A stretch of 35,199 nt of DNA from Lachnospiraceae bacterium (GTDB lineage Bacteria > Bacillota > Clostridia > Lachnospirales > Lachnospiraceae): assembly GCA_021205225.1 (NCBI GenBank), contig JAJPXX010000025.1, positions 1 through 35,199 on the forward strand, written 5' to 3'. This document shows positions 1-35,199 of this stretch, piece after piece. The notes beneath the pieces were generated by a model. That model searched no databases. It saw nothing but the letters and a program-made list of their open reading frames with translations, and was not told the DNA's origin. The position numbers were made by a program, and so were the translations under genes. How positions within the stretch are numbered: position 1 is the first letter of the stretch; every line of letters begins with the position of its first letter.

Positions 1-109
1 TCTGTTTAAAAACAGCAGGCCGCAGGTCTACGCTACTCTTCTGAACTGTTACAAAAAAAAAAGGATATAAATAACAAAAAATAAAAATGGAAAGAAGATT
101 TGACAAACT

Positions 110-1387
110 ATGGATACGATGTATGAATCCCTCGGCGTCAGCCGGGAAGTATCTGATTTTGCTGAGACAATTTTAGCGGGATTGGAAGAGCGCTTCCATG
201 AAATTGATGAGACTGCAGAGTACAATCAGCTGAAGGTGATCAAAGCGATGCAGGACGCCCGTGTGAGCGCGGAATGCTTTGAGACCTCCAGCGGATACGG
301 TTATAATGACCGGGGGCGCGATACCCTGGAAGAGGTTTACGCGAATGTGTTTCGGACAGAGGCGGCTCTGGTGCGCCCGCAGATTACCTGCGGCACACAC
401 GCGCTTGCCATCGCGCTGTCCGCAAATCTCCGGCCGGGGGATGAAATGCTCTCTATCTCCGGCAAGCCTTATGATACCCTGGAGGAAGTGATCGGTATCC
501 GTCCTTCGCGAGGTTCCCTCGCGGAGTATGGTGTGACATACGCGCAGGTAGATCTGCTCCCGGATGGAAGCTTTGATTATGAGGGAATCCGCCAGGCGAT
601 CCGTCCGCAGACGAAGCTGGTGGAAATTCAGCGCTCGAAAGGCTATCAGACCCGGCCGACGCTTTCTGTTGCTCAGATCGGGGAAGCGATCGCCTTTGTT
701 AAACAGCTCCGCCCGGATATCATCTGCATGGTGGATAACTGTTACGGCGAGTTTGTAGAGCGTATCGAGCCGGGAGAGATGGGAGCGGACATGGTGGTAG
801 GTTCCCTGATTAAAAACCCCGGCGGCGGTCTTGCTCCGGCCGGCGGCTACATCGCGGGTACGCTTGCCTGTGTAGAACAGTGCGCGTTCCGTCTGACTTC
901 ACCGGGCCTTGGCCGGGAGGTCGGCGCCAATTTTGGCGTGATGCAGTCCTTCTATCAGGGGCTTTTCCTTGCCCCGACCGTGACAGCGGCTGCTTTGAAA
1001 GGCGCGATTTTTGCCGCAAATGTCTATGAAAAGCTGGGCTTTTCCGTCGTTCCAAATGGGACGGAGGAGCGGCATGACATTATTCAGGCTGTGGAATTCG
1101 GTTTCCCGGAAGGTGTGATCGCGTTCTGTGAGGGGATTCAGTCGGCGGCTCCCGTAGACAGCTATGTGACGCCGGAGCCCTGGGCGATGCCTGGTTATGA
1201 CAGCGACGTGATCATGGCGGCCGGTGCGTTCGTACAGGGCTCCTCGATCGAACTGAGTGCAGACGGACCGATCAAGCCACCCTATGCGGTTTATTTCCAG
1301 GGAGGACTGACCTGGCCGCATGCGAAGCTGGGAATCCTGAAATCCCTGCAAAGACTGGTGGAAAAAGGGCTCGTGCGGTTACCTTAA
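110..1387 (+). CDS. methionine gamma-lyase family / aluminium resistance-type PLP protein
   Basis: A 425-residue fold-type I PLP enzyme of the Met_gamma_lyase (aluminium resistance protein) family, cytoplasmic. The sequence shows the family's N-terminal helix, the ETSSGYGYNDRGRD segment near residue 60, the ITCGTHALAIAL cofactor loop, the VDNCYGEF aspartate motif near 210, and the PLP lysine in GSLIKNPGGG near 235. Length is normal for the family. The start at 110 has GGAAAGAAG 12 bases upstream; a second in-frame ATG lies three codons later. In many Firmicutes this gene sits after miaA/hfq; here the upstream neighbour is outside the window. Its stop overlaps an ATG of the next frame (TAATG), but the next gene has a better start at 1444. 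The real substrate of this family is poorly defined, so the enzyme name is a family label. Confidence 0.9.
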   Translation: MDTMYESLGVSREVSDFAETILAGLEERFHEIDETAEYNQLKVIKAMQDARVSAECFETSSGYGYNDRGRDTLEEVYANVFRTEAALVRPQITCGTHALAIALSANLRPGDEMLSISGKPYDTLEEVIGIRPSRGSLAEYGVTYAQVDLLPDGSFDYEGIRQAIRPQTKLVEIQRSKGYQTRPTLSVAQIGEAIAFVKQLRPDIICMVDNCYGEFVERIEPGEMGADMVVGSLIKNPGGGLAPAGGYIAGTLACVEQCAFRLTSPGLGREVGANFGVMQSFYQGLFLAPTVTAAALKGAIFAANVYEKLGFSVVPNGTEERHDIIQAVEFGFPEGVIAFCEGIQSAAPVDSYVTPEPWAMPGYDSDVIMAAGAFVQGSSIELSADGPIKPPYAVYFQGGLTWPHAKLGILKSLQRLVEKGLVRLP

Positions 1388-1443
1388 TGTTTAGTAACAA
1401 CTTGCTAAAGGCTGTATTTTTTTATAGCAGAGAGGAAATGCAG

Positions 1444-2817
1444 ATGGGAAAAACAGTGATCGTGATCGGTGCCGGTGCGGCTGGCCTTATGGCGGGTATC
1501 TCTGCCGCCCGCTGCGGCGCAAAGGTTACCATACTGGAAGCTCAGCAGCTTCCGGGCCGCAAGATTCTTGTCCCAGGCAAAGGCCGCTGCAATCTGACCA
1601 CTACAGCGAAAAATCTTCCCGGAAAGTATCATGGAACCGGCGCTGCACTTGCCAAAAAGCTGACGGAAGCATTTGGTTCCGATGATACGCTGCGTCTTTT
1701 TGGGGAGCTGGGGCTGCTCACGCAAAACAAAGAAGGACTGATTTATCCATATTCATCGCAGGCGTCCTCGGTTCTGGATGTCCTGCTCGCAGAGCTCCGC
1801 CGCTGGAACTGCAAGCTGAAGTTTTCCCAAAAGATCGAGCGAATCATCGATCATCAAACAGAAAAAAATAATGCAAATCGGACAACCGCCGCAAACAGCA
1901 CCCGTTTTTCTGTCATTACACCGACCTGGACCTATTCCGCAGACGCGCTGGTCCTGGCCTGCGGTTCAAAAGCAGCGCCCCAGGCAGGGGCGAGTGACAG
2001 CGGATATTCTCTCGCAAAAAGTCTTGGGCATACCATTATCCCCCTGCGGCCGGCGCTGGTGCCTTTCGTTTGCTCCAGATATTTTACGGAACAGGAGTTT
2101 GCGGGGGTACGCTGTCGCGCTAAGGTTACACTGCTGCACAGCGAGAGCGGATTATGGACGGATACGACTGAAAAAGTCCTTGCCTCCGATACCGGGGAAC
2201 TGCAGTGGACGCAATACGGGGTTTCTGGGATTGTGATCTTCCAGCTTTCCCGTTATTTCACAGATGCGCCGGAGTTAGATTCAAAAAAGGCATCTAATGA
2301 TTCAAAACAGGCCAGAAAACGATGCAATCATACAGATCCGGTTAATTATGTCCTGCGCATTGATTTTTTACCGGAGTACACAAGAAAAAGGCTGAAAGAA
2401 ATCCTTCTTCGAAGAGCAGCAGAGCTGTCAAAAGAAGCGCCTTCCGTCCTTTTGCGGGGTTTTCTGAATGGAAAGATGATTCCGCGCATTCTCTCCCGTG
2501 CCGGGCAGGGAAGGGTTCCTAAAACCTGCGGGGAATTAGAGGAAACATTTATCGACGCGCTCATTCAGACCATAAAAGAGTATATGCTGCCTGTCACTGG
2601 TACAAAATCCTTTGACCAGGCGCAGATCTGCGCGGGCGGGGTGGATTGCCGGGAGCTTTCCAGCCGGTTAGAATCAAAACTTCATAAGGGGCTTTATTTT
2701 GCCGGAGAAATGCTGGACGTAGACGGCCCGTGCGGCGGATACAATCTGCAATGGGCGTGGACGAGCGGATACCTGGCGGGTAAATATGCGGCAGAGGAAA
2801 TGCCAATTGAAAATTGA
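1444..2817 (+). CDS. HI0933/YhiN-family NAD(P)/FAD-dependent oxidoreductase
   Basis: A 457-residue flavoprotein of the HI0933 (YhiN, BaiN-like) family. It opens with the Rossmann motif GAGAAGLMAGISAA and the FAD ribose-binding glutamate at the end of strand 2 (TILEA). The family signature PGRKILVPGKGRCNLTT follows directly, and the C-terminal FAD loop reads AGEMLDVDGPCGGYNLQWAW. The ORF track begins at 1387, but AGAGGA at 1431-1436 sits 7 bases before the ATG at 1444, and the extra 19 residues look unlike the family. A lysine/serine-rich insert around residues 275-300 (after the TDAPELDSKK stretch) is looser than the rest. Physiological substrate is unknown; some relatives act in bile-acid or tetrapyrrole redox chemistry, but nothing here selects one. 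Confidence 0.9.
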   Translation: MGKTVIVIGAGAAGLMAGISAARCGAKVTILEAQQLPGRKILVPGKGRCNLTTTAKNLPGKYHGTGAALAKKLTEAFGSDDTLRLFGELGLLTQNKEGLIYPYSSQASSVLDVLLAELRRWNCKLKFSQKIERIIDHQTEKNNANRTTAANSTRFSVITPTWTYSADALVLACGSKAAPQAGASDSGYSLAKSLGHTIIPLRPALVPFVCSRYFTEQEFAGVRCRAKVTLLHSESGLWTDTTEKVLASDTGELQWTQYGVSGIVIFQLSRYFTDAPELDSKKASNDSKQARKRCNHTDPVNYVLRIDFLPEYTRKRLKEILLRRAAELSKEAPSVLLRGFLNGKMIPRILSRAGQGRVPKTCGELEETFIDALIQTIKEYMLPVTGTKSFDQAQICAGGVDCRELSSRLESKLHKGLYFAGEMLDVDGPCGGYNLQWAWTSGYLAGKYAAEEMPIEN

Positions 2818-2836
2818 TCGGACGGCTGGATTTCAA

Positions 2837-2868
2837 GTTACTATTCACAACTGCGCCGTGAATGTAAC
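2837..2868. repeat. intergenic inverted repeat GTTAC-ATTCAC
   Basis: GTTACtATTCAC pairs with GTGAATGTAAC around the 9-base loop AACTGCGCC, with one bulged base. No T-run follows, so it is not a classic intrinsic terminator. It lies between the flavoprotein gene and the DUF2284 gene. It could be a dispersed intergenic palindrome, a weak terminator or an mRNA end-stabilising hairpin. Confidence 0.5.
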
Positions 2869-2986
2869 GATTTCCATTCATTTTAAGAAAAAAAGCCATT
2901 ATTGATATGGTGAAACAATAACAGCCTGAAAATATCTGTTGTGCGCTGGCATAATTGCAGCACGAAATATAGTGAGGATAATCGGC

Positions 2987-3547
2987 ATGAAAAGAAAAGA
3001 ATTAATCGAAACGATTCTTCTGAATCATCCCATCTGTGAATATTACTTTGGGACAAAAGAGGAGATGATATTTTCAGATAAGGCCTGGGCGATCTGTGCG
3101 CGGGACTGTGCGCGTTATGGCCATTGCTGGACCTGCCCGCCCTACTGCGGGACGATTGAAGAAAAAATCGCCAAATGCCGGCAATATGATTCTTTTTGCC
3201 TTTACTCGACCGTCACAGAGACTCCGAATGCCTGGGAAAAGGCAACGAATCTGCGGGTGAAGCGCCAGCATGATGACCTGACTTTGACGATCCGGGATGA
3301 GTTAGTAAAAGAGTTTCAGGACTTCTATATCCTTTCGACCGGCTGTACCGAATGCCAGGTCTGTACCTGTCCGGACGCACCCTGCCGTTTCCCGGAGAAG
3401 CGATTCTTTTCCATGGAAAGCCACGGCGTTATCGTCATGGAAATGCTGGATAAAATTGGAATGTGTTCCAATTACGGCCAGGATACCGTTGTCTATTTCA
3501 CCATGATTTTATTTAATGAGGTTCAAGATGGCAGTCAGAATCAATGA
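2987..3547 (+). CDS. DUF2284 cysteine-rich metal-binding protein (copy 1)
   Basis: A 186-residue DUF2284 protein, predicted to bind metal or an iron-sulfur cluster. It has the two cysteine blocks of the family: CARYGHCWTCPPYCG near residue 40 and GCTECQVCTCPDAPCRFPEK near 125, followed by the SMESHGVIV motif. The start at 2987 is chosen over the track start at 2939 because GAGG lies 9 bases upstream and the family begins close to this point. The 3' end overlaps the next gene by 20 bases, suggesting translational coupling with the FAD protein. A paralogue lies at 19730-20269 inside the corrinoid operon. The biochemical role is not established; a redox or metal-delivery job with the coupled flavoprotein is an inference. 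Confidence 0.85.
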   Translation: MKRKELIETILLNHPICEYYFGTKEEMIFSDKAWAICARDCARYGHCWTCPPYCGTIEEKIAKCRQYDSFCLYSTVTETPNAWEKATNLRVKRQHDDLTLTIRDELVKEFQDFYILSTGCTECQVCTCPDAPCRFPEKRFFSMESHGVIVMEMLDKIGMCSNYGQDTVVYFTMILFNEVQDGSQNQ

Positions 3548-5321
3548 ACTAAAGCTTCGTGTTGGCCACAGCTACGAAGAGCTGGAACAGGAAATATGCA
3601 AAACACTGCGTATTCAACGGGTTGAGCCAAGAGAATCTTCTCAGTGGATTCCCTCTATGCAGAAAAAGAAGGGCGAACAAGCGAATAGCGATCGGGCAAA
3701 GAATTTCAGAATACATGAAAAAAACAAAAAACCGGATTTCACTCCGGAATACGAAATCATCCGCCGCTCTCTGGATGCGCGAAAAAAGCCGGATTTGTTT
3801 TTTGTGTATACCATTGATGTAGATTTGCCGCATGCGCAGGCAGTCGTAAAAAAGCTGCGAAACCGCTACGTAACAGCCGTTGAACCAAAGAACTATGTCT
3901 TTCCTTACACAGTTCGAGCAGAGAGCGGCGATGCTCAGACATCTGATCGGCCAGTCATTGTCGGCAGTGGTCCGGCAGGCCTTTTCTGCGCACTGATGCT
4001 TGCCAGAGCCGGGCTGCGGCCAATCGTTCTGGAGCGGGGCGAGGCGGTTGAAAAGAGAACCAGAAGCGTACAGCATTTCTGGAAGACAGGGGAGTTGAAC
4101 CCGTCTTCCAACGTACAGTTCGGAGAAGGCGGTGCCGGCACTTTTTCGGATGGAAAGCTCAATACATTAATCAAAGATCCGGATGGCCGGATTCGCTTTG
4201 TACTTCATGAGTTTGTAAAGGCTGGCGCGGATGCTTCGATCCTTTGGGAACAGAAACCGCATATTGGCACGGATGTCCTCGCAAAAGTCGTCAGAGAGAT
4301 GCGGGAGGAGATTATCAGGCTTGGCGGAGAGGTACGGTTTGAAACGCAGCTGACCGATATTCGCATGGAATCGAACAGGCAAAATACAGTGTCCGGCAAA
4401 TATCTTCTTGAGTTGAATCACGGGGAAGCTTATCTCATGGCCAGTCAGGTGGTTCTTGCGATCGGCCACAGTGCGCGCGACACTTTCCGGATGCTGCAGG
4501 CCAAAGAGTTTTCCATGGAGGCAAAAGCATTCGCGGTTGGACTGCGCGTGGAACACAGCCAGAGCCAGATCAATCGAGCGATGTACGGCACAGAAAACGA
4601 AAACAGTCTGGGCGCCGCACCCTATAAGCTGACGCACAAATGTGAAAATGGACGGGGGGTCTATTCTTTCTGCATGTGTCCGGGCGGTTATGTCGTAAAT
4701 GCATCCTCCGCTCCTGGTATGACAGCGGTCAACGGTATGAGCTACAGCGGGCGGGATGGAAAAAATGCCAACAGCGCCATTGTCGTGACTGTAACACCAG
4801 AAGATTATCGGGCTTTTGCTGCTGATACAGGCTCCGAGAGCGATTATGGGGACGGAAATAACAGGAATCCCCTTGCGGGAATTCTTTTTCAGGAAAAGCT
4901 CGAACGAGCCGCCTGGAATTGCGCGAACGGGCAGATTCCCATCCAACGGTTCGAGGATTTCAGCAAGAAGCAGCCTTCGGCTGCACCGGGGAAGCTGCTC
5001 CCTGAAAATAAAGGACTGTGGAAGATGACGGATATCAGTTCCGTTTTTCCGGAAGAGTTAAATGCTTCCTTTATAGAGGGAATGCATGCATTCGGGCGCA
5101 CAATTCCGGGATTTGACGACCCTGATGTCCTGCTCTCTGGCGTGGAAAGCCGCACGTCCTCGCCTGTGCGCATTATACGGGGAGACGGCTGCCAGAGCAT
5201 TTCGCATCCGGGTATTTACCCCTGTGGGGAAGGCGCCGGATATGCGGGCGGAATTACATCCGCAGCGATTGACGGCATCCGTGTCGCAGAGGCGATCTGC
5301 CGGTCGAAGCTGGGGATTTGA
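3528..5321 (+). CDS. COG2509-type FAD-dependent dehydrogenase
   Basis: A 597-residue flavoprotein of the large uncharacterised FAD-dependent dehydrogenase family (COG2509 type). The N-terminal 120 residues form the family's small alpha/beta domain (AVRINELKLRVGHSYEEL onward). The dinucleotide fold follows with GSGPAGLFCALMLARAG near residue 145, then the family motif SSNVQFGEGGAGTFSDGKLNT near 195. The C-terminal flavin loop reads YPCGEGAGYAGGITSAAIDG. ATG 3528 is preferred over 3516 because GAGG precedes it by 6 bases and MAVRIN matches the family start. It overlaps the DUF2284 gene by 20 bases. The linker at residues 45-75 is lysine-rich and looks less conserved. The substrate is unknown. 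Confidence 0.88.
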   Translation: MAVRINELKLRVGHSYEELEQEICKTLRIQRVEPRESSQWIPSMQKKKGEQANSDRAKNFRIHEKNKKPDFTPEYEIIRRSLDARKKPDLFFVYTIDVDLPHAQAVVKKLRNRYVTAVEPKNYVFPYTVRAESGDAQTSDRPVIVGSGPAGLFCALMLARAGLRPIVLERGEAVEKRTRSVQHFWKTGELNPSSNVQFGEGGAGTFSDGKLNTLIKDPDGRIRFVLHEFVKAGADASILWEQKPHIGTDVLAKVVREMREEIIRLGGEVRFETQLTDIRMESNRQNTVSGKYLLELNHGEAYLMASQVVLAIGHSARDTFRMLQAKEFSMEAKAFAVGLRVEHSQSQINRAMYGTENENSLGAAPYKLTHKCENGRGVYSFCMCPGGYVVNASSAPGMTAVNGMSYSGRDGKNANSAIVVTVTPEDYRAFAADTGSESDYGDGNNRNPLAGILFQEKLERAAWNCANGQIPIQRFEDFSKKQPSAAPGKLLPENKGLWKMTDISSVFPEELNASFIEGMHAFGRTIPGFDDPDVLLSGVESRTSSPVRIIRGDGCQSISHPGIYPCGEGAGYAGGITSAAIDGIRVAEAICRSKLGI

Positions 5322-5397
5322 CGAAATTAAAACAGAACAAGAATGTTCAAAATAGAGTCCATATTACGTATATAAAAGTTGAAAGGAGTAGCTACCG

Positions 5398-6327
5398 ATG
5401 GAATTTATAAAGGGAATTACTTTTGCCGCGTTTTCCCCGAAAGGCAGCCTGGAAACACCGGAAGCAGAGCAAAGCCTTCGCAATCTTGCGGAGCGGACAA
5501 ACGCCAATTTCATTATTCTCGTCCCGGTGGGACTGCAGGATACGCCCCAGTCGGAAACGATTGACTACCGCTCAGAAGCGACGGTAAGTGATAGGGAACT
5601 GGCCATGACCATTCGCAATGCCAAAGTGCTTGGGCTGCGGGTCGCACTGAAGCCGACTGTGAACTGCCGCAATGGTGTCTGGCGTGCGCACATTAATTTT
5701 TTCGACGAGGATGTACCCTGCGAGCCGAAGTGGAGCAACTGGTTCCCGGCTTACACGGATTTTCAGCTGCATTATGCAGAGATTGCGCAGCGGGAGGGCT
5801 GCGAGATGTTTCTTCCGGGCTGTGAAATGGTACAGAGTGAGCACCGGGAGCAGGAGTGGCGTCAGCTGATTGAGAAGATTCGCGGAGAATTTGGCGGCCT
5901 GGTTTCCTATAATACGGATAAGTATCAGGAGCACAATGTGAAATGGTGGGATGCGGTGGACGTGATTTCCTCGAGCGGCTATTACCCGATAAACGACTGG
6001 GAACGCCAGCTGGATCGGATTGAGACAGTTGTCCGGAAATTCAATAAGCCATTTTTCTTTGCAGAGTGCGGATGCATATCCACGGAAGGCTCCAAAATGG
6101 TGCCGAACGACTGGAATATGAAAGGAGCAGTAGACCTGGAAGGCCAGGCCGATTGGTACCGCACGATGTTTACCGCCGGCAGTAAGCGCGATTGGGTCGG
6201 CGGCTATGTGCTCTGGGACTGGAGCTGGAAGCAGTATCCCCTTACCGAGGCGGCAAAGGACAAAAAATACGATATCTATGGAAAACCTGCAGAGCAGGTT
6301 GTAGCGGAATTTTACGGCCATAAATAG
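5398..6327 (+). CDS. GH113-like glycoside hydrolase (mannanase-type TIM barrel)
   Basis: A 309-residue single-domain TIM-barrel protein resembling glycoside hydrolase family 113 (beta-1,4-mannanase type). It begins with the family-like GITFAAFSPKGS segment. It carries LKPTVNCRNGVWRAHI on strand 3, a likely acid/base glutamate in LPGCEMVQSE near residue 143, and a likely nucleophile in FFFAECGC near 222, then a WDWSW aromatic patch. No signal peptide is visible, so it should act in the cytoplasm on imported oligosaccharides. A strong GAAAGGAG lies upstream. It ends with TAG and is followed 48 bases later by the next gene, so the two are probably co-transcribed. Family membership is likely; substrate is not proven. 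Confidence 0.72.
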   Translation: MEFIKGITFAAFSPKGSLETPEAEQSLRNLAERTNANFIILVPVGLQDTPQSETIDYRSEATVSDRELAMTIRNAKVLGLRVALKPTVNCRNGVWRAHINFFDEDVPCEPKWSNWFPAYTDFQLHYAEIAQREGCEMFLPGCEMVQSEHREQEWRQLIEKIRGEFGGLVSYNTDKYQEHNVKWWDAVDVISSSGYYPINDWERQLDRIETVVRKFNKPFFFAECGCISTEGSKMVPNDWNMKGAVDLEGQADWYRTMFTAGSKRDWVGGYVLWDWSWKQYPLTEAAKDKKYDIYGKPAEQVVAEFYGHK

Positions 6328-6375
6328 GAGAAAAAGCGGATTGCCTGGTTTGAAACAGGGAAAAGGAGGGGGATC

Positions 6376-8082
6376 ATGAGAAATAGAATGAGTTATCAAA
6401 ATTTTAATGTTGCGGTGTACTGCCCGGTGGGGGATGTTAACCGGATTACAGATTTTAAGGCATTCGAAGAGAAATTCCGCCTGCTTTCAGATCACGTGAA
6501 GATCGGACGGGTCTATCTGGAATGCTATCGGAGTGAAGAATGGTGTACGAAGGAACATCTGCTGGAAGTGAAAGACTATTTTGAAAGCAGAGGAATCGCC
6601 ACGTCTGGCGGGATTACGACCTGTGCCGACAGCAGCAAGGAAGGTTTTGCCTCTCTGTGTTATTCTACACCAAAAGACGAAGAAACTCTGCGGAAAGCTG
6701 TCGCTCTCAACGCGGAGATTTTTGACGAATTTATTTTTGACGATTTCTATTTTCTCAATTGCCGCTGTCCGGCATGCATTGAGAAGAAAGGGACCCGTAC
6801 CTGGTCCGAATTCCGCCTGGCAGAGAAAAAGAGAATCACGGAAGAGATTGTGATGAAGACCGCGAAAGCGATCAACCCGGCAGTCAATGTCATCGTAAAG
6901 TATCCGCAGTGGTATGACAGCTTCAATGAGGAAGGGTACGACCTGGAGATGGAACCGGCCATGGTTGACTCCATTTACACCGGAACAGAGACGCGCAACC
7001 CAGGATACACGCAGCAGCATATTCCGAAATATCTGAGCTATTTTATTATGCGTTATTTTGAAAACGCCGCGCCGGAGCGGAACCTGGGCGGCTGGTTCGA
7101 CCCCTACGAGTGTACCTATAACCTAACCTCCTATCTGGAACAGGGTTATCTGACACTGTTTGGAAAAGCGAAAGAGGTCACTTTATTCAGCCTAGGCTCC
7201 CTGTTAAATGATCCCGCTTATCGAACCTTCTGCGCCGCTCTGGAGCAGATGTTTGCAGACGCGGATGCTTTTTTAGGCAAGCTTGGGAACCCGGCTGGCG
7301 TAGCTGCCTACCGTCCGGCAAACGCGCATGGGGAGAACAATATCCACAATTACCTCGGTATGTGCGGCATCCCATTTGAGCCCTATCTTTGCTATCCGGA
7401 ACAGGCAGACGTGATTTTCTTAAGTGAGGGTGCCGCCGATGATAAAGATATCGTGAATAAGATGCAAAAAAGCCTTCTTGACGGTGCGCAGGTGATTGTG
7501 ACCAGCGGGTTTGTCCGCAAGCTTGGTTCTGCGTTTGGAGAATTCGTAAACGTAGCTTACAGCGCAAGGAAAGCACTTGTGACCAGATATGCGGACAGCA
7601 AAGATAATGGCATCAACATTTGCGGCTGTTACAGCGGGGACGCGCCGGTATTGATTCCGCAGATGGAATACTGCACGAACGATGTCTGGGAGCTGGCGGC
7701 AGGATACGGCACAGAGAGCGCTTTTCCGATTGTACTTCAGTGCAGCTACGGGAATGGAAAGATCAGCATTGTCACAATTCCGGATGATATGGGGGATCTG
7801 TATCACTATCCGGCGGAAGTATTGAATGTGATCCGGCGGACGGTATGTTCCAAAATGTCGGCGGTGCTGGAAGGACCGGCGGGAATTCAGATGTTTGTTT
7901 ACGATAACAACCACATCATCCTTCGCTCTGACCTGGATTATACCTCTGTAGTAATGCTCCGGCTGGCGGATAATATTCGAACTGTGCGGGAGCTTAGAAG
8001 CGGCCGGGAATTTCCTACTACAGACCATGCAGTAACCCTGCCTCTGAGATCAGCTGTAAATGTAATTCTGGAACTGGCTTAG
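6376..8082 (+). CDS. uncharacterised TIM-barrel, glycosidase-like protein
   Basis: A 568-residue protein I cannot assign to a named family. The first 300 residues look like a TIM-barrel sugar enzyme: VYLECYRSEEWC, then EFIFDDFYFLNCRCPACIEK near residue 115-135, and VIVKYPQWYDSFNEEGYD near 175. Residues 320-480 resemble the Rossmann-like third domain of GH42-type enzymes (DVIFLSEGAADDKDIVNKM, then a GDAPVLIP segment), followed by a small beta domain. It has no signal peptide. The start follows a perfect AAAAGGAGGGGG. It forms a pair with the GH113-like gene just upstream and ends the operon at the 8181 terminator. It may be a hydrolase or phosphorylase for the same glycan; this is inference. 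Confidence 0.6.
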   Translation: MRNRMSYQNFNVAVYCPVGDVNRITDFKAFEEKFRLLSDHVKIGRVYLECYRSEEWCTKEHLLEVKDYFESRGIATSGGITTCADSSKEGFASLCYSTPKDEETLRKAVALNAEIFDEFIFDDFYFLNCRCPACIEKKGTRTWSEFRLAEKKRITEEIVMKTAKAINPAVNVIVKYPQWYDSFNEEGYDLEMEPAMVDSIYTGTETRNPGYTQQHIPKYLSYFIMRYFENAAPERNLGGWFDPYECTYNLTSYLEQGYLTLFGKAKEVTLFSLGSLLNDPAYRTFCAALEQMFADADAFLGKLGNPAGVAAYRPANAHGENNIHNYLGMCGIPFEPYLCYPEQADVIFLSEGAADDKDIVNKMQKSLLDGAQVIVTSGFVRKLGSAFGEFVNVAYSARKALVTRYADSKDNGINICGCYSGDAPVLIPQMEYCTNDVWELAAGYGTESAFPIVLQCSYGNGKISIVTIPDDMGDLYHYPAEVLNVIRRTVCSKMSAVLEGPAGIQMFVYDNNHIILRSDLDYTSVVMLRLADNIRTVRELRSGREFPTTDHAVTLPLRSAVNVILELA

Positions 8083-8180
8083 CACTGCCGGATAGCAATT
8101 CTATAAAAGCAGAAAAGATAGCCGAGAGTACGATCTGCGTCTGGCAATAGCCGGAAAACTTCTCTCGCAGTCCTGCGCAT

Positions 8181-8215
8181 AAAAAACCCTGAGAACAATG
8201 CCTCAGGGTTTTTTT
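8181..8215. terminator. bidirectional intrinsic terminator
   Basis: AAAAAACCCTGAG and CTCAGGGTTTTTT form a perfect stem around AACAATGC, with a T-run on each strand. It lies between convergent genes (the 568-residue protein on plus, the flavin reductase on minus) and can serve both. Confidence 0.9.
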
Positions 8216-8222
8216 ATGCACA

Positions 8223-8355
8223 GAGCCGGATAAGGAATTTTGCGGCTATTGCCGCACCCGGCTCGCGCAGCGGATAGGGTGATAGGAGACTCCCCCTATC
8301 CGATTAAAGATACAACAGGAGCTTTTACACATGAGTCGCCAGCAAACGCTCCTGT
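8223..8355. repeat. cluster of nested inverted repeats in the convergent intergenic region
   Basis: The gene-free stretch 8083-8367 holds the terminator and then three further palindromes. GAGCCGG/CCGGCTC (8223-8229, 8258-8264) encloses TGCGGCtattGCCGCA (8241-8256). CGGATAGGG/CCCTATCCG spans 8271-8302. ACAGGAGC/GCTCCTGT spans 8315-8355. None has a good T-run. They may slow polymerase leaving the reductase gene or be a small intergenic repeat element. Confidence 0.6.
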
Positions 8356-8367
8356 CATAAAATTTCA

Positions 8368-10521
8368 TTACAGGTTACCAAGATACTCGCCCAGGCAGTA
8401 TCCGTGCGTCACAGCGGATCCAACCGAGTTTCCTGCCATCAGGGTGTGGTACTGAATCGCGTAGCGCCCGCCGCAGTCATTTCCGACCGCATACAGGCCG
8501 TTGATAATGGTATCGTCCGAACGGAGCACTTCGTTGTTGTCGGTGGTGAGTACGCCGGACATCTGCACCATGCCGGAGGATACACGTCCCTTGCTGGTCA
8601 CGGTGCTTACGCCGAAGAACGGACCGTCCTGAATCGGAAGCATCAGGGAAGCGTCGCGGCCGAAATCAGTATCCGCGCCTGCCTCGCACATTTCATTGTA
8701 ATGCGCGATCTCATCCAGAAGTCCCTGTTTCGCGTCGCCTTCGTAGCCCAGGTAATCTGCCAGCTCATCCAGCGTATCCGCTACATAGAGGTGAGAGCCT
8801 TTCTCCAGGCCGTATCCGGTAAAGCAGTAGGTGTCAAAGCCTTCCGGTCCTGCGGTTTCCGGATCGGCGTGATAAGCTTCTACGCCTTCTTCCATACTCT
8901 GTACGACAAGATCCCACTCACGCTCACAGGTGCAGGAAGAAACATTATGCTCATAACCCATGTAAGCCATATTTTCATTCCAATTGGAATCCATGATGGT
9001 GCAGAGACGTTCCCCTGCCGGACGGCGTGCGAAGAAGCCCTGGCCGCCGAACTGGAGCATTGCGTCATTGTAGAAACGCTTTCCGTCGCTGCCAAATACC
9101 GGGTAGTTGCCAAAGGCCGCAAGGCTCGGAGAACCAGCGCCATTGCCAAAATTCATCGCAGCGCGCGGACCTGGCTCCATGACAGCGCCAGCCCAGAGCA
9201 TCAGCTTGTGTCCCATACCATTCTGGCCCATGCCGCGGAAGTTATCCGGATTCAGCTCTACGCCGCAGGCCTCAGCCAGCTCACGCACCTCATCCATCAG
9301 ACCAAGCACCATTTCGCCGTTGCCGGAGAAATCACCTGCCGAGCAGACGGTCGCTGTCGCGTTTACTTTGATATAATTGCCGTCCGCATCCTTTCCGATT
9401 GCGCCGGTCACATCTCCTGCTTCGTTCTGGCAGAGCACCACCGCACTGGTTCCCCACAGCCACTCGGCGCCATTGTTCTGCGCATCCTCAATGCTGTACT
9501 GCATGATAGCTTTCCATGCCGGCTGGTTCTCGCCGCCGCCAAGCGTATTGTAGAAATCACGATAGGAGATCGTACCTGGGAAGGAAGTATATCCAGAGTG
9601 GTTTACCTGATAATGGTTTTCTCCGTCATAGTAACGACCGTTCGGGAAATTGTAATAAACACTGAATTCTTCCAGTTCTTCTTCCGGCGCTACCTCGCGC
9701 ATATAATCCTGCGCTTCTCCGCTCCGGGTAGCGTACAGGTACGCAAAATGCTGATTGGAACGGTCATAGGTACGGCGCATCCACTCATTATAAACCGCGA
9801 TTTCATCTACGGTATCGCCGTCACACAGATCCTGGAAAGCCTGGCTGTTGACGGTTCCGACGTCACATCCAAGCGGAGCCCACGCATCCTCACTTAGCAT
9901 TTCCATGACAATAACCTTTTTCCCAAGCTCCGCAGCCTTACGGGCGCAGGGAACACCGGAGTTTCCTCCGCCAATGACCAGGATGTCACAGTCATAGGTT
10001 TCAGCGATTTCACTGTCGTCAATCACAGGCGCCTCGCCAAGCCAGTTGTAATTAGAGCCATAAAGCGCCGCGTAATCAACAACCGCTTCCTCTACCGTTG
10101 TCCCGCTGGCCTGTGCAATACAGTTATCCAGGCAGGTCTTTACCGCATCGGAGGTCAGCGTAGCGCCGGAAACTCCGTCAATGTCACTGCTCTGTGCTTC
10201 CAGACACTGGCTGATCAGCTCGTCCGCCGCCGCCTGGCCAATGCTGTCCGTTTCCTGAGAAACATCCAGCTGGATATCAATGATGCTGGTCTCATCGAAC
10301 GTTGCTGTCATCGTCACTGTTCCCATTCCGGTCGCGGAAGCCGTGTAGGTACCCGGTGTATAGATCGCTGCACCAGAAGCCGCTTCTGTGACTGCTTCTG
10401 TTACCGCTTCCTCCGCGCCGACTACTTTGGTTCCAATCCCGGAAAGTGCGACTGCCGCCGCCGCGGCACTGACTGCGCTGCCTTTCAGAAATTCTCTTCT
10501 GGAAATTCCGCTTTTACTCAT
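8368..10521 (-). CDS. Tat-exported FMN/FAD-binding reductase (fumarate reductase-like)
   Basis: A 717-residue exported flavoprotein. It starts with a Tat signal (SRREFLKGSAVSAAAAAVA, twin arginine at 8-9) and a likely cleavage near GAEEA. An FMN-binding domain spans about 52-135, with DGVSGATLTS near 116, whose Thr is the expected covalent FMN site. A FAD-binding-2 domain follows from about 178 (DILVIGGGNSGVPCARKA). The C-terminal flavin loop is CGGRYAIQYHTLMAGNSVGSA. ATG 10521 is chosen, not 10611, because AAAGGAG precedes it and the Tat signal starts there. There is no haem CxxCH domain and no lipobox. Such enzymes in gut bacteria reduce fumarate, urocanate or cinnamate-type acceptors outside the membrane; the acceptor here is not determinable by reading. 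It is divergent from an AraC-type regulator. Confidence 0.9.
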   Translation of the reverse strand: MSKSGISRREFLKGSAVSAAAAAVALSGIGTKVVGAEEAVTEAVTEAASGAAIYTPGTYTASATGMGTVTMTATFDETSIIDIQLDVSQETDSIGQAAADELISQCLEAQSSDIDGVSGATLTSDAVKTCLDNCIAQASGTTVEEAVVDYAALYGSNYNWLGEAPVIDDSEIAETYDCDILVIGGGNSGVPCARKAAELGKKVIVMEMLSEDAWAPLGCDVGTVNSQAFQDLCDGDTVDEIAVYNEWMRRTYDRSNQHFAYLYATRSGEAQDYMREVAPEEELEEFSVYYNFPNGRYYDGENHYQVNHSGYTSFPGTISYRDFYNTLGGGENQPAWKAIMQYSIEDAQNNGAEWLWGTSAVVLCQNEAGDVTGAIGKDADGNYIKVNATATVCSAGDFSGNGEMVLGLMDEVRELAEACGVELNPDNFRGMGQNGMGHKLMLWAGAVMEPGPRAAMNFGNGAGSPSLAAFGNYPVFGSDGKRFYNDAMLQFGGQGFFARRPAGERLCTIMDSNWNENMAYMGYEHNVSSCTCEREWDLVVQSMEEGVEAYHADPETAGPEGFDTYCFTGYGLEKGSHLYVADTLDELADYLGYEGDAKQGLLDEIAHYNEMCEAGADTDFGRDASLMLPIQDGPFFGVSTVTSKGRVSSGMVQMSGVLTTDNNEVLRSDDTIINGLYAVGNDCGGRYAIQYHTLMAGNSVGSAVTHGYCLGEYLGNL

Positions 10522-10590
10522 AGTATAAACTCCTTTCTGTCGGGAATACGTCAGCTTTCGCAAGTGACGCATCCCGTATCCTTTACTCTC

Positions 10591-10628
10591 ATCAGGCGAT
10601 TTGTGTGACATACAGCAAACGCCTGATT
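10591..10628. promoter_or_regulatory. palindrome in the reductase leader
   Basis: ATCAGGCGaTTTG and CAAACGCCTGAT form a long stem with one bulged base, about 70 bases upstream of the reductase start (minus strand). It may be an operator or a leader hairpin. Between the reductase start (10521) and the regulator gene nothing coding was seen in the 338-base divergent region. Confidence 0.5.
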
Positions 10629-10759
10629 CATCTTTATTATCTTAACAGATTCGGGGAAATTTTGCTTCTTGGCTTCTTACCGAATGAGGAGCTGAAATGT
10701 CACCTTTTTTCATGAGCCTTGTCAAAAAAACGCCAAAAAGTCAAATAATGAGAACGATC

Positions 10760-10848
10760 TTTGACCTTTATGGGGGAAAGGTCTGGAGAAAGGAGTGTTT
10801 TTTGTATTCCGTATTATGGTGGTCAAATCTGAGATAGTATGGTATGAT
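10760..10848 (+). promoter_or_regulatory. putative regulator promoter with inverted TTTGACC/GGTCAAA sites
   Basis: An extended -10 (TGGTATGAT, hexamer 10843-10848) lies 17 bases after a weak -35 (TGGTCA, 10820-10825). The GGTCAAA arm at 10821-10827 overlaps that -35 and mirrors TTTGACC at 10760-10766. Such placement suits autoregulation or joint control of the divergent reductase. This is pattern reading only. Confidence 0.45.
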
Positions 10849-10859
10849 AAGAAGTACGA

Positions 10860-12869
10860 ATGAAAAGAAAAGGAAGAAGACCCGTGGAAAACAGTGAAAA
10901 GGCTCTGAAAAACCGCATATTTCAGAAAGAAAACCGGAAAATTCCAGAAGCAGGAAAGAATGTTCAGATTGAGGAACGTCTGCGTCAGATTGACCATTAT
11001 ATCAGCGCCGGCTATACACAGCCGATCCGGCTGGAGGATCTCGCAGATAGACTTTACCTGTCTCCAGGGTATCTGGCTCGATTTTTTAAGAAATATTATG
11101 GGAAAAATTTTTCAGAATACCTGACCGAGGTGCGGCTGGAGCATGCAATCGGCGATCTGGCTGATACCGATAAATCGGTGATTCGGATTGCCTGTGACAA
11201 TGGTTTTACCAGCCTGGCTGCTTTTAACAGGGCGATGAAAGCTGTTTATGGGGAAACCCCAACCGTTTTCCGAAAAAAGAAAGAAGCGGAGAGAAAAAGT
11301 AAGATCACCGAAAAAGCAGGATTGCCTGAACGGGAGAGTCTGGATGTTTCGGAAAAAAGCAGGGTAAGCTGCGCTGCCACAGAAGCGAAAAAGCTTCAGA
11401 AATGCTGGCAGGATACGATCAACATTGGTTCGGCGGCGGATTTTCTTCATTCGGAAATACGGGACCATCTGCTGGAGCTTTCCGCTATGCTTGGCTTTCG
11501 CTACGTTCGCTTTCGTGATATTTTTTCGGAAGAACTGCTGGTTGATACGACAGAAGCTGCCGGAGTAATCAATTTTTCCAGGATAGATATGATATTTGAT
11601 TTTCTGCTGGAAAATCATCTGAAGCCGCATATTGAGCTTGGCAGAAAGCCGCGGCGTTTGTTCCGGACGGTTGGGAATTCTCTTCTGCAGGAAAAAGCAG
11701 CTCCTTCCGAATTTGAAAAAGAAGTGTATGAAAAGCTTTTACATACACTGATGCAGCATCTTTTGCGGCGATATCGGAAAAGAGAACTGAACACCTGGCG
11801 AATGGAGCTTTGGATGGATGATTCCACCTGGAAGCAGCCGGGAAGCTGGGAACAGTATTTTGAACAGTTTGAGCTTACTGCAGGCATTATAAAGCAATAT
11901 GCGGAAGGGATCGCCTTTGGAGGCTGCTGTCTGCGAAACGACTTTATGATTCAGGAAGACCCGCAGGAAGAATACTCCTGTATGCGATTCCTGCAAAAAT
12001 GGGCGTTAAGAAGCCGTCGGCCGGATTTTCTTTCCATGACTTTTTTCGGGTACGAGCGTGACCAGACGCAGAAAGACGGATTTTCCAGGCGAACAGAGGA
12101 CTCCTCTGCAATGCTGCACAATCTTCAGCGAATGAAAGAGCTTGTTCGAATGGCAGGTATGGATCCCGTGCCGATTTATGTGACAGAGTGGAACCTGACC
12201 GTCTCTGACCGGAATTACATGAACGACAGCTGTTTTAAGGGGGCATATATTGTAAAAAATCTGCTGGAGGTTTGCGGAGAATCGGAATGCCTGGCCTATT
12301 ATCCGGGCAGCGACCGTCTGTCTGAATACTATGACTCCGAAGGACCTTTTTACGGGGGCAGCGGTTTGATTTCAAAAGACAGTGTTGTGAAGCCTGCCGG
12401 TTATGCGTTTCTGTTTCTAAACCAGATGTACGAATGGTGCCTGGAGAAAGGGGAACATTTTCTGGTTTCGACCGACCGCATGGATTCCTACAGCGTCATT
12501 TGCCACAACCAGCAAAATCTGGGCGCAGCCTATTATCAGACGAAGGAAAATGAAATAGACCGAGACAGCATGGAGCATTACTTTGAAGACGTCAGGATGC
12601 TGCGGCTTTCGCTTGAACTGATCGATATGAAGAATGGCTGGTATCAGATAAAAACCTGGAGGCTGAACAGGCAATATGGCGATCCGCTGCAGAACTGGAA
12701 ACAGCTGGGATATGAGAATGAGCTGACACAAAGGGATTTTCAATATCTGCGGCACATCTGCGAGCCGAAGCTGACAATCGAAAAGCGGGAGATTCACGGG
12801 AATTTACTGACTGTGGAGCTTTGCCTGGAGCCGAACGAAATCTCTTTTATTCAGATTCTGAAATGTTAA
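10860..12869 (+). CDS. AraC-family regulator with GH39-like C-terminal domain
   Basis: A 669-residue one-component regulator. An AraC double helix-turn-helix lies at about residues 45-140 (LEDLADRLYLSPGYLARFFKKYYGKNF, then IACDNGFTSLAAFNRAMKAVYG). From about 180 to the end it resembles a GH39 beta-xylosidase-type barrel. The GH39 acid/base motif (WNEP in active enzymes) reads LWMDDSTW here, while the nucleophile-position glutamate is kept in YVTEWNLTVSDR. This suggests a sugar-sensing, non-catalytic domain. The usual N-terminal cupin of longer relatives is absent. The track start (10860) is kept, but GTG 10884 with AGGAAG 7 bases before fits the predicted promoter better. It probably controls the divergent reductase or nearby glycosidases. 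Confidence 0.82.
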   Translation: MKRKGRRPVENSEKALKNRIFQKENRKIPEAGKNVQIEERLRQIDHYISAGYTQPIRLEDLADRLYLSPGYLARFFKKYYGKNFSEYLTEVRLEHAIGDLADTDKSVIRIACDNGFTSLAAFNRAMKAVYGETPTVFRKKKEAERKSKITEKAGLPERESLDVSEKSRVSCAATEAKKLQKCWQDTINIGSAADFLHSEIRDHLLELSAMLGFRYVRFRDIFSEELLVDTTEAAGVINFSRIDMIFDFLLENHLKPHIELGRKPRRLFRTVGNSLLQEKAAPSEFEKEVYEKLLHTLMQHLLRRYRKRELNTWRMELWMDDSTWKQPGSWEQYFEQFELTAGIIKQYAEGIAFGGCCLRNDFMIQEDPQEEYSCMRFLQKWALRSRRPDFLSMTFFGYERDQTQKDGFSRRTEDSSAMLHNLQRMKELVRMAGMDPVPIYVTEWNLTVSDRNYMNDSCFKGAYIVKNLLEVCGESECLAYYPGSDRLSEYYDSEGPFYGGSGLISKDSVVKPAGYAFLFLNQMYEWCLEKGEHFLVSTDRMDSYSVICHNQQNLGAAYYQTKENEIDRDSMEHYFEDVRMLRLSLELIDMKNGWYQIKTWRLNRQYGDPLQNWKQLGYENELTQRDFQYLRHICEPKLTIEKREIHGNLLTVELCLEPNEISFIQILKC

Positions 12870-12920
12870 AGACAGGCACAGATTTATCTGTAGAAGACTG
12901 TCCTGAATGATTACAAAAAA

Positions 12921-12944
12921 TATAGTAAACGACGTAAGTCGTTT
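12921..12944 (+). promoter_or_regulatory. putative -10 with adjacent palindromic operator
   Basis: TATAGT at 12921-12926 is a possible -10 box. Directly after it AAACGACgtaaGTCGTTT (12927-12944) is a perfect 7-base inverted repeat, about 23 bases before the next start codon. The position suits a repressor site or an early leader hairpin. No clear -35 was seen. Confidence 0.45.
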
Positions 12945-12967
12945 TACGAGATAAGAAAGGAAAAACA

Positions 12968-13822
12968 ATGGAACAGTTAGAATTGAAAATATCGTTTCCC
13001 TTTCGGCTGGATGGGAAACGCGAACAATGGCCGGAATGTATTTTTCACTATACCAGCCAGATGAAAGCACTTTACACGGAAGCGTTAAAGAAGGAACTGG
13101 CTGCTGCCTCTGCGGATGCGGAGGATGCGTGTGTTTGTGCGGTGACACTGGAGGGCTGTTTTTTCCTGATGGAATATGAGCAGCTCATGGATGTGGCACA
13201 AACAGTTCGGAAATATTTTACATTGGCAGAGGATGTCTTCTGGAGCGCGCACTGCGAGCCGGGACGGTTAAGCACCGGTATCCTGAATTTCTGTAAAAAT
13301 GTAAAAATGAAGGAGCTTTGCCTGGATTACCGAACCAGTTCCGTAGAAGAGGCAAAAAAACTGGGATATCCCCCTGCACACACAGAGATGCAGCACACAA
13401 AGCAGGTACTGGAGCATTCCGTATTTACGGATTTTACGATTGCTATCGGCGGTGCAGGATGCAATCAGACAGAGGAAATCTGGAGCGAGACACTCCGGGA
13501 CGTGGGAGGTTTTGCTCCAATGGCGATCCGTCTGGCAGCTGACACATCGGAACAAAATATAGAAATCGCGGCGAAAAAACTGGTCGGATTTGGGTATGAG
13601 CCCTATATTCCTGAAACAGATTCTTCTGAAAATGCACAGAATCCCTCAAAGGTATTTATACGCCAGGGAAGAACGCTTCTTGCACCGCTTCCGGATGGGA
13701 CGATTGGCTGCGGACTGGGGGCAATTACCCGCCTGGAGGGAATGGCCTGCCAGAATACCTTGGATTTTCCGCTTTATCTGGAAGCGTCTGATCAGATTGC
13801 GCGGATTGCGCATGCCATCTGA
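12968..13822 (+). CDS. HemN/HemW-like protein lacking the radical-SAM cysteines
   Basis: A 284-residue protein whose block order follows HemN/HemW coproporphyrinogen-oxidase-like radical SAM enzymes. Near residue 10 PFRLDGKREQWPEC stands where PFCxxxCxYC is expected. Then come the YTEALKKEL helix (residue 36), the strand and helix at 58-85, a WSAHCEPGRLS segment in place of EANPGTL, KKLGYPPAHTEMQHT in place of the LGRxH region, and a C-terminal IGCGLGAITRLEG in place of the family's G(L/I)GAGA loop. The CxxxCxxC cluster motif is missing, so radical SAM chemistry should be absent. A GAAAGGA site precedes the start. It may be a dead paralogue used for haem or corrinoid handling. The assignment rests on reading alignments by eye. 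Confidence 0.55.
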   Translation: MEQLELKISFPFRLDGKREQWPECIFHYTSQMKALYTEALKKELAAASADAEDACVCAVTLEGCFFLMEYEQLMDVAQTVRKYFTLAEDVFWSAHCEPGRLSTGILNFCKNVKMKELCLDYRTSSVEEAKKLGYPPAHTEMQHTKQVLEHSVFTDFTIAIGGAGCNQTEEIWSETLRDVGGFAPMAIRLAADTSEQNIEIAAKKLVGFGYEPYIPETDSSENAQNPSKVFIRQGRTLLAPLPDGTIGCGLGAITRLEGMACQNTLDFPLYLEASDQIARIAHAI

Positions 13823-13957
13823 TTTTCCACGGCTGCGTCAGGCGGGTGCAGCGTTTCCCCGTTCGAAGAATGAACTGACTATGCGGTGAACACAAGCTGA
13901 ATATTTCTGCATAAATTATTGTCCGATGAGTAAGCCTGGAGAACCTTCCTGTTGGAT

Positions 13958-14001
13958 AAAAGCCCTGCGTCTGGCTTTCGCAAATCAGACACAGGGCTTT
14001 T
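13958..14001. terminator. intrinsic terminator between convergent gene and GH51 remnant
   Basis: AAAAGCCCTGcGTCTG pairs with CAGACaCAGGGCTTTT, giving a long stem with T/A runs at both ends. It can end the HemW-like gene on plus and the GH51 remnant on minus. Confidence 0.85.
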
Positions 14002-14029
14002 CACAGATAATAAAAAATACTGCAGATTG

Positions 14030-14540
14030 TTATCCCAGAATCACGACATTCCAGGACAGCGGCGGAAGCTCTACGCATTTTTCGCCAGATACTTTCACTT
14101 CCTTCATCGTTACATTATCCGGCTCTTCGACCGTATTTCTGATCTCATAATCTTCCCCGCAAAGAGTCAGATGCTTCTTTACTTTGAGATCGCCATAACC
14201 GGAAAGCTCTATATTCAGCTCTACCGTTTCCTTTTCCTCACAGTTCAGGACAAAGAGATGTACTTCGTTGCTCTCTTCCTGATAAACCACTGCGGGCTCT
14301 ACAATCTTCAGATCGCCATATACGCTGGAATAAACCGGAGCATCCACGACAGCCTTCATAGCCGTGCCGCGGCCATATTTGCTCAGCATATGGAAGGGAT
14401 GGTAAATAGCCTGTCTGAAAAGTCCCCCGTTCCGCACCGTTGTAATCGGAGCGATGACATTAATCAGCTGTGCGAGGCAGGCAATCTCTACCGTGTCCGC
14501 ATTATTCAAAAGGGTGATGAGAAGCAGAAGGCGCCCTGAC
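14030..14540 (-). pseudogene. C-terminal remnant of a GH51 alpha-L-arabinofuranosidase
   Basis: Only the last ~170 residues of a GH51 enzyme (normally about 500) remain. They begin in frame near GRLLLLITLLNNADTV and continue through IACLAQLINVIAPI and IYHPFHMLSKYGRG, hallmarks of the GH51 barrel end. The C-terminal beta domain is complete and ends PPLSWNVVILG. The track start at 14509 is a TTG inside this homology, and an in-frame TGA at about 14560 blocks any extension. The catalytic glutamates are in the missing part, so the product cannot be an active enzyme. No other GH51 piece was seen upstream, so the 5' part was deleted rather than frameshifted. The intact gene may have belonged with the glycosidases upstream. 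Confidence 0.8.
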
Positions 14541-14689
14541 AGATTTCTGCATTGCTTTCAGCTGGTATCATTTTTAGAATACGCACAAAAACAGGGCAAA
14601 CAAAATTAAAAAAGGCTGCAGCGGCATCAGACACAATCATACTACAATTTGTAGGAAAAGAACACGGATTTTCCTCAGAATTAACACTG

Positions 14690-14804
14690 TTGAAAGAACT
14701 GTGCAAATGGTACAATAGACTTATCAAATTCGACTGTGCGGACGTCGTTTTGACTATAGCAAATCGAGAGCCGGCCTTTTTAATGAGAGCAAATGTACTA
14801 TACT
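14690..14804 (+). promoter_or_regulatory. candidate promoters of the methyl-transfer operon
   Basis: Two candidates are visible. TTGAAA (14690-14695) lies 15 bases before TACAAT (14711-14716), which has an extended TG. A second -10, TATACT (14799-14804), has only a weak T-rich -35. The region 14541-14846 has no convincing gene; a short CTACAAtTTGTAG palindrome lies at 14643-14655. No cobalamin riboswitch consensus was recognised. Confidence 0.4.
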
Positions 14805-14846
14805 TTCAAAAAGTGCTGGTTGTGCGAAAAAAGGAGGTATACGAAT

Positions 14847-15881
14847 ATGTTGACACCAAAACAAAATATGCTCGAGGTAATTCGCGGAGGAAATCCGGAT
14901 CGCATTGTAAACCAGTATGAAGCAGTCCAGCTTCTGATGCATCCGTTTATGTTTTCCAGTCCACTGCTCCAGCCCGGACAGGAAAATGTTGTGAATGCCT
15001 GGGGCGTCACAAATACGTTCCCGGAGGGCGTACCGGGCGCGTTTCCGGTACATACGCCGGATAAAATCGTGGTAAAGGACATCGAGGACTGGAAAGAGTA
15101 CGTCCATGCGCCGTCACTGAAATTTACACAGGATCAGTGGGATATGGTGAAAGCGACCTATGACGCAGTGGATGGCGAGCAGTCCTTTAAGGCTGCGTTT
15201 GTTGCACCGGGACTTTTTGAGCAGACGCATCATCTCTGCGAGATTTCAAATGCGCTGATGTATTATATTACGAATGAAGACGAGATGCATGACCTGATCA
15301 AGTATCTGACCGAATGGGAGCTGGAGCTGGCGGAAGGCATCTGCTCGAACCTGCATCCGGATGCGCTTTTCCATCACGACGACTGGGGCGGCCTGGACAG
15401 CACCTTTATGAGTCCTGCCATGTTTGAAGACTTCTTTGTAGAGCCATACAAACAGATTTATGGATATTACCACAGCCATGGGGTAGAGCTGGTGATTCAT
15501 CACTCCGATTCTTATGCGGCGACGCTGGTTCCGGATATGATCGAGATGGGAATCGATGTGTGGCAGGGCTGCATGGAGACGAATAACATCCCAGAGCTGA
15601 TTAAAAAGTACGGCGGAAAGATCAGCTTTATGGGCGGCATCGAGAACCGTGCGGTAGATTATGAAGGCTGGACGGATGAAAACTGTGAAGCAGTCGTTCG
15701 CCGTGTCTGCGAGGAGTGCGGCAACAAATACTTTATTCCGTGTATCGCACAGGGCGGCCCTGGATCGGTATATCCGGGCGTGTATATGTCTCTTTGCAAC
15801 GCGATCGATAAGCTGAATGCGGAAAAATATGGCATCGACGCGGCGCAATCCACCAGACTTCCATGGCAGATCATGTTTTAA
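14847..15881 (+). CDS. URO-D family corrinoid-linked methyltransferase
   Basis: A 344-residue member of the uroporphyrinogen decarboxylase superfamily, in the methyltransferase branch that includes MtaA/CmuA and O-demethylase components. It begins MLTPKQNMLEVIRGGNPDR, a typical branch start. It carries ELVIHHSDSYAATLVPDMIE near residue 215, where MtaA-type proteins have a zinc-binding HxC, and IPCIAQGGPGSVYPGVY near the end. The context (MtrH-like enzyme, corrinoid proteins, activator) supports methyl transfer over haem synthesis. ATG 14847 is chosen because AAGGAGGT lies just upstream; the track start at 14793 is not needed. Likely role: methyltransferase I, moving a methyl group from the growth substrate to the corrinoid protein. 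The substrate is not visible. Confidence 0.85.
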   Translation: MLTPKQNMLEVIRGGNPDRIVNQYEAVQLLMHPFMFSSPLLQPGQENVVNAWGVTNTFPEGVPGAFPVHTPDKIVVKDIEDWKEYVHAPSLKFTQDQWDMVKATYDAVDGEQSFKAAFVAPGLFEQTHHLCEISNALMYYITNEDEMHDLIKYLTEWELELAEGICSNLHPDALFHHDDWGGLDSTFMSPAMFEDFFVEPYKQIYGYYHSHGVELVIHHSDSYAATLVPDMIEMGIDVWQGCMETNNIPELIKKYGGKISFMGGIENRAVDYEGWTDENCEAVVRRVCEECGNKYFIPCIAQGGPGSVYPGVYMSLCNAIDKLNAEKYGIDAAQSTRLPWQIMF

Positions 15882-15896
15882 GGAGGAACAGGAAAA

Positions 15897-16712
15897 GTGA
15901 TTATTATTGGCGAAAAGATAAATGGCTCGATTCCTTCTGTTGCTGAGGCGATTGCGAAGCGTGACGCAGAGTTTATCAAAGCGCGGGCTATCGCACAGAC
16001 GGAAGCAGGCGCGACCTATATTGACTGCTGTGCGTCGGTTCCGGAGGCGCAGGAGGTTGAAACACTGCACTGGATGATCGACTGCATTCAGGAAGTGACC
16101 GATCTTCCGATTTCAGTGGACAGTCCGAGTCCGGCAGTACTGGCGGAAGCCTACAAGTTCTGCAAATGTCCCGGTATTTTTAACTCCGTATCCGGTGAGG
16201 GCAGTAAGATTGATACGATTTTCCCGATCATGGCGCAGCCGGAGAACAAAGGCTGGGAAGTGATTGCGCTGCTCAGTGATGATACCGGCATTCCGAAAAA
16301 TGCGGCGGATCGTCTGAAGGTTTTTGATAAGATTATGGCGAAGGCAAAGGAATATGGAATTTCTCCGAGCCGTCTTCATATTGATCCGCTCGTAGAGATG
16401 CTTTGCACCTCTGAGAACGGAATTGAAACCAATACCGAGGTCATCCGTTCGGTGAGAGAGCAGTACCCTTCCATACATATTACGGCAGCCATCAGCAACA
16501 TTTCCTTTAACCTTCCGGTGCGAAAGCTGATCAATTACGGATTCCTGGTGCTGGCAATGAATGCGGGACTTGACAGCGCGATCATGGATCCGACCAACCG
16601 GGATATGCTGGGACTGGTGTACTCGACCGAGGCGCTTCTCGGCCTGGACGATTACTGTATGGAATACATCGGAGCTTACCGGGAAGGGCTGATCGGACCG
16701 GTAAAAAAATAA
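15897..16712 (+). CDS. MtrH/AcsE-like tetrahydrofolate:corrinoid methyltransferase
   Basis: A 271-residue pterin-binding TIM-barrel protein (dihydropteroate-synthase-like), related to AcsE, MetH and MtvA-type methyltransferase II. It starts with the family signature IIIGEKINGSIPSV, followed by GATYIDCCASVPEAQEVE, SVDSPSPAVL, and a late strand SRLHIDPLVEMLCTS, with ISNISFNLPVRKLIN near residue 200. The start codon is GTG, 15 bases after the previous stop, with AAGGAGGA upstream. Expected role: transfer of the methyl group from methyl-Co(III) corrinoid protein to tetrahydrofolate in the cytoplasm, feeding the Wood-Ljungdahl methyl branch or one-carbon metabolism. It is translationally close to the URO-D gene and clearly in one operon. 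Confidence 0.9.
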   Translation: MIIIGEKINGSIPSVAEAIAKRDAEFIKARAIAQTEAGATYIDCCASVPEAQEVETLHWMIDCIQEVTDLPISVDSPSPAVLAEAYKFCKCPGIFNSVSGEGSKIDTIFPIMAQPENKGWEVIALLSDDTGIPKNAADRLKVFDKIMAKAKEYGISPSRLHIDPLVEMLCTSENGIETNTEVIRSVREQYPSIHITAAISNISFNLPVRKLINYGFLVLAMNAGLDSAIMDPTNRDMLGLVYSTEALLGLDDYCMEYIGAYREGLIGPVKK

Positions 16713-16891
16713 ACCGGCGTATGTGAAAAAAATTTTAAAGCAATGACAGATGATGTCCGAACAGTCAGACATCTGTGCAGGTAATAAGGAGGACGTTCAT
16801 TGATGGATTCCTTATGACTCTGGCCATTTGGCTCGTTGCTTCACGAAAAAAAGAAATAGAAAAGTCATATCAGGCAAGGAGGTATTTTATT

Positions 16892-17530
16892 ATGTCAAAG
16901 ATTACAGAAGTTGCGGAATTGGTAGAAAAAGGTAAGGCGAAGCTGGTAGGTCCGGCAGTCCAGGCGGCTCTTGACGAGGGCTGTGATCCGATGGATATCC
17001 TGAACCATGGAATGATCGACACCATGACCATCGTCGGTGAAAAATTTAAGAATGGCGAGATTTTCGTTCCGGAGATGCTTGTGGCGGCGCGCGCGATGAA
17101 AAAAGGTGTAGAGGTGCTCAAACCGCATCTCGCAAGCGGTTCCACCGGTGCGAACGGAAAAGTAATTATCGCTACGGTTTCTGGGGACTTACATGACATC
17201 GGCAAGAACCTGGTAGCCATGATGATTGAGAGCGCGGGCTTTGAAGTGGTTGACCTTGGCGTAGATGTTTCGACCGATAAGGTAATCGAAGCTTACAAAG
17301 AAAACCCCGATACAAAAATCATCTGCCTGTCCGCTCTTTTGACAACAACAATGCCGGCAATGAAAGCCACGGTGACAGCGCTCAATGAGTCTGACTTCCG
17401 AAGCAATATTAAGGTGATGGTAGGCGGCGCGCCGATCACGCAGGAATTTGCGGACGAAATTGGTGCGGACGGCTACTCAGAAGATGCGGCAAGCGCGGCG
17501 TCCCTTGCGAAGAGACTGGCAGCGGCATGA
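16892..17530 (+). CDS. corrinoid protein (B12-binding methyl carrier), copy 1
   Basis: A 212-residue methyl carrier. A helical cap domain occupies about residues 1-85 (LDEGCDPMDILNHGMIDTM). The Rossmann-type B12 domain follows with the cobalt-ligand motif GDLHDIGKNLV, His at 101, then the downstream IICLSALLTTTMPAM and VMVGGAPITQEFADEIGADGYS segments. ATG 16892 is chosen because CAAGGAGGT precedes it; the track start at 16775 would add 39 non-family residues. It sits 179 bases after the MtrH-like gene and is probably the main acceptor protein between methyltransferases I and II. A second copy lies at 20359. Confidence 0.93.
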   Translation: MSKITEVAELVEKGKAKLVGPAVQAALDEGCDPMDILNHGMIDTMTIVGEKFKNGEIFVPEMLVAARAMKKGVEVLKPHLASGSTGANGKVIIATVSGDLHDIGKNLVAMMIESAGFEVVDLGVDVSTDKVIEAYKENPDTKIICLSALLTTTMPAMKATVTALNESDFRSNIKVMVGGAPITQEFADEIGADGYSEDAASAASLAKRLAAA

Positions 17531-17830
17531 TTTATTGTTGACCACATTTACAAAGACAGAAATAAAATGGCTTGAAGCGTAGCATGTAAACGATTCGGGG
17601 ATATGATATTTCTGTCATAATGTTGCTTATATGGTTGGTATGTTACCGGTAGTTTAAAGAATTGGAGAGCACCGTCCTGCTTTGTAAAAAGTGTATTGTA
17701 GGGCGGCGCTTTTTGTGTTACACTAAAATAGTAAAGAATTCGTGCAGTGATTATAGAAAACGATGAATGATTCTTGTCGTTTTCTGTAAAATTCATGGCA
17801 ATTAAAGTTTCGTGAAAGAAGAGGGCTTCG
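17531..17830 (+). other. 300-base gap with a terminator-like hairpin before the activator gene
   Basis: No gene is supported here. The main structure is AGCaCCGtCCT pairing with AGGgCGGcGCT (17668-17710) followed by TTTTT, a likely terminator or attenuator. It suggests that the activator, DUF2284 and second corrinoid genes may be expressed at a different level from the methyltransferases. Confidence 0.5.
17668..17714 (+). terminator. probable intrinsic terminator after the first corrinoid gene
   Basis: Nine Watson-Crick pairs, one G-T pair and one mismatch form the stem, with a 21-base loop and a following T-run. The loop is longer than usual, so efficiency is uncertain. Confidence 0.55.
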
Positions 17831-19681
17831 ATGTGTAAGGTTGCTTTTATCAGGGAGGGAACGATTGTCAGCGTTCCGGAGGGCATGACAGTGCTGGAGG
17901 CGGAGATCCGGGCGGGATTGAAGCCGGACGCGCCCTGCGGGGGAACAGGAAAGTGTGGGAAATGTCTGGTGCGGATCGCGGATATGGTGTCTCACGGCGA
18001 TACAACTTTACCATGTGAGGATATTGATACAACAAAATCTGCTCACAAAAACAAAGTATTGCCGTATGAAATTCGTGATTCGGAAAAGACAATCGCAGCC
18101 GAAGCTTATGGCAATTCAGTGCGTGCCTGCCAGACCAAAGTGACGGCGGATATCTATGTAGACACACTCTCTTCGCTGACGAAAGAGTATGCAATACTGA
18201 CGGAAGGTTATCTGCGCCCGGTGACGTATCATCCGGGACTTTCGGTACATAAAATACAGCTTGAAAAGCCAGAGACCGGAGATAAACGCTCGGATTGGTA
18301 TCGAATGACAGAACAGCTTACACAGGATGAACCGTTCGAACAGATATACCCTGATCCCGCGTTGGCTTCTTCCCTGTATGACAGGCGCGCGGAATCCGCA
18401 GAATGGTATGCCATTCATACGGATGGAAGAGTTCTGGATCTGCGCCGTGAGCCGGGCCGGATTTGTTTCGCGGCCTTTGATATCGGGACAACCACAGTAG
18501 CGGGGTATCTTCTGGACGCGAAGGACGGCCGTACCCTGGCAGTCGAAAGCCGCCTGAATCCGCAGGTACAGTATGGAGCGGACGTGATCATGCGTGCAAA
18601 TTACGCATTGGAACATGGAACAGAGATTTTAAGCATGTGCATTCGTGAAGCAGTAAACGAGATGCTTCAGATCCTTGCGAAAAAAGCATCTGTATGTACA
18701 GAAGATATTTTTCAGGTAAGTGTTGTAGGGAATACCTGTATGCATCACCTGTTTCTCGGCATCTCACCGGCAAGTCTGGTTCACGCGCCATACACGCCCG
18801 CGATCAACGCGCGCCTGACGCTGTGTGCCGCTGATTACGGACTGTGCGTTCACTCAAACGCACAGCTTCTGATGCTGCCGGTGATTGCGGGGTATGTGGG
18901 AGCGGATACCTGTGCCTGCCTGATGGCGACACGCCCTGATCAGGAGGATAACATTACGCTCTTGCTGGACATTGGCACGAATGGCGAAATGGTGCTTGGA
19001 AACCGTAAAAGGCTAGTTGCCTGTTCGACGGCTGCGGGTCCCGCATTTGAGGGAGCGAAAATCACCTGCGGAATGCGCGGGGTAGCGGGAGCAGTGGATC
19101 ATGTCTTTTATGAGAAAGGAAACTGGAGATACACAACGATCGGTGATGAACCAGCCGTGGGGCTGTGCGGCTCCGGCCTGATTGACCTTGTCGCCTGCCT
19201 GCTTCGTGCGGGGCTGATCGATGAGAACGGCAGACTGGAAAGCGGACAGGCGGATTCCCATACGTTTGTGCTTGTCCCTCCGGAAGACTCCGGAAATGGA
19301 CAGGGGGTCTATCTGACTCGGAAGGATGTAGGAGAGGTACAGCTTGCGAAGGCCGCGATTGCAGCCGGAATCCAGCTTCTGATGGAAGAGCTTCAGATAA
19401 CAGAGGACGATATCACAGAAGTGCGCGTTGCCGGTGCGTTTGGCAATTATATGAATCCGGCAAGTGTCGGTGAGATTGGGATGTTTCCACATTCTCTGGC
19501 GGGTCGGGTACGGTCGATTGGGAATGCGGCTGGAGAAGGAGCAAAGCTGGCGCTTCTTAGCCTGGAGGAACTGAAAATGTCTGAGACACTTGCGCGCAGT
19601 ACAGATTTTATTGAATTGGCGGCGCTTCCAGAATTTCAGGATTGTTTTGTGGAGCAGCTGGGATTTGAAGAAGCGTTATGA
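17831..19681 (+). CDS. RACo-like corrinoid activation protein (2Fe-2S, ASKHA domain)
   Basis: A 616-residue reductive activator. The N-terminus is a [2Fe-2S] ferredoxin domain with cysteines 36, 42 and 45 in CGGTGKCGKC and a fourth at 100 (SVRACQTKV). A linker domain follows. The C-terminal ASKHA/DUF4445 part begins near 210 (FAAFDIGTTTVAGYLLD) and has LLLDIGTNGEMVLG near 378 and VAGAFGNYMNPASVGEIGMF near 535. Proteins of this type return accidentally oxidised Co(II) corrinoid to Co(I), using an external electron donor and ATP. The insert between the third and fourth cysteines (residues 52-95) is longer than in a simple ferredoxin. It lies 301 bases after the first corrinoid gene with its own leader. 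Confidence 0.9.
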   Translation: MCKVAFIREGTIVSVPEGMTVLEAEIRAGLKPDAPCGGTGKCGKCLVRIADMVSHGDTTLPCEDIDTTKSAHKNKVLPYEIRDSEKTIAAEAYGNSVRACQTKVTADIYVDTLSSLTKEYAILTEGYLRPVTYHPGLSVHKIQLEKPETGDKRSDWYRMTEQLTQDEPFEQIYPDPALASSLYDRRAESAEWYAIHTDGRVLDLRREPGRICFAAFDIGTTTVAGYLLDAKDGRTLAVESRLNPQVQYGADVIMRANYALEHGTEILSMCIREAVNEMLQILAKKASVCTEDIFQVSVVGNTCMHHLFLGISPASLVHAPYTPAINARLTLCAADYGLCVHSNAQLLMLPVIAGYVGADTCACLMATRPDQEDNITLLLDIGTNGEMVLGNRKRLVACSTAAGPAFEGAKITCGMRGVAGAVDHVFYEKGNWRYTTIGDEPAVGLCGSGLIDLVACLLRAGLIDENGRLESGQADSHTFVLVPPEDSGNGQGVYLTRKDVGEVQLAKAAIAAGIQLLMEELQITEDDITEVRVAGAFGNYMNPASVGEIGMFPHSLAGRVRSIGNAAGEGAKLALLSLEELKMSETLARSTDFIELAALPEFQDCFVEQLGFEEAL

Positions 19682-19729
19682 CTTAAGAGTTACAAGACTG
19701 AAAAATCAAATAAGCAGGAGTGATTTGAA

Positions 19730-20269
19730 TTGATTGATATAGATAAGCTAAAGAGACAGGGGAAAGCCCAGGGCTTTACCCACGTTGCGTTTCTGGACTG
19801 CGGCACATTAGAGCTGCGCGAGGAAGTACGCCAGATGTGTGAGGCGAATACCTGTCATATGTACGGAAAATGCTGGAGCTGCCCGCCTGGATGCGGATCC
19901 CTGGAACAGTGCCGTGAAAAGATCGGACGGTACCATGAGGGAATCATCGTACAGACTGTCGGAGAGCTGGAGGACGAGCTAGACGGGGAAGCTATGATGG
20001 AAACAGAGCAGCGTCACAAGGAGACCTTTTACGCTTTTGAGAAAACGCTGCGGGAACAGTATCCGGGAATGCTTGCGATTGGTGCGGGCTGCTGCACGAA
20101 GTGCAAAACATGCACCTACCCGGATCAGCCCTGCCGTTTTCCAAATGAAGCCTTCTCTTCGATGGAAGCGTATGGTATGCTGGTCACACAGGTCTGTCAG
20201 GCCAATCATCTGGACTATTATTACGGTTCCTGTACGATTGCCTACACAAGCTGTTATTTATTAACATAA
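19730..20269 (+). CDS. DUF2284 cysteine-rich metal-binding protein (copy 2)
   Basis: A 179-residue DUF2284 protein. Its cysteine blocks are CHMYGKCWSCPPGCG near residue 42 and CCTKCKTCTYPDQPCRFPNE near 122, followed by SSMEAYGMLVTQV. The start codon is TTG with AGGAG 9 bases before; no in-frame ATG fits the conserved N-terminus. It lies 48 bases after the activator gene, between it and the second corrinoid protein, so a role in corrinoid activation or electron supply is plausible. Compared with copy 1 (2987-3547) it keeps the same Cys pattern but differs over most other positions. The stop codon lies inside a perfect AT-rich palindrome. Confidence 0.85.
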   Translation: MIDIDKLKRQGKAQGFTHVAFLDCGTLELREEVRQMCEANTCHMYGKCWSCPPGCGSLEQCREKIGRYHEGIIVQTVGELEDELDGEAMMETEQRHKETFYAFEKTLREQYPGMLAIGAGCCTKCKTCTYPDQPCRFPNEAFSSMEAYGMLVTQVCQANHLDYYYGSCTIAYTSCYLLT

Positions 20270-20284
20270 GAATATTATGTTAAT
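20260..20284. repeat. perfect AT-rich palindrome at the DUF2284 stop codon
   Basis: ATTAACATAA, five-base spacer GAATA, TTATGTTAAT: a perfect 10-base inverted repeat covering the stop codon. No T-run follows. It could be a DNA-binding site or an mRNA-processing/stability hairpin before the second corrinoid gene. Confidence 0.6.
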
Positions 20285-20358
20285 CTGAGAAATGGTGAAG
20301 ACGGAACAATCAGAAGCGAAAGATTCTGTTGCTGACATATTGGTATTGGGGGATATTT

Positions 20359-20994
20359 ATGACAGTATTAGAAGAATTGCGGCAATCCATAGAAGCCGGA
20401 CATCCAAAAGAGACGGAAAAGCTGGTATCGGTAGCCCTGGAACAGCAGGTTGACTCCATGCGTATTGTGGAGGAAGCCATGATGTCGGCGATGCGCACGA
20501 TGGGAGAGCGCTATAAGGAGCAGGAGGCAGATATTCCCTCCATTCTCGCGGCAGCCCGCTGCGTCCGTTCCGGTTTCACGCTGATTGAAAAAAATGACGC
20601 TTCATTTGAGGAGCAAAACATCGGCACCGTGATTGTTGGCACCGTCGAAGGCGACCTCCATGACATCGGGAAAAACCTGGTTGCGCTGATGTTCCGCAGT
20701 GCGGGATTCAAAGTCATAGACCTTGGCGTGGATATCTCAGAAAAACAGTTCCTGAAAGCCGTCCGTGAAAATCCGGATGTGCAGATCGTGTGCATCTCTT
20801 CTCTGCTAAGCACTTCTTTGCCGGAAATGGAACAGGTGATAAAGGTGTTGCGGCGCAACGATCCGGAAAAAAAGTATAAGATCATGGTGGGCGGCGGCGC
20901 GGTGACAAAGCAGCTTGCCGAGGACATGGGTGCGGACGCGTACACGGAAAACTGTGTAGAGGCAGCGGAGGTCGCGAAGACATTTATTGTCTAA
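20359..20994 (+). CDS. corrinoid protein (B12-binding methyl carrier), copy 2
   Basis: A 211-residue methyl carrier with the same two-domain plan as copy 1: helical cap (VSVALEQQVDSMRIVEEAMM) and B12 domain with GDLHDIGKNLV, His at 101, then VCISSLLSTSLPEM and IMVGGGAVTKQLAEDMGADAY. The cobalt-ligand segment is nearly the same as in copy 1, but the cap domains differ widely, which suggests a different methyltransferase partner. ATG 20359 follows GGGGGAT by six bases; the track start at 20329 adds ten residues not seen in the family. No dedicated methyltransferase lies beside it; the restriction island begins right after, so a partner gene may have been displaced or may be elsewhere. Confidence 0.92.
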   Translation: MTVLEELRQSIEAGHPKETEKLVSVALEQQVDSMRIVEEAMMSAMRTMGERYKEQEADIPSILAAARCVRSGFTLIEKNDASFEEQNIGTVIVGTVEGDLHDIGKNLVALMFRSAGFKVIDLGVDISEKQFLKAVRENPDVQIVCISSLLSTSLPEMEQVIKVLRRNDPEKKYKIMVGGGAVTKQLAEDMGADAYTENCVEAAEVAKTFIV

Positions 20995-21013
20995 ACCGCA
21001 TTGGCCAAATTTG

Positions 21014-21042
21014 TTGATGTCAGACAAGAAAAGGCTTATACT
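21014..21042 (+). promoter_or_regulatory. sigma-A promoter of the type I R-M operon
   Basis: TTGATG, a 17-base spacer and TATACT give a near-consensus promoter about 107 bases upstream of the hsdM start. It is the clearest promoter in the window and marks the R-M island as a separate transcription unit. Confidence 0.75.
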
Positions 21043-21148
21043 ATGGCAATGAATGATTTGACAGAGATTGGAGTTGCAAGGCTTCTGAATTTGATACGCG
21101 ATCAATGCGTACTGTTAGATGGCTGACAAACCATCAGGAGATGAGAAA

Positions 21149-22681
21149 ATGATTACAGGAATAATCAAAAATAAAATTGACAAAATATGGACAGACATTT
21201 GGGCGGGAGGGATTACGAATCCACTGACAGTGATTGAACAGCTGACATACCTGATGTTTATACGTTCTCTTGATGAAAAGGAACTGGAGACTGAGGAATT
21301 TGAGAATATGACCGGAGAAAAAATGGCTAAAATTTTCCCGCAGTCCGCGATTGGTCAATCCATGCGCTGGAGCAAATTCAAAAACAATGATCCGAGACAG
21401 ATTTACGATGTAATTTCACAGCGTGTATTTCCTGCAATCAAAAACCTGAAATATGGACGTCTGCCAGATTTTACCGAGCAGGGAGAGCTGATTGAAACTG
21501 AGGATGACCCGAACAGTACGAACAGCAATAATACGGCATTTGCGCGATACATGAGTGATGCTATGTTCCTGATTCCGACACCACAGATTTTGCAGAAGAT
21601 CATTACCGGACTGGATGACCTGTATGAACATGATATTGCAGATCTGGATATGCAGGGCGATTTATATGAATATATGCTGGGAAAACTGGCAACAGCCGGC
21701 CAGAACGGTCAGTTCCGGACTCCAAAGCATATTCGGGATATGATGGTAGAATTGATTCAGCCAACCCCTGATGATATTATTTGTGATCCGGCTTGCGGCA
21801 CCGCCGGGTTCCTCGTTTCTGCTGCGGAATATATACGAAAAAATTATGAGGATACCATGACTGCGGAACAGTGGGAACATTTTTCAGGAGAATTATTTAC
21901 TGGATATGATATAGATCGAACCATGCTCCGCATTTCGGCAATGAATTTGATGCTGCATTCCATCAGCAATCCGGATGTGGACTATAAAGACAGCGTATCA
22001 AAACAGAATCAGATTTCTGATAAGTTTACCGTTTGCCTTGCCAATCCTCCATTCAAAGGAACTATTGATGCCGAAAGCATTCATGACAATCTGAAAGCAG
22101 TCACAAATACAAAGAAAACGGAACTGCTGTTTCTGGCGCTGTTCCTCCGTATTATGAAGAAAGGCGGCCGCTGTGCCTGCATCGTTCCGGACGGCGTCCT
22201 GTTTGGATCATCAGCAGCGCATAAAGCGATCCGAAAAGAGCTGATTGAGAATCATCAGCTTCGTGCGGTAATTTCCATGCCATCCGGCGTTTTCAAACCC
22301 TATGCGGGTGTATCCACGGCAGTTCTTGTATTTACCAAAACTGGAGCAGGCGGAACGGATCAGATCTGGTTCTATGATATGAAAGCCGATGGATTCAGTC
22401 TGGATGATAAGCGTTCAGAGATTTCGGATAATGATATTCCAGACATCATTCAGCGGTTTCATAATCTGGAAACGGAAAAGAACAGAGAACGAACTGAACA
22501 AAGCTTCTTTGTACCGAAACAGGAGATTGTGGATAATGGATATGATCTGTCCATCAATAAGTATAAGAAGACAGAGTATGTACCGGTAGAATATCCGCCT
22601 ACCTCTGAAATTCTGGATAAGCTGGATGAATTGGAAAAAGAGATCACAAAAGGGCTTAATGAGTTAAGAGGGATGCTGTGA
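21149..22681 (+). CDS. hsdM: type I restriction-modification DNA methyltransferase subunit HsdM
   Basis: A 510-residue N6-adenine DNA methyltransferase. The N-terminal helical HsdM domain covers about 1-150. The SAM-binding motif DPACGTAGF is at 213-221 and the catalytic NPPF at 299-302 (CLANPPFKG). ATG 21149 with AGGAG 8 bases upstream is preferred; the track ATG at 21119 adds ten residues. The C-terminal helix (EILDKLDELEKEITKGLNELRGML) is the usual contact to HsdS. The gene appears intact and, with either HsdS, should form the modification trimer. Base composition from here to about 30.9 kb is visibly richer in A+T than the flanking metabolic genes, which suggests acquired DNA. Confidence 0.96.
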   Translation: MITGIIKNKIDKIWTDIWAGGITNPLTVIEQLTYLMFIRSLDEKELETEEFENMTGEKMAKIFPQSAIGQSMRWSKFKNNDPRQIYDVISQRVFPAIKNLKYGRLPDFTEQGELIETEDDPNSTNSNNTAFARYMSDAMFLIPTPQILQKIITGLDDLYEHDIADLDMQGDLYEYMLGKLATAGQNGQFRTPKHIRDMMVELIQPTPDDIICDPACGTAGFLVSAAEYIRKNYEDTMTAEQWEHFSGELFTGYDIDRTMLRISAMNLMLHSISNPDVDYKDSVSKQNQISDKFTVCLANPPFKGTIDAESIHDNLKAVTNTKKTELLFLALFLRIMKKGGRCACIVPDGVLFGSSAAHKAIRKELIENHQLRAVISMPSGVFKPYAGVSTAVLVFTKTGAGGTDQIWFYDMKADGFSLDDKRSEISDNDIPDIIQRFHNLETEKNRERTEQSFFVPKQEIVDNGYDLSINKYKKTEYVPVEYPPTSEILDKLDELEKEITKGLNELRGML

Positions 22682-22771
22682 CTTAGAATCATTTGTATTT
22701 AAAACCGGGAAATTATGAGTTAGGTGAGTTATTGCAAACTGCTGATTCATAGACATTGAGGAGATAAAACA

Positions 22772-23098
22772 ATGGCACAGGATGGAATTACCAAACGAGA
22801 CTGGGCGCTTTTCAGAGAAAAAGTTCCAGAATGGCAGGAAGCCTACATGGAAAAGCTTGTAAAAGAATACGTGGAGATGCTATCAGGAGATGGAGCCGCA
22901 TCCGATAAATTCTGGGAACTGGATAAGCGGATCAAAGCGGACAAACGCCGCAAAAGTGTGGTTATGGAAATGTGCCGCTCTGAGATGCTTTACAATATTC
23001 TTGATCTGATGCGGGAAGGTACTATTACGGTGGATGATCTGGATGATTTCAGCGAACATCTGAGGGGGACGGTAAAGCTGCTGATGGAGGGATGGTGA
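22772..23098 (+). CDS. small conserved-type protein between hsdM and hsdS
   Basis: A 108-residue charged, mostly helical protein with no signal peptide or membrane segment. It opens MAQDGITKRDWALFREKVPEWQ, has a helix rich in Lys/Arg (DKRIKADKRRKS) and an acidic end (TVDDLDDFSEHLRG). I recall similar small ORFs placed between hsdM and hsdS in Firmicute type I loci, sometimes mislabelled as transporters; nothing here supports transport. The start has TTGAGGAG upstream and lies 90 bases after hsdM, and hsdS follows in 51 bases, so it belongs to the R-M operon. A role in complex assembly or in checking restriction is only a guess. Confidence 0.75.
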   Translation: MAQDGITKRDWALFREKVPEWQEAYMEKLVKEYVEMLSGDGAASDKFWELDKRIKADKRRKSVVMEMCRSEMLYNILDLMREGTITVDDLDDFSEHLRGTVKLLMEGW

Positions 23099-23149
23099 TA
23101 TGGGGATCTGGTTATGTACTGATCAAGTATACTCCGAGGAGGTGGCAAC

Positions 23150-24262
23150 ATGATTAATACAGGGAAATTTGCCGAGTTTTATGTTGATGTCACAAAAGAA
23201 GGGACGAAAATACCGCAAGATCAGTATCTTGAAGAAGGAAAATATCCTGTTATTGATCAGGGAAGACAAAATATTGCCGGCAGATGGGATAACGATGAAG
23301 GACTGTTTACGAACGTTCCAGCGATAATCTTTGGAGATCACACTCGTGCGGTTAAATACATTACGGAACCATTTTTTATTGGAGCGGATGGAGTAAAAAT
23401 ACTACGTCCGGCAAAAGCAGAAGACAATCCAAAATATCTTTATTATGCGTTGCAGGCTGCAAGAATTCCAAATCTGGGGTATAGCAGGCATTTCAAAGTA
23501 GTAAAGGACTTAGAGATAAGAACATATTCGAGAGCAGTACAAGACAAAATAGTTGTGCTTTTAGAGAAAATCGACCTGTTAATTGAGCAATACAATACTG
23601 AAATGTCCTGGATAGATCAACTCGTCAGATCCCGGTTTATCGAGATGTTTGGAGATTCAGTAAATAATCCGTTAGGACTTCCTACTGTATTGCTTTCAGA
23701 TGTTTCAGATATTGTTTCCGGAATAACAAAGGGCAGGAAGACGAATGGTGCAGAGCTATTTGAGGTTCCCTATATGGCTGTTTCAAATGTGAAGGCAGGA
23801 TATATTGATTGGAGTACCGTTAAAACAATCAGAGCAACTAAGGATGAGATCGAACAGTATTGCTTGCAACCTTTGGATGTTCTTATGACAGAAGGTGGTG
23901 ATCCAGATAAGTTGGGACGGGGTGCAATTATAAGCGCACCACCAGAAAATTGTATTCATCAGAATCACATTTTTCGTGTTCGCGTGAATAGAAATCGTCT
24001 TCTTCCACAGTATTTGGAGGAATATTTACAACATCAAAAAGCGAAGCAGTATTTCCTTGGATGTGCGAAACAGACAACAGGCATAGCAAGCATTAACATG
24101 AAACAACTTCGCGTTATGCCAGTTCTACTGCCAGAAATAAAGTTGCAGAATCAGTTCGCCGCTTTCGTGCAGGCGACCGACAAATCGAAACTGGCAATAC
24201 AGAAAAGCCTTAATGAACTGGAAATTCTGAAAAAATCATTGATGCAACAATATTTTGGATGA
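23150..24262 (+). CDS. hsdS: type I R-M specificity subunit HsdS, copy 1 (complete)
   Basis: A 370-residue two-TRD specificity protein. TRD1 covers about 1-135 and is followed by the central coiled-coil spacer (VVLLEKIDLLIEQYNTEM). TRD2 runs from the LVRSRFIEMFGD junction near 160 to about 320, and the final helix ends KKSLMQQYFG. A GAGGAGGT ribosome site is 7 bases before the start. Residues from RFIEMFGD to TDKSK are identical to copy 2 (26378-27508), while TRD1 is unrelated. This copy keeps the full C-terminal helix and follows hsdM directly, so it is the one most likely expressed in the functional complex. Confidence 0.94.
   Translation: MINTGKFAEFYVDVTKEGTKIPQDQYLEEGKYPVIDQGRQNIAGRWDNDEGLFTNVPAIIFGDHTRAVKYITEPFFIGADGVKILRPAKAEDNPKYLYYALQAARIPNLGYSRHFKVVKDLEIRTYSRAVQDKIVVLLEKIDLLIEQYNTEMSWIDQLVRSRFIEMFGDSVNNPLGLPTVLLSDVSDIVSGITKGRKTNGAELFEVPYMAVSNVKAGYIDWSTVKTIRATKDEIEQYCLQPLDVLMTEGGDPDKLGRGAIISAPPENCIHQNHIFRVRVNRNRLLPQYLEEYLQHQKAKQYFLGCAKQTTGIASINMKQLRVMPVLLPEIKLQNQFAAFVQATDKSKLAIQKSLNELEILKKSLMQQYFG
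23630..24190 (+). repeat. 561-bp direct repeat, copy A (hsdS TRD2)
   Basis: By eye the block from TCCCGGTTTATCG to GACAAATCGAAA has no difference from 26858-27418. The offset is 3228 bases and orientation is direct. Upstream of it the copies differ (CAGA versus CCGG); downstream they separate at once (CTGGC versus TATCT). Confidence 0.93.
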
Positions 24263-24278
24263 AAGGACAATGAAACAT

Positions 24279-24731
24279 ATGAAATTATATCACGGAAGTC
24301 ATATGTGCGTAGAACGGCCGGAGATTTTAACGAATGGTCACTATAAAGATTTCGGCTATGGTTTTTACTGCACGAGTCTAGAGCGGCAGGCTCGCAGATG
24401 GGCTCTGGCCAAAAAGAAAAACCATGTAGTGAATATCTATGATTACACAGAAAATAACGATCTTGAGATAATACAATTTTCGGAAATGACGGAAAAATGG
24501 CTGGACTTCATTGTTGATTGCAGGCGTGGAATTGAGCATTCCTTTGATATTGTAGAAGGACCAATGGCTGATGATACGATCTGGGATTATATCGAAGATT
24601 TTATGAATGGGAATATCAGCAGAGAGGCTTTTTGGGTCCTGGTAAAATTCAAGTATCCCACTCATCAGATCGTTTTTTGTACAAAAAAAGCGTTGCAGAC
24701 TCTGACGTATGAAAGGAGTTATCTTCTATGA
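24279..24731 (+). CDS. DUF3990 protein (ADP-ribosyltransferase-like fold)
   Basis: A 150-residue DUF3990 protein. It has the family start MKLYHGSHMCVE, the FGYGFYCTSLERQARRWA segment near residue 25, and the C-terminal THQIVFCTKKALQTL strand. The H...Y spacing (YHGS ... GFYCT) recalls the ADP-ribosyltransferase fold, which is the suspected relation of this family; enzymatic activity is not shown. The track start (TTG 24255) overlaps the end of hsdS; ATG 24279, 12 bases after GAAAGGA, matches the family. The gene overlaps its downstream partner by 4 bases (ATGA). It sits between two hsdS segments, so it is cargo of the R-M island and could be a defence or toxin component. Confidence 0.82.
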   Translation: MKLYHGSHMCVERPEILTNGHYKDFGYGFYCTSLERQARRWALAKKKNHVVNIYDYTENNDLEIIQFSEMTEKWLDFIVDCRRGIEHSFDIVEGPMADDTIWDYIEDFMNGNISREAFWVLVKFKYPTHQIVFCTKKALQTLTYERSYLL

Positions 24732-25198
24732 CAAATATATATTTCGAAGATGAAGAGGTAACTGAGGACGACCTGTATTTTTTATGTTATATGATAGAAA
24801 GAGTTGCGCGCAGGCTTCATCAGAGGGATCGTTACGTTGTAAACGGGATTGACCGGTTGGAATGGATGCGGCTGATCAGTGTGGCGAATGTTCTGCATTG
24901 TGAGAATCCGCTGGAAATTGAAGATGAATGGATAGAGGAATATGAGTTACAATCTGGGAACTTTGATGCTCTTGACGTAGATGGAGAACTGGCTAAAATT
25001 ATCCCAACGCCCACACAAATGGGAAAGGTTTATCAGCGGCTGATCTTACAGACATTAGGGTCAGAAGAGAACTATGTGGATGGCCTCATTCGGGTGTATA
25101 ATGATGAATTATGTGAAACCCTGGATAACTATACATGCGGAGCATTCTATGAACCATCCTATTATATTACGAGAGCGTATTATAACGGTGGATTCTGA
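24728..25198 (+). CDS. DUF3990 partner, unknown acidic protein
   Basis: A 156-residue acidic protein I do not recognise. It starts MTNIYFEDEEVTEDDLYFL, is rich in Glu and Asp, and ends in an aromatic tail (EPSYYITRAYYNGGF). It has no signal peptide, membrane segment or obvious DNA-binding motif. ATGA overlap with the DUF3990 gene and GAAAGGAG inside the end of that gene indicate translational coupling, so the two products likely act together. An antidote or activator role for the ADP-ribosyltransferase-like neighbour is an inference from gene order only. Confidence 0.75.
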   Translation: MTNIYFEDEEVTEDDLYFLCYMIERVARRLHQRDRYVVNGIDRLEWMRLISVANVLHCENPLEIEDEWIEEYELQSGNFDALDVDGELAKIIPTPTQMGKVYQRLILQTLGSEENYVDGLIRVYNDELCETLDNYTCGAFYEPSYYITRAYYNGGF

Positions 25199-25305
25199 AA
25201 ATTGAAGCAGATTGAGGTGTATATTCCTGATGATAAACGTTAAAACTGTTTCGTTGCTTTCGTGTATGCCATCGAAAAACGCTGATGCAGAAATATTTTG
25301 GATAA
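25199..25305 (+). pseudogene. decayed 3' end of a third hsdS
   Basis: Reading from 25199 gives KLKQIEVYIPDDKR, a stop, then NCFVAFVYAIEKR, matching the KQLRVMPVLLPEIKLQNQFAAFVQATDKSK segment of HsdS. After a deletion, LMQKYFG and a stop appear (25282-25305), matching the copy 1 ending LMQQYFG. Two stops and a deletion make it non-functional. It shows that a third hsdS once stood directly before the recombinase gene. Confidence 0.75.
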
Positions 25306-25350
25306 TGAATGGGGCGCAGGATGATACGGTACAGAAAGGACTGTACTATC

Positions 25351-26343
25351 ATGAACGAAGAAATCATCACAGAAATTACCAGAAAAATGCTCCCTTATCT
25401 TGACAATGCGCAACTGGAGCAGTTGCAGGATGTTCTCCATCATTATTTATGGAATGTTACAATTGTTGAGTCTGAAGAAAAATATGAAATTGCAGAAAAA
25501 TCTAATAATGAATTGCTTGAATTATTCTTGTCGGCAAAATGCGTAGAAGGCTGTAGCGAGAAGACAATGCATTATTACGAGACTACGATTGCCAAGATGT
25601 TTCTGACGATAGATATTCATGTGACCCATATGCAGACAGATGATCTTCGCAATTATCTTTCTGAATATCAGAAGAATAGACAGTGTAGCAAAAGCAACAT
25701 TGATAATATACGCCGGGTCTTGTCCAGCTTTTTCTCGTGGTTGGAAGAAGAAAATTATATTTTAAAGAGTCCAATGAGACGTATTCATAAGATTCGTACA
25801 GCTAAAACAGTTAAAGAAACGTACAGTGATGAATCGCTAGAAATTATGCGTGATCAATGCAGTAATATTCGTGATTTGGCAATCATTGATATGCTGGCTT
25901 CAACAGGTATGCGTGTGGGAGAATTAGTAAAGCTGAATATTGTAGACATTGATTTTGAAAACAGGGAATGCGTGGTTTTCGGAAAAGGGAGCAAAGAACG
26001 CCCGGTGTACTTTGATGCACGAACGAAGATTCATCTTAAGAATTATCTTGAAAGCCGGTCAGACAATAATCCGGCACTTTTCGTGTCGCTACAGAAACCG
26101 TATGCGAGACTGGAAATAAGTGGTGTTGAAATTCGGCTGAGACAGCTTGGAAGAAAACTTGGGATACCGAAGGTACATCCTCACAAGTTCCGCAGAACAT
26201 TGGCAACAAGGGCAATTGATAAGGGAATGCCTGTTGAACAGGTACAAAAGCTCCTCGGACACGCTAAAATTGATACTACGATGCAATATGCTATGGTGGA
26301 TCAGAATAATGTAAAGAATAGCCACAAAAAATATATAGCTTAA
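25351..26343 (+). CDS. tyrosine recombinase (XerC/phage integrase family)
   Basis: A 330-residue tyrosine recombinase. A SAM-like N-terminal core-binding domain covers about 52-145. The catalytic domain has Arg188 in STGMRVGELVKL, a lysine in VFGKGSKERPV, HKFRR (His278, Arg281), LGHAKI (His304) and the nucleophile Tyr313 in MQYAMV, so all catalytic residues are present. ATG 25351 with GAAAGGA about 11 bases upstream is preferred to the track start at 25309. Recombinases in type I loci are known to shuffle hsdS genes; its place between a decayed hsdS and hsdS copy 2 fits that role. It could also act as the integrase of the whole island, but no attachment repeats were found at the island ends. 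Confidence 0.93.
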   Translation: MNEEIITEITRKMLPYLDNAQLEQLQDVLHHYLWNVTIVESEEKYEIAEKSNNELLELFLSAKCVEGCSEKTMHYYETTIAKMFLTIDIHVTHMQTDDLRNYLSEYQKNRQCSKSNIDNIRRVLSSFFSWLEEENYILKSPMRRIHKIRTAKTVKETYSDESLEIMRDQCSNIRDLAIIDMLASTGMRVGELVKLNIVDIDFENRECVVFGKGSKERPVYFDARTKIHLKNYLESRSDNNPALFVSLQKPYARLEISGVEIRLRQLGRKLGIPKVHPHKFRRTLATRAIDKGMPVEQVQKLLGHAKIDTTMQYAMVDQNNVKNSHKKYIA

Positions 26344-26347
26344 TAAT

Positions 26348-26370
26348 CCTCTCCCGGTTTCTAGGGGAGG
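26348..26370 (+). promoter_or_regulatory. hairpin covering the ribosome site of hsdS copy 2
   Basis: CCTCtCCC can pair with GGGGAGG, and the second arm is the Shine-Dalgarno sequence 7 bases before ATG 26378. Folding would hide the ribosome site and limit translation of the second hsdS. The stem has one bulge and was not energy-checked. Confidence 0.45.
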
Positions 26371-26377
26371 TGATGGT

Positions 26378-27508
26378 ATGAGAAAGATACATCTCGGCGA
26401 TGTTTGTAAACGTGGCTCATCAAATATTGCACTGAAAGATTTAGACGGTAACGATGGCTGTTATCCAATTTATGGCGCTAGTGGTTTTATCAAGAATATA
26501 GATTTTTATCATCAGGAACGGGAGTATATAGCTGTTGTTAAAGATGGAGCAGGGATAGGACGTACAATGCTTCTTCCGGCGAAGTCATCAGTGATAGGCA
26601 CTTTGCAATATTTAATACCGAATTCCGACTCCGAAATTTCAACGAGATATTTATACTATGCAATAACGGCAATGAATTTGTCAAAGTATTTTAGCGGTGC
26701 TACTATTCCGCATATATACTTTAAAGATTATCAGAAGGAGTTAGTAAAAGTACCAGACCTAGTAGAACAGGATAGGATTGCAGGGATTTTTGAGAAAATT
26801 GATGCTACTATAGCACTTAGAAAGGAACAACAGGTTGAACTTGATAAACTCGTCCGGTCCCGGTTTATCGAGATGTTTGGAGATTCAGTAAATAATCCGT
26901 TAGGACTTCCTACTGTATTGCTTTCAGATGTTTCAGATATTGTTTCCGGAATAACAAAGGGCAGGAAGACGAATGGTGCAGAGCTATTTGAGGTTCCCTA
27001 TATGGCTGTTTCAAATGTGAAGGCAGGATATATTGATTGGAGTACCGTTAAAACAATCAGAGCAACTAAGGATGAGATCGAACAGTATTGCTTGCAACCT
27101 TTGGATGTTCTTATGACAGAAGGTGGTGATCCAGATAAGTTGGGACGGGGTGCAATTATAAGCGCACCACCAGAAAATTGTATTCATCAGAATCACATTT
27201 TTCGTGTTCGCGTGAATAGAAATCGTCTTCTTCCACAGTATTTGGAGGAATATTTACAACATCAAAAAGCGAAGCAGTATTTCCTTGGATGTGCGAAACA
27301 GACAACAGGCATAGCAAGCATTAACATGAAACAACTTCGCGTTATGCCAGTTCTACTGCCAGAAATAAAGTTGCAGAATCAGTTCGCCGCTTTCGTGCAG
27401 GCGACCGACAAATCGAAATATCTTAGCCATTTGTGTATCGACATCTGCTGTATGACAGCAAATAAATATAGACAGGAGAGGATGCTATGTCAAACTTTGA
27501 ATTTCTAA
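26378..27508 (+). CDS. hsdS: type I R-M specificity subunit HsdS, copy 2 (chimeric, altered C-terminus)
   Basis: A 376-residue HsdS. TRD1 (MRKIHLGDVCKRGSSNIALK to about 140) is unrelated to copy 1, and the central spacer reads IAGIFEKIDATIALRKEQQVELDKL. From RSRFIEMFGD to TDKSK it is identical to copy 1. Right after the repeat the frame runs into unrelated sequence (YLSHLCIDICC...), replacing the final 20-odd residues of the normal C-terminal helix, and the tail overlaps the hsdR start by 22 bases. The junction falls at ATCGAAA, the same place where copy 1 and the remnant differ. It may encode a second DNA specificity or be a storage copy; the missing helix could weaken HsdM contact. Confidence 0.9.
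   Translation: MRKIHLGDVCKRGSSNIALKDLDGNDGCYPIYGASGFIKNIDFYHQEREYIAVVKDGAGIGRTMLLPAKSSVIGTLQYLIPNSDSEISTRYLYYAITAMNLSKYFSGATIPHIYFKDYQKELVKVPDLVEQDRIAGIFEKIDATIALRKEQQVELDKLVRSRFIEMFGDSVNNPLGLPTVLLSDVSDIVSGITKGRKTNGAELFEVPYMAVSNVKAGYIDWSTVKTIRATKDEIEQYCLQPLDVLMTEGGDPDKLGRGAIISAPPENCIHQNHIFRVRVNRNRLLPQYLEEYLQHQKAKQYFLGCAKQTTGIASINMKQLRVMPVLLPEIKLQNQFAAFVQATDKSKYLSHLCIDICCMTANKYRQERMLCQTLNF
26858..27418 (+). repeat. 561-bp direct repeat, copy B (hsdS TRD2)
   Basis: This is the second copy of the block at 23630-24190, in the same orientation and apparently identical. The 3228-base unit between repeat starts carries the DUF3990 pair, the hsdS remnant, the recombinase and TRD1 of copy 2, all of which would be lost by recombination between the repeats. 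Confidence 0.93.
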
Positions 27509-29748
27509 AAGAGAAAAAAGAATACGTACTTTTTGCGTCCGCTGCGATTGAAGCGGAAAAGGTATACGTCACATCTCCTGCTATGTGCGCGGTCGGATGC
27601 AGAAAGGCGCTTGAATTGGCTGTGAAGTGGGTATATTCTGCGGATAATACAATGCAGATGCCCTATAAAGATAACCTCCAGTCTCTGATTCATGAGCAGA
27701 CATTCCGCTTTGCAGTGGACTATAACACCTGGGGAAAACTTCCCTATATTATCAAGCTTGGGAACCTGGCGGTGCATACAGAGCGAAATGTGCAGGCAAC
27801 GGATGCTCTGGCTTCTTTACGTGCATTGTTTGAGTTTATTCAATGGGTGGATTATTGCTATGGCAGTGACTACATAGAGCGCAAATTTGATGAGTTGCAG
27901 GTTCCGAAAGAACAAGTTGTAGTTGACACGAAGAAAATCAAGGAACAAGAGAGTCTGCTTGATGAAAAGGAAGCGGAAATTGAAAAATTACGTAGGCAGA
28001 TCGAGAAAATGTCAGAGCAGTATACAAGTGCCAAAGAACAGCATAAGCAGGATCGTACATTTACTGCAGAGGATTTGTCGGAATTTAAAACCAGAAAAAT
28101 ATATATTGATGTGGACATGAAGCAGATGGGGTGGAAGTTTGCTGGTACCGACGCAGATGTGCAGGAGGAATATCCGGTTGACGATATGGCTGGTGTTATC
28201 GGACAGAAAGGGTATGCTGATTATGTGTTATTTGGGAAAGATGGCTTACCTTTAGCTGTGGTAGAAGCAAAGCGAACCAGTAAAGACCCGAACACCGGAC
28301 GGAAACAGGCAATGTTATATGCGGATTGCCTGGAAAAGAAATTCGGCAGGCGCCCGGTTATGTTTACGACCAATGGTTTTGACACTTATTATTGGGATGA
28401 TCAGACCAGTATACAGCGAAAAGTAAGTTGTATTTTTAGCAGGGATGGTTTGCAGAAACTGATTAATCGGCGGATGGAGCATAGAGATTTGATGTCGATT
28501 CCGATTGATGATCGGATTACAGACCGCTATTACCAGAAAGAAGCGATTCGAGCGGTATGTGAGCAGATTGAGTCTGGCTTTCGCAAACACTTGCTGGTAA
28601 TGGCTACTGGAACAGGAAAAACTAGGACGGCGGCGAGCCTTACGGATGTTTTGAGCCGTGCTGGTTATGTTACGAATATTCTGTTTCTTGCGGATCGTAC
28701 TGCGCTAGTGAAGCAGGCAAAAGATGATTTTAAAAATTATCTGCCGGAGATGTCCCTGTGCAATCTGTGTTCCAATAAAGATGATAGTAATGCCCGCATT
28801 GTGTTTTCTACTTATCCAACTATGCTGAACGCGATTGACCAGACGAAAACGGCAGACGGTATCCCGCAGTTTACGCCAGAACATTTTGATTTGATCATAA
28901 TAGATGAAAGCCATAGGAGTATTTTCAAAAAATATCGTGCGATTTTTGAATATTTTGACGCAATTATGGTTGGACTGACAGCAACCCCGAAAACAGATGT
29001 AGACCGTAACACATATGACTTTTTCGAAATGGAACATGGTGTGCCGACTTATGCGTATGATTATGAAACTGCGGTAGAAAAGGATCATGTGCTGGTTCCG
29101 TATTATAACTATGAGGTCAAAACTAAATTCCTTGATGACGGCATTACCTATGATGATTTGTCAGAAGAAGATAAAGAGCGTTATGAGGATGACTTTATTG
29201 AAGATGGAATGATGCCGGATTTCATTCCATCTGCGCAGTTAAATAAATTTGTATTCAATGAAACTACTGTTGATATTGTTCTGCAGGATTTGATGGAAAG
29301 AGGAATTAAAGTTGCCGGCGGTGAACGAATTGGCAAGACCATTATATTCGCTCAAAACAAGCGTCATGCGGAGTTCATTCTGGAACGCTTCAATAAGCTT
29401 TACCCCAAGTATAAGGGTAAGTTTGCGCAGAGAGTGATTTGTGACGACACATATGCACAGACGATCATTGACGATTTCAAGGTCGCTGATAAAGAACCGC
29501 ATATTGTCGTTTCAGTTGATATGATGGATACTGGCATTGATGTGCCGGAGTGTGTGAACCTTGTATTCTTCAAAAAGGTTCGGTCGAAGGCAAAATTCTG
29601 GCAGATGATTGGCCGAGGAACCCGTCTGTGTAAAGAATTGACGTGTCTGGACCAGATGGATGGCGAGTACATAGACAAAAGACGATTTCTTATTTTTGAC
29701 TACTGTGGGAATTTTGAATATTTCCGGGAGTATAAGGAAGGGTACTAG
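27487..29748 (+). CDS. hsdR: type I restriction endonuclease HsdR, N-terminal part ended by in-frame TAG
   Basis: 753 residues of an HsdR normally about 1,120 long. A DUF4145-like domain covers 1-130, then a coiled coil (145-190). The PD-(D/E)xK nuclease follows, with Asp245 in GYADYVLFG and Glu260-Ala-Lys262 in VVEAKRT. The SF2 motor has Walker A MATGTGKT (372-379), a DESH box in IIIDESHRS, GLTATPK, and motif VI QMIGRGTRLCKE. It stops with TAG at 29746 right after YFREYKEGY. Beyond the stop, the same frame continues TRETKYLSEAILGKQIK, the expected next HsdR residues. One point mutation explains the break. The nuclease and motor are present, but without the C-terminal domain that binds HsdM/HsdS this product probably cannot restrict. 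Confidence 0.92.
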   Translation: MSNFEFLKEKKEYVLFASAAIEAEKVYVTSPAMCAVGCRKALELAVKWVYSADNTMQMPYKDNLQSLIHEQTFRFAVDYNTWGKLPYIIKLGNLAVHTERNVQATDALASLRALFEFIQWVDYCYGSDYIERKFDELQVPKEQVVVDTKKIKEQESLLDEKEAEIEKLRRQIEKMSEQYTSAKEQHKQDRTFTAEDLSEFKTRKIYIDVDMKQMGWKFAGTDADVQEEYPVDDMAGVIGQKGYADYVLFGKDGLPLAVVEAKRTSKDPNTGRKQAMLYADCLEKKFGRRPVMFTTNGFDTYYWDDQTSIQRKVSCIFSRDGLQKLINRRMEHRDLMSIPIDDRITDRYYQKEAIRAVCEQIESGFRKHLLVMATGTGKTRTAASLTDVLSRAGYVTNILFLADRTALVKQAKDDFKNYLPEMSLCNLCSNKDDSNARIVFSTYPTMLNAIDQTKTADGIPQFTPEHFDLIIIDESHRSIFKKYRAIFEYFDAIMVGLTATPKTDVDRNTYDFFEMEHGVPTYAYDYETAVEKDHVLVPYYNYEVKTKFLDDGITYDDLSEEDKERYEDDFIEDGMMPDFIPSAQLNKFVFNETTVDIVLQDLMERGIKVAGGERIGKTIIFAQNKRHAEFILERFNKLYPKYKGKFAQRVICDDTYAQTIIDDFKVADKEPHIVVSVDMMDTGIDVPECVNLVFFKKVRSKAKFWQMIGRGTRLCKELTCLDQMDGEYIDKRRFLIFDYCGNFEYFREYKEGY

Positions 29749-29766
29749 ACAAGAGAGACTAAATAC

Positions 29767-30858
29767 TTGTCAGAGGCGATTTTAGGAAAACAAATCAAAC
29801 TGGCGTCAGCTTTACAGGAGGCTGCATTTTCCGATCTGGAGTTTCAGGGCTGGAGAGGTGAAATCGTATCCGAATGTCAGAATCAGGTACGGCAACTATC
29901 AGAGGATCTGGTAGAGGTACGCCTGCGGCGGGAATATGTAGAAAAGTATAAAAAAACAATAGCGTTCGATTGCATCAGCGAAAATGACAAAGGCGAATTA
30001 CTACAGCATATTGCTCCAGTGATTCATTTGGACGATAATGATGAACTGGCGTTGCGCTTTGATAATTTTATGTATGGATTGATGCTTGCCTCTGTTGAAC
30101 AGATGCCGTCCTTGAAACATGCGAGAAACCAGCTCTGTGACATTGCTGCTTTGCTGGAACACAAATCCACAATTCCGCAGGTGAAAGTGAAGCTTTCGGT
30201 TCTAAAAGAAGTGCAGACAGATGCTTTTTGGGATGCAAATGATCTGCTGCAGTTTGAAAAAGCTCGGAAAGAACTGCGTGACCTGATAAAGTTCCTGGAC
30301 AATAATGACCCGCACAATCCGATTATAACAAGGCTCACTGATCCAGTGATTGACCAGCAGGAAGGGAATCCTCTCGAAGCAGCCTATGATTTTGAGGATT
30401 ACAGGAAAAAGGTTAACCGTTACGTCATGGAACATGGCAATACAATGGCTATCTATAAGCTGACACATAATATCCGGCTCTCCGACGGCGATTATCAGGA
30501 GTTACAGCGTGTACTTACAAGCGAATTGGGAAGCAGAGAGGATTATCAGCGGGAATATGGAGACACACCTTTTGGTCTGCTGATCCGTAAAATTGCGAAA
30601 ATGGATCATGATGCAGCCATGCAGGCGTTTTCTGCTTTCATCAACGATGAATCTTTGAACCAAAGGCAGATTGCTTTTGTATATAAGATTATTAATCATA
30701 TTGAGCAGAACGGATATATGGAAAACGTTGCCGAGCTGACAAAGCCACCGTTTGACAAGCCGTTGAGCTTCACAAAGCTTTTTGATGCGAAAACCAGAAC
30801 TGCGCTGGTAGCTACAATCAATCAGATAAAAGAGAATGCGGTGGCTGTTGTCGCTTAA
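29767..30858 (+). CDS. hsdR: HsdR C-terminal part (separated by the amber codon)
   Basis: 363 residues matching the helical C-terminal region of HsdR, which contacts the modification core. It is in the same frame as the upstream part, with only seven codons (from TAG) between stop 29746 and this TTG. The TTG is an ordinary leucine codon of the intact gene; only a weak AGAGAG lies upstream, so independent translation is doubtful. No further stop or frameshift occurs up to the natural TAA at 30858. This suggests a recent mutation, readthrough, or a sequencing error. Treat 27487-30858 as one broken hsdR unless translation of this part is shown. Confidence 0.75.
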   Translation: MSEAILGKQIKLASALQEAAFSDLEFQGWRGEIVSECQNQVRQLSEDLVEVRLRREYVEKYKKTIAFDCISENDKGELLQHIAPVIHLDDNDELALRFDNFMYGLMLASVEQMPSLKHARNQLCDIAALLEHKSTIPQVKVKLSVLKEVQTDAFWDANDLLQFEKARKELRDLIKFLDNNDPHNPIITRLTDPVIDQQEGNPLEAAYDFEDYRKKVNRYVMEHGNTMAIYKLTHNIRLSDGDYQELQRVLTSELGSREDYQREYGDTPFGLLIRKIAKMDHDAAMQAFSAFINDESLNQRQIAFVYKIINHIEQNGYMENVAELTKPPFDKPLSFTKLFDAKTRTALVATINQIKENAVAVVA

Positions 30859-30925
30859 TTCTTTTAACAGTTGGCGTTTTATCATCCATGGTATCGGGAC
30901 GGTTTACTTGTGTGAGGAAAAGCAA

Positions 30926-32518
30926 GTGAAAATTTCATCGGTATGGCTTTATGAACAAATTTTAAAGAAATATAGAATGATCGGATATGTGGGTTTGTCT
31001 GGCAGGGACAGTTATCTGCGTCCTTATCTTTGTCTGGACACTGATGGCAATAAGTGGCCGGGGCACGTGTGTGTGATGCCGGTTACGTCAGAGCAGGAAG
31101 CAAAGGATATCGCAAACGCAGCTTTAACGGATAAAATGTTTTTGATATTTTGTCTGAGGGAAACTGCGAATAATAATAGCAAAGCAGAGAATCATTCTGC
31201 TGATAATTTCATGTGGACCGCGGAAGAGAACAGACCGGGTGACGCGTATGTATGCATAGCAGCAAACGACACAGCTGCTGTCCTGAACGATATTCAAGCG
31301 GTGTTTGACCTTTGCGATGAATGGGAAGACTCTATCATCAGCCTGCTGGCCGGAGATGACGCAATTGAAAAGGTTCTGGAAGTAAGCGTCGGATTCCTTG
31401 GAAATCCGCTGATGGTTATGGGCGCTGATTTTTCTTTGATCGCAGAAGCTGCCATGGAGAAGCTGCCTGAGCGCGCGAGACTGTTTGCAGAGGATGGGGT
31501 CAATGTAGAGTATATGAATGCCCTGCTGCAGGACGCGGCATACCAGAAGATCGCACAGGCGAAGCACACAGAATTGTATCCGGGTTATATCAGCGGTTAT
31601 CGTACCGTGAACCGAAACCTGTTTGTAAATGGCCGACCAACCCACCGTCTGGTGCTGACAGAATGCGATAATCCGGTCACGCCGGGATGTATCTGTATTC
31701 TGGAAACGCTGGCCGGGCATCTCGAATATCAGCTTTCCCGTGAAATGCCTGCTTCTATGAAAGGAACCCTGGAAACGATCTTCCAGAGCATCCTGACGGA
31801 TCGAACTGCAGATTATGTACAGATCGGCCGCAGGCTCACCGCGGCCGGATGGAGCAGTGGAGACGAGTACCTTTGTCTTATTTTGCAGATCACTTATCTG
31901 AATCAAAAACAGCTTTCAACGGGAGCGATCTGTCATTATATTCAAAAGCTGTTCAGGGATTCCGTAAGCTTTCTGTATCGTGATGAGGTGGTCAGTTTTT
32001 TTGATTTGACACGACTTGGCATGGATGAGGAGGAAGTGGCCGCAAAGCTGGTTTATTTTATTCGCGACAGCTATCTGAAAGCCGGGTACAGCAGAACCAT
32101 GCAGGGACATATGAATCTGCGGCGCCAGTATGTGCAGGCGCGTACGGCTTTGGATGTGGGCAGCCGCAAAAAGCCCTATCTGTGGATTCATTATTTCGAT
32201 CAGGTAGCGCTGCCTTATATCATCGAGCAGGCGACCAAAAGACTCCCGGCAAACATGATCTGCCATAAAGGACTTTTACGCCTGAAAGAGCAGGATGAAA
32301 AAAATCACACCGAATATATGCTGACACTGAGGACTTACCTCGACCAGCACCTGAATGCGACACAGACGGCAAAGGAGCTGTTTATCCACAGAAGCACCTT
32401 CCTGTACCGTCTGGATAAGATAAAAGAAATCCTGCATTCAGATCTGGAGGATGCGGAAGAGGTTTTTTATCTGGAGCTTTCCTTTCGGCTGCTGGAGCAG
32501 GATGAAGAGAAGAAATAA
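30926..32518 (+). CDS. PucR-type helix-turn-helix transcriptional regulator
   Basis: A 530-residue regulator. The C-terminal PucR-type HTH is clear: LRTYLDQHLNATQTAKELFIHRSTFLYRLDKIKEIL near residues 465-505. A GGDEF-like/CdaR middle region precedes it (RRLTAAGWSSGDEYLCLILQI near 315). The N-terminal part (about 1-270) is a sensor-like region without recognised motif. GTG 30926 with GAGGA 7 bases upstream is preferred; the track ATG at 30836 lies inside hsdR and adds 30 non-family residues. Regulators of this type control catabolic operons in Firmicutes. The methyl-transfer operon ends at 20994, before the R-M island, so it is a candidate target. The start is 68 bases from the end of hsdR. 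Confidence 0.85.
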   Translation: MKISSVWLYEQILKKYRMIGYVGLSGRDSYLRPYLCLDTDGNKWPGHVCVMPVTSEQEAKDIANAALTDKMFLIFCLRETANNNSKAENHSADNFMWTAEENRPGDAYVCIAANDTAAVLNDIQAVFDLCDEWEDSIISLLAGDDAIEKVLEVSVGFLGNPLMVMGADFSLIAEAAMEKLPERARLFAEDGVNVEYMNALLQDAAYQKIAQAKHTELYPGYISGYRTVNRNLFVNGRPTHRLVLTECDNPVTPGCICILETLAGHLEYQLSREMPASMKGTLETIFQSILTDRTADYVQIGRRLTAAGWSSGDEYLCLILQITYLNQKQLSTGAICHYIQKLFRDSVSFLYRDEVVSFFDLTRLGMDEEEVAAKLVYFIRDSYLKAGYSRTMQGHMNLRRQYVQARTALDVGSRKKPYLWIHYFDQVALPYIIEQATKRLPANMICHKGLLRLKEQDEKNHTEYMLTLRTYLDQHLNATQTAKELFIHRSTFLYRLDKIKEILHSDLEDAEEVFYLELSFRLLEQDEEKK

Positions 32519-32536
32519 AAGCATCAACCGGGTCTT

Positions 32537-34126
32537 TCAGTTTAAACCTGTAAGAAACTCTTTCAGCGCTTTTTCCCTTGCTGAGAAATCCAGCCGCTCC
32601 CAATACGGTGTACAGGAATTATCCGGATATCGTTTGAAAAAAATTCCGGCAGCCGGGTTCTGCTGAAGCGAGGATAAAAAGAGAACGAGGGCAGCGTTTT
32701 TCCCCGTATGATTCGGGATTTTTTCAAGGTGGTTTGATGATTGTTCATCCACAGAATTTCCGGTAAACACCGGTCTGATAAGTTCCGAATCCATGGTCCG
32801 GATTGCACATTCCAGCATTTTTAAAATATCATTCGCGGCTTCCTCACAGGCAGCTTCCTTTTGCTGCAGAACCTCTACAGCGGCCTGGCACAGACAGCTT
32901 TTTCCTTCCGTTTCACGCAGATGATATCCCATTTTCTGCACCTCAAGAAGCGCCTGCCGCATTTCTTCCAGCTCGGAGTCAGGTGAGAGCCCATGATCCC
33001 GGCGTACTTTCAGGATGCCACGCTCTTTTTCAAGAAAAGCATGGACGACAGATGCTGTAGTCTGAAACTGATGATTCTGTTTTTGAAAACGTACCAGCCG
33101 ATCGACTGCATCTGAAAAACGCGTCATCTGCTGACAGCTTTTTTTCCATTCGTTCAGCTTTCCGTTGATGCAGGAGAGTATCAGATGAACCAGATAGAGC
33201 TGTTCCTCAAAAGAATCTTCGCGGAACAGAGTCTGGCAGGCTGACATAGCCGCCTTTTCTCCGGCAAGCATCTGCGCTACAGGCAGATGCTGTTCTCTGG
33301 AATAATATAAACGATAGAAGAGTGCAAATTCTCCCGCGAGTTCTGTATCCTGCAGATACTGGATGATCAATTCTGCCTCAACCGGATAATTCAGCTCTTC
33401 ATATTCTTTCAGCATACAGGAAAGATCCTCCCAGCCGCGGGCAGTGGCAAAAGCGCGGCTGGCGTAAGTCTGCTTCAAAAGATAGAACTGATCCGGGTGT
33501 GTATCCAGATAAGCAAGGATCGCGCCGTGAATTGCTTCCCCAATCGCATAGGAACGCCAGGCGCTATAATCTGCCTCTACCGAAATGTATTTCAGACGGT
33601 CCAGCGTCGCGATATCAAATTCATGAACCGATTTGTTGTATTCCGGCGGATTCCCCGCGGCAGCCAGAATCCATCCATCGGGCAGGCGATGGCTTCCAAA
33701 AGTTTTGTTCTGCAAAAACTGTAGGATTGCGGGAGCAAGCGTCTCTGAGACGCAGTTGATTTCATCAAGAAACAGGAGTCCGTTATGGACGCCGGTCTCC
33801 TCCATACAGCGGTATACGCTGGCAATGATTTCACTCATCGTATATTCTGTTACTGCGTATTCCTCCCCGCCAAAGCTGCGGTGTTCGATATAAGGAAGCC
33901 CAAGAGCGCTCTGCCGGGTGTGGTGTGTCATCGTATAGGAAACAAAGCCGACCTGGCATATCCGGGCCGCCTGCTCCATAACCGCGGTTTTCCCGATACC
34001 GGGAGGCCCAATCAAAAGCAGCGGGCGCTGCCGCAGAGATGGAATCATGTACGTTCCGTCTTCCTTCTGTGCTGTGTAAGCATGTATTGTTCGAATGATT
34101 TCCTCTCGTGCTTTTTGGATATTCAA
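32537..34126 (-). CDS. MoxR-like AAA+ ATPase
   Basis: A 529-residue AAA+ protein. The MoxR-type ATPase occupies about 1-260, with Walker A GPPGIGKT near 40, Walker B LLFLDEIN near 118 and sensor 1 AAAGNPPEYN near 150. A long helical C-terminal extension of about 270 residues has no recognised domain. The start codon is TTG, 21 bases after the stop of the VWA gene, with GGGAGGT upstream, so the two genes form one operon. MoxR ATPases with VWA partners act as chaperones for metal or cofactor loading (for example CbbQ/CbbO, NorQ/NorD, and the cobalt and magnesium chelatase subunits). The client here is unknown. The 3' end is 18 bases from the PucR gene end, with no clear terminator. Confidence 0.88.
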   Translation of the reverse strand: MNIQKAREEIIRTIHAYTAQKEDGTYMIPSLRQRPLLLIGPPGIGKTAVMEQAARICQVGFVSYTMTHHTRQSALGLPYIEHRSFGGEEYAVTEYTMSEIIASVYRCMEETGVHNGLLFLDEINCVSETLAPAILQFLQNKTFGSHRLPDGWILAAAGNPPEYNKSVHEFDIATLDRLKYISVEADYSAWRSYAIGEAIHGAILAYLDTHPDQFYLLKQTYASRAFATARGWEDLSCMLKEYEELNYPVEAELIIQYLQDTELAGEFALFYRLYYSREQHLPVAQMLAGEKAAMSACQTLFREDSFEEQLYLVHLILSCINGKLNEWKKSCQQMTRFSDAVDRLVRFQKQNHQFQTTASVVHAFLEKERGILKVRRDHGLSPDSELEEMRQALLEVQKMGYHLRETEGKSCLCQAAVEVLQQKEAACEEAANDILKMLECAIRTMDSELIRPVFTGNSVDEQSSNHLEKIPNHTGKNAALVLFLSSLQQNPAAGIFFKRYPDNSCTPYWERLDFSAREKALKEFLTGLN

Positions 34127-34147
34127 AGCGATACCTCCCTGTGGTTT

Positions 34148-35146
34148 TCAGTCAAGTATGATTTGCTGTGCCCATGCAGGCACCTTTCCCTTTACCGATT
34201 CCTGATTCACAAAAACGAAAGCCGTTTCATATGCCGGTACTTTCTGAGGATAAATACCGTCCCCATCGGTAAAATATAAAAGTGCCCGCAGCGTGCGGAT
34301 TTCCTTTTTCGCTATCAGATCATCCAACAGCTCAAAAACAGGGCGAAAGTCCGTATTCCCGTTGCCCTGGATTTTAAGAGTTCCGAGTGATGATTCCCAT
34401 TCCTCAACACTTGTAAAAAGCCGATACTCCTGAATCATTGAATCACACTGGATCAGGTGGAGCCTCATCCGGGAGAAGAAGTTTTCTCTTTGCCTCAAAA
34501 TACTCCACGTTTCCTCCAGAAAATGCGTAACAAGTTCCCCGGAACAGGAGCCGGAGGTGTCGATCGCAATCGCCAGCTCATCCAGCCGGTTCACTTCACT
34601 GTATTCTAATGGATCGATCAGGCACAGTCTGGAAGACATATTTTGCCCATACATATAAGGAATGTAATCAAAGGAATCCAGATCCGCAACCACTTCTTCG
34701 CGCGGTACACAATACCTGCGCAGAAGCCGACGGTAATCCGTTCCATCCCGGCGGGAGAGTGCGACATCGGAAGAATCCGTTCCTGCATCCTTGCCGCGGC
34801 CTGCACCGGGTCCGCCGCCAAAGGAACATATTCCAGCTTTGGAACTGCTTGCCCCATATTTCCGTGAAAATGTCTCCAGGCAAAGCTGACGAAACCTTTT
34901 CTGCAGCGCGTCTGAATCCACTGTAAAGCATAAAGCAAGGGCTTCTGCGCAATAGAATAAACCGTCTTCATATTCCCAAAGAGCATGGTCAGAATCATGT
35001 GGCAGCACGACATTACAAGACGCTTCTTTAAAATGAGAAAGATCATATGCCCCCGCGTGCTCCGGATCGGATGCGATGGCCTTTTCCTGCAAGAATCCGA
35101 GAATTATCGGCGCTGCCTGCTCTGCTTTTTTCTCAAAGGGTATCAT
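34148..35146 (-). CDS. VWA-like (DUF2201-type) protein, partner of MoxR ATPase
   Basis: A 332-residue protein with a C-terminal VWA fold. The metal-ion site is intact: DTSGS in LAIAIDTSGSCSGELV near residue 200, a threonine in GNGNTDFRPVFE near 265, and TDGDG in LLYFTDGDGIYP near 295. A glycine-rich linker (FGGGPGAGRGKDAG) separates it from an N-terminal helical region. ATG 35146 with GGAGG 7 bases before is preferred to the track start at 35176. Relatives labelled DUF2201 or metallopeptidase-like carry an HExxH segment in the N-terminal part; I do not see one here. It is transcribed first, followed by the ATPase. Confidence 0.82.
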   Translation of the reverse strand: MIPFEKKAEQAAPIILGFLQEKAIASDPEHAGAYDLSHFKEASCNVVLPHDSDHALWEYEDGLFYCAEALALCFTVDSDALQKRFRQLCLETFSRKYGASSSKAGICSFGGGPGAGRGKDAGTDSSDVALSRRDGTDYRRLLRRYCVPREEVVADLDSFDYIPYMYGQNMSSRLCLIDPLEYSEVNRLDELAIAIDTSGSCSGELVTHFLEETWSILRQRENFFSRMRLHLIQCDSMIQEYRLFTSVEEWESSLGTLKIQGNGNTDFRPVFELLDDLIAKKEIRTLRALLYFTDGDGIYPQKVPAYETAFVFVNQESVKGKVPAWAQQIILD

Positions 35147-35189
35147 CCTTATCCTCCGTGTCTGTGGCTGTCTCATTTTATCGAATCAT

Positions 35190-35195
35190 AGTATA
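35190..35195 (-). promoter_or_regulatory. possible -10 box of the VWA-MoxR operon
   Basis: On the minus strand TATACT lies about 45 bases before the VWA start codon. The -35 region is beyond the window edge, so the promoter cannot be confirmed. Confidence 0.35.
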
Positions 35196-35199
35196 ATGA

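Follow-up and report, generated by a model that had tools for sequence, protein, structure and literature searches.

Closest described systems

The TRDs of the pneumococcal tvr locus are shuffled by a tyrosine recombinase, through excision and reintegration events that take place between direct repeats (PMC6265443). Loss of hsdR of the kind considered here is already known in other bacteria: a passage of one published report gives a nonsense precedent in the hsdR (Sau1) of S. aureus RN4220 (PMC5399793), and in M. agalactiae PG2 and four other strains hsdR is truncated while type I methylation persists (PMC9465063). The helical domain of EcoR124I HsdR is required for cleavage, translocation and ATPase activity and is thought to touch the methyltransferase, and point changes at the interface of this domain kill restriction while assembly persists (PMC5248579).

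We analyzed a window of 35,199 nucleotides from a Lachnospiraceae bacterium (GCA_021205225.1, contig JAJPXX010000025.1), which holds a type I hsd locus with the following features.

21119-22681, + strand: hsdM, type I N6-adenine methyltransferase, 520 aa, intact (Pfam HsdM_N and N6_Mtase; PADLOC MTase_I, 2.8e-184)
22772-23098, + strand: 108-aa ORF between hsdM and hsdS copy 1, with no Pfam or PADLOC match
23150-24262, + strand: hsdS copy 1 (hsdS1), 370 aa, complete with N-TRD and C-TRD (Methylase_S; PADLOC Specificity_I)
23630-24190, + strand: hsdS1 C-TRD cassette, direct repeat copy 1 (561 bp identical to 26858-27418)
24255-24731, + strand: DUF3990 protein, PDC-M10A, first of a pair (Pfam DUF3990, 1.1e-50; PADLOC PDC-M10A, 3.9e-78)
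24728-25198, + strand: PDC-M10B protein, second of the pair (PADLOC PDC-M10B, 1.7e-79)
25309-26343, + strand: tyrosine recombinase, 344 aa, intact (Phage_integrase, 2.5e-34)
26378-27508, + strand: hsdS copy 2 (hsdS2), 376 aa, complete (Methylase_S, 1.2e-23)
26858-27418, + strand: hsdS2 C-TRD cassette, direct repeat copy 2 (exact 561-bp match to copy 1)
27487-29748, + strand: hsdR part before the stop, 753 aa (Pfam DUF4145, HSDR_N nuclease, and ResIII and Helicase_C, both RecA motor domains)
29746-29748, + strand: in-frame TAG, codon 754, a sense codon in all aligned relatives
29749-30858, + strand: hsdR part after the stop, 369 codons, helical C-terminal region with EcoEI_R_C (Pfam)

A tvr-like type I locus

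The products have the composition of a type I system, with HsdM combining N6-MTase and HsdM_N domains and HsdS carrying two TRD regions. In relatives, hsdM orthologs are 94-95% identical and lie upstream of an intact hsdR, and the tyrosine recombinase is 94-96% identical in three loci (L034, L040 and L072). The 108-aa ORF occurs at this position in close relatives only, with 73-93% identity in L072, L033 and L034. hsdS2 overlaps the start of hsdR by 22 nt, and its tail is homologous to the sequence preceding hsdR in L032 and L035. The DUF3990/PDC-M10B pair, kept in L034, L105 and L120, constitutes a set of PADLOC phage-defense candidates inside the hsd operon.

Methylase_S is matched in two stretches of each hsdS copy; the N-TRDs of hsdS1 and hsdS2 differ, whereas their C-TRD is identical. 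The edges of the 561-bp repeat encode SRFIEMFGD and TDKSK and recur as direct repeats in relatives, several of them directly after the recombinase, while no inverted repeats were found. The exactness of the C-TRD repeat suggests a recent exchange, for which the tvr-like recombinase and homologous recombination are both candidates.

The gene order (hsdM, hsdS, a gene pair, tyrosine recombinase, hsdS, hsdR, in a single orientation), which is also found in L034 and L105, is that of the pneumococcal SpnIV tvr, and in both systems direct repeats flank the TRD cassettes in a "2+2" arrangement (PMC6265443). The two differ, however, in that the window carries DUF3990/PDC-M10B where tvr has phd-doc, and in that its hsdR bears a stop whereas the tvr gene is active. 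SpnIV tvr also has an attenuator hairpin, whereas none was detected before the window recombinase (z = +0.98), and no terminator-like site was found on the + strand from the pair to the recombinase. Because of the different gene pair and the lack of an attenuator hairpin, we designate the locus as tvr-like instead of filing it as tvr. By analogy with tvr, specificity switching of hsdS may take place at this locus.

An in-frame TAG codon interrupts hsdR

The ORFs at 27487-29748 (753 aa, ending in TAG) and 29767-30858 (363 aa, starting with TTG) share a common frame. Translation of 27487-30858 yields a single internal stop at codon 754, the TAG at 29746-29748, with the sequence across it reading ...YKEGY*TRETKYLSEAILGK... 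The frame remains open for 369 codons past the TAG up to the normal end of the gene, with unbroken homology that includes EcoEI_R_C, and the next in-frame start codon downstream is the TTG at 29767, corresponding to codon 761. The order of domains is that of EcoEI-type HsdR proteins (PF08463), in which a nuclease is followed by RecA1, RecA2 and a helical C-terminus with EcoEI_R_C; every one of these domains is encoded in one frame, but TAG at codon 754 interrupts what would be a single chain. Since intact orthologs extend over residues 1-1123, hsdR is one continuous gene and not a chance adjacency of two ORFs. The observation of the sequence-only reading, that a TAG codon splits a single hsdR into two same-frame ORFs, is thus confirmed as written, and its statement that the nuclease and helicase motifs, hsdM and hsdS1 are intact is borne out by Pfam and PADLOC domain matches, to which hsdS2 adds a second complete specificity ORF.

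HSDR_N occurs only once in the genome, so that no second HsdR is available to serve HsdM and HsdS. The locus hence displays the sequence features of an r-m+ state of the RN4220 kind, namely an hsdR stop with intact orthologs, intact hsdM and hsdS, and a sole HsdR. RN4220 differs from the case at hand in being a laboratory strain of another host, and the same passage on it describes no hsdS-shuffling locus (PMC5399793). A cell with this stop, with intact HsdM and HsdS and with no further HsdR would naturally be predicted to methylate but not to restrict, as the sequence-only reading had proposed.

Codon 754 is a sense codon in related HsdR proteins

Relatives were compared using one genome per species. 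Among 60 relatives, four (G001, G033, G013 and G042) present stop-free hsdR genes with 93, 93, 92 and 80% identity, respectively, over residues 1-1123, and all four have a Glu codon at position 754. At this codon the window hsdR differs from G001 and G033 by a single base, TAG being a G>T change. None of the 37 other aligned HsdR sequences has a stop at this position, which is occupied by Glu (31), Gln (2), Asp (2), Ala (1) or Thr (1).

A stop at the same place was also absent from 80 named relatives and from searches at the genus and family levels. In the genus search (47 genomes), a stop was found, at the threshold used, solely in the window copy of hsdR; the family search (397 genomes) returned two other stop-bearing matches, G231 (TAA) and G343 (TGA), the latter with a frame ending near residue 713. 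The 80 named relatives comprise 69 with intact hsdR, four cut by contig ends and four with broken genes (stop at 242 in L128, stop at 587 in L132, end at 590 in L142 and deletion in L147). The remaining matches (L141, L144 and L150) begin at approximately residue 193 and were rejected as broken copies, as they look like natural variants without the N-terminal domain. The base rate of broken hsdR among relatives is about 5%, at positions unrelated to the stop in the window.

Elsewhere, the G695 hsdR (L201:690-2830) is interrupted twice, by a frameshift at about residue 425 and by an in-frame TAG at about residue 958; in the AlphaFold model of the ortholog, the loop holding the latter is disordered. 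No near sister copies were found in plasmids, phages or viral contigs; one viral contig carries a 74% relative.

Age of the stop and sequence quality

Private changes after the stop in the window hsdR (12 nonsynonymous and 30 synonymous) did not differ from those in three sisters (44 and 101; P = 1), and this comparison provided no sign of relaxed selection. A wholly neutral branch, which would give approximately 70% nonsynonymous changes, was rejected (P = 6e-8), and the upper bound for the neutral share of the post-stop branch is about 30%, which argues that the stop is young. On these substitution patterns, the alternatives are a young stop or a C-terminal part of HsdR that would still be in use.

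The normal constraint on the C-terminal part of hsdR would also fit the possibility that the TAG is a sequencing or consensus error or the product of a strain mixture, in which case it would be absent or a minor allele and hsdR intact. The genome is a draft assembly of 240 contigs (98.6% complete), and all relatives have a sense codon at position 754. Private changes over 27487-30855 also show an excess of G:C>T:A (27/154 versus 31/392 in three sisters; P = 0.002 in a post hoc test), the class to which the G>T change of the stop belongs, and this excess may stem from mutational bias or from damage-type errors. Substitution errors in an assembled consensus are nevertheless uncommon. In-frame stops are rare elsewhere in the genome, affecting one of 118 ABC_tran matches and none of 20 ResIII matches, which argues against a generally poor assembly, and the remainder of hsdR is clean. 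An error at codon 754 is unlikely, though a real contender.

No machinery for bypassing the TAG was found

Programmed readthrough or recoding of the TAG, through pyrrolysine insertion or a suppressor tRNA, would restore a full-length HsdR. The identity of the codon and the conservation of the downstream frame are compatible with this scenario, and a corrinoid-type protein gene, recognized by eye, lies nearby at 20329-20994; pyrrolysine enzymes occur near such genes in other organisms. The genome, however, yielded no PylRS (best match 24 bits, below the cut-off of 178), and no tRNA with a CUA anticodon, nonsense suppressors included, was present among the tRNAs found in this 98.6% complete draft. 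No hairpin above the level of shuffled sequence follows the stop (z = 0.04), TAG serves as an ordinary terminator in two of the 26 window genes, and no relative has a stop at this position. Given the absence of PylRS, CUA tRNA and hairpin, recoding is unlikely; both pyrrolysine recoding and readthrough assisted by a hairpin or a suppressor tRNA were rejected. The exception for readthrough that the sequence-only reading had allowed is thereby largely refuted, and production of a full-length protein by this route appears extremely improbable.

The stop lies between the motor and helical domains

In the AlphaFold2 model of an intact ortholog (L145), based on a 37-sequence alignment (mean pLDDT 78, pTM 0.51), the motor domains are joined to an all-helical C-terminal region by a linker of low confidence (residues 750-757), the last motor helix spanning residues 744-748 and the first C-terminal helix residues 761-775. 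In this model the stop at 754 would fall in the interdomain linker, and the TTG would correspond to residue 761, the first of the helical domain. Among solved structures, a V. vulnificus HsdR fragment (3h1t) is nearest, with SauUSI and EcoR124I HsdR ranking next. The pre-stop product has approximately the extent of 3h1t (query 195-717 matching chain 22-546 of 590); in 3h1t, however, it is the crystallized protein that is a fragment, whereas the truncation in the window is encoded by the gene. By analogy with EcoR124I, an HsdR without its helical C-terminal region should not restrict.

The location of the stop in a domain linker makes a two-piece HsdR a candidate, in which the 753-aa nuclease and motor chain and a helical chain started separately at TTG 29767 would assemble in trans on HsdM and still restrict. 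The coincidence of the next start with the first residue of the modeled helical domain, together with undiminished constraint on the C-terminal part, points in this direction, and the same joint in EcoR124I has few contacts and a short linker (PMC5248579). Upstream of the TTG, however, there is just AGAGAG, a sequence already present in intact relatives, and a Ser/Thr column six residues past the stop is replaced by Tyr in the window. No HsdR split at the joint between motor and C-terminal regions was found in the 80 named loci, nor, in a search across the phylum, among the short PF08463 frames of 399 genomes that could be placed, some being too divergent for placement; the short frames inspected correspond to frameshifts, stops or contig edges, all at other places. 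A random stop would fall in the 750-757 linker with a chance of about 0.7%, and in any low-confidence loop with a chance of about 5%, so the coincidence of stop and linker could have arisen by chance. The suggestion that the two parts might reassemble thus stands as regards the position of the stop, but no relative is split at this joint, and we regard a functional two-piece enzyme as decidedly improbable. If true, this would be a type I restriction subunit that is split in nature, encoded at a locus whose specificity shuffles.

The stop shows no sign of being a switch

The sequence-only reading had also seen in the stop a switch to the modification-only state that a regulatory methylation system would need. 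Such a selected conversion to a phase-variable methyltransferase could be favored because shuffling of specificity exposes unmethylated sites to self-cutting, and the locus does have a shuffling architecture, with a recombinase and direct TRD repeats. The hsd locus of M. agalactiae similarly combines a truncated hsdR with a recombinase gene and several, variable hsdS genes (PMC9465063), and one relative (G002, L038:854-1524) harbors the DUF3990 pair and a truncated recombinase followed directly by the C-terminal remnant of a distant hsdR. The G002 locus represents, in its own right, another route to hsdR loss.

By its architecture, the recombination system has hsdS specificity, rather than hsdR, as its target. 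In M. agalactiae, hsdR is disrupted by 2 nt inserted into a poly(A) tract, a change that is potentially reversible (PMC9465063), whereas the stop in the window is a simple base substitution, around which neither a repeat tract nor an invertible element is visible. The hsdR genes at the recombinase-bearing loci of relatives are intact, and pneumococcal tvr retains its active hsdR (PMC6265443). Stops in the family are sporadic and located elsewhere, with every other HsdR examined having a sense codon at position 754. These data do not support the switch proposal and give no sign that the hsdR stop itself is a switch; a single case is, moreover, insufficient to demonstrate selection. A selected conversion to a regulatory methyltransferase therefore seems very improbable.

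Recent loss of restriction as the probable explanation

The explanation that we consider probable is that the TAG is a recent, strain-specific single-base nonsense mutation in the only hsdR of the genome, leaving an r-m+ cell. According to this proposal, a single-base substitution would have converted codon 754 to TAG, so that HsdR would be made as a 753-residue protein that keeps its nuclease and motor domains and lacks the helical region containing EcoEI_R_C. This region is needed for restriction in type I enzymes and probably also for joining HsdM, and the HsdM and two complete HsdS left behind would be expected to methylate without cutting. We infer that the TAG is real in the organism, and that restriction has been lost while methylation continues.

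If real, this locus would provide a natural r-m+ example at a tvr-like locus in an uncultured gut Lachnospiraceae-type bacterium. As its specificity may still shuffle with restriction off, methylation could be studied there apart from cutting. Breaks in hsdR are sporadic across the widespread HsdR family, affecting about 5% of relatives, and the loss described here would otherwise represent ordinary gene loss.
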